In this document: one piece after another, positions 1 to 64,000 of the stretch
How positions within the stretch are numbered: position 1 is the first letter of the stretch
How the letters are laid out: every line of letters begins with the position of its first letter
DNA from: Salinarimonas sp.
GTDB taxonomy: Bacteria; Pseudomonadota; Alphaproteobacteria; Rhizobiales; Beijerinckiaceae
NCBI GenBank assembly: GCA_020832565.1
Contig: JAFIEI010000006.1
Span: 50,384-114,383, forward strand
Length of the DNA stretch: 64,000 nucleotides
Direction of reading: 5' to 3'
Notes under the pieces: generated by a model
Seen by the model: the letters and a program-made list of their open reading frames with translations, nothing else
Database searches by the model: none
What the model was told of the DNA's origin: nothing
Made by a program: the position numbers and the translations under genes

Positions 1-1877
1 GCGGGATCCTGCGCGACGTCTTCACCATGGGCGCGCGCCCCATCGCCGCACTCAACGCCCTGCGTTTCGGCTCCCCGGATCATCCGAGGACCCGCCACCT
101 CGTCTCCGGCGTGGTGCACGGGATCGGCGGCTACGGCAATTCCTTCGGCGTGCCGACCGTGGGCGGATCCGTCGGATTCCATTCGCGCTATGACGGCAAC
201 ATCCTCGTCAACGCCATGGCGGTGGGCCTCGCAAAGACCGACGAGATCTTCTACGCCAAGGCCACGGGGGTGGGAAACCCCATCGTCTATCTCGGCTCCA
301 AGACCGGGCGTGACGGCATCCACGGGGCCACCATGGCCTCGGCCAGCTTCGACGAATCGGCGGATGAGAAGCGCCCCACCGTCCAGGTCGGCGATCCTTT
401 CGCGGAGAAGCTTCTGCTCGAAGCCTGCCTCGAACTGATGGCATCGGGCGCGGTCATCGCCATCCAGGACATGGGCGCGGCGGGCCTGACCTCCTCTTCG
501 GTGGAGATGGGTGCGAAGGGCAATCTCGGCATCGAGCTCGATCTCGACGCGGTCCCCTGCCGCGAAGAGGGCATGACCGCCTATGAGATGATGCTCTCGG
601 AGAGCCAGGAGCGCATGCTCATGGTGCTCGAGCCCGGCATGGAGGAAGAGGCGCAGGCGATCTTCCGCAAATGGGAGCTCGATTTCGCCGTGATCGGCAA
701 GACCACCGACACCCTGCGTTTCGTCGTTAAGCATCAGGGCCGGGTCGAGGCCGATCTGCCGATCAAGGAACTGGGCGACGAGGCCCCGATCTATGATCGC
801 CCGCACGAGCCGACACCGCCGCGCCCGGAAATCGCAGCCGAGGACATCCGCCCTCCGCTGCGCGATTCGGAAGCCCTGATCGCACTCCTGAACACGCCGG
901 ACCTGTGCGCGAAGAACTGGATCTTCGAGCAATACGATCACCTCATTCTCGGCAATACCGTGCAGACGCCCGGCGGCGATGCGGCGATCGTGCGCGTCGA
1001 GGACGGGCCGAAAGGGCTCGCGCTCACCACCGATGTCACGCCCCGCTATTGCGAGGCCGATCCGGTCGAGGGCGGCAGGCAGGCGGTGGCGGAAGCCTAT
1101 CGCAATATCTGCGCAGTGGGCGGCAGGCCGCTGGCCATCACCGACAATCTCAATTTCGGCAATCCCGAGCGCCCGCATTTCATGGGCCAGCTCGTCGGCT
1201 GCATCCGGGGCATCGGCGAGGCCTGCGCCGCGCTCGATTTCCCCGTCGTCTCGGGCAATGTCTCGCTCTACAACGAGACCAACGAGATCGGCATCCTGCC
1301 CACCCCCACCATCGGCGGCGTCGGCCTCATCGATGATTGCGCGCGCCATGCCACGATCGGCTTCCGGCGTGACGACGACGTGATCCTGATCATCGGCGAG
1401 ACCCGCGGCTGGCTCGGCGCATCGGCCTATCTGGCAGAGATCTGCGGCCGCGAGGACGGCGCGCCGCCGCCGGTGGATCTGGAGCGCGAGCGCGCCCATG
1501 GCGGCTTCGTGCGTGCGGCCATCGCCGCCGGGCGGCTCGATTGCGTTCACGACATCTCCGATGGCGGGCTCGCCGTGGCCCTCGCCGAGATGGCCATGGC
1601 CGGCAATATGGGCGCGAGCATCGACACCCTGCCCGACGGTCCCTCACATGCCGTTCTGTTCGGCGAGGATCAGGGGCGCTACCTCATCGCCCTGCCCGAA
1701 GATGCGGCACAGGCTTTGATTGCAGATGCCCAGACCGCGGGAATTTTCGTCATGAAACTCGGTCGAACCGGTGGCGATGCGTTGATTCTGCCTGATAATC
1801 AGGCCATATCTATCGAAGCGCTGAAACAGGCGCACGAGAGCTGGCTGCCTGAATACATGGCAGCCGAACCGGCCTGA
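1..1877 (+). CDS. purL: Phosphoribosylformylglycinamidine synthase subunit PurL (5' truncated by window edge)
   Basis: Frame is open from base 3 ([23 protein letters not shown]); PurL motifs [65 protein letters not shown]. Confidence 0.96.
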
Positions 1878-1891
1878 GGAGAGTATCGCCC

Positions 1892-2125
1892 ATGCCCATG
1901 GAAGCCCGCGACATCGAGAAGATGATCAAGGAAGCCATTCCGGATGCCACGGTCGAAATCCGCGATCTGGCCGGCGACGGCGACCACTATGCCGCGACGG
2001 TCACTTCGGCGGAATTCAAGGGCAAGAGCCGGGTGCAGCAGCACCAGATGGTCTATCAGGCCCTGCAGGGGCGCATGGGCGGTGTCCTGCACGCCCTGGC
2101 GCTGACCACCATTCCCGCCGATTGA
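1892..2125 (+). CDS. BolA family protein
   Basis: 77 aa, MPMEARDIEKMIKEAIPDATVEIRDLAGDGDHYAATVTSAEFKGKSRVQQHQMVYQAL; next to monothiol glutaredoxin. Confidence 0.93.
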   Translation: MPMEARDIEKMIKEAIPDATVEIRDLAGDGDHYAATVTSAEFKGKSRVQQHQMVYQALQGRMGGVLHALALTTIPAD

Positions 2126-2175
2126 ACATTCACCCCGGGTCCGGCGTCTTGAGCGCCGGAGCACAGGAGTATCCC

Positions 2176-2508
2176 ATGAGCGCGCACGAGACCATCGACA
2201 CCGAAGTCAAGACCAACGACGTGGTACTCTTCATGAAGGGCACGCCGGACTTTCCGATGTGCGGCTTCTCCGGCCAGGTCGTCCAGATCCTGAACTATCT
2301 CGGCGTCGATTATAAAGGCATCAACGTCCTTGATGATGAGGGCATTCGCAGCGGCATCAAGGAATATTCCAGCTGGCCGACGATTCCGCAGCTCTACGTC
2401 AAGGGCGAGTTCGTCGGCGGCTGCGACATTGCCCGCGAGATGTTCCAGGCTGGAGAACTGCAGCAGTTCTTCACCGAGAAGGGCATCACGGTCAAGCAGG
2501 GCGCGTGA
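2176..2508 (+). CDS. grxD: Grx4-type monothiol glutaredoxin
   Basis: Internal start MSAHETIDTEVKTNDVVLFMKGTPDFPMCGFSGQ; CGFS active site; SD-like aggag upstream. Confidence 0.95.
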   Translation: MSAHETIDTEVKTNDVVLFMKGTPDFPMCGFSGQVVQILNYLGVDYKGINVLDDEGIRSGIKEYSSWPTIPQLYVKGEFVGGCDIAREMFQAGELQQFFTEKGITVKQGA

Positions 2509-2547
2509 TCCGCTGAACCTGGATGTGTCGGGGGTTGAGCGAAGCCG

Positions 2548-3171
2548 ATGTCGAGCGCGCGCATGCTGCCCCCGATCCTGCCGCCTGCCGGGGATGGCCA
2601 GCGCATCGGCCTGTTCGGCGGCAGTTTCGACCCGCCGCATGAAGGCCATCGCCATGTGGCGGTGACGGCGCTCAGGCGCCTGCGCCTCGATGCCGTCTGG
2701 TGGCTGGTCACGCCCGGCAATCCGCTGAAGGCCGGCAGGAGCATCGCCCCGCTCGCCGAGCGCATGGCGGCGGCCCGCGCGCTTGCCGCGCATCCGCGCA
2801 TCGCCGTCAGCGATGTCGAGCACCAGGCCGGTCTGCGCTATACCAGCGATACCCTGCATTACCTGCAAGAACGCCGGCCCGATCTCGCCTTCGTCTGGAT
2901 CATGGGCGCGGACGGGCTGACCCATTTCCACCGCTGGCGCGACTGGCGCGGCATCGCGCGGGCCATGCCGATCTGCGTGATCGACCGCCCCGGCCATTCC
3001 CGCGCCGCGACGGCCTCCCTTGCCGGGCAGGCACTCGCCCGTTACCGGTTGCCGGAGGCGGCGGCGCCGGTTCTCGCCGGCGCCCCGCCCCCCGCCTGGA
3101 TCTTCCTGCACGGCCCGCGCCTGCCGATCTCCTCGACGCAGATCCGCACGAGCCGTGAGGCCGGCATCTGA
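2548..3171 (+). CDS. nadD: Nicotinate-nucleotide adenylyltransferase
   Basis: GLFGGSFDPPHEGHRHVA nucleotidyltransferase motif, WWLVTPGNPLK, ISSTQIR C-terminus. Confidence 0.93.
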   Translation: MSSARMLPPILPPAGDGQRIGLFGGSFDPPHEGHRHVAVTALRRLRLDAVWWLVTPGNPLKAGRSIAPLAERMAAARALAAHPRIAVSDVEHQAGLRYTSDTLHYLQERRPDLAFVWIMGADGLTHFHRWRDWRGIARAMPICVIDRPGHSRAATASLAGQALARYRLPEAAAPVLAGAPPPAWIFLHGPRLPISSTQIRTSREAGI

Positions 3172-3173
3172 TC

Positions 3174-3920
3174 TCAGGCCAATACCCGCCCGAAACCCAG
3201 CAGGCGCTGGATGCGCCCGAGCACGTAGCTGTAGCGCTGCACCCGTGACGGATAGGGCCCGCGATTGCCCTCGATGGTGGTCACGATCCCGTCGGCATGG
3301 CGCTCGACCAGCCCGATATGGCCCTGCCAGCCATTGATGGCGCCGCGCCACCAGACGATGATGTCACCCGCTCGCGGCGGATCGTCCGGTCCCGCCTCAA
3401 AGTCCCAGCCCTTGCGCCGGAACTGGTTGCGGATATCGCGTGCGCCCAGCGAATATCTGAACGGCATTTCCTGCCCGATCTGCGCCGCGCCCTTGCGAAA
3501 ACACCAGCTGACGAAACCGGCGCACCAGTTCGCCCCCTCCCCGATTCGCCCGTCGAGATAGAGTCGTATATCCGGCCCGCGATTGTCGCCGCCCGCTTCC
3601 CCCGCACCGCGCCCCATCTCCGCGCGCGCAACATCCAGTGCGGCGATGCCGAAGCGGCTGCCCGGCGCTTCGACGTCCCGAGCCGCCTCGGCGCGCCGCC
3701 CGAGCGCCATATCGAGCGCGAAACGCGTCAGCGGCCCGACGACCCCGTCCACGACCAGCGGATCCCCGCGCGGATCGAGCGCTTGCGCCTGAAACGCCCG
3801 CACCGCCCGGTCCATCACATTATCGAACTCGCTTTGCGGACAGCGCAGATAATCCAGCGCCATCAGATCCTCACTGAGGCCGCGCACAGCCTCCCCCTTC
3901 GATCCCTTTCGCAACAACAT
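3174..3920 (-). CDS. Peptidoglycan-binding domain protein with CHAP/NlpC-like C-terminal domain
   Basis: LLRKGSKGEAVRGLSEDLMALDYL...VVDGVVGPLTRFAL is PG_binding_1-like; C-terminal NWCAGFVSWCFRKGA, GDIIVWWRG, GHIGLVERH resemble CHAP amidases. Confidence 0.75.
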   Translation of the reverse strand: MLLRKGSKGEAVRGLSEDLMALDYLRCPQSEFDNVMDRAVRAFQAQALDPRGDPLVVDGVVGPLTRFALDMALGRRAEAARDVEAPGSRFGIAALDVARAEMGRGAGEAGGDNRGPDIRLYLDGRIGEGANWCAGFVSWCFRKGAAQIGQEMPFRYSLGARDIRNQFRRKGWDFEAGPDDPPRAGDIIVWWRGAINGWQGHIGLVERHADGIVTTIEGNRGPYPSRVQRYSYVLGRIQRLLGFGRVLA

Positions 3921-4018
3921 GCCCTGCTCCTCTCTCGCCCGGTAGGAGAGAGGCAAATAAGATAAATTTCCTTATTTACAAGATAGTACGAAAAATTTCC
4001 TACACCGAGAGCGCAACC

Positions 4019-6283
4019 TCAATACACCCCGAACAACCGCCCCAGGAATCCCGGTTCGGATTGCTGCGGCGGGATGCCGACCGGGGCCGGGGGTACGCCG
4101 TCATGGCGGCCATCATGCGCGGCGATGCCGCCGGTCGTGCCGGGCGGGACGGGGCCGTGTTCGACCATGGGGGGCGCGAAGCCGCCGGGATCGCGCGGGG
4201 CATGCCAGCGATCGGCGCCGGGCAGCGGCATCGGATATTCGGCCGCGAGCGCACGTTCCATGTAGCGTGCCCAGATATCGAGGGGCAGATTGCCGCCGGA
4301 GGCGCGGTTCGTGGAGCTGTTGTCGTCATTGCCGATCCAGACACCGGTGACCAGCGACGCCGTATAGCCGACGAACCAGGCATCGCGGAAACCCTGGCTG
4401 GTCCCGGTCTTGCCGCCGGCCTGCCAGTCGGGAAGCGCGGCACGGCGCCCGGTTCCGGCCACCATGGTTTCATGCATCATCGCATTCATCTTCGACACGG
4501 TATCGTCATCGATGACCTGGCCGAGACCGGCGCGCACGCGGTGATAGAGCACCTCGCCGGACGCCGTCTCCACCCGCGTGATGACATGCGGGATCACGCC
4601 CGTGCCGCCATTGGCGAAGGTCGCATAGGCCCCCGTCAGTTCCAGCGGCGTCACCTCCGAGGTGCCGAGCGCGATCGAGGCATTGGCCTGCAGCGCCGAG
4701 CGGATGCCCAGCCGCTGGGCGACACTGATCACCTCGCGCACGCCCACTTCCATGCCCAGGCTCACCGCCACCGTGTTAAGCGAGAGCGAGAGCGCCTCAC
4801 GCAGGGTGACCGGGCCGCGGAAATCGCGCGAGAAATTCTCCGGGCTCCAGTCGCCGAGACGGATCGGACGGTCCTCGCGGATGGTATCGGGGGTCAGCCC
4901 GCGCTCCATCGCCGCGAGATAGACGAAGGGCTTGAAGGCGGAGCCCGGCTGCCGGCGTGCGGCGACGGCGCGGTTGAACTGGCTTTGCGCATAATCCTTG
5001 CCGCCGACCAGCGCCTTGATCGCGCCGTCGGGCCGCAGCGAGACGATGGCTCCCTGCTCCACGCCGAAGCGTTCGCCCTGCTCGCTCAGTTCCGCGATCA
5101 GCGAGGCCTCGGCAGCCTGCTGCAGGCCGAGATCGATCGTGGTGTGGACGATCACGTCCTGCTGCACCGCGCCGATGAAATCGTCGAGCACGTCCATGAC
5201 GTAGTCGGCGGCGTAATTCGCGGTGCCCGGGCCGAGGGGGCGGTTGATCTCGGCCGGACGCGCCATGGCATTGGCCATCCGGTTTTCATCGATGAAGCCC
5301 TGGTTGGCCATGGCGTTGAGGACGAGCGCCGCGCGGTCGCGGGCCGCTTGCGGATTGCGCGTCGGGGCGAGCCGCGAGGGAGCCTGGACGAGGCCGGCGA
5401 GCATCGCCGCTTCCGCCAGCGTCAGTTCCTCCGCCGCCTTGTCGAAATAGCGCCGCGCCGCCGCCTCGACGCCATAGGCGCCGGCGCCGAAATAGACGCG
5501 GTTCATGTAGAGTTCGAGCAACTCGTCCTTGCCGTGGCGACGCTCCAGCCACAGAGCGAGGATCGCCTCCTGGATCTTGCGCGAGGCGGTACGCTCATGC
5601 GTGAGAAAGAGATTTTTGGCGAGCTGCTGGGTGATCGTGGAGCCCCCCTGCACCGTCGCCCCGGTTGCGAGATTGGTCGCGAGCGCGCGCCCGATCCCGA
5701 CGGGATCGATGCCGAAATGGCTGTAGAAACGCCGGTCCTCGATCGCGATGAAGGCCTGGGGCACATGGCCCGGCAGATCATGGATGGAGACGTTGCGCCC
5801 GCCGGTCTCGCCGCGATTGGCGATCAGCGTGCCGTCATTGGCGAGAATCTCGATATTGGGCGGACGCTTGGGCACCGCGAGGCGATCGATCGGAGGCAAT
5901 TGCGTGGCGTGATAGACCACGAGCCCCGTCAGTGCGATCGCCGCCCAGAGCGTGAGCACGACGCAGCCATAGACGATCCGCCCGAGGAACGAGCGCCGCC
6001 GCCTTCCGCCGCGCCGACCGGCGCGCCCGTTGCCGCGCGTTCCCGCCTTGCGGTTTTTCGAAGCGGCGGCGTTACCGCCATTGCCGCGTGTCGCCTTGCG
6101 CGTGCCCGCTTGCTTTCCCGCCGCATTGCCCGCCCGTCTGGCCATGGCATCCTCGTGAATCGGGCCTCCCGCACGGTCCTGCGGGCTCAGGCGCAGATCG
6201 GGAATGCCGGAGGCGGATGCGGGAAAATCGAGCATCGGCTCCCGCCGCTCCCGCTTGTCCTTCCTGCCTGAGAACAGACCCAT
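4019..6283 (-). CDS. PBP1-family bifunctional transglycosylase/transpeptidase
   Basis: EDRRFYSHFGIDPVGIGRALATNL, QGGSTITQQLAKNLFLTHERT (GT51); RQPGSAFKPFVYLAAME, KTGTSQGFRDAWFVGYT (transpeptidase). Confidence 0.95.
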   Translation of the reverse strand: MGLFSGRKDKRERREPMLDFPASASGIPDLRLSPQDRAGGPIHEDAMARRAGNAAGKQAGTRKATRGNGGNAAASKNRKAGTRGNGRAGRRGGRRRRSFLGRIVYGCVVLTLWAAIALTGLVVYHATQLPPIDRLAVPKRPPNIEILANDGTLIANRGETGGRNVSIHDLPGHVPQAFIAIEDRRFYSHFGIDPVGIGRALATNLATGATVQGGSTITQQLAKNLFLTHERTASRKIQEAILALWLERRHGKDELLELYMNRVYFGAGAYGVEAAARRYFDKAAEELTLAEAAMLAGLVQAPSRLAPTRNPQAARDRAALVLNAMANQGFIDENRMANAMARPAEINRPLGPGTANYAADYVMDVLDDFIGAVQQDVIVHTTIDLGLQQAAEASLIAELSEQGERFGVEQGAIVSLRPDGAIKALVGGKDYAQSQFNRAVAARRQPGSAFKPFVYLAAMERGLTPDTIREDRPIRLGDWSPENFSRDFRGPVTLREALSLSLNTVAVSLGMEVGVREVISVAQRLGIRSALQANASIALGTSEVTPLELTGAYATFANGGTGVIPHVITRVETASGEVLYHRVRAGLGQVIDDDTVSKMNAMMHETMVAGTGRRAALPDWQAGGKTGTSQGFRDAWFVGYTASLVTGVWIGNDDNSSTNRASGGNLPLDIWARYMERALAAEYPMPLPGADRWHAPRDPGGFAPPMVEHGPVPPGTTGGIAAHDGRHDGVPPAPVGIPPQQSEPGFLGRLFGVY

Positions 6284-6554
6284 ATCCCGCGTCCCCGCGA
6301 TGTTGCGTGCTTAAGGCCGAGTTAATCGGCATTCGCAATCTAAATGTGGCGGTTTAAGGAGCGATGAACGAAAGCACGTTGCGTCTGCGGCGTTGAGTGG
6401 CAGGTCTGGCGCTTCGAGCGACCGGCCCAGGGGTACTCAAAAAAGCAATCTAAAATTCATATTCATCTGTTTTGCGATTTTTAAATGGTGTATCGGATCT
6501 TTCGATTATGGCGATGCGGGCTCGCACGTAAAGTTGCAGATTCAGGAGATTGCA

Positions 6555-7283
6555 TTGAGTTCGGTAATTCGCGTCATCAGTCTGCCCGATGCGCATGAAC
6601 GCAGAGCCCGGATGAAGCGTCAGCTCGACCCGCTCGGTGCAAACTGGTCGTTCTTCGATGCCTGGCGCCATGCACCGCCAGGTTTGCCCGTGGGGCGCAT
6701 GATCGATCGCGAGCTGACACAAGGGGAGCTCGGATGCTTCAGCAGCCATTACGTTGCCTGGCAATGGTTCGTGGAACAGAGCGAGGCCGACCAACTCGTC
6801 ATACTCGAAGACGATACCGTCCTTGACCCGGATTTCTTTCTCGCCATCGATGAGTGGACGCACGCGCTGGAACAGGTCGACATGGTCCGCCTCTACGGCC
6901 AGAAGTTCCGGCGCTGGAGCCGATTGCGACGTATCCGGAACAAGCGCCTCGTTCGGTATTTCGAGGCGCCTACCGGCACGCAGGCTTACATCCTGACACG
7001 AAGGGGCGCGATGCGGCTCCTCCGGTCGATAAAACGGATCGAGCGCCCCATAGATGACGAGCTCAATCGGTTCTGGGCCCACGGTGTTCTCCCCATGGCG
7101 CTCTTTCCCTACCCGGTGATAGAATGCTGCGGACCGAGTTCCGCCACTATGGGAGATCGACGCCGTGGCCAGATGACGCCCGGAGTGGCATTGCAGTATC
7201 ATGCGCATCGACTCGCCGAGGATTTGCGCAGGCTCGCCTGCAACATAAGGCTTGCCGTCACGCAGCACCGCTTGTCGGACTGA
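6555..7283 (+). CDS. Glycosyltransferase family 25 (LPS biosynthesis-type) protein
   Basis: SSVIRVISLPDAHERRARMKRQLDPLG...ELGCFSSHYVAWQWF...LVILEDDTVLD...YILTRRGAMRLL; probable TTG start with aggag SD. Confidence 0.8.
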   Translation: MSSVIRVISLPDAHERRARMKRQLDPLGANWSFFDAWRHAPPGLPVGRMIDRELTQGELGCFSSHYVAWQWFVEQSEADQLVILEDDTVLDPDFFLAIDEWTHALEQVDMVRLYGQKFRRWSRLRRIRNKRLVRYFEAPTGTQAYILTRRGAMRLLRSIKRIERPIDDELNRFWAHGVLPMALFPYPVIECCGPSSATMGDRRRGQMTPGVALQYHAHRLAEDLRRLACNIRLAVTQHRLSD

Positions 7284-7438
7284 CGCTCGAAGACGGGGCA
7301 TGGAACGCGAGACAGGCCGTTCGATTCCGCTGACGCATTCCCGCATTCTGTTCGTATTGACGAGCGGCATCGCGCATTGACTTCGGCAGATGCCGGGTTT
7401 TGATGACGCAGAACACAATTTGCTGGAGAAACCACGCC

Positions 7439-8626
7439 ATGCCGAAGATCGTCGAAGCCTTTTCGCGGATCGGCGAGGAAAATGCCTTCGCCGTCCTCGC
7501 GCGCGCCACGCAATTGCAGGCGCAGGGGCGCGACGTCATCAATCTCGGCATCGGCCAGCCCGATTTCGCCACGCCCGAACATATCGTCGAGGCTGCGATC
7601 AAGGCGCTGCGCGACGGCCATCACGGCTATACGCCCGCCACCGGCATCCTGCCCCTGCGCGAGGCGATCTGCCGCGACCTCGCCCGCCGGCTCGATGCGA
7701 ATGTCTCGCCCGATGCGGTGATGGTGATGCCCGGCGGCAAGGTGACCATGTTCGCCGCGATCCTGATGTTCGGCGAGCCGGGCGCCGAGATCCTCTACCC
7801 CGATCCGGGCTTTCCGATCTACCGCTCGATGATCGAGTTCACCGGCGCGACCCCCGTCCCCGTGCCGATCCGCGAGGAGAACGGCTTTGCCTTCTCGGCG
7901 CAGGAAACGCTTTCGCTGATCACACCGCGCACGCGCCTCCTGATCCTGAACTCCCCGGCCAATCCGACCGGCGGCGTCACCCCGAAGGTCGAGATCGACG
8001 CGCTCGTCGCCGGGCTCGCGGCGCATCCGCATGTCGCGATCCTCTCCGACGAGATCTACGGCAGCATGACCTATGACGGCGAGCCGCATGTCTCGCTCTT
8101 GTCATATCCCGACATCCGCGACAGGCTTATCTATCTCGACGGCGCCTCGAAGACCTATGCCATGACGGGCTGGCGGCTCGGCTGGTCGGTCTGGCCGCCA
8201 GCCTTCTACGAGGCGGCGCGCAAGCTCGCGGTGAACTCCTTCTCCTGCGTCAATGCAGCGACGCAATATGCCGGCATCGCCGCCCTCGACGGGCCGCAGG
8301 ATCGCGTTGGCGAAATGATGGCGGCCTTCGATGCGCGCCGCAAGTTGGTGGTGGAGGGGCTCAACGCCCTGCCCGGCATCAGCTGCCGCACACCGAAGGG
8401 CGCCTTCTACGCCTTCCCCAATATCCGCGAGACCGGCTGGAAGGCCAAGCCGCTCGCCTCGGCGCTTCTCGAAACAGCCGGCGTCGCCGTGATCGGCGGC
8501 CCGGATTTCGGCGTCCACGGCGAAGGCTATCTGCGCCTCTCCTATGCCGCCTCACAGGAGGCGATCAGCGCCGCGCTGGCACGGATGGGGGATTTCCTTG
8601 AAGGCGAGGCGCCGCCACAGCGGTAA
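7439..8626 (+). CDS. Pyridoxal phosphate-dependent aminotransferase (class I/II)
   Basis: MPKIVEAFSRIGEENAFAVLARA...NSPANPTGGV...LSDEIYGSMTYDG...DGASKTYAMTGWRLGW. Confidence 0.92.
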   Translation: MPKIVEAFSRIGEENAFAVLARATQLQAQGRDVINLGIGQPDFATPEHIVEAAIKALRDGHHGYTPATGILPLREAICRDLARRLDANVSPDAVMVMPGGKVTMFAAILMFGEPGAEILYPDPGFPIYRSMIEFTGATPVPVPIREENGFAFSAQETLSLITPRTRLLILNSPANPTGGVTPKVEIDALVAGLAAHPHVAILSDEIYGSMTYDGEPHVSLLSYPDIRDRLIYLDGASKTYAMTGWRLGWSVWPPAFYEAARKLAVNSFSCVNAATQYAGIAALDGPQDRVGEMMAAFDARRKLVVEGLNALPGISCRTPKGAFYAFPNIRETGWKAKPLASALLETAGVAVIGGPDFGVHGEGYLRLSYAASQEAISAALARMGDFLEGEAPPQR

Positions 8627-9053
8627 TGGGGGCGCTCGGCATCGGCTGCAGCTGCACCGAACCGCCATTGTATCCGCTCCTTGCCGACCGGTGACGAGGA
8701 AGGCTATCGGTCGATCGTGTGGATCGACCCGCGGATCGTTCCTGGGTCTGAGCCAGCCGCGTGAGCAGCAGGCGGGCCGGGTGCGCTCCCCCTTTCGCGC
8801 CAGATGCCGAGGGGTGCACATCTTCGGCCGAGAAATCGATGAGCATCTGGGCCGGTGGGCATCGGGCGCGCCAGATCTCGATGAAATGCGCTTTAGCTTT
8901 CAATGACCGGACTATCAAGCACTACAAACACAATACTAAAAGATTTTGTATTGAAGTAAATTACAGTCAAAAATTTATATTTAGCCAAAACTATATTCTA
9001 TTATATATACAAAAACTTATTCATCAGGACGCTCTTAAAACGATAGAAAAATT

Positions 9054-9575
9054 CTACTGAGGCGGGAGCAAAACCATATCAACTGAGTGAATAATGCCAT
9101 TTGATGCCTCTATATCAGTAGCCGATACCGCAACATCTCCCACCATAATGCCGCCTTCCGATCCTTCGACAACGAGTGTCGTCTGCGCCGCTGTGGTAAC
9201 GGTAACTGTCTGAGTACCAATATCAACTGATGTCATGGAACCCGGCACGACGTGGTGCCCCAGAATATAATTCAACTGATTTCTGTTCTGCGGAGAAAAA
9301 AGTGCGTCGCGCGTTGTCTGTGGAATACGCTCGAATGCTGCATTTGTCGGCGCAAACAAGGTGAACGGTCCACCTTCTAAAAAAGCTTCTTCGAGACCTG
9401 CAAGAACAATGGCTTCCGAAAGAATACTGAAATTTTGATCTGCGCTTACTATTTCTCCGATGGAAGGAGCGCCCATGTTCCTTTCATCCATTTGTGCAAT
9501 CACGCTCGTGGCAGAAAAAGCGAGGAGCGAAGTGGTCAGCGCCGCGACTGAGAAAATTCTATTGATACAGATCAT
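9054..9575 (-). CDS. Secreted fasciclin (FAS1) domain protein
   Basis: Signal peptide MICINRIFSVAALTTSLLAFSATSVIAQ; GPFTLFAPTNAAFERIP, LNYILGHHVVPG, IEASNGIIHSVDMVLLPP. Confidence 0.88.
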   Translation of the reverse strand: MICINRIFSVAALTTSLLAFSATSVIAQMDERNMGAPSIGEIVSADQNFSILSEAIVLAGLEEAFLEGGPFTLFAPTNAAFERIPQTTRDALFSPQNRNQLNYILGHHVVPGSMTSVDIGTQTVTVTTAAQTTLVVEGSEGGIMVGDVAVSATDIEASNGIIHSVDMVLLPPQ

Positions 9576-9870
9576 AAGGCGAAATCCTCTCCGTGTGTCT
9601 AAACACACTATCTGGAGGAATATATCTATGGATGAAAATCAAAATCAATACAAATTCAAAATTGCGGAAACATCAGTGTTGAATGCAGCGCATTGCTTGC
9701 GGCATCACGCGGCCTGGCCTGCTTCCCCGTCGATGATATCCCGCAGGGCCGTCTTCCGTTTCGAAAACAGAACGGAAAGAAAGTTAGGCGGAGCTTTGAT
9801 CTGTCAGTTTGGAAGTCGAGCGCGTTACTGTTGCGAGAAAAGGTGCCTCACGACGAACCCAGCACTTTGA

Positions 9871-10527
9871 TCACACCCCGCGATACACCCACACCCGCGC
9901 GGGCGGGATGTTGCGCCAGACGCGCGAGGAGCCTGCCATGGTGAAACTGCCGGCGCGCTTGGGGATCGGCGGGATGACCGCATAGGTGAACTGAACAAAG
10001 GGCGCCTGCGGCTGCAACAGAGCCTGTGAGCGCTGCAGCAGCGCGGTCCGGTCCGTCATGGGCCGGGTGAACAGCGGCAGGCTGGAGACCACGGCGGCGG
10101 CCGGGGTATGGAGGATGCCCGCGAGCGTCTCGTCGAGGGCATAGGCATCCCCCTGCACGATCGTCGCGCGCGGGAAGCGCTTGGTGAGCAGCTTGCAGAA
10201 ATCCGGGTTGAATTCGACCAGAACCAGACGCTCCTGCTCGATTCCCCGATTGATCAGCGCTTCGGTGACCGGGCCGGTTCCGGGGCCGAGTTCGACCACC
10301 GGCCCCTGAACCGTCGGGTCGACATAGGAAGCCATGGTGCGCGCGAGCGCCTTTCCCGACGGCGCGACCGCGCCCGTCATCAACGGCTTCTCCAGCCATG
10401 AGCGCAGGAAGCGGGCTTCGTCATCGAACTTCGCGCCGTCGCCGCGCGTGGCCCGACGCGACCTTTTTTGCAGGGTATTGAGCACGCACCGCCCCTTCGT
10501 CGAAAATGTCCGTTCACCATAGACCAA
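9871..10527 (-). CDS. Phospholipid N-methyltransferase-like SAM methyltransferase
   Basis: GPVVELGPGTGPVTEALI...LVLVEFNPDFCKLL..FPRATIVQGDA...VVSSLPLF resembles PmtA/KsgA-like enzymes. Confidence 0.78.
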   Translation of the reverse strand: MVYGERTFSTKGRCVLNTLQKRSRRATRGDGAKFDDEARFLRSWLEKPLMTGAVAPSGKALARTMASYVDPTVQGPVVELGPGTGPVTEALINRGIEQERLVLVEFNPDFCKLLTKRFPRATIVQGDAYALDETLAGILHTPAAAVVSSLPLFTRPMTDRTALLQRSQALLQPQAPFVQFTYAVIPPIPKRAGSFTMAGSSRVWRNIPPARVWVYRGV

Positions 10528-10542
10528 CGTGCGGGCCGCCGG

Positions 10543-11694
10543 TCAAGTCCGAGCCGACCCGCTGATCCCGTCGAAGAATTCACGGACGCGTGAGAGGAAG
10601 CCGTTGCTCTCCGGGTGCGTATCCTTGGAGCATTCCGCCTCGAATTCCTCGAGCAGTTCCCGCTGTCGTTTAGTCAGATTCTGCGGCGTTTCGATGACGA
10701 CCTGGATGTAGAGATCACCCGTGTCACGCGAACGCAGGATGGGCATGCCCTTGCCGCGCAGGCGGAACTGCTTGCCCGTCTGGGTACCCGCCGGAATCTT
10801 CACCTTGGCGTCGGAGCCGTCGATGGTGGGGGTGGTAAATTCGCCGCCGAGCGCCGCCGTCACCATCGAGATCGGCACCCGCGAGAACAGATCCGCGCCG
10901 TCGCGCTGGAAGAAGGCGTGCGGCTTGATCGAGAGAAAGATGTAGAGATCCCCCGCCGGACCGCCACGCAGGCCCGCCTCGCCCTCGCCGGCAAGGCGAA
11001 TGCGCGTGCCGTCCTCGACGCCCGCGGGAATGTTGACGGTGAGCGTGCGCTCGCGCGTCACGCGCCCGGCGCCCCCGCAGGAATCGCAGGGATCGTCGAT
11101 CACCTCGCCGCGCCCGTGGCAATTGGGGCAGGTACGCTCGATGGTGAAGAAACCCTGCTGCGCCCGCACGCGTCCGATACCGCCGCAGGTCGGGCAGCCG
11201 CGCGGCTTCGAGCCGGGCTTCGCGCCGGTGCCCGAGCAGGCTTCGCAGGCGACGGAAGTCGGAATGGTGATCGTCTCGGTCTTGCCGGAAAAAGCTTCCT
11301 CGAGCGAGATTTCGAGATTGTAGCGCAGATCCGCACCGCGCTCGCGCCCGCCACGACCGCCACCGCGACGGCCGCGCGTCTCCCCGAAGAAATTCTCGAA
11401 GATGTCCGACATGAAATCGGAGAAATCATTGCCGAAGCCCGGCCCGCCGGGCCCACCGGGGCCGCCCTGCGCGAAGGCCTCGTGGCCGAAGCGGTCATAG
11501 GCCGCGCGGCTCTGCGGATCGGACAGGGCCTGATAGGCTTCGTTGAGTTCCTTGAAACGCAGCTCGGCCTCCGCATCGCCGGGATTGCGATCCGGGTGGT
11601 ATTTCATGGCAAGCTTGCGGAAGGCGCTCTTGAGCGCCTTTTCGTCGGCATCGCGTTCGACACCGAGAATTTCGTAGTAATCACGTTTCGACAT
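10543..11694 (-). CDS. dnaJ: Chaperone protein DnaJ
   Basis: [41 protein letters not shown]-domain, G/F region, four CxxCxGxG zinc motifs. Confidence 0.98.
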
Positions 11695-11781
11695 AGGGCC
11701 CCGGGCGTTGCGCCCCCTCCCGGGACGGCTGCGCCGGAGGGCGCCGCCGCGACGGTGAAAGAACGAGGGTCGTCAAACAGG

Positions 11782-11810
11782 AAAAAGGCGCGGATCCTGC
11801 GATCCGCGCC
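11782..11810 (-). terminator. Intrinsic terminator downstream of dnaK, between dnaK and dnaJ
   Basis: Minus strand reads GGCGCGGATC-GCAG-GATCCGCGCC-TTTTT: perfect 10-bp GC-rich stem followed by a T run. Confidence 0.85.
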
Positions 11811-11829
11811 CGTTTCGTCAAAGCGCGGT

Positions 11830-13764
<1,935 letters not shown>

Positions 13765-14010
13765 GGCGGGATCCCTCACTTTCAAGCAGACCGCCGGATC
13801 CCGAAGCGATCCGGCCCATGGCTGGCTTTTGACACGTTGACTGATGTTCAGATGGGAAGGCCGCCCCCGGTTCGCAAGAACCGACACCAGCCTTCCCGGC
13901 TGCGCGGGATATAGGCGGGGTATCCGGCGCCTGCAAGGACCCCCGACGCCGCGATGCAAACGCAAATGCAGACACTCGCCCAGGCGCCCGCAACGCGTGT
14001 CGTATTCGCA

Positions 14011-14712
14011 TCACAGCCCCCCTTGCGCCATACCCTCGGCGGCATCATCGCCCACCGTCGCATGGCCCGCGAGCAAGGCCGGCAGCGCCGATATCTGCTC
14101 CAGAATCGTTGCGGCACCGGCTTCGCGCAGCAGCGCGGGCGCGTGATAGCCCCAGGATACACCGATCGCCCTTACGGCGGCGGCCCGGCTCATCAGCATG
14201 TCGAAGGTCGAATCCCCCACCATCACGGTCGCATCCGGCATCGCGCCCGTGGCGCGCATGGCCTGCAGCAGCATACCGGGATGCGGCTTCGAGGGCGCAT
14301 CATCGGCGGTCTGGATGCTGGCGAACATATCCGTGAAACCGTGGCGGGCGAGCATGTGATCGACGCCGCGCCGGCTCTTTCCGGTGGCGATCGCGAGGGT
14401 GATGTCGGGGCGTGCGGCAAGCGACTCGAGCACCATCGCAACACCGGGATAGAGCGGTTCTGCGAAAGCCGGATCGTGCCGCAATTCCTGGAACATCTGC
14501 TTGTAGGTGTTCACGAGCGCTGCGACGGGCGCATCCTGCCCCGCGAGCGCGATGAAGGCTTCGGGCAGGGACAGGCCGACGATCGAAAGTGCGCGGGTGC
14601 GATCCGGTACGGGCAGGCCATGCGCCTCGAAAGTGCGGCGTTGCGCTTCGACGATCATGTTCTGGCTGTCGACGAGCGTGCCATCGACATCAAAGACGAC
14701 GAGATGCGTCAT
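14011..14712 (-). CDS. HAD-family hydrolase (phosphoglycolate phosphatase-like)
   Basis: MTHLVVFDVDGTLVDSQNMI...LAIATGKSRRGV...KPHPGMLLQAM...MVGDSTFDMLMSRAA. Confidence 0.88.
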   Translation of the reverse strand: MTHLVVFDVDGTLVDSQNMIVEAQRRTFEAHGLPVPDRTRALSIVGLSLPEAFIALAGQDAPVAALVNTYKQMFQELRHDPAFAEPLYPGVAMVLESLAARPDITLAIATGKSRRGVDHMLARHGFTDMFASIQTADDAPSKPHPGMLLQAMRATGAMPDATVMVGDSTFDMLMSRAAAVRAIGVSWGYHAPALLREAGAATILEQISALPALLAGHATVGDDAAEGMAQGGL

Positions 14713-14797
14713 CGGATGGTGTCCGGGTGCGTGTTGTCCATGGTTGCCGGTCCTTAATGTTTCCCATGTCGCCGCTTCGTGCACGCGCGCAAATGCC

Positions 14798-15859
14798 TCA
14801 ATTCAACCCCGGCGCATTCGCCCCGCTCGCATCATGCGCTTGCGCGACGGCTGCTTCCGCGAAGGTCGCCATGCCCGTATGGCAATGGGCGGCGGCCTTG
14901 ATCAGGCCCATCGCCATGGCCGCGCCAGAGCCCTCGCCGAGGCGCATGTCCAGCGCCAGCAGCGGCACCTTGCCGAGCCGCTCCAGAACATCGCGATGGG
15001 CGCCCTCCGCCGAAAGGTGGCCGAAGACGCAATGATCGAGCGCACGCGGATCGATCGCATGCAGGATCGCAGCCGCAGAGGTCGCCACGTAACCGTCGAC
15101 CACGACGGGAACCCGCTCGCTGCGCGCCGCCAGGATCGCACCCGCCATGGCCGCGATCTCGCGCCCGCCGAGACGCGCGAGCACGTCCAGCGGATCATCG
15201 AGATGGTCGCGATGCAGGGCGATGGCGGCCTCCACCGCCGCGACCTTGCGTGCGAGCCCCGCATCGTCGACACCCGTGCCGCGTCCCACCCAATGCGCCG
15301 CCTCGCCGCCATAGAGCGCCGTGTAGATCGCTGCGGCGATGGTGGTGTTGCCGATCCCCATCTCGCCGATACCGAGCAGATCAGTGCCCCCGGCGATCGC
15401 CTCCATGCCGAAAGCCATCGTTGCCACCGCATCCTTGGGACCCATGGCCGGGCCCTGGGTGATGTCGCCGGTGGGCATGTCGACGGCGAGGTCGAAGACC
15501 TTGAAGCCGAGCCCGTAGGCCGCGCAGATCTGGTTGATGGCCGCCCCGCCATTGGCGAAATTGCCGAGCATCTGCTGGTTCACCGCATCGGGAAAGGCCG
15601 AGACACCCTGCGCGGTGACACCGTGGCTCGCGGCGAAGACGGCGACGAGCGGGCGGGCGACGACCGGCTTTTCCTTCGCCTGCCAGGCAGCGAGCCATTC
15701 CGCCAGCCATTCGAGCCGGCCGAGGCTGCCTGCGGGCTTGGTGAGTTCGCCATTGCGCGCCCGCACGGCGGCGACCGCCTGCTGATCGGCCGCCGGCATC
15801 GCGGCAACGAGGCTTCGGATATCGTCGAAGGGGTTGCCGGAATCGGCGCTCGCGCTCAT
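14798..15859 (-). CDS. cobT: Nicotinate-nucleotide--dimethylbenzimidazole phosphoribosyltransferase
   Basis: KPAGSLGRLEWLAEWLAAWQ, FAASHGVTAQGVSAFP, GIGEMGIGNTTIAAA, LDMRLGEGSGAAMAM. Confidence 0.94.
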   Translation of the reverse strand: MSASADSGNPFDDIRSLVAAMPAADQQAVAAVRARNGELTKPAGSLGRLEWLAEWLAAWQAKEKPVVARPLVAVFAASHGVTAQGVSAFPDAVNQQMLGNFANGGAAINQICAAYGLGFKVFDLAVDMPTGDITQGPAMGPKDAVATMAFGMEAIAGGTDLLGIGEMGIGNTTIAAAIYTALYGGEAAHWVGRGTGVDDAGLARKVAAVEAAIALHRDHLDDPLDVLARLGGREIAAMAGAILAARSERVPVVVDGYVATSAAAILHAIDPRALDHCVFGHLSAEGAHRDVLERLGKVPLLALDMRLGEGSGAAMAMGLIKAAAHCHTGMATFAEAAVAQAHDASGANAPGLN

Positions 15860-15997
15860 GGCATGCTCTCCTTGCGTCGGGGTGTGGCCCGGCGATCAGT
15901 GTGGTTGGCGGCGCAGCTATAGCGGGCTAAAGGGAGCGGGTGAAGGTATTGCGGCGCTATTGCAGGGGAAAGGTGCCACAGATGCATACGGACGCTC

Positions 15998-16837
15998 ATG
16001 GCTGAGGATTCGCGCGATCCGCCACCTATGGAGGACTCCTTCCCGCGTGCGGCGGCGATCGATATCGCCCGGGCGCTGCGCTTCTTCTCGCGTTTGCCGG
16101 TGCCCGCCCTGCCCTTCGAGCGCGACCCGCACGCCATGCCGGATTTCAGCCGAATGACACGGATGCTGCCAGTCGCCGGCGCCATCATCGCCCTGCCCGG
16201 CGCACTCGTGCTCATCGTCGCCCTCGGCCTCGGCCTGCCGCCATTGCCGGCGGCGACGCTCGCGGTCGCGGCCACCCTGATCGCGAGCGGGGGCCTGCAC
16301 GAGGACGGGCTCGCCGATTGCTGCGACGCGCTGGGCGCGCGTGGGGATCGCGAACGCCGGCTGGCCATCATGAAGGATTCGGCCATCGGCAGCTTCGGCG
16401 CCGCAGGGCTCGTTCTCGTCCTGATCATGCGGGTGAGCCTCTTTGCCGCGATCGCGCAGGGCGCCGGTGCACTCGCCGCCGCAACCGCCATGATCGCGTC
16501 CGCCGGGCTCTCGCGCTGGATATCGCTATGGCTGATGGTGAGCCTGCCTGCCGCGCGCGAGAGCGGTGCATCGGCCTCAGCCGGACGTATCCGCAAAAGC
16601 GATTTCACCGTCGCAGGCGCGATCGCGGGCTTGCTGAGCCTGATCCTGCTCTTTCCCGCGGGGCACGGCCTCGGAGCGCTTGGCCTCGCATTCGCGCTCG
16701 CGGGCGCGATCGTCTGGCTGTGCGCAGTGCTCGCGCGACGCCTCATCGGCGGCCAGACGGGGGATGTCATCGGCGCCACCCAGCAGCTGGCCGAAATCGC
16801 CGCACTGAGCGCCCTCTTGATCCTGATACCCGCCTGA
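15998..16837 (+). CDS. cobS: Adenosylcobinamide-GDP ribazoletransferase
   Basis: RALRFFSRLPVPALPFE, GGLHEDGLADCCDALGARGDRERRLAIMKDSAIGSFGAAGL; divergent from cobT. Confidence 0.94.
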   Translation: MAEDSRDPPPMEDSFPRAAAIDIARALRFFSRLPVPALPFERDPHAMPDFSRMTRMLPVAGAIIALPGALVLIVALGLGLPPLPAATLAVAATLIASGGLHEDGLADCCDALGARGDRERRLAIMKDSAIGSFGAAGLVLVLIMRVSLFAAIAQGAGALAAATAMIASAGLSRWISLWLMVSLPAARESGASASAGRIRKSDFTVAGAIAGLLSLILLFPAGHGLGALGLAFALAGAIVWLCAVLARRLIGGQTGDVIGATQQLAEIAALSALLILIPA

Positions 16838-16877
16838 CCCCATCTAAACGGGACCCCGATCCCGCTGAAGGAGCCCT

Positions 16878-17114
16878 GTGCCGCCCATGCCCGCATCGTC
16901 CTCACCCTGTACCAAGGTCTGCATGATCGACGACGAGACCGGTCTGTGCGAGGGCTGCGGGCGCACGCGCCATGAGATCGCGATCTGGGCGCGGATGAGC
17001 GAGAAGGAGCGCCGCACCATCATGGCCGGGCTCCAGGCGCGCATGCGCAAGGCCTTTCTCGGCGATGAGCCCGCGAAGACGCCACAGCCGGGCAAGACCC
17101 GGCGGGACGGCTGA
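16878..17114 (+). CDS. DUF1289 domain-containing protein
   Basis: SSPCTKVCMIDDETGLCEGCGRTRHEIAIWARMSEKERRTIM: typical Cys pattern. Confidence 0.88.
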   Translation: MPPMPASSSPCTKVCMIDDETGLCEGCGRTRHEIAIWARMSEKERRTIMAGLQARMRKAFLGDEPAKTPQPGKTRRDG

Positions 17115-17116
17115 TC

Positions 17117-17809
17117 ATGCCGGGCGCGATCGGTTTCGGTATCCTGCTGGTCGGCCTCGCGATCCTCGTCTTCACCTTCGGTGAGCGCGACATTGCCGGG
17201 ATGACCCCCGACCAGTTCGCCCGGGTGACGGCCCTCGCGGCGCTGCTGCTGTTGCTCTCGGGATCGGTTTTCGGGCGCTATCGCGGGCGGCTCTCGGATG
17301 CCTTTCGCGCCATCGTGATCTGGGTCGCCCTCATCGTCGGCCTGATGACGATCTACACCTACCGTTTCGAACTCGAGACCGTGGTCAGCCGGGTGCTCGG
17401 CGAGGCCTCTCCGGGCATGACCCGGGTGACCGATCCCGGCGAGGTCACGGTGACGCGTGGCGGTGGCGGCGGCTTCGTGCTGGACGGCGCGGCCAACGGC
17501 GCCTCCATGCGCTTCATCTTCGATACGGGGGCGGATGTCGTCGTCATCACCATGGATGAGGCGCGGCGCATCGGCTACGAAACGGATGACCTGCGCTTCG
17601 TCGTGCCCGTCGTCACCGCCAACGGTCGCACCATGACCGCGCCGATCACGCTGGACCAGCTCACCATCGGCGATATCACCCAGGAGCGCGTACGCGCCCT
17701 CGTGGCGCGACCGGAATCGCTGTCGCACAACCTGCTGGGGATGAGCTTTCTCGACGGCCTGGAATCCTACGAGGTGCGTGGCAACCAGCTCATCCTGCGC
17801 GGGCGCTGA
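17117..17809 (+). CDS. TIGR02281-type clan AA retropepsin-like aspartic protease
   Basis: N-terminal TM helices; FIFDTGADVVVITMDEARRIGYETDDLRFVVPVVTANGRTMTAPITLDQLTIGDI...LLGMSFLDGLESYEVRGNQLILRGR. Confidence 0.86.
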   Translation: MPGAIGFGILLVGLAILVFTFGERDIAGMTPDQFARVTALAALLLLLSGSVFGRYRGRLSDAFRAIVIWVALIVGLMTIYTYRFELETVVSRVLGEASPGMTRVTDPGEVTVTRGGGGGFVLDGAANGASMRFIFDTGADVVVITMDEARRIGYETDDLRFVVPVVTANGRTMTAPITLDQLTIGDITQERVRALVARPESLSHNLLGMSFLDGLESYEVRGNQLILRGR

Positions 17810-17892
17810 ATCCGGCCTGCGCAAGGCATCGAACTTTCGCCCGCGCCGTGTTTCACGGCAAATCCTTGCGTATTTCACGGTTTTTACCGCAA

Positions 17893-18138
17893 ATTGATCG
17901 GAACAGCTTGACATTGGCGTGCGTTGCGGTCATGTCCGCCGCATCGCATCAACCTGCGATGCAAATCCAACCGAGATGATGATGGACGACAGCTCTAGTC
18001 GGCGCTTCTTCGGAAGCGCCATTGATTCAGACGCGCATTCGGCGCAGGCGGGTTTCCGCACCGGTATGACGGTTCTGTTCGGCTGATCGCCTTCGGTTCC
18101 GCCTCACGCCGGTGCGCAAGCCCGGCGAGGAGGTGGCA
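17893..18138 (+). promoter_or_regulatory. Candidate structured 5' leader of mgtE
   Basis: Perfect UUCG hairpin ggcgcttc-ttcg-gaagcgcc (18001-18020); stem CGCCGG/CCGGCG (18107-18112/18122-18127) abutting SD gaggagg; competing 8-bp pairing 18057-18064/18109-18116. RNA start not known. Confidence 0.5.
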
Positions 18139-19551
18139 ATGACCAAGAACGAAACCCTTCTCGATCTCGAGATCGATCGCAACGTTCTCGCGGACGACGA
18201 CACCCTCGCCATCGTGGCGCAGGCCATTCGGACCTGCTTGAGCGAAGGCGACAAGAAGACCCTTCGCGCCTTTTTCGACTCGCAGGAACCGGCGGACATC
18301 GCCACCATTCTCGACACGCTGGAAGCGGGCGACGCGCTCGCCGCCATGCGCCATGTCGATCTCCACGAACAGGCGCAGATCTACGGCTATCTCGATCCGG
18401 AATACCAGGTCGAGCTCTCCGATCTGATGGGACGGCGCGAATTCGCGCGCCTCATGAGCGCGATGAGCCACGACGAGCGCGTCGATCTGTTCAAGCATCT
18501 CGACCCCGTCGCCCAGGAAGCGGTTCTGCCCGGCCTCGCCAAGGCCGAGCGTGACGACCTGCGCAAGCTCGCCTCCTACAAGGAAGGCACTGCCGGGTCG
18601 ATCATGACCTCCGACTATGCCACCCTGACCCCGGACATGACAGCCAAGGAGGCGATCGAGGCGCTGCGCAACCAGGCGCTCGACGCCGAGACGGTGTACC
18701 AGGCGTATATCATCGACGAGGATCGCAAGCTCGTCGGCGTGATCAGCCTGCGCGACCTGATCGTGGCGCGGGCCAATGCCCGCGTGCGCAATCTGATGGA
18801 CACCAATCCGGTCTTCATCCGCGCCGAGGAAGACCGCGAGGAAGCGGCCCAGATCATTTCCCGCTACGACCTGATCGCCCTGCCGGTGATCAATGGCGGC
18901 GACAAGCTCGTCGGCATCGTCACCCAGGACGACGCCATGGACGTGCAGGAGCAGGAGGCCACCACGGACTTCCACAAGGTCGGTACCGTTTACGGCCTGA
19001 AGGAAGGCGTGCGCGATGCGAGCATCTTCGTGCTCTACCGCGCCCGTATCGTCTGGCTGGTGCTGCTCGTCTTCGGCAACATCTTCTCCGGCGCCGGCAT
19101 CGCTTTTTTCGAGGATACCATCGCCGCGCATCTCGCTCTCCTGTTCTTCCTGCCGCTCTTGATCGCATCGGGCGGCAATGCCGGTTCACAATCCTCGACC
19201 CTGATGGTGCGCGCGCTGGCCACGGGTGACGTGCGCATGAGCGACTGGGCTTCCGTGCTCGGGCGTGAATTCGCGACGGCGCTTCTCCTCGGCGTTACCA
19301 TGGCATTCGCGGTCTCCTTCATCGGCGTTCTGCGCGGCGGGCCGGAGATCGCTCTCGTGGTCGCTCTGTCGATGATCGCGATCGTGTTGGTCGGGGCCAT
19401 GATCGGCATGTCGCTGCCATTCCTGCTCTCGCGCCTCAACATGGACCCGGCCACGGCGAGCGCCCCGCTCGTGACCTCGATTGCCGACGTGGCGGGCGTG
19501 TTGATCTATTTCGCCATTGCCACGCAAGTGTTGCAGATCCCTGCCAGCTGA
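18139..19551 (+). CDS. mgtE: Magnesium transporter MgtE
   Basis: MgtE N domain, two CBS (VGVISLRDLIVARANARVRNLM; KLVGIVTQDDAMDV), GGNAGSQSSTLMVRALATGDV TM domain. Confidence 0.95.
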   Translation: MTKNETLLDLEIDRNVLADDDTLAIVAQAIRTCLSEGDKKTLRAFFDSQEPADIATILDTLEAGDALAAMRHVDLHEQAQIYGYLDPEYQVELSDLMGRREFARLMSAMSHDERVDLFKHLDPVAQEAVLPGLAKAERDDLRKLASYKEGTAGSIMTSDYATLTPDMTAKEAIEALRNQALDAETVYQAYIIDEDRKLVGVISLRDLIVARANARVRNLMDTNPVFIRAEEDREEAAQIISRYDLIALPVINGGDKLVGIVTQDDAMDVQEQEATTDFHKVGTVYGLKEGVRDASIFVLYRARIVWLVLLVFGNIFSGAGIAFFEDTIAAHLALLFFLPLLIASGGNAGSQSSTLMVRALATGDVRMSDWASVLGREFATALLLGVTMAFAVSFIGVLRGGPEIALVVALSMIAIVLVGAMIGMSLPFLLSRLNMDPATASAPLVTSIADVAGVLIYFAIATQVLQIPAS

Positions 19552-19652
19552 CATCCGGACCGACATCCGAGGGGGCGGCCCCGCGCTGCCCCGCTCACCT
19601 CGCTCCCGATCGAGAGTCGCGCCGTCCGTCCCCGACGGCGGGGGAGGTTTTC

Positions 19653-20366
19653 ATGGAATTGTTTCTTCTGCTCGACACTTTCGCGCGGCTCCTCGCGGCC
19701 GTCTTCTTCGGCGCCATGATCGGCTTCGAGCGCCAGTGGCGCCAGCGCATGGCGGGCCTGCGCACCAATGCGCTGGTGGCTCTGGGCGCTGCGAGCTTTA
19801 CCGTCTTTGCCGCCCTCACCCCCGACGAGATCTCGCCGACCCGCGTCGCCGCGCAGGTTGTCTCCGGGATCGGCTTTCTCGGCGCCGGAGTGATCCTGCG
19901 CGAGGGGCTCAACGTGCGCGGCCTCAATTCCGCAGCCACGCTCTGGTGCGCCGCCGCCGTGGGCGTTCTGGCCGGTTCCGGCTTCTACCTCCCGGCCCTG
20001 ATCACCACGGCGCTGATCGTGCTGACCAATCTGTTCCTGCGCCCGCTGGTGCAGATCATCAACCGGCAGATCCCGACTGCCGACGAGATCAGCTATCTCT
20101 ACCGCGTGCGCATCAACGCCCGGCACGAGAAGGAAGCGCATGTGCGCGCCCTGCTGCTCCAGGGCGTGGCCGGCACCGCGCTGCATCTCGAACGCCTGGA
20201 GAGCCGGGATCGCGACGGCGAGGACAAGGTCGAGGTGACGGCACGCCTGCGCTCCGAGCAGAAGAGCTCGACCGTGCTCGAGACCCTCGTCGGCCGGCTG
20301 AGCCTCGAATCGGGCGTCAGCGCTGCGGGCTGGGAAGTGGCGGAAGATACCGGCGAGGACAGCTGA
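19653..20366 (+). CDS. MgtC/SapB family protein
   Basis: GAMIGFERQWRQRMAGLRTNALVALGAASFT, VSGIGFLGAGVILREG.NVRGLNSAATLWCAAAVG. Confidence 0.93.
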   Translation: MELFLLLDTFARLLAAVFFGAMIGFERQWRQRMAGLRTNALVALGAASFTVFAALTPDEISPTRVAAQVVSGIGFLGAGVILREGLNVRGLNSAATLWCAAAVGVLAGSGFYLPALITTALIVLTNLFLRPLVQIINRQIPTADEISYLYRVRINARHEKEAHVRALLLQGVAGTALHLERLESRDRDGEDKVEVTARLRSEQKSSTVLETLVGRLSLESGVSAAGWEVAEDTGEDS

Positions 20367-20523
20367 CCGGGCCGCAGGCGCGGTGTCGGCGCCAGTGCGG
20401 CAATAAGGTCACATTGCCCGGTTTCCGGCATCGCCATCTTGGCGATTCCGTGGCAATCGCTTACCAGTTCGGGTGGGTTGGTATTCTCCCCCCGAATCGC
20501 AAAAAGATGGATTGCTTCAGGCC

Positions 20524-21207
20524 ATGATCGTTTCCCGTGTCTGGACCGGCATTGTCCGTTTCCCGATCGTGCGTGTCGCCGTGCTCGCTGCCCTCGGCCT
20601 CGCCGTCGCGGCCTGCCAGCCGCATGAGCCCAATCCGATGATCGAGGCCGATACACGCCATCTCAATGCCTGGTATTCCGGGCTGATGGCCGATGATCCC
20701 TTCGACGTGCCGCTCGTCAACAAGGCGATGCTCGACAGCAAATTCCATCGCCAGCGGGTGGATTATTCCGGACGCGAGGCGCCGGGCACCATCGTGGTCG
20801 ATATCGACAACCGCTTCCTCTATCTCGTCGAGGATGGTGGCAAGGCCATGCGTTACGGCATCGGCGTCGGCCGCAACGGATTCGCCTGGCGCGGTGATGC
20901 CCGCGTGGCGCGCACCGGCGTGTGGCCCAACTGGAGCCCGACCGACAATATGCGCCGGATCGACCCCACCCTGCCGACCTTCATGGAAGGCGGCCTCGAG
21001 AACCCGCTCGGCGCACGGGCGCTGTATCTCTACCAGGGCAACCGCGACACGCTGTTTCGCATCCACGGCACCAACGAGCCCTGGTCGATCGGCGAGGCCG
21101 TCTCCTCCGGCTGCGTGCGTCTGCTCAACGAGGATATCGTCGATCTCTACAACCGCGTGCGCCCCGGTGCCCGCGTGACGGTGCGGCGCGGCGGCGTCGG
21201 GGCGTGA
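20524..21207 (+). CDS. L,D-transpeptidase (YkuD/ErfK family), putative lipoprotein
   Basis: Lipobox LGLAVAAC; IVVDIDNRFLYLVEDGGKAMRYGIGVGRNGF...HGTNEPWSIGEAVSSGCVRLLNEDIVDLYNRV. Confidence 0.93.
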   Translation: MIVSRVWTGIVRFPIVRVAVLAALGLAVAACQPHEPNPMIEADTRHLNAWYSGLMADDPFDVPLVNKAMLDSKFHRQRVDYSGREAPGTIVVDIDNRFLYLVEDGGKAMRYGIGVGRNGFAWRGDARVARTGVWPNWSPTDNMRRIDPTLPTFMEGGLENPLGARALYLYQGNRDTLFRIHGTNEPWSIGEAVSSGCVRLLNEDIVDLYNRVRPGARVTVRRGGVGA

Positions 21208-21232
21208 CATTCGCCTGATAATTATCGGGACG

Positions 21233-21260
21233 AAAGGGAGCGGTTTGCCGCTCCCTTTTT
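21233..21260 (+). terminator. Intrinsic terminator (possibly bidirectional) between convergent genes
   Basis: aaagggagcgg-tttg-ccgctcccttt then tt: stem flanked by A and T runs, between convergent L,D-transpeptidase and aminotransferase genes. Confidence 0.85.
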
Positions 21261-21270
21261 CGTTCAAGCG

Positions 21271-22443
21271 TCAGGCATTGCCTGCAAGAATGCCGAGTGC
21301 TGCCTCGACACCCCCGCCACGATGCGGGATCCCGGCCTGTTTCAGGCCGAGTTCCACGCCCGCGATCGTGCCGGTGACAGATGCGTCGTTGAAGTCACCC
21401 AGGTGACCGATGCGGAAGACGCGGTCGGCAAGCTGGCCGAGCCCGTTGCCGAGCGACATGTTGGCGCGCTCCAGGATCACGGCACGCAAGCCGTCGGCGG
21501 AATGGCCTTCGGGCAGGCGTACCGCCGTCAGTGATGCCGAATGGCGGGCGGGATCGGCGCATTGCGTCTCGAAACCCCAATGCGCCACGGCGGCACGGGT
21601 GGCGCGGGCGGCGCGTTCATGACGGGCGAAGACGTTCTCCATCCCCTCAGCTTGCAGCAATTCAATCGCGACCTTGAGCCCCTGCAGCATGTTTGTCGCC
21701 GGGGTATAGGGGAAGACGGCGGATTCGTTGGCCGCGATCATGTCCTCCCAGTCCCAGAAGGCACGCGGCAGCTTTGCCTTGGCCGCAGCCGCCCGCGCCT
21801 TGGGCGAAACCGCATTGAAGGAAAGCCCCGGCGGCAGCATCAGCCCTTTCTGCGAGCCGGCCACGGTGACATCTACGCCCCATGCGTCATGGGCGTATTC
21901 GATCGATGCCAGCGAGGAGATCGTATCCACCATCAGGAGCGCCGGGTGCCCAGCCGCATCGAGCGCCTTGCGCAGGGCGGGGATCTCGGATGCCACGCCC
22001 GTGGAGGTCTCGTTATGCACGACGCAGACCGCCTTGATCGTGCCGGCGCGGTCCTCGCGCAGCCGCGCCTCAATCGCCGACGCATCGACGCCGCCGCGCC
22101 AGTCGCCCGGCAGGATCTCCGCCTTGAGCCCGAGCCGCTCGGCGAGCTTGCGCCAAAGGCTGGCGAACCAGCCGGTCTCGAACATAAGGATATGATCGCC
22201 CGGCGAGAGCGTGTTGACGAGCGCTGCTTCCCACGCCCCCGTCCCGGAGGCTGGAAAGATCACCACCGGCTCGCGCGTGCCGAAGATTGGGCGGATCCTC
22301 TCGAGCACGTTGCCGGCGAGGCGTTTGAATTCCGGGCCGCGATGATCGATCGTGGGACGCGCGATCGCTTCCAGCACGGGAAGCGGACAATTGGTCGGCC
22401 CCGGAATCTGCAGGAAATGGCGGCCGGTGGCAATTGACGACAT
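21271..22443 (-). CDS. Class V aminotransferase (serine-glyoxylate / alanine-glyoxylate type)
   Basis: HFLQIPGPTNCPLPVLEAIARPTIDHRGPEF, VDTISSLASIEYAHDAWGVDVTVAGSQKGLMLPPGL. Confidence 0.9.
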   Translation of the reverse strand: MSSIATGRHFLQIPGPTNCPLPVLEAIARPTIDHRGPEFKRLAGNVLERIRPIFGTREPVVIFPASGTGAWEAALVNTLSPGDHILMFETGWFASLWRKLAERLGLKAEILPGDWRGGVDASAIEARLREDRAGTIKAVCVVHNETSTGVASEIPALRKALDAAGHPALLMVDTISSLASIEYAHDAWGVDVTVAGSQKGLMLPPGLSFNAVSPKARAAAAKAKLPRAFWDWEDMIAANESAVFPYTPATNMLQGLKVAIELLQAEGMENVFARHERAARATRAAVAHWGFETQCADPARHSASLTAVRLPEGHSADGLRAVILERANMSLGNGLGQLADRVFRIGHLGDFNDASVTGTIAGVELGLKQAGIPHRGGGVEAALGILAGNA

Positions 22444-22565
22444 GTCGGGCTCCTTCTCTGGGACGATCAGCGTCGACCGCGGCGATGCATTGCATCGCTT
22501 CCCGGGACTGACAAGCGCGCAGCGACCGATTGCCGGTTTGGCCAGATGCCCGTCACAGGCGCCGC

Positions 22566-23351
22566 TTACTGCGCCGTCCAGCCGCCATCAACGGAGAGAT
22601 TCGCGCCGGTGATCTGGCTCGCGGCATCCGAGCAGAGAAAGACCGCCATGGCGCCGATCTGGTCGACCGTGACAAATTGCTTCGTCGGCTGCGCCTTCAG
22701 CATCACCTCGTCGATGACCTGCTCCTTCGTCATCCCGCGCGCCTGCATCGTGGCCGGGATCTGGTTCTCGACGAGCGGCGTCCAGACATAGCCTGGGCTG
22801 ATGCAATTGACGGTGATGCCCTGTTGCGCGGTCTCCAGCGCGACCGTCTTGGTCAACCCGGCAAGCCCGTGCTTGGCCGCGACATAGGCCGCCTTGTAGG
22901 GGGAGGCGACGAGGGAATGCGCCGAGGCGGTGTTGATGATGCGCCCCCAGCCCTTCTCTTTCATGCCCGGCACTGCGAGGCGGATGGTGTGGAAGGCCGA
23001 GGATAGATTGATCGCGATGATCTGGTTCCATTTCTCGATCGGAAATTCCTCAACCGCCGAGACGTACTGAACACCCGCATTGTTGACGAGAATGTCGATC
23101 GTGCCGAGCTTCTCCTTCGCCTCCTGCATCATCGCGACGATGGCATCGGGATCGGTCATGTCGGCGGGGGAGGTATAGGCCTTGACCTTGCGCTTCTGCG
23201 CGATGTCGTCGGCGGTCTGCGCATTCGCCTCCGGATCGCCCAGCCCGTTGAGCACCACATTCGCCCCCTCCGCAGCAAGCGCGCGGGCGATGGCGAGGCC
23301 GATCCCGGAGGTACCTCCGGTCACGAGGGCGGTCTTTCCTGCAAGGCTCAT
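22566..23351 (-). CDS. 3-hydroxybutyrate dehydrogenase (SDR)
   Basis: SDR fold LVTGGTSGIGLAIA; NNAGVQYVSAVEEFPIEKWNQIIAINLSSAFH; SAHSLVASPYKAAYVAAKHGLAGLTK; typical D-3HB dehydrogenase sequence. Confidence 0.88.
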   Translation of the reverse strand: MSLAGKTALVTGGTSGIGLAIARALAAEGANVVLNGLGDPEANAQTADDIAQKRKVKAYTSPADMTDPDAIVAMMQEAKEKLGTIDILVNNAGVQYVSAVEEFPIEKWNQIIAINLSSAFHTIRLAVPGMKEKGWGRIINTASAHSLVASPYKAAYVAAKHGLAGLTKTVALETAQQGITVNCISPGYVWTPLVENQIPATMQARGMTKEQVIDEVMLKAQPTKQFVTVDQIGAMAVFLCSDAASQITGANLSVDGGWTAQ

Positions 23352-23494
23352 GATGGTCTCCGATCTGAATGCGGGTCATGGGTTTCGGGTCGGGCTTCCG
23401 GCAGCGCGCGTGACGGTGCCTCCGGGGCACGATCATACAATCCCGCGCCTGGATTGGGAGGGTCAAGATCGCCTTCCATGAAACGCTACCCGGG

Positions 23495-23615
23495 CCTCCC
23501 TCCACAGCGGGGAGGGATTGAGGGTGGGGAGAGCGAGCGATGCAGATGATCAACGTCGCGCATTGCAGAATCCGGGCGCACCCCACCCTTGATCCCTCCC
23601 CTGAGGGGAGGGAAA
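23495..23615. repeat. Paired palindromic intergenic repeat, locus 1
   Basis: cctccctccacagcggggagggattgagggtgggg ... caccccacccttgatccctcccctgaggggaggga; the second unit is the near-exact reverse complement of 62878-62915. Confidence 0.85.
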
Positions 23616-23640
23616 TCGCGCGCCCGCCATGAAGCGCTCC

Positions 23641-24807
23641 TCACTTGATCCGTTCGAGCACCGACACGTAATTGGCGACCGCTGCGCCGCCCATGTTGAA
23701 GATGCCGGCGAGCGTCGCGTCGCGGATCTGGATGCCCTCGGCCTCGCCGGCGAGTTGCATGGCGGAGAGGGCGTGCATCGAGACGCCGGTTGCGCCGATG
23801 GGATGGCCCTTGGCCTTGAGGCCGCCGGACGGATTGACCGGCAGCTTGCCGTCCTTTTGGGTCCAGCCTTCCTTGATGGCGCGCGCGCCCTGCCCCTCGG
23901 GCGTGAGGCCCATCGCCTCGTATTCGATCAGTTCGGCGATGGTGAAGCAGTCATGCGTCTCGACGAAGGAAAGATCGTCGAGGGTGATGCCGGCATCCGC
24001 CAGCGCGCTTGCCCAGGCCACGCTGCAGCCCTCGAACTTGAGGATGTCGCGCTTCGACATGGGCAGGAAATCCTGCTTGTGGGCGGTGGCGCGGAAAGCG
24101 ATGGCGCGCTTCATACGCAGACCCGTCTCGACATCTGTAATGACGAGCGCCGCCGCACCGTCGGAGACGAGCGAGCAGTCGGTGCGCTTGAGCGGGCCGG
24201 CGACGAAGGGGTTCTTCTCCGATTCGGTGCGGCAGAATTCGTAGCCGAGATCCTTGCGCATCTGGGCATAGGGGTTCGCCACACCGTTGGCGTGGTTCTT
24301 CGCCGCAATCATGGCGAGCGCATCGGACTGGTCGCCGTGGCGCTGGAAATAGCCGGCGGCGATCTGGCCGAACACGCCGGCGAAACCGCCCTCGATCTCG
24401 CCATCTTCAGGGAGATACGAGGCTTTCAGGAGATTGCGGCCGATCTCCTTGCCCGGTGTCGTGGTCATCTGCTCGACGCCGACGACGAGCACGATCTTCG
24501 CGCGCTTGGCTTCGATGGTCTTGACCGCCTGCTGCACGGCGGCGGAGCCGGTGGCGCAGGCATTCTCGACGCGGGTCGCGGCCTTGAAGCGCAGGGCGTC
24601 ATCGGCCTGCAGCACCAGCGAAGCGGTGAAATCCTGGGCGCTGAAGCCGCCGTTGAAATGGCCGAGCACGATCTCATCGACGTCACCGGCCTCGATGCCG
24701 GCATGGGCTATCGCCTCGCGGGTCACCCGCACGACCATGCTCTCGACGGTCTCGGCATCGTGCTTGCCGAAGGGCATGTGGGCCCAGCCCACGATGGTGG
24801 CGGTCAT
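23641..24807 (-). CDS. Thiolase family protein (acetyl-CoA acetyltransferase, SCP-2-type)
   Basis: VENACATGSAAVQQAV, DCFTIAELIEYEAMGL, NPSGGLKAKGHPIGATGVSMHALSAMQLAGEAEG. Confidence 0.88.
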   Translation of the reverse strand: MTATIVGWAHMPFGKHDAETVESMVVRVTREAIAHAGIEAGDVDEIVLGHFNGGFSAQDFTASLVLQADDALRFKAATRVENACATGSAAVQQAVKTIEAKRAKIVLVVGVEQMTTTPGKEIGRNLLKASYLPEDGEIEGGFAGVFGQIAAGYFQRHGDQSDALAMIAAKNHANGVANPYAQMRKDLGYEFCRTESEKNPFVAGPLKRTDCSLVSDGAAALVITDVETGLRMKRAIAFRATAHKQDFLPMSKRDILKFEGCSVAWASALADAGITLDDLSFVETHDCFTIAELIEYEAMGLTPEGQGARAIKEGWTQKDGKLPVNPSGGLKAKGHPIGATGVSMHALSAMQLAGEAEGIQIRDATLAGIFNMGGAAVANYVSVLERIK

Positions 24808-24973
24808 GATGAAGGATCCTCCAGATTTTCATTTGCCGGTCGGTATGAGATCCCGCCGGTCGATTACCGCCAATGTGGCCTCGCGCGCGGGGAAGAGCAA
24901 GGGCCGGGACGGGTTGCGGGATGCCGAATGATTTCGCGGGAAAAGCGTGAAGGCCCCTAGCCTCGCCGACAGA

Positions 24974-24992
24974 GATGTTATAATAGAACATC
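24974..24992. promoter_or_regulatory. Zur-box-like operator overlapping a TATAAT -10 element
   Basis: GATGTTATAATAGAACATC: 19-nt palindrome with one mismatch, matching the alphaproteobacterial Zur pattern (TGTTATAnTATAACA-like), just upstream of zinc transporter genes. Confidence 0.8.
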
Positions 24993-24993
24993 C

Positions 24994-25170
24994 ATGAATG
25001 GTCCCCATCACCATCACGACGCCGCTGGACACGGGCATGCCCCGCGCGCAAGGGCAATGGCGCCGAGCTGGTCGCTGATGCGCCTGTCGGCCCTGCAGCG
25101 CCTTGCCGGGGCGAGCCTCCTGCTCGCGCTGGTCTGGCTCGTGCTGGCGCGCCTGATCGGCTGGATCTGA
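24994..25170 (+). CDS. 58-aa His-rich single-TM microprotein at the head of the zinc operon (absent from the supplied ORF track)
   Basis: MNGPHHHHDAAGHGHAPRARAMAPSWSLMRLSALQRLAGASLLLALVWLVLARLIGWI*; stop is 2 nt before the znuC GTG; no room for an SD after the -10 box. Confidence 0.6.
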   Translation: MNGPHHHHDAAGHGHAPRARAMAPSWSLMRLSALQRLAGASLLLALVWLVLARLIGWI

Positions 25171-25172
25171 AC

Positions 25173-25946
25173 GTGACGGAACCGATGACGAGTACGATGA
25201 CACAGGCAGCGATCCGTTTCGACGACGTGACCCTGGGCTATGGCCGGCATCCCGCCGTGCACCATCTCGACGGCAGCATCGCGCGCGGCAGCCTCACGGC
25301 CATCGTGGGGCCGAACGGCGCCGGAAAATCCACGCTTCTCAAGGGCATCGTCGGCGCCCTGCGCCCCCTCGACGGGCGCATCGAGATGCAGCGCCGCGGG
25401 ACGGCGGAGGGCGCGCGCGTCGCCTATCTGCCGCAGGCGGCCGAACTCGATCGCAGCTTCCCGATCCCGGTCTATGATCTCGTCGCCATGGGGCTGTGGA
25501 ACCGGCGCGGCCTGTTCGGCGGCATCAGCAGGGCTGATCGCGGACGCATCGAAGAGGCCATCGCCGCCGTCGGCATGACGGGTTTCGAGCGCCGCTCCAT
25601 CGGCACGCTTTCGGGCGGGCAGATGCAGCGGGTCTTGTTCGCGCGGCTGTTGCTGCAGGACGCCTCGCTGATCCTGCTCGACGAGCCTTTCACGGCGATC
25701 GACGCCAAGACGACCCGCGACCTGCTCGATCTGGTGCGACGCTGGCATGACGAGGCGCGTACCGTCATCGCCGTCCTGCACGATATCGATCTCGTGCGCG
25801 AGGTCTTCCCCGAAACGCTGCTGATCGCCCGCGAGCCCGTGGCCTGGGGCGAGACGAACAGCGTTCTGCATCCCGAAAACCTTCTGCGCGCGCGGCGCAT
25901 GGTCGAGGCGAACGATCCGTTCGCACAGATCTGCGCGCGCGCCTGA
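25173..25946 (+). CDS. znuC: Zinc ABC transporter ATP-binding protein
   Basis: GPNGAGKSTLLKGIVG, LSGGQMQRVLFARLLLQDASLILLDEPFTAIDAKT, AVLHDIDLV; in zinc cluster. Confidence 0.9.
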   Translation: MTEPMTSTMTQAAIRFDDVTLGYGRHPAVHHLDGSIARGSLTAIVGPNGAGKSTLLKGIVGALRPLDGRIEMQRRGTAEGARVAYLPQAAELDRSFPIPVYDLVAMGLWNRRGLFGGISRADRGRIEEAIAAVGMTGFERRSIGTLSGGQMQRVLFARLLLQDASLILLDEPFTAIDAKTTRDLLDLVRRWHDEARTVIAVLHDIDLVREVFPETLLIAREPVAWGETNSVLHPENLLRARRMVEANDPFAQICARA

Positions 25947-25962
25947 TGCCGGGGGCATACCT

Positions 25963-26829
25963 GTGTTCGATGCCCTGATCGGCCCGTTCATCCAGTTCGA
26001 CTTCATGCGCCGCGCCCTGTTCGGAGCGTTGGTGCTGGCGCTGGGCGCGGGGCCGATCGGCGTCTTTTTGATGCTGCGCCGCATGAGCCTGACCGGCGAT
26101 GCCATGGCGCATGCGATCCTGCCCGGCGCCGCGATCGGCTTCCTGATCGCCGGGCTCTCGCTCCCCGCCATGACGCTGGGCGGATTGATCGCCGGCATCG
26201 TCGTCGCCACGCTGACCGGCCTCGTCACACGCTATACCGTGCTCAAGGAAGACGCATCGCTGGCGGCTTTCTACCTGCTGTCGCTGGCACTGGGTGTCAC
26301 CATCGTCTCCCTGCGCGGCTCCAATGTCGATCTGATGCATGTGCTCTTCGGCTCCGTGCTTGCCCTCGACGATGCGGCGCTGATCCTCATCGCGGGAATC
26401 GCCAGCATCACGCTGCTGGTCCTCGCCGCGACCTATCGCGGGCTGGTAATGGAATGCGTCGATCCGATCTATCTGCGTTCGGTGGCGCGGATCGGCACGC
26501 CGCTGCATCTCGTCTTCCTCGGCCTCGTGGTGCTCAACCTCGTCGGCGGCTTCCAGGCGCTGGGCACCCTGCTCGCGGTCGGCCTGATGATGCTTCCTGC
26601 GGCGACGGCGCGGTTCTGGAGCGCGGATGTCACCATGATGGTCGTCATCGCCGTGACGGCGGGGATGCTCTCCGGGATCGGCGGGTTGCTGCTTTCCTAT
26701 CACCACGGCCTGCCGGCCGGGCCGGCCATCATTCTGGTCGCCGGCCTGTTCTACCTCGTTTCGCTTTTCCTCGGGCGGGAGAGCGGCCTGATCTGGTCGC
26801 TTCTTCCCCGCCGCCACCTCGAAGCCTGA
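25963..26829 (+). CDS. znuB: Zinc ABC transporter permease
   Basis: MRRALFGALVLALGAGPIGVFLMLRRMSLTGDAMAHAILPGAAIGFL; ABC-3 family permease. Confidence 0.9.
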   Translation: MFDALIGPFIQFDFMRRALFGALVLALGAGPIGVFLMLRRMSLTGDAMAHAILPGAAIGFLIAGLSLPAMTLGGLIAGIVVATLTGLVTRYTVLKEDASLAAFYLLSLALGVTIVSLRGSNVDLMHVLFGSVLALDDAALILIAGIASITLLVLAATYRGLVMECVDPIYLRSVARIGTPLHLVFLGLVVLNLVGGFQALGTLLAVGLMMLPAATARFWSADVTMMVVIAVTAGMLSGIGGLLLSYHHGLPAGPAIILVAGLFYLVSLFLGRESGLIWSLLPRRHLEA

Positions 26830-26860
26830 AAGCGCGCAAGCGCATGACAAGGAGGTTTTT

Positions 26861-28087
26861 ATGCTTCACAGACGTAACATTATAACGTTGCTGGCGGGCA
26901 CCATGCTCGTCGGCGTGAGTGCCGCGCCCGCCATGGCGCAGGAGCGTGTCTCGGCCGTCACCACCTTCTCGATCCTCGGAGATCTCGTCTCCCAGGTCGG
27001 CGGCGAGCGCGTCGATGTGACCACGCTGGTCGGCCCGGATGGCGACGGCCACGTCTATTCGCCGAGCCCGGCCGATGCCCGCCGCCTCACCGAGGCCGAT
27101 ATCGTCTTCAAGAACGGGTTGCTCTTCGAGGGCTGGATCGACCGGCTGATCGATTCCTCCGGCACGCAGGCCCCGGTCATCGCCGTCGCCGAGAATATCG
27201 ACGCGATCCCCGATGCCGGCCACGGTCACAGCCATGACGATCACGGGCATGACGATCATGGTCATGATCATGATGATCACGGTCACGATCATGACGATCT
27301 CGGGCACGGGCATGACGACAATGGCCACGGCCACGACGATCACGGGCACGGGCATGACGACAATGGCCACGGTCATGATGATCACGGTCACGATCATGAC
27401 GATCACGGCAATGACGATCACGGCCACAGCCACGATGACAACGATCACGGGCATGATCATGACGATCACGGGCATGACGACAATGGCCACGGTCATGATG
27501 ATCACGGTCACGGCCATGACGATCACGGCCATGCTCATGGCGATGATGACCATGTCCACGGCGATTACGATCCGCATGCCTGGCAGGATGTCGGCAATGT
27601 AAAGGTCTATGTGGCCAATATCCGCGATGCGCTGATCGCGCATGATCCCGACGGTGAGGAACTCTATCGCGCCAATGCCGAGGCCTATATCGCCGAGCTC
27701 GCGGCACTCGACGCCGATATCCATGCTGCCGTGGCGGAGCTGCCGGAAGGCGCGCTGGTGGTCACCAGCCATGATGCATTCCGCTACTTCACCCACGCCT
27801 ATGGCCTGGAATTCGACGCCCCCGTGGGCACCTCCACCGAGGTCGAGGCGACGGCGCGCGACGTGGCGCGGCTGATCGACACCATCCGCGCCAACGACAT
27901 CCGCGCGGTCTTCGCCGAATCGCTCACCGATGCCCGCCTGATCGAGCAGATTGCCCGCGAGGCCGGGGTGCCGGTAGCCGGGACGCTCTACTCGGATGCA
28001 CTTTCGCCGCCCGACGGCCCAGCGGGGACTTACATCGACATGATGCGACACAATATAAGTCTCATCAGCGAAGGCCTCGGGTCCTGA
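26861..28087 (+). CDS. znuA: Zinc ABC transporter substrate-binding protein with very long His/Asp-rich loop
   Basis: VSAVTTFSILGDLVSQVGGERVDVTTLVGPDGDGHVYSPSPADARRL...HGDYDPHAWQDVGNVKVYVANI...VVTSHDAFRYFTHAYGLEF; about 115-residue HGHDDH-type loop. Confidence 0.93.
   Translation: MLHRRNIITLLAGTMLVGVSAAPAMAQERVSAVTTFSILGDLVSQVGGERVDVTTLVGPDGDGHVYSPSPADARRLTEADIVFKNGLLFEGWIDRLIDSSGTQAPVIAVAENIDAIPDAGHGHSHDDHGHDDHGHDHDDHGHDHDDLGHGHDDNGHGHDDHGHGHDDNGHGHDDHGHDHDDHGNDDHGHSHDDNDHGHDHDDHGHDDNGHGHDDHGHGHDDHGHAHGDDDHVHGDYDPHAWQDVGNVKVYVANIRDALIAHDPDGEELYRANAEAYIAELAALDADIHAAVAELPEGALVVTSHDAFRYFTHAYGLEFDAPVGTSTEVEATARDVARLIDTIRANDIRAVFAESLTDARLIEQIAREAGVPVAGTLYSDALSPPDGPAGTYIDMMRHNISLISEGLGS
27228..27575 (+). 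repeat. Degenerate coding tandem repeat (HGHDDH-type) with an internal 120-bp period
   Basis: caatggccacggtcatgatgatcacggtcacg occurs at 27361 and 27481, exactly 120 bp apart; throughout made of catgacgatcacgg-like units. Confidence 0.9.
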
Positions 28088-28096
28088 GGCTTTCTC

Positions 28097-28205
28097 GCGC
28101 ATCGTTCCGTCAGGTGGATACCGGCTGACGGGAAAAACGATGCGCCAGACGAAGACTTGGAGTGCCGACCTGACGCCGTCAGGTCGAATAGCGCTCTGAC
28201 GGAAC
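28097..28205 (+). promoter_or_regulatory. Palindrome-dense spacer between znuA and COG0523 GTPase gene
   Basis: 10-bp GCGCATCGTT/AACGATGCGC plus nested 7-bp CCGTCAG/CTGACGG; 21-nt palindrome CGACCTGACG-c-CGTCAGGTCG (28166-28186); GTTCCGTCAG (28104-28113) also complements CTGACGGAAC (28196-28205). Confidence 0.6.
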
Positions 28206-28260
28206 ACGAAGCGGCGGGCGGCCCTGAGGCTCCCCGCCGCCTTCGATCAGGAGGCACGAC

Positions 28261-29259
28261 ATGTCCGATATGCAGGCGCAGACTGCCGTTGAAGCCGAAG
28301 CCGGAAAAATCCCCGTCACCGTGCTGACCGGATATCTCGGCGCCGGGAAGACCACGCTCCTCAACCGCATCCTCACCGAGAATCACGGCAAGCGCTACGC
28401 CGTCGTCGTGAACGAGTTTGGCGAGGTGGGCATCGACAACGAGCTCGTCGTCGGCGCCGACGAGGAAGTGTTCGAGATGAACAACGGCTGCATCTGCTGC
28501 ACCGTGCGCGGCGATCTGATCCGCATCATGGACGGGCTGATGAAACGGCGCGGCAAGTTCGACGCCATCATCGTCGAGACCACGGGCCTCGCCGATCCAG
28601 CCCCCGTCGCCCAGACCTTCTTCATGGATCAGGACGTGGCGGAAGCCGCGCGGCTCGATGCGGTGGTGACCGTCGCCGATGCCAAATGGCTGGCCGAGAG
28701 GCTGAAAGACGCGCCGGAAGCCAAGAACCAGATCGCCTTTGCCGATGTGATCCTGCTCAACAAGGTCGATCTCGTCAGCGAGGCCGAACTCGCCGATGTC
28801 GAGGCGCGCATCCGCGCGATCAACCCCTATGCCCGGCTCCACCGCACCACCAAATGCGATGTCGAGATCGCGCAGGTTCTTGAGCGCAATGCGTTTGATC
28901 TCGAGCGCATCATCGAGCTCGAGCCCGATTTCCTCGAGGAAGGCCATCACCACCATCATGACGAGGAGATGCAATCGATCTCCATCACCCATGAGGGCGA
29001 GGTCGATCCCGAAAAATTCCTGCCCTGGATCTCCGAACTGACGCAGGTCCAGGGCCCCGACATCCTGCGCTGCAAGGGCATCGTCGCCTTCCCCGACGAG
29101 CCCAAGCGCTTCGTCTTCCAGGGCGTCCACATGATCCTCGACGGCGATGTCCAGGGGGACTGGAAGGCGGACGAGAACCGGCGTTCGCGCGTCGTCTTCA
29201 TCGGCCGCAACCTCGACGAGGCCGCTATCCGCGAAGGCTTCCTCGGCTGCGCAGTGTGA
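28261..29259 (+). CDS. CobW/COG0523-family GTPase (putative zinc metallochaperone)
   Basis: VTVLTGYLGAGKTTLLNRILTENHGKRYAVVVNEFGEVGIDNELV, CICC motif NNGCICCTVRGDL, NKVDL, internal HHHHHDE loop; located after znuCBA. Confidence 0.93.
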   Translation: MSDMQAQTAVEAEAGKIPVTVLTGYLGAGKTTLLNRILTENHGKRYAVVVNEFGEVGIDNELVVGADEEVFEMNNGCICCTVRGDLIRIMDGLMKRRGKFDAIIVETTGLADPAPVAQTFFMDQDVAEAARLDAVVTVADAKWLAERLKDAPEAKNQIAFADVILLNKVDLVSEAELADVEARIRAINPYARLHRTTKCDVEIAQVLERNAFDLERIIELEPDFLEEGHHHHHDEEMQSISITHEGEVDPEKFLPWISELTQVQGPDILRCKGIVAFPDEPKRFVFQGVHMILDGDVQGDWKADENRRSRVVFIGRNLDEAAIREGFLGCAV

Positions 29260-29345
29260 GCGTCGCACCCATGCGTGCATCGCGGCGGGTTTTGGGCTAG
29301 GTGTGAGCGTCCGGCTGAAGGCCGGGCGCGCCATCGGGAGACGTC

Positions 29346-30065
29346 ATGCCGCCACTTTTCGAGGAACTCGACTGGAGCCCAACGCCGATCGGGCCAGTGA
29401 GCCTGCGCCGGCGGCGGGATCTGCGCACCGGCGAAGACGTCTACGAGGTCAAGCTCGGCGAGGAATTCCTCATGTCGAGCCAGTTCACCGTCTCGGAAAT
29501 CGCCCTGGCGCGGTCGGGGCTCGCCCTGTGCGAGGGTGACGCGCTCGACGTCGTGGTCGGCGGTCTCGGCCTCGGCTATACGGCGGTGGAGGCGCTCGCC
29601 GACCCGCGCCTGCGCTCGCTCACCATCGTCGAATATCTCGAACCGGTGATCGGCTGGCACCGCAACCGCCTCCTGCCGCTCGGCGAAACCCTGTGCAACG
29701 ATCCGCGCGCTCGCTTCGTGCCGGGCGATTTCTTCGCCATGAGCGCCGGCGACGGCTTCGATCCGGATCAGCCCGGCCGTCGATTCGACGCGATCCTCCT
29801 CGACATCGACCACAGCCCGGAAGCGCTGCTCGATACGCGCAGCGACAGCTTCTACACGCCGCAAGGCCTGACCGGGCTCGCCCGGCATCTCGCGCCGCGC
29901 GGCGTATTCGGCCTGTGGTCGAACGAGCGCCCTGACGAGCACTTCACCGAAAGGCTCGCCGGCGTGTTCGACGAAGCGCAGGCGCAGATCGTGCGCTTTT
30001 ACAATCCGCTGCAGGACAACGAGGCGGTGCAATGCGTCTATCTGGGGCGCAGGCGGGACGGGTGA
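29346..30065 (+). CDS. Spermidine synthase-like SAM-dependent methyltransferase
   Basis: DVVVGGLGLGYTAVEALADPRLRSLTIVEYLEPVIGWHR...FDAILLDIDHSPEALL...FYTPQGLTGLARHLAPRGVFGLWSNE. Confidence 0.75.
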   Translation: MPPLFEELDWSPTPIGPVSLRRRRDLRTGEDVYEVKLGEEFLMSSQFTVSEIALARSGLALCEGDALDVVVGGLGLGYTAVEALADPRLRSLTIVEYLEPVIGWHRNRLLPLGETLCNDPRARFVPGDFFAMSAGDGFDPDQPGRRFDAILLDIDHSPEALLDTRSDSFYTPQGLTGLARHLAPRGVFGLWSNERPDEHFTERLAGVFDEAQAQIVRFYNPLQDNEAVQCVYLGRRRDG

Positions 30066-30075
30066 GGCCGATATC

Positions 30076-30747
30076 ATGACCGGCGCGCGCCCCTGCCCGC
30101 TTTGCGACGACCCGGCAACGGAGGCATTCGTCACCATCGCCACGCAGAGCTATCATCGCTGCCCGGTTTGCGCCCTGCGCTTTCTCGACCCCGCCCATCA
30201 TCCGGACCGGGAAACCGAGCGCGCGCAATACGCGCTGCACCAAAACGATCCCGACGATCCGCGCTACCGCGCCTTCCTTTCCCGGCTCGCCGATCCGCTC
30301 CTCGCCATGCTCGAGCCTGGTTCGTCGGGTCTCGATTACGGCTGCGGGCCGGGGCCCGCGCTGGCTGCGATGCTGCGCGAAGCCGGGCATGCGGTCGCGC
30401 TCTACGATCCCTTTTTCGCGCCGGATAAACGCGTTCTCGAGGCGAACTACGACTTCGTCACCTGCACCGAGACCGCCGAGCATTTTCACGATCCGGCCCG
30501 CGAATTTGCCCGGCTTGATGCGCTTTTGCGACCCGGTGGGTGGCTTGGTCTGATGACGATCTTCCAGAGCGACGATGCCCGCTTCGCCGGCTGGCATTAT
30601 CGGCGAGATCCCACGCATGTGGTCTTCTACCGGGAAGAAACGGTGCACTGGATCGCCGCGCACTATGGTTGGGAATGCACCATCCCGTGCCCGAACGTGG
30701 CGCTGATGCAAAAGCCCGGTGCAGCAGATCCGGGATCATCGCCGTGA
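30076..30747 (+). CDS. Class I SAM methyltransferase with N-terminal CPLC...CPVC zinc knuckle
   Basis: CPLCDDPATEAFVTIATQSYHRCPVCALRFLD; LDYGCGPGPALAAML...DFVTCTETAEHFHDP. Confidence 0.82.
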   Translation: MTGARPCPLCDDPATEAFVTIATQSYHRCPVCALRFLDPAHHPDRETERAQYALHQNDPDDPRYRAFLSRLADPLLAMLEPGSSGLDYGCGPGPALAAMLREAGHAVALYDPFFAPDKRVLEANYDFVTCTETAEHFHDPAREFARLDALLRPGGWLGLMTIFQSDDARFAGWHYRRDPTHVVFYREETVHWIAAHYGWECTIPCPNVALMQKPGAADPGSSP

Positions 30748-31355
30748 CCAGTTTTCTGCATGAGAGCCGGTTCCGGGCCGTTGCCGGCGTACTGCGCGAG
30801 GCCGGTGCCCGCCATATTCTCGATCTCGGCTGCGGGGACGGCGATTTCATCATGCATCTGCTCGATGATCCGCAGATCACGGCGATCACCGGGGTCGAGA
30901 AAGATGCCGGCGCATTGGAGCGGCTGCGCGCGCGCCTGCGCGGTCATCCCCGCGCCGATCGTGTGGATCTCCTTTGCGCCGACATCACCAGCCCGCCGCG
31001 CGCGATGCCCCAGGCCGATGCGGTGGTGCTGGTCGAGGTGATCGAGCATCTCGATCCGGCTCGGCTGCAAGCGCTGGAGCGCGTTCTTTTGCACGATATC
31101 GCCCCGCCGCTCGCCGTGGTCACGACGCCGAATGCCGAGATGAACCCGCTTCTCGGCGTGAAGCCCGGGCGCATGCGCCATCGCGATCATCGTTTCGAAT
31201 GGGACCGCGCGCGCTTTCGCCTATGGGCGCAAGGGCTCGCCACCCGCAACGGTTACGCCCTCGAGGTTGCCGATATCGCGGGTGCCCATCCGCGATTCGG
31301 CGGCTCCAGCCAGATGGCAGTGTTTGCACAAATCACAATTCAAAGCAGTGTTTGA
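30744..31355 (+). CDS. Stand-alone Hen1-type 3'-terminal RNA ribose 2'-O-methyltransferase domain
   Basis: GTG start overlapping the previous stop (GTGA); ILDLGCGDGDFIMHLL, VVLVEVIEHLD, VTTPNAEMNPLLG, MRHRDHRFEWDRARFRLWAQGLA: ExxEH...H and FEW(T/D)R signature of Hen1. Confidence 0.78.
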   Translation: MTSFLHESRFRAVAGVLREAGARHILDLGCGDGDFIMHLLDDPQITAITGVEKDAGALERLRARLRGHPRADRVDLLCADITSPPRAMPQADAVVLVEVIEHLDPARLQALERVLLHDIAPPLAVVTTPNAEMNPLLGVKPGRMRHRDHRFEWDRARFRLWAQGLATRNGYALEVADIAGAHPRFGGSSQMAVFAQITIQSSV

Positions 31356-31418
31356 TCGCAGACCGAGCCGGCAGCTTCGCTTCATGAAGCTCGAAAAATC
31401 CATGAAACACGACGGTTT

Positions 31419-31790
31419 TCCGGCCCGACCCCTCCATTTGACGGGGGCGTCGCAAAGCCCTTTTTTTTATCCTCGCCCCTGCAATTCAGCCGAGGGGTCA
31501 GCCGCAAACGGTTGACCGAGGGGGACGCCATGACCATCCGACCCGACGCGACGAAGCGCATTTCCAGCATGAAGATCGCCCCGGCATTCGGCCTCGCGCC
31601 GATGATGCTGCCAGCGCCCGGCCCAAGCGTACGATCGAGATGCATCGACGGGAAGAAGAGTGACGCACGGAGATCCGCACCCGCAACTGCGGCGCCGAAG
31701 AGCGCGCCACCGAGTTTCATATCCCGGCTATTCACGACCGCAAGACGCTGGACCATGAGACAGCACCAAACCGCAATACCAGGAGGCCAC
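31419..31790 (+). pseudogene. Degenerate 5' end of a paralogue of the giant secreted protein (duplication remnant)
   Basis: MTIRPDATKRISSMKIAPAFGLAPMMLPA closely matches the signal-peptide start MIIRPDARKRISSLKFALAFGLAPMLLPA of the 36003 gene; upstream non-coding sequence is also homologous to about 35863-36000. Confidence 0.6.
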
Positions 31791-34700
31791 ATGTCGGGCC
31801 ACATCGGAATTGATCCGCATTCGATGCAGCAAGAACACGAGCCATGTCTGGCATCCGGGAGAAAGGCGCTGGCGCTGCGACGGATCAAGCAGGGAGTCTT
31901 TGCCTTTGCCGCCACCAGTTTCCTGACGATTGCAGTTGCTATGCCCTCGCCGGCTCAGGCGCAGAATGACCTTGTGCCTTGCGCGACCGGACCGCTTGAA
32001 CATCTGATGATCAACCAGGAGATGTCAGTCGAGCTCTCCTATCCTCAGGAAGTTCGCTACGTTTCGCCCGGCCCGATCAACTATGAGGGCCTGCCGGCTA
32101 CTCACATCAACAAACAGATTGTCGAGGAAAACGTCGGTCTCATGCAGGTGCCGACTGATACTGTCGGAGCCGTCGTCATAATCTGCGCGAAGGAACCGGG
32201 AATGGATTGGGCGGAAGCCGAAGTCATCATGATGATAGAGGTGCCCGATGGTCGTGGCGATTTCGACATAGTCGCCTTTCTTGGGGAACACGCGCAGGAC
32301 AACAAGTACAGCGGACATGAAATCGGGCTGCACTTGATCACCATCCCCCAAGAGGAATCCCGACGCAGAAGCCTTGTCCGGCGGGCAATGGAAAAGGGGC
32401 TGTCCGAGATAGTCCGGAGCAATACGGTTTCAGAGATTGCAACTGAGGCCGTGCTCGGCGATCCTGATGATCCGGGTGATCCGCTCCATCTCAGCATCCG
32501 CCTGAGTGCGGACGGAGGCGTGATTTCGTCCGAGCCTGCCGTGGCGGATGCGGGCTCCGACGAGCCGGATGCGACCTCCGATCCCGGGCCGTCATCACCC
32601 CCCGGCGAAACCGAAGCGCAGGATGACGGCGGCGTTGTTTCGGACGAGCCATGGGTCGCCGATGAAGAGGTTGAAACCGCCCAGTCCTTCCCCGGCCTGC
32701 CGACCATGCCGGAGATTCCCACGGGGCCGGATCTGAGTGACCTCATTCCGACCATCGACCCGCTCGATACCTCTCAGTTCGTTCCGGATGGGGAGGCCGA
32801 GACCGTCACCGATGGCTATCTGGAGGCGCCGCGCTGGGTCGAGGCCGGGCGGGATTTCACCGCGAGTTGGGATGATCGCCTTCATCGTAATGACCGCGTC
32901 ACGATCGTGCCGGATGGCACCCCGGATGACGAGCGGGGTAGTGGCAGGCAGAATATCCGTGTCGCCAACAACTCGAGCGGCACTCTGCGGGCGCCTGACG
33001 AACTCGGGACCTACGAGGTGCGGTATTACTCCAGCGAGGAAGAGAGCATCCATGCCCGTGTGACGGTCGAGGTTCGCGACCCGTTCATGGACATCGAAGT
33101 CGCCGACGAGGTCGAGGCCGGGCGTGACTTCGAAGTCGAATGGGGCGATCGCCTGCACAGGAATGACCGCGTCACGATCGTGTCGCACGACGCCCCCGAT
33201 GACGAGCGGGGTAGTGGCCGTCAGAATATCCGTGTCGCCAACAACTCGAGCGGCACTCTGCGCGCGCCTGACGATCTGGGGATCTACGAAGTCCGCTACT
33301 GGCGCAACCAGCAGGAGCGCGTCGTTGGCAGCGCCCTCGTCGATGTCGTCGACCCGGAGATTACCCTCGACGCTCCCGATACCACTCATGCCGGTCGTGA
33401 CTTCGAAGTCGAATGGGACGATCGCCTTCATCGCAATGACCGCGTTACCATCGTGCCGCTGGGCACCCCCGACGATGTTCGCGGCAGTGGCCGTCAGAAC
33501 ATTCGCGTCGCCAACAACTCGAGCGGCACACTGCGCGGGCCCGACGAGCTCGGAACGTACGAAATCCGTTACTGGCGCAACCAGCAGGAACGCGTCGTCG
33601 GTCGCGTCATCATCGATGTGGTCGACCCCGATATCATGGTCATGGCTCCGGTTGAGGTCGAAGCGGGAGCAGATTTCCAGACCATGTGGAGCGAGCGCCT
33701 GCACCGCAACGACCGCGTGACCATCGTGCCTGCCGATGATCCCGATGACGAATTGGGCAGCGGGCGCCAGAATATCCGGGTCGGCAGCAACACCTCCGGC
33801 ACCTTGCGGGCACCCTCTGATGAAGGTGATTTCGAGGTGCGCTATTGGCGCAACAGCCAGGAGCGCGTTGCGGGACGGGCGCTGGTCGCGGTCGTTCCAG
33901 AGGGAAGCGATGCCGCTTCAATCAGCGAGGATGAAGACGCTTCGCCAGAGGATCTTATTGCCCTCCTTGAGCGCCTGGTCGACCTGGCGGGGCGCATGGA
34001 CGAGGTGCCGTCAGACGAACAACAAAGCATTCGCAACGAGTTGATCGGCCATGGCCCGTCCGCCCTCGAGATGCTCATCGAATTCGTCGATGACGGTCGT
34101 ATAGAGCCTTGGCAGGCCGCCGGGTTCATGGGGGGCTCCTTCGAAACGCCTCCAACCTCGGCAGTCCGGCCATATACCGGCTTCGTGCCTCAAGCAGGCG
34201 GCGGCGGGCAAATGCCGCAAGGGCAGGCCCCTGCGGGGCAAGTCCCTCAGGGTCAGGTGGCTCCGGATCAGCCCTCCCAGGGGCAGGTCGGCGTGCAGCC
34301 GCAGACTGCTGCACAGACACAGGCGCAAGCTCAAACACAGGCGCAAACACAGGCGCAGGCGCAGCCGCAGGAGCAGGCATCAGCCGAACCGGGTGCGCTC
34401 AGCCCGCAAGACGAGCGGCGCGTGATCATGCTGGTGGCACGGCTCGACGGAGCTTCGCAGGAGGAAAAGGACGAAATCGCTGCCGAACTGGCACAATTCG
34501 GTCCGGCGGCAACGGATATTCTGCTCGAACTGATGCAGGAAGGCCTGGTCGACCGTGCAACCGCCCTGAGCGTCGCCGCTGCGATCGAGACCGGGGACAG
34601 CGCCGGCGCTCCGACGCAGCCATCGCAGGAAGGCGCCGCAGAAGCGTTCACCGAAGCGGCAGGCTACGAACCGGGCGATCCCTCGCAAGCGCTCTCGCGC

Positions 34701-35555
34701 CTGCTGGACACGATGCCGCAAACCGACTCGGTCTTTCCTCCGGGCGGCAATCTCGGACCGCTGACCAAGGCGGTGCTGCTGCTGGAGAACGAGGAAGGCA
34801 TCGCCGATCATGCGCGCTATCGCATCCGCTACGGCATGGAACATCGCTCCGGTCCGCCGGGTTCGGCGGGTTCGCAGCCGCTCCCGTTCAGCTTCGTCCA
34901 GGTCGATCGCTTCAACCTCGGAGAAGTCTTCCGGGACGCGATCGCGGAATCCTTCGGCGAGGCACGCACGCCACCGCCGGAAGCCTTCGGGGCGGGCGAG
35001 CACGTTTCCTACCGTTTCGAATTCCGTCCGATCCAGGGGCGCAGCGCCGATCCGGTCGCCATGAGCCGGCAGGTGATACCGGATGGCGAGGCGCAGGGCA
35101 TGGAGTGTCTCACGCTGAGGTGTCTCCACCTCGGAAGCGTGGGCGAAGGCGCGATTCCCTGGCAGGATCAGGATGGCAGCAACACCGGCTTCGACAGGCC
35201 CTACGAAGACATCCGCAACGGAGTCTACTCCCCTGCGACCATGATGGACCTGCTTTCGCTTCAGTCCGCTGCGGCCGAACTCAGCGACGAGCGGCTGCGC
35301 TGGACGGGATATGAGGGTCCCGAAAGCGTGCAGGGCGGCGAGCCTTTCGTCGAGACCGTGATAGATGTCAATCTCGCTCAGGATTACGGCATCGAGGCGG
35401 TCCTGCATGAGGGGCATGTGATGGATGATTCCATCTCTGCCGTCTGGAAGCGGGCCATCACCTTCCCCGGCGGAGACGATACCCCGCAATTGTCGATGCA
35501 GCGGGCTTTCGAGTGTGCACGCGGTGAACCCAGTTCTGAAGGGCTGTGCCCCTGA
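31791..35555 (+). CDS. Giant secreted multidomain protein A (four Ig-like tandem repeats, helical repeats, novel C-terminal domain)
   Basis: Probable start MSGHIGIDP... after SD aggagg; signal peptide FAFAATSFLTIAVAMPSPAQAQ; repeats W.DRLHRNDRVTIVP...GSGRQNIRVANNSSGTLRAPDELGTYEVRYW; C-term FPPGGNLGPLTKAVLLLENEEG....ECARGEPSSEGLCP. ORF track extends to 31512. Confidence 0.75.
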   Translation: MSGHIGIDPHSMQQEHEPCLASGRKALALRRIKQGVFAFAATSFLTIAVAMPSPAQAQNDLVPCATGPLEHLMINQEMSVELSYPQEVRYVSPGPINYEGLPATHINKQIVEENVGLMQVPTDTVGAVVIICAKEPGMDWAEAEVIMMIEVPDGRGDFDIVAFLGEHAQDNKYSGHEIGLHLITIPQEESRRRSLVRRAMEKGLSEIVRSNTVSEIATEAVLGDPDDPGDPLHLSIRLSADGGVISSEPAVADAGSDEPDATSDPGPSSPPGETEAQDDGGVVSDEPWVADEEVETAQSFPGLPTMPEIPTGPDLSDLIPTIDPLDTSQFVPDGEAETVTDGYLEAPRWVEAGRDFTASWDDRLHRNDRVTIVPDGTPDDERGSGRQNIRVANNSSGTLRAPDELGTYEVRYYSSEEESIHARVTVEVRDPFMDIEVADEVEAGRDFEVEWGDRLHRNDRVTIVSHDAPDDERGSGRQNIRVANNSSGTLRAPDDLGIYEVRYWRNQQERVVGSALVDVVDPEITLDAPDTTHAGRDFEVEWDDRLHRNDRVTIVPLGTPDDVRGSGRQNIRVANNSSGTLRGPDELGTYEIRYWRNQQERVVGRVIIDVVDPDIMVMAPVEVEAGADFQTMWSERLHRNDRVTIVPADDPDDELGSGRQNIRVGSNTSGTLRAPSDEGDFEVRYWRNSQERVAGRALVAVVPEGSDAASISEDEDASPEDLIALLERLVDLAGRMDEVPSDEQQSIRNELIGHGPSALEMLIEFVDDGRIEPWQAAGFMGGSFETPPTSAVRPYTGFVPQAGGGGQMPQGQAPAGQVPQGQVAPDQPSQGQVGVQPQTAAQTQAQAQTQAQTQAQAQPQEQASAEPGALSPQDERRVIMLVARLDGASQEEKDEIAAELAQFGPAATDILLELMQEGLVDRATALSVAAAIETGDSAGAPTQPSQEGAAEAFTEAAGYEPGDPSQALSRLLDTMPQTDSVFPPGGNLGPLTKAVLLLENEEGIADHARYRIRYGMEHRSGPPGSAGSQPLPFSFVQVDRFNLGEVFRDAIAESFGEARTPPPEAFGAGEHVSYRFEFRPIQGRSADPVAMSRQVIPDGEAQGMECLTLRCLHLGSVGEGAIPWQDQDGSNTGFDRPYEDIRNGVYSPATMMDLLSLQSAAAELSDERLRWTGYEGPESVQGGEPFVETVIDVNLAQDYGIEAVLHEGHVMDDSISAVWKRAITFPGGDDTPQLSMQRAFECARGEPSSEGLCP

Positions 35556-35680
35556 GGCGCAGGAGACTTGAAAGGTCGGCGGGTATCGGGCCGCCCTATC
35601 CCGCCGGCCATCACTGATAAACATGACGGGCGTGACCGTGATCTCCTGCATCCGGCGCGCCACAAGAAACGGGGGCAGGC

Positions 35681-35890
35681 ATGTTTCAACGCATCCAGCA
35701 TTTCTTCAACCCGCTCTCGACCAACTGGACGGAGGATCCCGGCGCTCGCGGCGTGGCCAAGATGGCGGCCTTTGTTGAGGTCAAAACCCCAGGCAGCGGA
35801 TCGCAATATGTCGAAAGGGCAATTTCGCCTGCGCGAGAACGGAATAATGCGCGAAACTCGGCAGTTTTCCGGCCTGCCCCCTTCGTTTGA
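35681..35890 (+). pseudogene. Truncated remnant of the DUF3592-like gene
   Basis: MFQRIQHFFNPLSTNWTEDPGARGVAKMAA matches the first 30 aa of the 39713 protein (MFQRIQHFFNTLATNWSEDPGARGAAKMAA), then diverges; 5' flanks are also homologous. Confidence 0.8.
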
Positions 35891-36002
35891 TGGGGGCGTC
35901 GCAGTGTCATTTTTCCTATTCTCGCCGCTGCAATTCAGCTGAGGGGCGTGCCGCAGACGGTGAGCCGAGGGTGACGCCAACGGGGATGCCAAGGGGGGCA
36001 CC

Positions 36003-39000
36003 ATGATCATCCGACCCGACGCAAGGAAGCGCATTTCCAGCCTGAAATTTGCCCTGGCATTCGGCCTCGCGCCGATGCTGCTGCCGGCATTGTCGGGAAG
36101 CGAGAGCGGGCTGATCGTGACACCGGCGCAGGCGGCAGACTGCGCCGAGACGCGGCATATTACGTTCCGCGCGGAGCGCCCCCCCGGCAACGGATTGGTC
36201 ACCTACATGCCGGAAGTGTCGCTTACGGATGACCACATCTTTCAAACAGTGAGTGGCACACGATGCGGCCCTTATGACCGTGTGACGGGCTTCCAGCTGA
36301 TGTCGTCGCAAAGCTCGGTCATGACCATGCCACCGCGCTCGTACAATCTGGTGCATACGGATGTTGTCGGCGATCGTTTCGAGGCGGGCCTCGGATCATG
36401 GCCGGACAGCGACGGCGCTACGGATGTCTTCAACGGGCGCGATCCGCGCGGTCTGTGGCAGGTCGCGCGTGTTCCGCCGCCAGGAAGCGGCTCTGGTCCC
36501 GGCACTGAGCATTTCCGCCTGACCCTTGGACTGGCCGACGATGCGCAGGTGGAGCCTGCAGTTGTTCAGGCGGAAGAGCCGGTGGATGAGGAGGAATCCA
36601 CAGCTTCCGGAGACTTGGAAACCCCAACAACCGGCACCGGTGGAACGAGTGGCGCTGCGAGCAGTTCATCGGGAGCGACGGGCGGGGGCACGGTTGCGGT
36701 TGGGGGAAGCGGATCCAACGAGTCCGAACCGACCGAGGAGCCGATGATTTCGCCGGAGCCCTGGATCGCCGAGGACGAGGATGAGACCGCGAGCACCCTC
36801 GGCTCCAAGCTTCTCGACGCGATGGAGCAGGCCGGGTTTGGCGATCACCCGCAAATGCAGCCCCTGTTTCCCTTGACGCAGCCGGAGCTGTTTTTCGGTC
36901 CTGAAGAGGCCGATCCCGACGGCTATTTAGTGGCGCCGACGACGGTGCCTGTGGGCTCGCGCGTTCCCATCATCCTGACCTATGACGACAGACGCCATTT
37001 CGACAATCTGATCCTCGTGAAAGCAGATGCTCCCGATAGCGCGGTTGGCCGCAATGTCGGTCGAAACTCGCATCTGGTCGGAGACGACGAGGTGGTTCAT
37101 CGCAGGGTGGGCGACACCCCCGGCACTTACGAATTGCGTCTGAGGCGTCATGAAAACTTTGACCGGCGCATCATGGCCCGCAAGCAGATCGAGGTCATCG
37201 ATATCGATGTCGATTTGCAGATGCGCGAGGAAGTCACCGCACGCGAGGATTTCGACGTCTTCATGAATCCGGTCATGGACGGACACCTTTACGTGACGAC
37301 ACCGGATCGGGATCACGATGATCTCATCAACCGCAATGCCCAAAGACAATTGGGCATCGAGGAGGCGGACGGGCCCGGCCTGTTCACGCGCACGGCGCCA
37401 CGCGGTGCCGGCGAATACGAATTGCGCTTCAACTTCAACCCGTCCCCGCGCTGGTCCGATGTCATGGGGCGCGAAGGACGGCTTATGGCCCGCGTACCTT
37501 TCCGGGTGGTGGATGCACCTGCGGCGGATAATGCCGCTGCCGATGAAGCTGAGGAGACTGCAAAGCTCGAAGAGCTCGAAGCAAAGATCACCGCGCTCTC
37601 CGAAGATCTGGAGGAGGTTACCGTCGCACAAACGGAGGGATTGCGTGACGAGATCAGCGCGCTCGGCCTGCCTGCGCTGGCCATGCTGATCGCCATGCTC
37701 GATCGCAACGCCATCGCGCCAGAACTGGCCTTTGCCATCACCGCGCCCGCGCCACCTACGCAATGGGGAGCGGGCCCGGGCGCAATGTCACCGGTCGCAC
37801 CCGCAGCCGCCGCTGCGACACCGGTAGCCCCTATGGCGCAACCCCAGCCCGTCCAGCCCGCGCCCGCAGCAGGCGGCGGCGCCGTCGCCTCCAGCCCGGT
37901 GGCCGCCGGCAGCCTCTCTGCGCAGGACGAGCGCCGCATCATCATGCTGATCACCCGGCTCAACGGCGTGGTACCGGAGGAGCAGCAGCCGATCATCGAC
38001 GAGCTTGCCGAGTATGGGCCTGCTGCAACGGATATCCTGATCGAAATGATGCAGGAAGGTCTTATCTACCGCCCCCTCGCCCTGCGCGCCGCCGCCGCGA
38101 TCGAACCAGACGGAGAGGCACCCGCCCCGCAGGCGCAGATGCAGCCGGCGGCTCAGCAGCCCTCGGGCTACCAGGTCATCGGCGTCGCGCCGGACGACAT
38201 GCTCAATGTGCGCGATCGCGCGGGCGTCTCCGGCAGCACCGTGATCGGACAGCTTGCCCCCGATGCGCGTGACGTGGTGCGCAGCGGCGATGTCCAGAAT
38301 GTCGGCGGGCGCGACTGGTGGCATGTGCGTCATCCCACGCTGCCCCAGCAGGGCGGCTGGGTGAATTCGCGCTTCCTTTCCGCCGAGGCGGGACTCGCAG
38401 CGGAAGAGTTGTCCTACCGCGTCATCGGCGTGGCTTTGGATGACGCGCTCAATATCCGCTCCTTCCCGGGAACCGACGGCGAGATCATCGCCCGTGCTTC
38501 CCCGGATGCGGAAGGGCTGCGCTGGAACGGCCAGAGCGCCGCTGTGGCGGGCGCTACCTGGTGGGAACTCGTCCATCCGGATCTGCCGGGCAACACCGGC
38601 TGGGTCAATTCGCGCTTTCTCGAGGCGCAGGAGGGCGTGGCCGTCACCTCCGTCGCACCCCCGAGGCTCGAGGGGTTGCAGCCGCCCTTTACGGAAGCGG
38701 AAGGCTACGCGACCATCGAGGCGGATCCGACGGTGAACCGGCTGCTCGACACCCTGCCGCAGACCTCCTCGATCTTCCCGCCCGGCAACGAGTTCAATCC
38801 GTTGACCAAGGCGGTGCTGCTTCTGGAGAACGAGGAAGGCGTCGCAGACCATGCACGCTACCGCATCCGCTACGGCCTGGAGAGGCGCCACAACAGTTTA
38901 GGCGGGCCGCCCGTCCCCTTCAGCTTCGTTCAGGTCGACCGGTTCAATCTCGGCGAGGTGTTTCGCGAAGCGATCGCGGAATCCTTCGGTGAGGCACGCA

Positions 39001-39587
39001 CGCCACCGCCGGAAGCCTTCGGCGCCGGCGAGCATGTCTCCTATCGTTTCGAATTCCGTCCGATCCAGGGGCGCGTCGCCGATCTCGTCGCCGCGAGCCG
39101 GCAGGTGATACCCGACGCGGAGGCGCAGGGCATGGAATGCCTCACGCTGATGTGCCTCCATCTGGGCAGCGTCGGGGAGGGCTCCATGACCTGGCGCGAT
39201 GATGCGGGCCGCGGCACCGGTTTCGATCGGCCCTACGAGGATATCCGCAACGGTGTCTACACGCCGGCGACCATGATGGACCTGCTCACGCTTGAAATCG
39301 GTGTGTCGCGCATCAGCGATGGCCGGCTGATCTGGAGCGGTTTCGAGGAATCCGAGAGCGTCCGGCCCGGCGAGCCCTTCATGGAGACCATCTTGGACGT
39401 CAATCTCGCCCAGGATTACGGCATCGAGGCCGTGCTGCGCTGGGGCAATCTGATGGATGATTCCGTGGCGGCCATCTGGAGCCGCGCCATGACCTTCCCC
39501 AGCGGGGATGCGGAGCCTCATCTGGCGACCGAGCGGTTCTTCGAATGCGCACGCGGTGAACCCGGCGCCGAAGGGCTTTGCCCCTGA
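36003..39587 (+). CDS. Giant secreted multidomain protein B (P-domain-like N-terminus, Ig-like repeats, helical repeats, two SH3b, novel C-terminal domain)
   Basis: Signal peptide ending TPAQAA; two SH3b copies GYQVIGVAPDDMLNVRDRAGVSG... and SYRVIGVALDDALNIRSFPGTDG... each ending GWVNSRFL; C-terminus nearly identical in pattern to protein A. Confidence 0.8.
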   Translation: MIIRPDARKRISSLKFALAFGLAPMLLPALSGSESGLIVTPAQAADCAETRHITFRAERPPGNGLVTYMPEVSLTDDHIFQTVSGTRCGPYDRVTGFQLMSSQSSVMTMPPRSYNLVHTDVVGDRFEAGLGSWPDSDGATDVFNGRDPRGLWQVARVPPPGSGSGPGTEHFRLTLGLADDAQVEPAVVQAEEPVDEEESTASGDLETPTTGTGGTSGAASSSSGATGGGTVAVGGSGSNESEPTEEPMISPEPWIAEDEDETASTLGSKLLDAMEQAGFGDHPQMQPLFPLTQPELFFGPEEADPDGYLVAPTTVPVGSRVPIILTYDDRRHFDNLILVKADAPDSAVGRNVGRNSHLVGDDEVVHRRVGDTPGTYELRLRRHENFDRRIMARKQIEVIDIDVDLQMREEVTAREDFDVFMNPVMDGHLYVTTPDRDHDDLINRNAQRQLGIEEADGPGLFTRTAPRGAGEYELRFNFNPSPRWSDVMGREGRLMARVPFRVVDAPAADNAAADEAEETAKLEELEAKITALSEDLEEVTVAQTEGLRDEISALGLPALAMLIAMLDRNAIAPELAFAITAPAPPTQWGAGPGAMSPVAPAAAAATPVAPMAQPQPVQPAPAAGGGAVASSPVAAGSLSAQDERRIIMLITRLNGVVPEEQQPIIDELAEYGPAATDILIEMMQEGLIYRPLALRAAAAIEPDGEAPAPQAQMQPAAQQPSGYQVIGVAPDDMLNVRDRAGVSGSTVIGQLAPDARDVVRSGDVQNVGGRDWWHVRHPTLPQQGGWVNSRFLSAEAGLAAEELSYRVIGVALDDALNIRSFPGTDGEIIARASPDAEGLRWNGQSAAVAGATWWELVHPDLPGNTGWVNSRFLEAQEGVAVTSVAPPRLEGLQPPFTEAEGYATIEADPTVNRLLDTLPQTSSIFPPGNEFNPLTKAVLLLENEEGVADHARYRIRYGLERRHNSLGGPPVPFSFVQVDRFNLGEVFREAIAESFGEARTPPPEAFGAGEHVSYRFEFRPIQGRVADLVAASRQVIPDAEAQGMECLTLMCLHLGSVGEGSMTWRDDAGRGTGFDRPYEDIRNGVYTPATMMDLLTLEIGVSRISDGRLIWSGFEESESVRPGEPFMETILDVNLAQDYGIEAVLRWGNLMDDSVAAIWSRAMTFPSGDAEPHLATERFFECARGEPGAEGLCP

Positions 39588-39712
39588 CGCGAACGGGATT
39601 CGAAGGATCGGCGGGTATCGGGCTGCCCGGTCCCGCCGACTCGAATCAAGAAAATGACGGGCGTGGCCGCGATCTCCTGCATCGGGCGCGCCAATGACAA
39701 AAGGGGGCAGGC

Positions 39713-40732
39713 ATGTTTCAACGCATCCAGCATTTCTTCAACACGCTCGCGACCAACTGGTCGGAGGATCCCGGTGCACGGGGCGCGGCCAAGATGGCAG
39801 CCGGCGGCGTGCTCGTTGCGGAAGGCATTTTCGGCGTGGTCCGCAGCCGCCGGGGGCGCAACGGCAACCGCCAGCGCGGCGGCATACTCGGCGGCATATT
39901 CGGCATCGTCTTCGGTATCATCTTCATCAATATCGGCGGCTTCGTACAGTCGGGGGCCATTGAAGATGCGGTCGAAACCACAGGTCGCGTCGTCGCCGTC
40001 GAGCGCGCGGGCACCAGCGGCGAGAACAATACCCAGATGTATCGCACCCGCATCTCCTATACGGTCGACGGGGAGAGCTACGAATTCAGCCCACGCGGCC
40101 GGAGTTCCTGGAGGCCCAATGTCGGGGCCGAGGTTGATGTGGCCTATTCCCGGTCCAACCCCTCCAATGCGCAACGCATCGGCGGCATCTATGACTGGGG
40201 TCCGCGCGCCTTCAGCTGGGCCGGTTGGTTCGTGGTGATAACCTCAGTGTTCAGCCTGCTGATCAGCATCGCCCTGATCGCCTTCGGCATCTGGCTGTTC
40301 CAGCAGGGGCGCGCAGATCGCCGATTGAGCGGCGAGGAGCGCAGCTTCTTCGGTGACCTCTTCGCCATCGCCAAGGATGTGCGCTCGGGCAATATGGATG
40401 TCTCGCAGACGGCGGCGGGTATGTCCGGTGCGCAGCAGGGCTCCGGCGGCTGGATGGGTGCCGCCATGAGTGCTGCGGGAATGAGTGCTGCAGGAATGGG
40501 GGGTGCAGGAATGGGGGGTGCAGGAATGGGGGGTGCAGGAATGGGGGGTGCAGGAACGGGCGGAGGGTCGAGCACCGCCGCATCGACGCAAGCGCCCCCG
40601 CCGCCGGGCAATACGGCACCTCCCGCGAGCGCTGCCGCGCCCCCGGGCTGGATGCTCGATCCCGATGACGACAGCATGCTGCGCTGGTGGGACGGGCAGG
40701 CCTTCACCGAGCAGCGCCGCCCGCGCGATTGA
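39713..40732 (+). CDS. DUF3592-like membrane protein with Gly/Met repeat and C-terminal DUF2510-like WWDG motif
   Basis: TM segments; VETTGRVVAVERAG...YRTRISYTVDGESYEFSPRGRSSWRPNVGAEVDVAYSRSNPSNAQ; C-term PPGWMLDPDDDSMLRWWDGQAFTEQRRPRD. Confidence 0.75.
   Translation: MFQRIQHFFNTLATNWSEDPGARGAAKMAAGGVLVAEGIFGVVRSRRGRNGNRQRGGILGGIFGIVFGIIFINIGGFVQSGAIEDAVETTGRVVAVERAGTSGENNTQMYRTRISYTVDGESYEFSPRGRSSWRPNVGAEVDVAYSRSNPSNAQRIGGIYDWGPRAFSWAGWFVVITSVFSLLISIALIAFGIWLFQQGRADRRLSGEERSFFGDLFAIAKDVRSGNMDVSQTAAGMSGAQQGSGGWMGAAMSAAGMSAAGMGGAGMGGAGMGGAGMGGAGTGGGSSTAASTQAPPPPGNTAPPASAAAPPGWMLDPDDDSMLRWWDGQAFTEQRRPRD
40502..40561 (+). repeat. 15-bp in-frame tandem repeat (GGTGCAGGAATGGGG) x4
   Basis: Three perfect copies and one variant (ggtgcaggaacgggc), preceded by a degenerate copy; encodes GAGMG units. 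Confidence 0.95.
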
Positions 40733-40739
40733 GCGGGAT

Positions 40740-41594
40740 CTAGCGGAACAGCATCACCGGCACGAGGCAGGAGCGCACCATCTCGCTCGTCGTGGAGCCG
40801 ATGATCAGGCTGCGGATGCGCGAATGGCCGTAAGCGCCCATGACGAGCAGGTCGATCTTTTCGGCCTCGATCGCCTTGATGATGACGCTCTCGGGCTGGC
40901 CTTCGCGAACCTCCGCAGTGACGCTCAGACCGGAATCGCGCAAGACCGACTCGGCGGTCTGCAGCCGCTCGCGGACGGTGGCCGAGGGCTGGCCGACGGT
41001 CAGCAGGCGGCATTCCATGCCGGAGAAGAGCTTGCCGGCGGCGATATGGCGAACCGCCTTCATCACGCTGTCACCGCCATCGAACGCGATCATGAAGCGG
41101 TTCTGCGGCTTGAAGGCGCGTGAGGCGACGAGGATCGGCTTGGTGCAGGCACGCACCACGCGCTCCAGATTGGAGCCGAGATGCAATTTGGCGAAATCCG
41201 CCGCTTCGCCGCGCTTGCCGATGATGACGAGGGGCGCATCGGTTTCGGCTTTCTGGAGTGCCTCGACGAGATCGCCGTTGCGCAGGCGTGTATTCACAGT
41301 CTCGACACCCTGATCGCGAATGCGCGCACGTGCCTCTTCGAGGATCAGGCGTCCGCGCTTCTGGGCGAGCCGGGCGCGCTCCTCGTCGAAGGCGGCCAAT
41401 TCGGAAAGCAGGTTCTCGCGCGCATCGACATTGATGGCACCCGAGAGATCAGCCGGTGCGGTCGAGACGCCGCGGCGGCCGAGCACATGAAGCACTTCGA
41501 CCGGATAACCGGTCTTCTGGGCCACCCAGGCCGTATGGTCGCAAACGCTCTGCGAGTAGATCGAACCGTCGATCAGCGCCACCAATGCGGACAT
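40740..41594 (-). CDS. Universal stress protein family (tandem UspA domains)
   Basis: MSALVALIDGSIYSQSVCDHTAWVAQ; second domain ending VMGAYGHSRIRSLIIGSTTSEMVRSCLVPVMLFR. Confidence 0.93.
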   Translation of the reverse strand: MSALVALIDGSIYSQSVCDHTAWVAQKTGYPVEVLHVLGRRGVSTAPADLSGAINVDARENLLSELAAFDEERARLAQKRGRLILEEARARIRDQGVETVNTRLRNGDLVEALQKAETDAPLVIIGKRGEAADFAKLHLGSNLERVVRACTKPILVASRAFKPQNRFMIAFDGGDSVMKAVRHIAAGKLFSGMECRLLTVGQPSATVRERLQTAESVLRDSGLSVTAEVREGQPESVIIKAIEAEKIDLLVMGAYGHSRIRSLIIGSTTSEMVRSCLVPVMLFR

Positions 41595-41727
41595 GCCGCC
41601 TCCCTTTCAATCTTGCTTGCACGCGCCACGCCGCAACCGGCGATCATCACGTCTCGTTGATGGCAGGATGCCGGGTTTTCTTGCGCAAAACCAGCCCAAA
41701 CCGGATGAATCCCGCAGAGATCCGGCG

Positions 41728-43212
41728 TCAATGGCCCATCAGTTTTTCCATGGCGCCGGGTTTGTCGTGGATGCCGAGGCGGTCGACGAGGGTCTCGCTG
41801 GCTTCGTTCAGACCCACGAGTTCAACCTCCGCACCCTCGCGGCGGAACTTGAGCACCACCATGTCGAGCGCCGAGACGCTGGAAATATCCCAGATATGAG
41901 CGCGCGAGACGTCAATCGTGACCTTCTCCAGCGCCTCGCGGAAATCGAAGGCGGCAGAGAAATCCTCGACCGAGGCGAAGAAAAGCTGCCCCTCGACCCG
42001 GTAGGTGCGATGCGCCCCGTCCGTCGAGACAGTGGAGGTGATGCGGAAGATCTGGGCGATCTTCCAGGCGAAGAAAATCCCTGAGAGCAGCACGCCGACG
42101 AGCACGCCGATCGCAAGGTTGTGGGTGCCGACCACGGTGATCACGGTGGCCAGCATCACCACCGAGGAAGAACGCGGGTGGTCGCGCAGATTGCGGATCG
42201 AGCTCCAGGAGAACGTCCCGATCGAGACCATGATCATGACCGCCACGAGCGCGGCCATCGGGATCACCCCGACCCAGTCGCCGAGCACCACCACCATGAA
42301 GAGCAGGAAAGCGCCGGCGGTGAAGGAGGAAAGACGCCCCCGGCCGCCCGATTTCACGTTGATGATCGACTGCCCGATCATGGCGCAGCCGGCCATGCCG
42401 CCGATGAAACCCGTCGCCGTATTGGCCACGCCCTGCGCCACGCATTCCTGCTTCTTGGCGCTCGGCGTATCGGTCAACTCGTCGACGATCGTCGCCGTCA
42501 TCAGCGATTCGAGCAGGCCCACCGCCGCGACCGCCGCCGAATAGGGCAGGATGATCATCAGGGTCTCGAGATTGAGCGGAATATCCGGGATCAGGAAAAC
42601 CGGCAGCGTCGAGGGCAGTTCGCCCATATCACCGACAGTGCGCAGGTCGAAACCCATCATCAGGGAGACCGCCGTGAGCACCACGATACAGACCAGCGGG
42701 CTCGGCACTGTCTTCGTCACCATCGGCAGCAGATAGATGATTCCGAGTCCGGCCGCGACCATCACATAGGTGAGCATAGGCACGCCGGTAAGTTCCGGGA
42801 TCTGGGCGAGGAAGATCAGGATGGCGAGCGCATTGACGAAACCGGTCATGACCGATCGGGAGACGAAGCGCATCAATTGCGCCACGCCGGTCACGCCGGC
42901 CACGATCTGCATCAGCCCCGCCAGAACCGTCGCCGCGAGCAGGTATTCCAGCCCGTGGTCGCGGGCAAGCGTGATCATCAGAATCGCGGTTGCCGCCGTT
43001 GCCGCCGAGATCATGCCGGGGCGTCCGCCGACAATGGCCGTGATCACCGCGATGGAGAAGGAGGCATAGAGTCCGACCTTGGGATCGACCCCGGCGATGA
43101 TCGAGAAGGCGATCGCCTCGGGGATCAGCGCCAGCGCAACCACGATGCCGGCGAGAACATCGCCACGAATATTGCCGAACCATTCCCGGCGCTGGCGAAT
43201 CCAGAAATCCAT
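41728..43212 (-). CDS. SulP family anion transporter with STAS domain
   Basis: [36 protein letters not shown]-terminal [37 protein letters not shown]. Confidence 0.93.
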
Positions 43213-43546
43213 CGTCCCGAACCTGCTCCGTTCCTCGTCAAATCAAAAAAGTGGATCCGGCGCGCAAAATGACCGCGCGCAACAACGAAGCCGCATTTAG
43301 GAAAGGAATGCTTCGGGATCCGACACATGCAAGCGACGGGCGTCGCGGCACAGGGAACCATGTCGTTGCAGTGCAACATGGCTGCGACGGTCGCTTAAAC
43401 CATCCGTGCGACGATGGCAACAGTCCGGACCGCAAGACAGCCATGCGACTTTCTGAAAGACCGTTAGCGCGTAATAGAAAATTGAGGCCCGGCTGCTCCA
43501 ATGGCCCGAGCCGAAGCCGCCCGAGAATATCCGACGGAGACCGACC

Positions 43547-44947
43547 ATGGCGAGCCCCTCGCGCCGGAACGAACAGCGCGCAACGGCGCAGTTCGGCCAT
43601 GTGCCGGAACCGGCCATCGTCGATATGGCTCCGAATATGGGCGAGGTGCTGGTCGCACTCAGCCGCGCGCTCGACATCACCGAGGGGCAGCCGCCGGGCC
43701 ACGGCATGCGCGCCGCCCTGATCGGTTATCGTCTCGGCGAGGCGCTCGGCCTGTCCGGGACCGCGCTCTCCAACCTTTTCTACACCGTGCTGTTGAAGGA
43801 TCTGGGCTGTTCGAGCAACGCCGCGCGTATCTGCGAACTCTATCTCGCCGACGATCTCACCTTCAAACACGATTTCAAGCTCGTTAGCGACAGCCTCCCG
43901 GCGGCCTTGCGTTTCGTCCTCGACCATACCGGGCTGCAAGCGGGCCTCGCCGCGCGGTTTCGCGCGATCATCACGATCGTGCGCAATGGCGGCGAGATCG
44001 TCGACGAACTGATCGAGACACGCTGCCAGCGCGGTGCGACGATCGCGGCACGGATGGGCTTTCCCGAAGAGGTCGCGACGGGTATCCACGATCTCGACGA
44101 ACATTGGGACGGCAGCGGGCGACCCTCCGGGCTGGTCGGCGAGGCGATCGCGCTGAATGCCCGCGTCGCGCTTCTCGCGCAGGTGGTCGATGTATTCCGC
44201 ACCAGCCGCGACGGCGAGATCGCCCTGCGCGAGGCGCGCGCCAGGCGCGGTACCTGGTTCGACCCGAAGCTGGTCGATTGCCTTTGCGCGATTGCCGGAC
44301 CGGCTTTCTGGCAGGAAATCGGTGCCGATGATATCGCGCGGGTCCTGTCGGATCTGCCGCCGATACGGGATGCCGGATATGTTCGCGACGTCAAGATCGA
44401 CGATGTCATCACCGGTTTTGCCGAGGTTGTCGACGCCAAGAGCCCCTACACGGCGGGCCACAGCGCCCGCGTGGCGCTTTATGCGGACATGATCGCTGCG
44501 GAGATGGGGCTCTCGCAAGGCAGCCGAACGATCCTCGGGCGGGGTGCCCTGTTGCACGATATCGGCAAGCTCGGCGTCTCCAACCAGGTTCTCGACAAGC
44601 CCGGGCGCCTCGACGAGGCCGAATGGCAGGCGATACGCCGGCATCCGGTGGATGGCTGCAACGTGCTCGGCTCAGTCGACGCTTTCGCCTATCTCGCACG
44701 CATCGCCGAAGCGCATCACGAGCGGCTCGACGGCAAGGGTTATCCGCACGGGCTGCGCGCGCCCGAACTCGATCTCGCCACCCGGATCACCAGCGTGGCC
44801 GATGTGTTCGATGCGCTCACGGCCGATCGCCCCTATCGCGACGCGATGCCCCTGGAAAAGGCGATGAGCATCCTCGAAGGCGATACCGGCACCGCCTTCG
44901 ACCCGGATTGCGTCGACGCATTGCGGCGGGTTGCGCGAAACCTGTGA
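43547..44947 (+). CDS. HD-GYP domain protein (putative cyclic di-GMP phosphodiesterase) with a preceding HD-like domain
   Basis: C-term HSARVALYADMI...LLHDIGKLGVSNQVLDKPGRLDEAEW...RHP...HHERLDGKGYPHGL; N-term HDLDEHWDGSGRPSGLVGEAIALNARVALLAQVVDVF. Confidence 0.88.
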   Translation: MASPSRRNEQRATAQFGHVPEPAIVDMAPNMGEVLVALSRALDITEGQPPGHGMRAALIGYRLGEALGLSGTALSNLFYTVLLKDLGCSSNAARICELYLADDLTFKHDFKLVSDSLPAALRFVLDHTGLQAGLAARFRAIITIVRNGGEIVDELIETRCQRGATIAARMGFPEEVATGIHDLDEHWDGSGRPSGLVGEAIALNARVALLAQVVDVFRTSRDGEIALREARARRGTWFDPKLVDCLCAIAGPAFWQEIGADDIARVLSDLPPIRDAGYVRDVKIDDVITGFAEVVDAKSPYTAGHSARVALYADMIAAEMGLSQGSRTILGRGALLHDIGKLGVSNQVLDKPGRLDEAEWQAIRRHPVDGCNVLGSVDAFAYLARIAEAHHERLDGKGYPHGLRAPELDLATRITSVADVFDALTADRPYRDAMPLEKAMSILEGDTGTAFDPDCVDALRRVARNL

Positions 44948-44968
44948 GCGAGAGGGTGTTGTGCGCGC

Positions 44969-45475
44969 CTACAACCCCGTAAAGGCCCGCTCGCGATAGA
45001 TCAGCGCCCGGCGCCGCAGGCCGTAGCGCACGGCCACCACTTCGCCGACCAGCAGATGATGCGTGGCGACGAGCGGGCTCTGGCGCAAGCGGCAATCGAA
45101 GGCAACGAGCGCGTCTTTGAGGATGGGAGCACCGGTCTCGAGCGTTTCCCAGCGCCCTTCCGCGAAACGCCTATCGCCGCGCAACTCGGTGCGTCCGGCA
45201 AAGATTTCGGCCAGCATCTCGTCATCGAAGGCCAGCGCGTTCACCGAGAAGATGCCGGAATCGAGGATGGCGCGGGTCGTCTCGCTCGCCGCATTGGCGC
45301 AGACGACGAGTGTCGGCGGGCGGTCCGAGACCGAGGCGACCGCCGTCGCGGTGAAACCGCCCCGTGTAGCGCCGTCGGAGGTGGCAACCACATGAACTGC
45401 GCCAGCGACATGGCTCATCGCATCCCGGTATTCACGCGATTCGAGGCTTGTCGCGATGGCGCCGCCCTCACTCAT
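44969..45475 (-). CDS. Flavin reductase family protein
   Basis: SREYRDAMSHVAGAVHVVATSDGATRGGFTATAVASVSDRPPTLVVCANAASET; typical flavin_reductase domain. Confidence 0.9.
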   Translation of the reverse strand: MSEGGAIATSLESREYRDAMSHVAGAVHVVATSDGATRGGFTATAVASVSDRPPTLVVCANAASETTRAILDSGIFSVNALAFDDEMLAEIFAGRTELRGDRRFAEGRWETLETGAPILKDALVAFDCRLRQSPLVATHHLLVGEVVAVRYGLRRRALIYRERAFTGL

Positions 45476-45761
45476 ATCATCCTGATCCGCACGACCATGC
45501 ACCGCCACCTGCCCCACTCCAAACCATCAAACCGAAAAATCGACACCATGTTGTAGCTGATATGGTCGCGAGGAGGCGCTCGAGAAGGGTATCGAGGACT
45601 CACCTCTCGACGCCCGGGCGGCGAACGCCGTGACATCCTCTTGGATGCACTGAGAAATTCCCCAAGGCAATTCGCGATCAAGTCCTTCGAGATTGTGGCT
45701 GCTCAGTTCGATTTCGTAGATCCTCCGCTCAGTGACCGGCAGGATATGCCGCGCACCATAC

Positions 45762-46445
45762 TCAGGAGCCGATCTCGACGACACCGCCGGATTCGAGGGT
45801 GCGGCGCAGGCGCGTGAAGGCGAGGCGGATGCGGGACTTGACCGTTCCCAGGGGCAGGCCGGTCGCCTCAGATATCTCGCTATGCGACAAACCCTCGAAA
45901 AATGCCAGCCGCACCAGTGAGAGTTGTTCGTCAGGAAGGCTGTTCATGGCGACCCGAACGGCTTCGTCGCGTTGCGCCGCATCCATATCGCCCTCGATAT
46001 CCGTATCGTCGGGAAGATCGAAAACGGGATCATCGGGCTCCGTCAGCGTCGCCCGGTCGCGGCGCAGGAGATCGATCCGGCGGTTGCGGGCGATCCGGTA
46101 GAGCCATGTGGAAAGCGAGGATTTGGCGGGATCGAACAGATCAGATTTACGCCACAGGGTCGTCAGCGCGTCCTGCGTGATCTCCTCGGCGAGCGCCGCA
46201 TCGGCACCCTGGCGCATCAGATAGGCCTGCAGGCGCGGCGCGAAGAAGTCGAACAGACGTGCGAAAGCGTCGCGGTCGCGCGATTGCGCGACGGCCTTGG
46301 CCAGTCCAGCAAGCTCGCCGGGCGAGAGCAATCCGGTCCTCGATTCTTCTGGCGGCTGATGCCGCTTCTCGATCTGGTGTCGGCCCGAGGGCGACGGTGT
46401 GAAATTAGAAGCAGGCGCGCGATGGCGCAATGCAAAACCGTTCAT
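45762..46445 (-). CDS. ECF-type RNA polymerase sigma factor
   Basis: DALTTLWRKSDLFDPAKSSLSTWLYRIARNRRIDLLRR; SLVRLAFFEGLSHSEISEATGLPLGTVKSRIRLAFTRLRRTL. Confidence 0.92.
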   Translation of the reverse strand: MNGFALRHRAPASNFTPSPSGRHQIEKRHQPPEESRTGLLSPGELAGLAKAVAQSRDRDAFARLFDFFAPRLQAYLMRQGADAALAEEITQDALTTLWRKSDLFDPAKSSLSTWLYRIARNRRIDLLRRDRATLTEPDDPVFDLPDDTDIEGDMDAAQRDEAVRVAMNSLPDEQLSLVRLAFFEGLSHSEISEATGLPLGTVKSRIRLAFTRLRRTLESGGVVEIGS

Positions 46446-46549
46446 TCAGGAAAGGTTAACGTATTTTTGCCCATTTCAGGACAATGTAGTGAAAAACCGC
46501 GAGCACGATTCGCCGCGAGGCGAGCCACCAACTGTCCAGGGTCAGATCC

Positions 46550-47083
46550 ATGATGCTCACACGTTTTCTCCGTCGCTTTACCCCCGCCATCGCGCTCGCC
46601 GGCGCCATGATCGCGGTTCCGGTCACGAGCGCGTCCGCCCAGTCCGGGGCAACCTTGCTCGGCACCTTCAATGATTGGGGTGCCTACAGTGCGAGCGCCG
46701 ACGGCGCCAAGGTCTGCTACGCATTGTCGCAACCGCAACGCCGCCTTCCCGAAGAGCTGCGTCGTGGCGCAGGCTATCTCTTCGTTTCCTTCCGTCCGTC
46801 GGAGAATGTTCGCAACGAAGTCGCGGTGGTGATGGGCTTCCCCACCAGCGAGACCGTCGATGCGGTCGCCAATGTCGACGGGACGCGCTTCACCATGGTG
46901 TCGAGCGGGGAGAATGTCTGGATCAAGGATCCCGCCGATGAGGGCCGCCTCGTCGACGCCTTCCTCGCCGGCAGCGAGCTGCGTCTCCAGGTCACCTCGG
47001 GGCGCGGCAACGAAACGACGGACGTTTATTCGCTGATGGGCTTCACCGCCGCCCTGCGCCGGGCGCGCGAGGAATGCAGCTGA
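46550..47083 (+). CDS. Invasion-associated locus B (IalB) family protein
   Basis: Signal peptide; GTFNDWGAYSASADGAKVCYALSQPQRR...LFVSFRPSENVRNEVAVVMGFP...RAREECS. Confidence 0.88.
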   Translation: MMLTRFLRRFTPAIALAGAMIAVPVTSASAQSGATLLGTFNDWGAYSASADGAKVCYALSQPQRRLPEELRRGAGYLFVSFRPSENVRNEVAVVMGFPTSETVDAVANVDGTRFTMVSSGENVWIKDPADEGRLVDAFLAGSELRLQVTSGRGNETTDVYSLMGFTAALRRAREECS

Positions 47084-47209
47084 TCGGTGCCTGAAGCCGC
47101 CTCGCGCATGATGCCGGGGCGGCCTCCATGCGGGCGTGACGTGCGGGCATGACGTGAAAGGCCGGTCGTTACAGCGGCTGGCCGCAGCAGCAGCGCGATC
47201 AAATTCGCG

Positions 47210-47632
47210 TTACTTGCAGTAGAGCCGATAGAGCGTGCCGATCAATTCACGCGCCTCATCGGAAGCCAGACGGTAGTAGATCGTCTGACCTTCGCGGCGG
47301 GTGGTGACCAGGCCGAGGGCGCGCAGCTTCGAGAGATGCTGCGAGAGCGCGGACTGGCCGAGCCCGACCGCCTCGGCGAGGGTGCCCACCGAGACCTCTT
47401 CGTCCATCATCCGGCACATCGCCATGAGGCGCTTGGAATGTCCCAGCGCCGTCAGCAATTGTGCCACCTTGTCGGCCTTCGGTTCGAGGGCCTGGAGATC
47501 TGAAGCTTTCACGTTCACACACGGGTTCGTCGCGGCCCGCTCGTCTGTAGCGCGTGCGATGGGCTCATGGCAACGCACATCTTCAAGAGCCGGTTCGCCG
47601 TGAATGGTCTTCGCGGGTGCGTCAACTGCCAT
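47210..47632 (-). CDS. ArsR/SmtB family transcriptional regulator (BigR-like)
   Basis: KADKVAQLLTALGHSKRLMAMCRMMDEEVSVGTLAEAVGLGQSALSQHLSKLRALGLVTTRREGQTIYYRL; operon with sulfur-metabolism genes. Confidence 0.88.
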   Translation of the reverse strand: MAVDAPAKTIHGEPALEDVRCHEPIARATDERAATNPCVNVKASDLQALEPKADKVAQLLTALGHSKRLMAMCRMMDEEVSVGTLAEAVGLGQSALSQHLSKLRALGLVTTRREGQTIYYRLASDEARELIGTLYRLYCK

Positions 47633-48044
47633 GACCGTCGAGCCTCCCGCGCAGCGCCGACAGATCGTAACCGGCTCGTGCGGCAACGGCGATGATATCG
47701 TCTTCCGGCATGCGCCCGGCATTGGCCAGCGCCCAGAGCACGCTTGAGCGGGTCCCCGAACGGCAGAAAGCGACGACAGGCCCGGCAAGCTCGTCGAGCG
47801 CGGCGCGGAACGCGGCGACGTCCTCCGGCGCGAACTGCCCTGAAATTACGGGAACGAAACGGTATTCCAGGCCGAGCTCCGCCGCACGCGCCGCAATCAC
47901 CGCCTCGGGCGGCTGATCCGGGCTCTCGCCGTCGGGCCGATTGTTGATCACCGCCTTGTAGCCGGCCTGCGCGATCGCATCGAGGTCTTCGAGGCGCAGC
48001 TGCGGGGCAACGGCGACATCGTCGGTGAGGGGGATATGAGCCAT
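47622..48044 (-). CDS. TIGR01244 family sulfur transferase/phosphatase-like protein (Blh DUF442-like)
   Basis: IPLTDDVAVAPQLRLEDLDAIAQAGYKAVINNRPDGESPDQP...VVAFCRSGTRSSVLWALA. Confidence 0.88.
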   Translation of the reverse strand: MAHIPLTDDVAVAPQLRLEDLDAIAQAGYKAVINNRPDGESPDQPPEAVIAARAAELGLEYRFVPVISGQFAPEDVAAFRAALDELAGPVVAFCRSGTRSSVLWALANAGRMPEDDIIAVAARAGYDLSALRGRLDGHGS

Positions 48045-48088
48045 GATACGGTCTCGCTTTCGTTGACGCCGCTGAACCGGGCCGAGGT

Positions 48089-48874
48089 TTACAGCAGCGC
48101 GAGGTTTTGTGCCAGCATGTAGATTGCGACCGCGAAGATCAACGCCGCGAAGACGATATTCAGCGTGCCCTTGGCATCGGCCAGCCTGCGCGCCACCCGC
48201 GCGCCGATGGCGCTGCCGAGAAATCCGCCGACGATGAACAGGGCCGCGACCGGCCAGTCGACCAGCCCCGAGAAGGCGTAATTGCCCGCCGTCGTGACCC
48301 CGAAGGCGCTCACGGCGAAGAGCGAGGAGCCGATCGCATTGATGATCGGCATCCCCGTCGCAGCGATCAGGCCCGGCACGATGAGGAAGCCGCCTCCGAT
48401 GCCGAAGAACCCGGCGAGCAGGCCGGCCCCGAGGCCGAAGATCACCAGCTTGCCGAAATTGTCACGCCCCAGCACCACGTCGGGCAGCCCGACCGCGTTA
48501 CGCCGCTTCAGCATCAGCGCGCCGACGACGAGCATCAGCACGGCGAAGGCGGAAAGCAGCATCTCCCCGTCGATCATCTGCCCGATGGTCGAGCCGAGCG
48601 CGGCACCGAGTACGCCGGCGCCGGCGAAGACTGCCGCGCAGCGCCACTTCACCGTGCCCGCCCGCGCATGCGAGCCGAGGCTCATCATCGCGTTGACCGC
48701 CACGGCGACGGCACTGGTGCCGATCGCCACATGCGGGCTCGCCACGCCGACGAGATAAACCATGGCCGGCACGGCCAGGATCGACCCGCCGCCGCCGACC
48801 AGGCCGAGCGAGAAACCGACGAGCGATCCGGAAGCCAGTCCGGCGATGCTCTGGGTGAGGGAAAGGGCGATCAT
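48089..48874 (-). CDS. Sulfite exporter TauE/SafE family protein
   Basis: GLASGSLVGFSLGLVGGGGSILAVPAMVYLVG...LLAGFFGIGGGFLIVPGLI. Confidence 0.93.
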   Translation of the reverse strand: MIALSLTQSIAGLASGSLVGFSLGLVGGGGSILAVPAMVYLVGVASPHVAIGTSAVAVAVNAMMSLGSHARAGTVKWRCAAVFAGAGVLGAALGSTIGQMIDGEMLLSAFAVLMLVVGALMLKRRNAVGLPDVVLGRDNFGKLVIFGLGAGLLAGFFGIGGGFLIVPGLIAATGMPIINAIGSSLFAVSAFGVTTAGNYAFSGLVDWPVAALFIVGGFLGSAIGARVARRLADAKGTLNIVFAALIFAVAIYMLAQNLALL

Positions 48875-48971
48875 GGTCTGTCAGCCTGAAGCAGAAGAAG
48901 GGGGGGCCGCGCGGCACGTGGGACATGCGCCGCGCGATCAGCGTTGGAGTGAAATCCGCAGGGGAGGTGCC

Positions 48972-49523
48972 TTACGCCGTCTTGGCGACCGGCGGGTTCT
49001 TAAGCGCCTTGTTCCAGGGCATATGGATCAGCACGCGGGCAAGGCCGCAGAAACCGGTCATGCCGGCGACCATCAGTCCGGCGCCGACAAAGGCGGGGAT
49101 GATCAGGAAACCGGGCGCGATGAAGATGCCCGCAAGCGTCCCGAAGAAGCCGAGCGAACCGGCACCGATCTGCACCTGGCGCATCAGGTCGAGGGGCTGT
49201 GACTTGTCCTCGACGACCGGCAGCCCGGCCTTGCGCCAGGCATCGATGCCGCCTTCGACGATATAGGCGTCACAAGCCTCGCCTGCCTTGTCGGCCAGAG
49301 CCTGCGAATTGGAAAGGGTACGCATGCCGGACTTGCAGTGGAACAGCACCACATTGGCGCCGTCGCGCGGCAACTCGCCCTTGTCGAACTCGCTGAGCGC
49401 GAAATTGCGCGCCTGGGGAATGCGCTCGCGCGCATGCTCGGCCCGGTCACGGACATCCACGAGAACAGCGCCTTCATCGAGCAGACGCTTTGCCTCGGCG
49501 GGGGAGATGGTCGGAAGGGTCAT
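48972..49523 (-). CDS. Rhodanese-like domain plus DUF2892 membrane protein
   Basis: ISPAEAKRLLDEGAVLVDVRDRAEHARERIPQA...VVLFHCKSGMRT; C-term two TM segments GFFGTLAGIFIAPGFLIIPAFVGAGLMVAGMTGFCGLA. Confidence 0.92.
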   Translation of the reverse strand: MTLPTISPAEAKRLLDEGAVLVDVRDRAEHARERIPQARNFALSEFDKGELPRDGANVVLFHCKSGMRTLSNSQALADKAGEACDAYIVEGGIDAWRKAGLPVVEDKSQPLDLMRQVQIGAGSLGFFGTLAGIFIAPGFLIIPAFVGAGLMVAGMTGFCGLARVLIHMPWNKALKNPPVAKTA

Positions 49524-49621
49524 GATGGGTAGCTCCTCGAATGATCGCATGGGCTGTGGCGATTGGCAGAGCGCAGGATCGCGACAAAGGTCACGGGCGG
49601 CGCCCTGTTGAACCTGAAAGT

Positions 49622-49650
49622 AATTTAGAATTTGCTTATATATTTGTCAA
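49622..49650 (-). promoter_or_regulatory. Sigma70-type promoter of the rhodanese-TauE-bigR operon
   Basis: Minus strand TTGACA-(17 nt)-TAAATT inside an AT-rich stretch (aatttagaatttgcttatatatttgtcaa), where a BigR operator would be expected. Confidence 0.75.
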
Positions 49651-49973
49651 GGGCCATCCGTCACCGGCTCATGGATCTGCGTTCGGGAGGAGGAAAAGCG
49701 GGAGCGCAACGAAGAAGGGCCGTCCACGAGGGACGGCCCGACCTCGACACTGGCTGCTCCGCTATTGATTTTCCCGGGGGGCTGGGGGGCTGACGTTACC
49801 GGAAGAACCAACAAGGAAACCATCGAGATACGCATTCTTCGGCGATGTTCGGGGCTTCCGTTTGTCGTGAAAAAGGCGAATTTGTGATTTTCCGACATTG
49901 TTGCGAAACCTCCCGGCTCGGCCTGCAATATCAGCCCCTGCACAAATCGGCCAATCTCCTCTAGAAAACCATC

Positions 49974-50972
49974 ATGAACACGATTCCCGATCTCACCCGG
50001 GCCGTCATCGACGTCGAGGCCGGCGCCCATGTCAGCGCAATCTGCTTCCTGCAGTCGACCGGCGCCTTCTGCCTCGGCGACGGCGCCGTCGTGCTCGTGC
50101 GCGACGCCGCCCGCCACAGGGTCGGGGCGCATCCCGACGGCAGCATCCTTTGTGCGGCAAGCGACGGGGAGCGCCTCGTCACCGGCGGTGATGACGGGCG
50201 CGTGGTGGTGACGGGCGCCGACGGCTCCACGCGTGAATTCGCAGCGAGCGGCGGCACCTGGATCGACGCGCTCGCCCTGCATCACGAGGGCGGCATCGCC
50301 TGGAGTGCGGGGCGCAATGTGACCGCGCGCGACCGCAAGGGGCGCGAAAAGCGGTTCCAGGCCCCCTCCTCCGCCCGCGGCCTCGCCTTCGCGCCCAAGG
50401 GCTACCGCCTCGCCGTCGCCCATTACAACGGGGTGAGCCTGTGGTTTCCAAATCTCGAGAAGGAGCCCGATCCGCTCGAATGGAAGGGCTCGCATCTCGA
50501 CGTCACCTGGTCCCCGGACGGGCGCTTCGTCGTCACCTCCATGCAGGAGAACGCGCTGCACGGCTGGCGGCTCGCGCCTGATCGCGGGCATATGCGCATG
50601 TCCGGCTATGCCGCCAAGCCGCGCTCGCTCTCCTGGAGCGCCGATGGCGAGATGCTGGCCACGAGCGGCGCCGATGCGGTGATCGCCTGGCCCTTCGACA
50701 GCAAGGAAGGCCCCACCGGCAAGGCGCCGCGTGAATTCGGTGTGCGCGCGGCGCGCGTCACCCGCGTCGCCTGTCATCCGCAAATGCCGATCTGTGCTGC
50801 GGGCTACGAGGATGGCTGCGTGCTCATGATCCGGATCAGCGACGGATCGGAGCTGCTGGTGCGCCCGGCGGTGAAAGGCAGTCCGATCACCGCGCTCGGC
50901 TGGGATCCTGCGGGCAAGCTGCTCGGCTTCGGCGCAGCCGACGGGGCGGCGGGGATCCTGCCGCTGCCATAG
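49974..50972 (+). CDS. WD40 repeat domain-containing protein
   Basis: Repeated GERLVTGGDDGRVVV, HLDVTWSPDGRFVVTSMQENALHGWRL, RSLSWSADGEMLATSGADAVIAWPF blades. Confidence 0.88.
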   Translation: MNTIPDLTRAVIDVEAGAHVSAICFLQSTGAFCLGDGAVVLVRDAARHRVGAHPDGSILCAASDGERLVTGGDDGRVVVTGADGSTREFAASGGTWIDALALHHEGGIAWSAGRNVTARDRKGREKRFQAPSSARGLAFAPKGYRLAVAHYNGVSLWFPNLEKEPDPLEWKGSHLDVTWSPDGRFVVTSMQENALHGWRLAPDRGHMRMSGYAAKPRSLSWSADGEMLATSGADAVIAWPFDSKEGPTGKAPREFGVRAARVTRVACHPQMPICAAGYEDGCVLMIRISDGSELLVRPAVKGSPITALGWDPAGKLLGFGAADGAAGILPLP

Positions 50973-51127
50973 CAGAATCGGCCGGATGAAACGATACACT
51001 GTAACGATTGGCAGCAATTCTTAACAAGCATTCACATTTGCAGCGACATGCCAGTCTGCGATTGCGAAGATTTCTTTACCCTGCAGTTGTCCCGCGCAGT
51101 TCATCATGGCGCAGCTGGAGGGACATC

Positions 51128-52615
51128 ATGGGTATGCTTGCACGGATCACCAAGCGGAATCACGCCGCACCGCCGGATATGCGCGCGGCTTTCGAAGGCC
51201 TCCCCGTCGCGGTGATGATCTGCGAGACCCGGGGGTTCGAGATCGTCTACGCCAATCCGGAATCACGCAGCCTGCTGGGGCGGATCGGGCATCTTCTGAA
51301 CATCGACCCCGAGAAGATCATCGGTACCTCGATCGATGCCTTCCACAAGAACCCGTCTCATCAGCGGCGTATTCTCTCCGATCCGAAGAACCTGCCGCAT
51401 CATACGCGAATCAAGCTCGCGGACGAATATCTCGATCTCGCCATCTCGCCTCTCGTCAGTGCGCGCGGCGCCTACACGCATGCCGTGCTGACCTGGTCGA
51501 TCGCCACGGACAAGCAGCGCCAGGAGGACGAAGTGACGCGGCTCATGCAGATGATCGACCGCATGCCGATCAACGTCATGACCTGTGATCCCGAGAGCTT
51601 CACCATCAATTTCGTCAATTCCACCAGCATCGATACGCTGACCAGGGTCGAAGAGCATCTCCCGATCAGGGCGAAGGACCTTCTCGGGCAGAATATCGAC
51701 ATCTTCCACAAGCGCCCGACGCATCAGCGCTCCATCCTGGCCGATCCGAAGAACCTGCCGATCAACAGCAATATCCGCCTCGGCCCGGAGGTGCTGAATC
51801 TGCGTGTTTCCGCCATTACCGCGAAGGATGGGCGCTATCTCGGCCCGATGCTCACCTGGAACGTCGTGACCCAGGAAGTGCGGGTTGCAGAGAGCGTCAC
51901 CGAAACCTGCACCACGATGACCGGTACGGCTTCGGAGCTGGCGCATGCGGCAGCCGAGATGACCGAGGTGGCCCATCATGCGCAGGCGATGGCCGGCACC
52001 GTCTCGGCGGCGACCGAGGAGCTTGCGGCCTCGATCAGCGAGATCGCGAGCCAGGCGGCATCGGCGGCAGATCTTTCGGGCTCCGCCAGCCAGCGTGCGG
52101 GGGCAGCCGATGCGATGGTGCGCGAACTGGCGCAGGTTTCCCAGCAGATCGGTTCGATCACCGAGGTGATCGCAACCATCGCCGCCCAGACGAATCTGCT
52201 CGCCCTCAATGCCACGATCGAGGCCGCGCGCGCCGGCGAGGCCGGGCGCGGCTTCGCGGTGGTCGCCGCGGAGGTCAAGGCCCTGGCGGATCAGACCGCC
52301 CAGGCGACGAGCCAGATCAAGACCCAGATCGACACGATCCAGTCGGTCTCCGGATCGACTGCAGAGGCGATCAGCGCCATCGTCGGCGATGTCGATTCGC
52401 TGCGCGAGGCGTCGAACCAGATCGCGGCCGCCGTGGAAGAGCAATCCGCCGCGATCCGCGAGGTCACGGCCAACATGACCGGCGTCTCCGATGCCGCCCG
52501 TCAGACCGGGCAGGCTGCGGGCTCCATCAAGGACGTCTCGGCTTCACTCGATGCGGATGCAAACCGGTTCAAGGGCGTAATCGACGCATTCGTGAACCGG
52601 CGCAGGGAAGACTGA
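51128..52615 (+). CDS. Soluble methyl-accepting chemotaxis protein with two PAS domains
   Basis: PAS copies each with FHK.P.HQR.IL.DPKNLP; MCP signalling tip [46 protein letters not shown]; no TM segments. Confidence 0.92.
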
Positions 52616-52798
52616 GCAGGTGCGCGGCACGCGTAAGAGACGTCGTGCACTCTAATTACTCAACGATCTTAAATTGCGTAAGATGATGCATATTTGCGCA
52701 CGCAAAAGGGGAATGGTGATTGCATTTCACGTGACAACGGATGTAATTTAAGGGCGAACGAGACAATAAAACACAACCAAAAACAACAGAATCAGCCC

Positions 52799-53425
52799 AT
52801 GATGCACGCTGGCGGTCGCAGAAAGCCGGAACAACTCAGTCTGTCGCTGCGGCGTGTCACGAGGCGCCTGCACGATGTGTCGGAGGAACGCTTCGACACT
52901 TTGAGCCGAATGGCACCCGGCAAGGTGGCCGGGCATCTCGCCACTCTCACGCAAACGCTGTTCGTCTGGCATGACGAGCGCACCGGAACGCGCACCAGCG
53001 ATAACGTTCCGCGCATTCTCGCCCGCGCGATGGCGGACCACAGGACCGCCATCGAGGCATCGTCCGGAGCATTGCCGCACCCGCTTCTGTCGGCACTGGC
53101 GCGGTTTTCTCTCGACAATCGCGGCGAAGCGATCGGCGGCGCCTATACGCTGTGCGGCGCCGCACTGGGGCTGCGCCCGGCCTTGCGCGTCGCCGACCTC
53201 ACGGCGCCCGCCGAGCGGGATCAGGCGGATGCGCTGGCCGCAGCGGGAGGTGCGATGTACGGCCGCTGGCGTGGCATACGCATGGCGATCGATCGATGGG
53301 GGCTCGAGCATCCCGACCTGCAGGCCGATGTGCTCGCCGGCGCCTGTACGGCATTCTGCGTGGCATTGACGATCCTCGATGCGATGGTCGAGCAGAACGC
53401 GCCGGAAGCGAGCGATCATGCCTGA
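52799..53425 (+). CDS. Putative biliverdin-producing heme oxygenase (bphO-like)
   Basis: SLSLRRVTRRLHDVSEERFDTLS, GGAYTLCGAALGLRPAL; stop overlaps start of the bacteriophytochrome gene (ATGCCTGA). Confidence 0.7.
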   Translation: MMHAGGRRKPEQLSLSLRRVTRRLHDVSEERFDTLSRMAPGKVAGHLATLTQTLFVWHDERTGTRTSDNVPRILARAMADHRTAIEASSGALPHPLLSALARFSLDNRGEAIGGAYTLCGAALGLRPALRVADLTAPAERDQADALAAAGGAMYGRWRGIRMAIDRWGLEHPDLQADVLAGACTAFCVALTILDAMVEQNAPEASDHA

Positions 53426-56294
53426 ATCGGGACGCCGCCCCTCCGACCTGCCGACCGTCGACGCCAGCCCGGATCTGGCGCTCCACCTCGCGATCTGCGA
53501 GGCCGAGCCGATTACCTATCCCGGGCGGGTGCAGAATTTCGGAGCCCTGCTGGCATTCGATCCCGGCGACGGCATGGTGCATTACTGGTCGGAAAATGCC
53601 GCCGTCTGGCTGGGACGGGAGCCTGTGCCGGGCTGCCGCCTCGGCGCTCTGCTGCCCGGCCCGGCGATTGCGCGGATTACCGAAATGCTCACCTGCGAGC
53701 ATTACGCACCGACCAATTTCACCAGTGTCGCCGGTTTTGACACACGCCTTCATGACGCCGTCGTGCACCAGATCGACGGCCTTGCCGTGGTCGAGTTCCT
53801 GCCCGCGGGCGCATCGCTGCAGGCGGCGCAGAGCGTATCCTCGGCGCAGGCCGCCCTGGCCCGCCTGCGCGAGACCGACGGTTTCGACGACCTGCTCGCG
53901 GCGACCGCACGGGAATGGCGCGCGCTCACGGGCTACGACCGGGTGATGGTCTATCGCTTCGACGAGGACGATCACGGCGCGATCGTCGCCGAAGCCTGTG
54001 ATCCGCAGCGCGAATCGTTCCTGGGCCTGCATTATCCGGCGAGCGACATCCCCGCCCAGGCGCGCCGGATGTATCTGCTGCAACGGGTGCGCATGATCCC
54101 CGATATCCATGCGCCGACCCTGGCCCTGTACGGCGCGCTTTCGGCATCACCGCTGCAGGTATCGGATGGCGAAGGTGCAGGCTTCGAGATGACCTATGCC
54201 GTCCTGCGCGCCGTCTCACCCTTTCATCTGGCCTATCTGAACAATATGGGCGTGCGCGCCACGCTCGTTGTCTCGCTGATTCTGGATGGACGGCTGTGGG
54301 GCATGGTCGTCTGTCACCATGACAGCCCCCGCCTGATCGACAGCACCCTGCGCGGCCTGTGCGACATGCTGGGGCAGAGCCTGTCGGAGATGATCGCCAC
54401 ACGCCAGGCGATCGACCATCAACGCGCCCTTGCGCGGCGCGCCGACGCCCTGCGCATCGTCGAAGCGGCAATGGATGACGCGGCCCGCATCGGCGATGCC
54501 CTGGGGGTGGTTTCATCCGACCTCCTCGCAGTCATGCAGGCCGGAGGAGCCTATCTGAATATCGGCGGCTCAGGCATGGTGCTGGGCCATGCGCCACCGG
54601 AGAAGGATTGCAGGGCCATCCTCTCCACGCTCGCGCGCCGCCAGACTTCCCCGGACGAGAACCAGACCGGGCCCCATGGCGGCTCGCATCGCCTCGGCGA
54701 TATCGATCGGCGTTTCGAGGCCCATCGGCTCGTCGCATCAGGCGCCTACGTCATTCCGGCACCCAACACGCCGATGGACGGGATCGTCTTCTTCCGCCCC
54801 GAACGCACGCAGGAGGTCACCTGGGGCGGCGATCCGCATCATCCGGTTCATTTCGATCCGCAGAGCGGCACACTCGGCCCGCGGCGCTCCTTTGCCGCCT
54901 GGATCGAGGTGGTGCGCGGCGAAAGCCAGCGCTGGGATGCCGTCGATTTCCACATGGCCGAATTGCTGCGACGCAGCCTCATGAGCGCGTTGCTGCGGAT
55001 CACCGAGGAACAGATCGCCTTCCTCGGCCAGCATGAGACCGAAACGGGACTGATGACCCGCAGTGCCCTGGAGGCGCGGTTGCGGCGCATCACGGCAGCC
55101 GCGCCGCAGGCACATGTCGGCGTGATGCTGATCGCGGCAACACAGCGCGAGGCCGTCGCCGAACGGCACGGCGCCGCCGCCGCGATCGCGCTCGACCGCA
55201 ACCTGCGCGAAAACATCGCCCCCGCACTCGGGCGCACGGATCATCTGGGGCGTTACGACGATTCCACGCTCATGCTGGTGGCACGTCGCGAGTCGCCCGA
55301 CGAGTTGCGAAAAATCGCCCAGCGTATCCTCGAACTCGGGCGCGCACCGGTCGAGATCGACGGTCGCCAGCACACGCCGCTGATCCGTATCGGCACGGCC
55401 TTCTGCCCGGACGTTTCGGCAGCGGAGGCGCCGGGCGTCGCAACGAGGGCCTTGCAGCAAGCACGCAACGACAGCCGCAGGCGGCTCGTCTTCGGCGCAC
55501 CGTCCGATCCCGATTCCGGCCCGTCCCATGCCGAACTGGTGCTGGAAATCGGCCCGGCCCTGGCCCGCGGCGAGATCACCGCCGTGTTCCAGCCGCTCGT
55601 CGATATCCGCGAAGGTCGCGTTTGCGGGCTGGAAGCGCTCGCCCGCTTCGAAAGCCGGACTTACGGACCGGTCAGCCCGACCCGGTTCATTCCCGCGGCA
55701 GTCGAAGCCGGCCAGATCTTTCTTCTCACCAACACCATGATCGACATCGCCCTGCGAAACGCCGCTCTCTACATTCATGCCGGGACCCTCGACTTCGTCA
55801 GCGTGAACCTCGATGCCGCAGCCCTTGCGCGCCGGAGTATTTCAGCCGTGGCGCGCTCGGCTCTCGACGCCCATGGGCTGGCCTATCGCCATCTCGTTCT
55901 GGAGGTGACCGAGACCTCGATGTGCTCTCCGGAAGCGGTCGAGGCGCTCCGGCAATTGCAGGCGGAAGGGATCCGGATCGCGATGGATGATTTCGGTGCC
56001 GGCTATTCCTCCCTCGGCGAACTCGCACGCCTGCCGGTAGACATCGTCAAGATCGACCGCAAGCTCGTCTCCGGCATCGGCAGCGACCCGCGGGTGACGG
56101 CGATCTTCAACGCCGTGCGCAACCTCGTCTCCAGCCTCGACATCGCCTGCATCGCAGAGGGCATCGAAACCCGAGAGGAGCACGATGCACTGGCCGATCA
56201 CGGCCTGCTCGCCGGGCAGGGCTATTATTTCGCCCGCCCGATGCACCCCGAAGCGCTGGCCGCGTTTCTGGGCGCTGTGCGCCCGGTTTCCTAG
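53418..56294 (+). CDS. Bacteriophytochrome (PAS-GAF-PHY) with degenerate GGDEF and EAL output
   Basis: ICEAEPITYPGRVQNFGALLAF (candidate biliverdin Cys), HYPASDIPAQARRMYLLQRVRMIPDI, VCHHDSPRLID; GRYDDST in place of GGDEF; GLEALARF, DDFGAGYSSLGEL, VKIDRKLV, AEGIET, GQGYYFARP. Confidence 0.92.
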   Translation: MPESGRRPSDLPTVDASPDLALHLAICEAEPITYPGRVQNFGALLAFDPGDGMVHYWSENAAVWLGREPVPGCRLGALLPGPAIARITEMLTCEHYAPTNFTSVAGFDTRLHDAVVHQIDGLAVVEFLPAGASLQAAQSVSSAQAALARLRETDGFDDLLAATAREWRALTGYDRVMVYRFDEDDHGAIVAEACDPQRESFLGLHYPASDIPAQARRMYLLQRVRMIPDIHAPTLALYGALSASPLQVSDGEGAGFEMTYAVLRAVSPFHLAYLNNMGVRATLVVSLILDGRLWGMVVCHHDSPRLIDSTLRGLCDMLGQSLSEMIATRQAIDHQRALARRADALRIVEAAMDDAARIGDALGVVSSDLLAVMQAGGAYLNIGGSGMVLGHAPPEKDCRAILSTLARRQTSPDENQTGPHGGSHRLGDIDRRFEAHRLVASGAYVIPAPNTPMDGIVFFRPERTQEVTWGGDPHHPVHFDPQSGTLGPRRSFAAWIEVVRGESQRWDAVDFHMAELLRRSLMSALLRITEEQIAFLGQHETETGLMTRSALEARLRRITAAAPQAHVGVMLIAATQREAVAERHGAAAAIALDRNLRENIAPALGRTDHLGRYDDSTLMLVARRESPDELRKIAQRILELGRAPVEIDGRQHTPLIRIGTAFCPDVSAAEAPGVATRALQQARNDSRRRLVFGAPSDPDSGPSHAELVLEIGPALARGEITAVFQPLVDIREGRVCGLEALARFESRTYGPVSPTRFIPAAVEAGQIFLLTNTMIDIALRNAALYIHAGTLDFVSVNLDAAALARRSISAVARSALDAHGLAYRHLVLEVTETSMCSPEAVEALRQLQAEGIRIAMDDFGAGYSSLGELARLPVDIVKIDRKLVSGIGSDPRVTAIFNAVRNLVSSLDIACIAEGIETREEHDALADHGLLAGQGYYFARPMHPEALAAFLGAVRPVS

Positions 56295-56495
56295 CCGCCA
56301 TACCGGCTGACACGACGATCCTCGTCGGGGACACGTCCGATCGGTATCGCCATTCGTATCTCATCCAGACTTTGACGTCGCAACCTTGCGCGTCTAAGTC
56401 TTGCGTAAGCCGTAAAGGCGCAGGCCGCCCCAGACGCCCTGTGACCGGTGCGCGCCCGCCGCATTCCGGTCGATACTGTGAAGAATGGTGTACTG

Positions 56496-58409
56496 ATGCC
56501 CGTCGAAACCCCGCTCCTCGATACGATCCGCGCCCCGCACGACCTGCGTCACCTGCCGGAAGACAAGCTGCGCCAGGTCGCCGATGAGTTGCGGGCGGAG
56601 ACGATCGACGCGGTATCGGTCACGGGCGGCCACCTGGGCGCCGGGCTCGGCGTTGTGGAACTGACGGTGGCTCTGCACCACGTCTTCGACACGCCCGATG
56701 ACCGCCTGATCTGGGATGTCGGCCACCAGGCCTATCCCCACAAGATCCTCACCGGGCGGCGCGACCGTATCCGCACCCTGCGCATGGGTGGCGGCCTCTC
56801 CGGCTTCACCAAGCGAACCGAGAGCGAATACGATCCGTTCGGCGCGGCCCATTCCTCGACCTCGATCTCCGCCGGCCTCGGCATGGCGGTCGGGCGGGAT
56901 CTCGACGGGCGCACCAACAACGTCGTGGCGGTGATCGGCGATGGCGCCATGTCGGCGGGCATGGCCTATGAGGCGATGAACAATGCCGGCGCCATGCATT
57001 CGCGCCTGATCGTCATCCTCAACGACAACGACATGTCGATCGCGCCCCCCGTGGGCGCCATGTCGGCCTATCTCGCCCGGCTCGTTTCCGGGCGCACCTA
57101 TCGCTCCATCCGCGAGACCGCCAAGCAGCTCACCCGCCGCCTGCCGAAATTCATCAGCGAGAAGGCGGCGAAGGCCGAAGAATATGCCCGCGGTTTCTGG
57201 ACCGGCGGGACCATGTTCGAGGAAATGGGCTTCTACTATGTGGGGCCTATCGACGGCCATAATCTCGACCATCTCCTGCCCGTCCTGAAGAATGTCCGCG
57301 ACATGGATACCGGGCCGATCCTCGTCCATGTGGTGACGCAGAAAGGCAAGGGCTACGCCCCGGCCGAGGCCTCCGCAGACAAGTATCACGGCGTGGTCAA
57401 GTTCGACGTGGTGACCGGCGCCCAGTCCAAGCCCAAGGCGAATGCGCCGGCCTTCACCAAGGTCTTCGGAGAGAGCCTGATCCGGGAAGCGCAGGCCGAC
57501 GACAAGCTGGTGGCGATCACCGCCGCGATGCCGTCCGGCACCGGGATCGACATGTTCTCGAAGGCCTTTCCCCAGCGCACATACGATGTCGGCATCGCCG
57601 AGCAGCATGCGGTGACCTTCGCCGCCGGGCTGGCGACCGAGGGCTACAAGCCCTTCTGCGCGATCTATTCCACCTTCCTGCAGCGCGCCTATGACCAGAT
57701 CGTGCATGATGTCGCGATCCAGAACCTGCCGGTGCGCTTCGCGCTGGACCGGGCCGGGCTCGTCGGCGCGGACGGGCCAACCCATGCCGGCTCCTTCGAC
57801 ATCGCCTATCTCGGCTGCCTGCCCAATTTCACCATCATGGCTGCCGCTGATGAAGCGGAGCTCGTGCATATGGTCGCCACCGCCGTGGCGCATGACACGG
57901 GACCGATCGCCTTCCGTTATCCGCGCGGTGAGGGTGTCGGGGTCGATATGCCCGAGAAAGGCGTGCCGCTCGAAATCGGCAAGGGACGGATCGTCAAGCA
58001 GGGCAGCCGCATCGCCATCCTGTCGCTCGGCACCCGCCTCAAGGAGGCGCTGAAGGCAGCCGAGGATCTCGATGCGCGCGGGCTTTCCACCACCGTCGCC
58101 GATGCCCGTTTCGCCAAGCCGCTCGACGAGGAGCTCGTGCTGCGCCTCGCCCGCGAACACGAGGTGCTGATCACCGTGGAGGAAGGCTCGATCGGCGGTT
58201 TCGGCTCCTTCGTGCTGCATTGCCTGGCCGAGAACGGCGCTCTGGATAGCGGCCTCAAGGTCCGCCCGATGGTCCTGCCCGACACATTCATCGATCAGGA
58301 CAAGCCCGACGCCATGTATGCCCAGGCCGGCCTCGATGCCGATGCGATCGTCGCCAAGGTCTTCGCCGCGCTCGGTCGCGAAGCCGGCGGGCGGGCCCAG
58401 ATCGGCTGA
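56496..58409 (+). CDS. dxs: 1-deoxy-D-xylulose-5-phosphate synthase
   Basis: [31 protein letters not shown]...[23 protein letters not shown]...[14 protein letters not shown]. Confidence 0.97.
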
Positions 58410-58421
58410 GGATCAAAGCAG

Positions 58422-59228
58422 ATGACAACCCCCGCCGAGCGCACCGCCGACAGCGAAATGCTCTATACCGTCGAGGACGGTATCGCCCGGGTCGTGTTCA
58501 ACCGCCCGCAGGCGATGAACGCCTTCACCTATGCCATGTATGACCGGCTGGTGGAGATCTGCACGACGGTCAATGCCGATCCCGCCGTCAGGGTGATGCT
58601 GCTATCGGGCGCAGGCGGCAAGGCCTTCGCCGCAGGCACGGATATCGGCCAGTTCCGCACATTGTCCGGCGCCGAAGACGCCCTTGCCTACGAAGATCAC
58701 GTCGACCGGGTCTTCACCACGCTGGAGACCTGCCGGGTGCCGACCATCGCGGCGATCACCGGCGCGGTGACGGGCGGCGGCGCGGGGATCGCCTCCTGCT
58801 GCGATATCCGCATTGCCAGCGCCGATATGCGCTTCGGCTTCCCCATTGCACGCACGCTGGGCAATTGCCTTTCGGTTCGCACGATCGAGAGGGTCGTGGC
58901 GCTGATCGGCGAGGCGCGCACCAAGCAGATCCTCTATTCCGCCGAACTCATGGATGCTGGTCAGGCGCTCGCGGCGGGCTTCGTTACGGAAATCCTGCCC
59001 GATCAGGCGACGCTCGACGCACGGGCGGATATGCTCGCCACACGCATCGCGCAGAACGCCCCGTTGACGCTTTCCGCCACCAAGGAAGGGCTGGCGCGGC
59101 TGCGGAAGGGCCCGGCGGTGCCCGGGGCCGATGACGATCTGATCCTGCGCTGCTATCTCAGCGAGGATTTTCGCGAGGGCATGGAAGCGTTTCTCGCCAA
59201 GCGCAAGCCACGCTGGCAGGGCAAGTAG
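58422..59228 (+). CDS. Enoyl-CoA hydratase/isomerase family protein
   Basis: GIARVVFNRPQAMNAFTYAMYDRL, GGKAFAAGTDIGQF, ITGAVTGGGAGIASCCDIRIAS. Confidence 0.92.
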   Translation: MTTPAERTADSEMLYTVEDGIARVVFNRPQAMNAFTYAMYDRLVEICTTVNADPAVRVMLLSGAGGKAFAAGTDIGQFRTLSGAEDALAYEDHVDRVFTTLETCRVPTIAAITGAVTGGGAGIASCCDIRIASADMRFGFPIARTLGNCLSVRTIERVVALIGEARTKQILYSAELMDAGQALAAGFVTEILPDQATLDARADMLATRIAQNAPLTLSATKEGLARLRKGPAVPGADDDLILRCYLSEDFREGMEAFLAKRKPRWQGK

Positions 59229-59258
59229 AGCCCACCCGGCAAGCCCAACTGAAACGCC

Positions 59259-60008
59259 TCACCCGAAACGCCGCCCACTCAACCCGGCATCGCCGTTTGC
59301 TGCACCGGGAATTGCGTGGTCACCGGCCCGCTCGGCGGCGACGAAGATATTGCTTGCTGCCATGATATGCGCATGCATGACCGCTTCCGCCCAATCCGCA
59401 TCCCGTGACTCGATTGCTGCGACCAGATCGAAATGGTCGAAATCGCTGCGCTGCGCATCGCGGGCGTTGAAGCTGGCATAGGCCTGCACCAGCAAACCGA
59501 CATGCATCAGATTGGCGGCGGTGCGGTGGAGGTGGCTGTTTCCGCTCAATTCCAGGACGAGCAGGTGAAAATCGCGATTGCGTTCCGAGCGGCGCGTGCC
59601 TCCTTCCCCGGTCACCCCCTCTTCGGCGATGGCGGCTGCGATGCGCGAAAGGCGTGCGATATCGGCTTTCTGGGCATTGCGCGCAGCGAGGCGGGCCCCC
59701 ATCCCCTCGAGCCTGGCCCGAACCTCGTATATCTGCCGCGCTTCCTCCGGGCTCCAGACCTTGACCACGGCTCCGATATGCGAGGCCATGTCGATGAAGC
59801 CCTCGCTCGCGAGCCGTTGCAGCGCCGCACGCACAGGTGTGCGGCTGACCGAGAGCCGCTCGGCCAGCATCTCCTCGGTGATTCGCGAGCCGACCGGGAA
59901 GTTGCCGGAAATGATCGCAGAGCGGATCTCGCCATAGACCCGTTCCATCGCTGTGAGGCGCGCATTACCATTCGTGCGATCCACGCTCCGTTCCTCCGAG
60001 CGGTACAA
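59259..60008 (-). CDS. GntR family (FCD domain) transcriptional regulator
   Basis: VYGEIRSAIISGNFPVGSRITEEMLAERLSVSRTPVRAALQRLASEGFI; FCD-like C-terminus. Confidence 0.92.
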   Translation of the reverse strand: MYRSEERSVDRTNGNARLTAMERVYGEIRSAIISGNFPVGSRITEEMLAERLSVSRTPVRAALQRLASEGFIDMASHIGAVVKVWSPEEARQIYEVRARLEGMGARLAARNAQKADIARLSRIAAAIAEEGVTGEGGTRRSERNRDFHLLVLELSGNSHLHRTAANLMHVGLLVQAYASFNARDAQRSDFDHFDLVAAIESRDADWAEAVMHAHIMAASNIFVAAERAGDHAIPGAANGDAGLSGRRFG

Positions 60009-60073
60009 CCATCATTGAATAAATCTTGACAATGATATAGCCGAGATTGACCGCATGAGGAAAGGGGCCGGCC

Positions 60074-60676
60074 TCAATCGCGCAGCAATGCCTCGATCGC
60101 CGCGATGATGCGCGGATGCTCCGGCGCCGTCGTCGTCGCGAAGACTGCGGCGATTTCGCCGTCCGGGGCGATGAGATATTTGTGGAAATTCCAGCGTGGC
60201 GTCTCACCCGGTCGTTCGCGGCGTGCCCAGCCATAGAAGGGATGCGCATCCGCGCCGGTGACGCGGCTGATGGCAGTGAGCGGGAAATCGATCCCGAAGC
60301 GTGCCTCGCAGAAAGCGGCAACCTCTTCGTTGGAGGCCAGTTCCTGGCGAAAATCGTTCGACGGCACACCGATCACGACCAGCCCCGCTTCGCCAAAGCG
60401 CGTATGCAGGTTCTGGAGTCCTTCGTATTGCGCTGTAAATCCGCAGCGCGAGGCGGTGTTGACGACGAGGATCGGGCGTCCGCGATAGCGCGCGAGATCC
60501 AGCCGGCCGCCATTGATCGTCTCGAACGAAAAGCTGTGCGCGTTTCGCCGCGACATGGCGGTATCGGCCGATGCCGTGGAGCCGAGCCCGGAAATGCCGG
60601 CAAGCCCTGCCAGCAGGCCGCAATACAAGAACTGCCGACGATGCATCCCCGCATCGACCCTGTGCTGCACGGACAT
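60074..60676 (-). CDS. Glutathione peroxidase with putative Tat signal
   Basis: MHRRQFLYCGLLAGLAGISGLGSTASA; LVVNTASRCGFTAQYEGLQNLH; GVPSNDFRQEL; WNFHKYLI. Confidence 0.92.
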   Translation of the reverse strand: MSVQHRVDAGMHRRQFLYCGLLAGLAGISGLGSTASADTAMSRRNAHSFSFETINGGRLDLARYRGRPILVVNTASRCGFTAQYEGLQNLHTRFGEAGLVVIGVPSNDFRQELASNEEVAAFCEARFGIDFPLTAISRVTGADAHPFYGWARRERPGETPRWNFHKYLIAPDGEIAAVFATTTAPEHPRIIAAIEALLRD

Positions 60677-60762
60677 GATCGACGCTCCCCGTCATGCGAT
60701 GACACGTCGATGATATGGCGCAGTGCCGCGTGCGATCCAGTATAGGGTCGCGTGGCTGATAC

Positions 60763-61005
60763 TCAGAAGGACAATGCGAAGACCAGCATCATCAGGACGC
60801 CGGCGGCGAGTGTCCAGGCAACGGCGCGCCGGGCCGCCTGCAGCCGCGCGCCGCGCTCGAGGCGCCCATCCTGGCCCTCGTCCCAGCCGAAGGCCTCCCC
60901 TGCGAAATGGGCCATGTCCCGCAATGTCGCGACGCGGGCCTGTCGGGAACCGGGGGCGCGATGGAAGCCGAAGCGCTCACGATGCGATAGGGGATCGTTG
61001 GACAT
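60763..61005 (-). CDS. Small hypothetical protein with C-terminal TM helix
   Basis: MSNDPLSHRERFGFHRAPGSRQARVATLRDMAHFAGEAFGWDEG...VAWTLAAGVLMMLVFALSF. Confidence 0.55.
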   Translation of the reverse strand: MSNDPLSHRERFGFHRAPGSRQARVATLRDMAHFAGEAFGWDEGQDGRLERGARLQAARRAVAWTLAAGVLMMLVFALSF

Positions 61006-61088
61006 GGGCTCACTCCGATGCCTGGCTGCTACCAAAGGACGGCAGCACGCCGATTCACACACTACTTCAGCTTGCGTTAACAGCGCGT

Positions 61089-62123
61089 TCACGGAAGATC
61101 CGGCGTCACCCGCGCGATCCGGCGCATCAGCCGCCCCAGCAGATCCGAGCCGGTGATGATGCGGCGATGATCGTCGCTCCAGAGGAGGATCACGTCGACA
61201 TCGATGACGTCGTCACCGGGCTTCTCCGGCTCGACCTGAAGCCGCGAGAGCATCCTCCCGAGCGGAGCCTTCGGATCGCGCACGACGAGCGGGTGATGGC
61301 CGAAGCGGGTCGGTTCGAACGGTTCGTGGCCGAACAGCGCCGCGCCGAGGAATTCCGGCGCGACCAGCAGCAGGCGCGGCTCGTCATCGGCTTCGTCGCA
61401 GACGATGATCCATTTGCGGCCGCTCGCCGCGACCCTGCGCAGGATCGGATCATCGACCCCGCACGTCATCGGAGGATAGACCGGGCGTCCGTTCTCGAAG
61501 GGCAGGCGCAGGATGCTGTCCGGATCGACGGGCTCGCCCTCGGCCATGACGGGGATATCGTCGAGGGCGAGGAAATTGATGGCGCCGCGCGCCTCGACCT
61601 TGCCGACTTCGCTGTCGCCGGCCTCGGCATGATGCTCCAGCACGCGGCTGAGCTCCGCCTCGCGAAACCAGGGGATCGCCTCGCGTCCCACCAGCGCGTC
61701 GAGCAACATGCCGACGGGTTTGGCGATGGGAAAGAGCAGGATCCGCCAGGCCCGGATCAACGGCGAGAGCCGCGCGGCGATCCACAGGGCGTGGCGGGAA
61801 AAATAGGCTTGTGGGAACAGCTCACCGACGAAGGTGATCACCACCGTGGAGAAGGCGAAGGCCGCGAAACCGGCGAGCACGGAATCCGCGAGCAGCGTCA
61901 GCAGCACGTTCACGCCGACATTCGCCCACAGGATCGTGGCGAGTGTGTAATTGGCATCCGCGCGCAGGGCCAGCACCGCCTGCGCATCGCGATCGCCCCC
62001 CTTCGCCGCCGCCTCGAGGCGCAGTCGCGAAATGCTGAACACAGCCAGATTGAGCCCGGAAAGCATTGCTGATTGCGACAGGCACAGGGCGATGCCGAGC
62101 CAGATCCAGATCGTGGTATCCAA
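61089..62123 (-). CDS. CNNM/DUF21 domain membrane protein (HlyC/CorC-like)
   Basis: IALCLSQSAMLSGLNLAVFSISRLRLEAAAKGGDRDAQAVLALRADANYTLATILWANVGVN...FVGELFPQAYFSRHA. Confidence 0.88.
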   Translation of the reverse strand: MDTTIWIWLGIALCLSQSAMLSGLNLAVFSISRLRLEAAAKGGDRDAQAVLALRADANYTLATILWANVGVNVLLTLLADSVLAGFAAFAFSTVVITFVGELFPQAYFSRHALWIAARLSPLIRAWRILLFPIAKPVGMLLDALVGREAIPWFREAELSRVLEHHAEAGDSEVGKVEARGAINFLALDDIPVMAEGEPVDPDSILRLPFENGRPVYPPMTCGVDDPILRRVAASGRKWIIVCDEADDEPRLLLVAPEFLGAALFGHEPFEPTRFGHHPLVVRDPKAPLGRMLSRLQVEPEKPGDDVIDVDVILLWSDDHRRIITGSDLLGRLMRRIARVTPDLP

Positions 62124-62354
62124 TGGCGTTTCTCTCCATCGAAAGGTCGAGCGATACCGCGTGCAAAGCCCTCGCGCAAACCATTGCCGCCGGGGAGGCA
62201 GGCGCCTTCATGCAGGCCTTGCCCTGTCTCATTCTCCCCAAGGACGTAACGATCGGAAACATGCAGAGGGATTAAGGAAGGGGGCGAACCCGTAAGAAAA
62301 AGTCATCGGCGCAGATGACCTTCTTCACGACGCGAACGAGTGGCGGGTGCCAAG

Positions 62355-62729
62355 TTACTCAGCGGCACGCAGATGCGCAAAAATCGTATCGGTGACGGCC
62401 CCGAGATCGGCCCGAACTTCGTTGTTCCAGTAGCGCAGGATACGAACGCCGCGCCCGGCAGGCACCGCATCGCACCTTTGGTCTCGCGCAGGTCCGTCTC
62501 CAGAACCATGCTGACTGTCGTCGATCTCGACGATGAGACGCTGCTTCAATGCGTTAAAGTCGGCGATATACCTGTCGATCGGAACCTGTCGACGGAAGTG
62601 ATACCCCTGGTTTCGCAATTTTCGTAACGCGCCCCGAACTCGAACTTCCTCCGGCGTCATCTGCTTGCGCAGAACGCGTGCCTGAGCCACTGAGGCACTC
62701 GCGGAGGGGCGTCCGCGCTGAAAATCCAT
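62355..62729 (-). CDS. DUF559 (Vsr-like endonuclease fold) protein
   Basis: ARVLRKQMTPEEVRVRGALRKLRNQGYHFRRQVPIDRYIADFNALKQRLIVEIDDSQHG...RGVRILRYWNNEV. Confidence 0.88.
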   Translation of the reverse strand: MDFQRGRPSASASVAQARVLRKQMTPEEVRVRGALRKLRNQGYHFRRQVPIDRYIADFNALKQRLIVEIDDSQHGSGDGPARDQRCDAVPAGRGVRILRYWNNEVRADLGAVTDTIFAHLRAAE

Positions 62730-62830
62730 GAGGCAACCCGAGAACAGGTGCAATTCCCAAATAAACATTCTATGATTGTATTTTGATAATCAAGCCTGCA
62801 GCGTGCATGCACCGCCCTTCCCACACTCGT

Positions 62831-62915
62831 TCCCTCCCCGCCGGGGAGGGAGGCGCCTTAATGAAGGGCGCGCCATGTTTCCCTCCCCTGAGGGGAGGGA
62901 TCAAGGGTGGGGTGG
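62831..62915. repeat. Paired palindromic intergenic repeat, locus 2
   Basis: tccctccccgccggggaggga and tttccctcccctgaggggagggatcaagggtggggtgg; the latter matches the reverse complement of 23579-23615 with one central difference. Confidence 0.88.
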
Positions 62916-62927
62916 ACGCGCACCGCG

Positions 62928-63653
62928 TCAGGCCATGTACTGGCCGCCGTTGATCGACAGGGTCGAGCCGGTGATGAAGCCGGCCTCGTCGGAGGCGAGG
63001 AAGACGACGCCGCGGGCGATTTCTTCCGCTTCGCCGAGACGCCCGACCGGGATCTGGGGGATGATCTTGGAATTGAGCACGTCCGCCGGCACGGCCTTCA
63101 CCATCTCCGTGGCAATATAGCCCGGCGCGATGACGTTGACGGTGATTCCCTTGGCGGCATTCTCCTGGGCCAGAGCCTTGGCAAAACCGATCACGCCGGC
63201 TTTTGCGGCGGAGTAATTGCTCTGACCCATCTGGCCCTTCTGGCCGTTGACCGAGGAGATCGCGATGATGCGGCCGAAGCCGCGCGACTGCATGCCCTCG
63301 ATGACGGGGCGCGTCACCGTGAACATCGAATCGAGATTGGTGCGCATCACCTGCGTCCACTGCTCGTAGGACATCCGGTGAAACATCTTGTCGCGCGTGA
63401 TGCCGGCATTGTTGACGACGATGTCGACCGGGCCGAGATCGCTCTCGATCTGCTTGATCGCATCCTCGCAGGCCTGCGCGTCGGAGACGTCGAACTTGTA
63501 GACGGGAATGCCGGTGGCTTCCTTGAACTTCGCGGCGGCTTCATCATTGCCGGCGTAATTCGCCGCAACCTTGTAGCCCGCTTCCTTGAGCCCCTTCGAG
63601 ATGGCCTCGCCGATCCCGCGGGTTCCGCCCGTAACCAATGCAACACGCGCCAT
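62928..63653 (-). CDS. phbB: Acetoacetyl-CoA reductase
   Basis: MARVALVTGGTRGIGEAISKGLKEAGYKVAANYAGND...NNAGITRDKMFHRMSYEQW...SVNGQKGQMGQSNYSAAKAGVIGF. Confidence 0.95.
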   Translation of the reverse strand: MARVALVTGGTRGIGEAISKGLKEAGYKVAANYAGNDEAAAKFKEATGIPVYKFDVSDAQACEDAIKQIESDLGPVDIVVNNAGITRDKMFHRMSYEQWTQVMRTNLDSMFTVTRPVIEGMQSRGFGRIIAISSVNGQKGQMGQSNYSAAKAGVIGFAKALAQENAAKGITVNVIAPGYIATEMVKAVPADVLNSKIIPQIPVGRLGEAEEIARGVVFLASDEAGFITGSTLSINGGQYMA

Positions 63654-63812
63654 GATCATTTCCTCCCAGAGAAATTGAAGATTGGACAATCCGAGCGTGC
63701 TCCCAACATGCCCGGACCATCATGTCAAGACGGGGCGCTCATCGCCCCGTGATTGCATCAACGCGTCCGCCGGATGCCGCGTTCCTGCGCCATCCGGCTC
63801 GCGCCTGATGTC

Positions 63813-64000
<188 letters not shown>

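Follow-up and report, generated by a model that had tools for sequence, protein, structure and literature searches.

The Pfam families DUF3592 and DUF2510 are both of unknown function; in the literature searched there was no mention of DUF2510 or of DUF2259, and DUF3592 was mentioned once. Polymorphic toxins combine a constant N-terminal part with a variable C-terminal tip. Proteins with a VWA domain and Ig-like repeats are exported, and in several genomes their genes lie near genes of the domain described here.

The window, a stretch of 64,000 nt from Salinarimonas sp. (family Salinarimonadaceae, Hyphomicrobiales), belongs to an assembly of 4.09 Mb (99% complete, 110 contigs). Two congeners, G002 and G003, were used as comparison genomes. 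The window contains two large genes in tandem, A1 and A2. The first unit consists of the following features.

31393..31615, forward strand: 5′ region of unit 1 with leader (ATG 31530), duplicated at 35842-36088 (blastn); leader kept in G002 and G003
31530..35555, forward strand: gene A1, open ORF with conserved start; 31791, the start in the sequence-only reading, is in the same frame
31884..31964, forward strand: A1 export-signal segment GVFAFAATSFLTIAVAMPSPAQAQ (hydrophobicity scan and sequence), with putative cleavage site
31965..32522, forward strand: A1 head, no relative detected among other heads
32844..33922, forward strand: four A1 Ig-like repeats of 273 nt, direct repeats homologous to those of a Nitratireductor VWA protein
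33936..34136, forward strand: A1 helical segment 1, resembling A1 helical segment 2
34398..34583, forward strand: A1 helical segment 2 (LSPQDERR...), 63% identical to the A2 copy and 89% to G002
34644..35552, forward strand: A1 C-terminal domain (CTD), with a family alignment of 16 sequences
35682..35772, forward strand: DUF3592-gene stub, about the first 31 codons, 91% nucleotide repeat of 39699-39802

The second unit has these features.

35842..36088, forward strand: 5′ region of unit 2 with leader (blastn against unit 1)
36003..39587, forward strand: gene A2, ORF with signal peptide, head, two Ig-like, two helical and two SH3 units, and CTD
36138..36560, forward strand: A2 head, related to the G003 head only
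36912..37517, forward strand: A2 Ig-like units, at 75-90% identity to G002 and with a weak relationship to the A1 repeats
37914..38099, forward strand: A2 helical segment 2 (segment identity comparison)
38169..38381, forward strand: A2 SH3 unit 1, 76-89% identical to SH3 units in G002, G003 and W635
38415..38627, forward strand: A2 SH3 unit 2, with the Pfam SH3_3 match
38682..39584, forward strand: A2 CTD, 73% identical to the A1 CTD
39713..40732, forward strand: DUF3592/DUF2510 membrane-protein gene

Approximately 70 bp between the stub and unit 2 (35773-35841) have no counterpart in unit 1. An Rfam search of positions 29000-43000 gave no match. Upstream of the module, a very His/Asp-rich exported ORF that is metal-binding-like and by sequence ZnuA-like (26861-28087) precedes the gene of a GTPase of COG0523 type that contains a run of His (28261-29259). 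The region looks like a zinc-handling cluster, since in G003 an ABC ATPase and a permease lie upstream.

The ORFs 31791-35555 and 36003-39587 are open and carry export signals, in agreement with the sequence-only reading of two large exported proteins, though its label ‘giant’ is generous for products of 1254 aa (A1) and 1194 aa (A2). The A1 frame is indeed open from 31791, but the start conserved across members of the genus, together with the leader, is at 31530. On this ground 31791 may be an internal start, but the clear hydrophobic export segment found in a hydrophobicity scan comes after 31791, so that either could be the true start.

A1 is composed of leader, export signal, head, four 91-aa Ig-like repeats, two helical segments, a Pro/Gln linker and the CTD; it has no SH3 unit. 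A2 has only two Ig-like units, which are diverged, plus a pair of SH3 units that the sequence-only reading overlooked. The match of A2 to bacterial SH3 (PF08239) reached 25 bits against a curated cut-off of 27 (E = 2.1e-5), and close homologues are present in G003 and in W635 (Rhodobacteraceae bacterium, QVQC01000072). The paired helical segments resemble each other within each protein (shuffle z of 12.7 in A1 and 4.0 in A2). No relative of the A1 head was detected among the heads of A2, G002 and G003, while the A2 head is related to the G003 head (shuffle z = 7.0; about 0 or below against the A1 and G002 heads). Pfam gave no VWA match in either protein. BLASTP of A1 against A2 matched the CTDs (311 aa, E = 3e-147, 71% identity), and the Ig and helical segments matched as well, though less strongly, so a shared C-terminal region with helical segments, as had been described, is indeed present. 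The earlier description of a DUF3592-like gene or its remnant after each large gene also holds: a full gene follows A2 and a stub, with 76% amino acid identity to residues 1-34 of the full protein, follows A1.

On sequence evidence, the CTD (∼300 aa; family alignment of 16 divergent sequences) forms a real family of exported domains that the searched libraries lack. Profile search covered three genome sets, each of them including the window's own genome, and detected the CTD in 14 of 398 for the order, 3 of 385 for a class sample and 3 of 399 for a phylum sample; one plasmid record among 72,556 also has it. There was no acceptable sequence or profile match in Pfam, NCBIfam, PHROGs or PDB, nor any match for the CTD or the proteins in viral contigs, phages or PADLOC. 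An AlphaFold2 model built from eight sequences was of moderate quality (mean pLDDT 60.5, pTM 0.67), and with this model a PDB fold search found no match (best E 0.063, listed TM-scores ∼0.2 or below); a run with a Devosia sequence first had a lower pLDDT, 46.6. The sequence-only reading had been unable to place this domain in a family, and no well-characterised family emerged from the libraries searched. A match in Desulfobacterales (L028), an 88-aa fragment in one frame, was not counted.

The CTD occurs in several architectures: behind an export signal alone in Devosia and relatives; with an export signal and SH3 in W635 and in G953 (48% GC, outside Alphaproteobacteria); with a Gmad2-like domain, twice, in G431; and after DUF2259 in G574. 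In the 16 sequences 15 positions are invariant, including the Cys pair C155 and C160, and the polar residues R58, Y63, S83, N91, H120, R124 and D261 are strictly conserved. Several members, A1 and A2 among them, end in ECARG...CP. In one profile comparison, two stretches of the CTD aligned with each other at E = 3e-4, which hints weakly at an internal repeat. With dN/dS of 0.13-0.36, the CTD is under purifying selection, also in A1, whose own partner is lost.

Such conserved polar residues and the Cys pair would suit a reading of the CTD as an exported enzyme that the Ig, SH3 and head modules merely target to its substrate, and the single-domain exported versions would fit as well. Still, the CTD matches no enzyme family and the moderate-quality model retrieved no solved fold; we regard an enzyme as unlikely.

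The protein encoded downstream of A2 matches DUF3592 (PF12158; residues 89-154, E = 1.3e-7, 32.7 bits against 25.3) and DUF2510 (PF10708; residues 311-338, E = 1.9e-7, 31.2 bits against 24). One predicted TM helix precedes the DUF3592 domain (54-83) and another follows it (166-199), with basic flanks inside. The protein also has a linker rich in Gly, Ala and Met (GMGGA repeats), encoded by a 15-bp tandem repeat at 40456-40560; the repeat is shorter in G002, and none was seen in G003. In each of the four intact cases (window, G002, G003 and W635) the CTD gene is immediately followed by this gene, so the neighbourhood survey does place the two genes together; a search of the class sample (384 other genomes) found no homologue, and none was detectable in 15 CTD-bearing genomes outside the genus. 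The partnership proposed in the sequence-only reading thus stands for one CTD subgroup, the genus and W635, and does not extend to the family as a whole. Since the gene was found only downstream of CTD genes in this subgroup, its product is, to judge from its placement, a dedicated partner of that subgroup.

A large exported repeat protein with a C-terminal domain, a small membrane-protein gene directly downstream and stub copies recall a contact-dependent or polymorphic toxin system, in which the CTD would be the toxin and the DUF3592 protein its immunity protein. However, the conserved end of A1 and A2 is the C-terminus, the reverse of the toxin arrangement, and many Hyphomicrobiales have a stand-alone CTD gene but no DUF3592 homologue; the toxin-immunity reading therefore fits poorly. 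Purifying selection on the A1 CTD, despite a partner reduced to a stub, and the absence of a PADLOC match make it less plausible still, and we consider it very improbable.

A partner that is placed more widely may be the VWA + Ig-repeat protein, at present the best lead. On plasmid pOM-1 of Nitratireductor sp. OM-1 a VWA + Ig-repeat gene is followed, after 50 bp, by the CTD gene; G953 has an operon-like cluster of VWA-Ig, DUF2799 lipoprotein and SH3-CTD genes; in W635 a VWA-Ig gene is 4.5 kb from the CTD gene on the same contig. The A1 Ig repeats match the Nitratireductor VWA protein (WP_162742408.1) by BLASTP at E = 3e-48 (36% over 354 aa); the A2 Ig-like units match weakly (E = 3e-4). Given homology of the A1 repeats and those of the VWA protein, parts that are adjacent elsewhere are fused in the window. 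No VWA-Ig protein was detected in the window's own genome. Among CTD-negative genomes, VWA-Ig genes were found in 8 of 10 from other families and 2 of 19 from the same family; because they are this common without the CTD, co-occurrence is uninformative and only adjacency or fusion counts. About 16 CTD neighbourhoods were inspected, and VWA-Ig genes number one to a few per genome; by rough estimate, adjacency by chance in two of the neighbourhoods is unlikely (∼1 in 1000).

Several other genes recur near CTD genes. Upstream of the CTD gene, Nitratireductor (L092:4747-5292), G211 and G121 (L041:2011-2634; L042:8613-9413) have a conserved gene for a small exported protein. W635 and G574 encode a response regulator, a histidine kinase and a molybdopterin-binding-like exported protein next to the CTD gene (L023:3411-6590, L039:9666-12657), and in G029 and G211 VWA-Ig genes are within a few kb of a gene for a molybdopterin-binding-like protein. 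The trio was dropped as direct evidence, the last protein being present in 8 of 9 genomes tested, mostly elsewhere.

Alternatively, this could be an accessory envelope family that is lineage-specific and lacks a dedicated partner, with all its gene neighbours incidental. The spread of the CTD is patchy: leaving aside the window's own genome, it is present in 13 of 397 genomes for the order and in 2 of 384 for the class sample. In G001 the module is replaced, ahead of the neighbouring USP gene, by a cupin-like gene, and the single-domain CTD genes of Devosia lie beside housekeeping genes, with neither a DUF3592 homologue nor a neighbouring VWA gene. The constant downstream position of the DUF3592 gene, extending to another order, and the VWA-Ig linkage in unrelated genomes argue against this explanation, which we judge improbable.

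The two units share nucleotide repeats at 34874-35173/38906-39205 (84%), 34698-34840/38739-38881 (81%), 35667-35770/39699-39802 (91%) and 31516-31615/35989-36088 (87%). Blastn widens them to 34698-35770/38739-39802 and, at 74% over 247 columns, 31393-31615/35842-36088. A short 5′ sequence before both genes, TTTGAYGGGGGCGTC, was considered as a dispersed element and rejected, as it belongs to the duplicated unit. The CTD dS is 0.72 for A1-A2, 0.78 for A1-G003 and 0.66 for A2-G003; for neighbouring genes of the window genome and G003, which has a single copy at the syntenic place, it is 0.41-1.01. As 0.72 falls inside this range, the pair is about as old as the split from G003, or older. Recent tandem duplication was rejected on this dS, on the unrelated heads of A1 and A2 and on Ig blocks of ∼40% identity.

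Different segments have different nearest relatives, which points to segment exchange. Identity of the Ig blocks is 60-75% for A1-G003, 75-90% for A2-G002 and ∼40% for A1-A2, while helical segment 2 with the CTD is 89% identical between A1 and G002. A1 and A2 are thus best described as an old mosaic pair whose segments were apparently swapped by recombination. Duplicated units are there, as the sequence-only reading had it, but an origin by duplication is too simple in view of the dS and of the segment-wise relationships. The mosaic suggests that surface or periplasmic proteins diversify module by module, via recombination between tandem paralogues. The G002 gene, central to this argument, is on a 9.3-kb contig whose flanks are unlike the window, with no synteny, and the module is closer to the window than some G002 core genes are; this contig could be misassembled or misbinned. 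A tyrosine-integrase-like ORF (L030, 8848-9280), ∼400 bp downstream of the DUF3592 gene, ends the contig and may be a sign of a mobile island carrying the module, or of misbinning.

Between W635 and G003 dS is 0.46 for the CTD and 0.61 for the DUF3592 gene, compared with 1.49 for a nearby W635 gene and its G003 homologue. Transfer of the cassette between orders would be the simplest reading of this difference, which involves one comparison gene.

The explanation we favour, to which we give about an even chance, is an envelope-tethered scaffold or adhesin with exchangeable heads. A1 and A2 would be Sec-exported multi-domain envelope proteins, with the product of the downstream gene as their inner-membrane partner. 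The export signals of both, and those of the single-domain proteins of Devosia, agree with this; the label ‘envelope-associated’ given earlier is a reasonable inference. The N-terminal head, which varies, and the Ig-like repeats, which would form a stalk, would extend outward, while the paired helical segments, with the SH3 units in A2, might touch peptidoglycan or neighbours. The conserved CTD would dock to envelope partners, the DUF3592 protein in the window lineage and a VWA + Ig-repeat protein in others; the DUF3592 protein could hold the scaffold or adhesin at the membrane via the CTD. The old gene pair with recombined segments suggests that one cell would show heads and stalks of two kinds on a shared base. 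The location, the docking, the wall binding and the adhesive or scaffold role are all predictions. A broader proposition, which we put forward as doubtful, is that the CTD is a new extracytoplasmic domain to which VWA-Ig proteins dock generally throughout Pseudomonadota; the parts would have merged into one chain in Salinarimonadaceae, with loss of VWA and gain of a dedicated DUF3592/DUF2510 anchor, in a cassette that crosses orders and reshuffles heads and stalks.

What is new is a domain family, apparently exported and missing from the searched libraries, with VWA-Ig and DUF3592/DUF2510 proteins as candidate partners; these give several domains of unknown function a testable context together. 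Compared with known systems, the downstream protein matches both Pfam families over the curated cut-offs; homologues of this protein were found here only beside CTD genes. Each polymorphic toxin has a cognate immunity gene beside it, whereas the 15 CTD genomes outside the genus have no detectable DUF3592 homologue and A1 has only a stub; immunity genes of another kind may be present. The Devosia-type single-domain proteins (e.g. L025, Devosia indica) share with A1 and A2 the CTD (∼30% identity) and an export signal, but lack the Ig, helical and SH3 modules, the DUF3592 gene and the ECARG...CP tail. W635 is like the window in that it has an SH3 unit, a CTD that is 59-78% identical to those of the genus, and the DUF3592 gene downstream; unlike A1 and A2, its SH3-CTD protein has no head, Ig or helical segments, and the VWA-Ig gene is on the same contig. 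The VWA + Ig-repeat proteins resemble A1 in export and homologous Ig-like repeats, and in Nitratireductor the gene adjoins a CTD gene; they differ in the VWA domain, in place of which A1 and A2 have helical segments, SH3 (A2) and the CTD.
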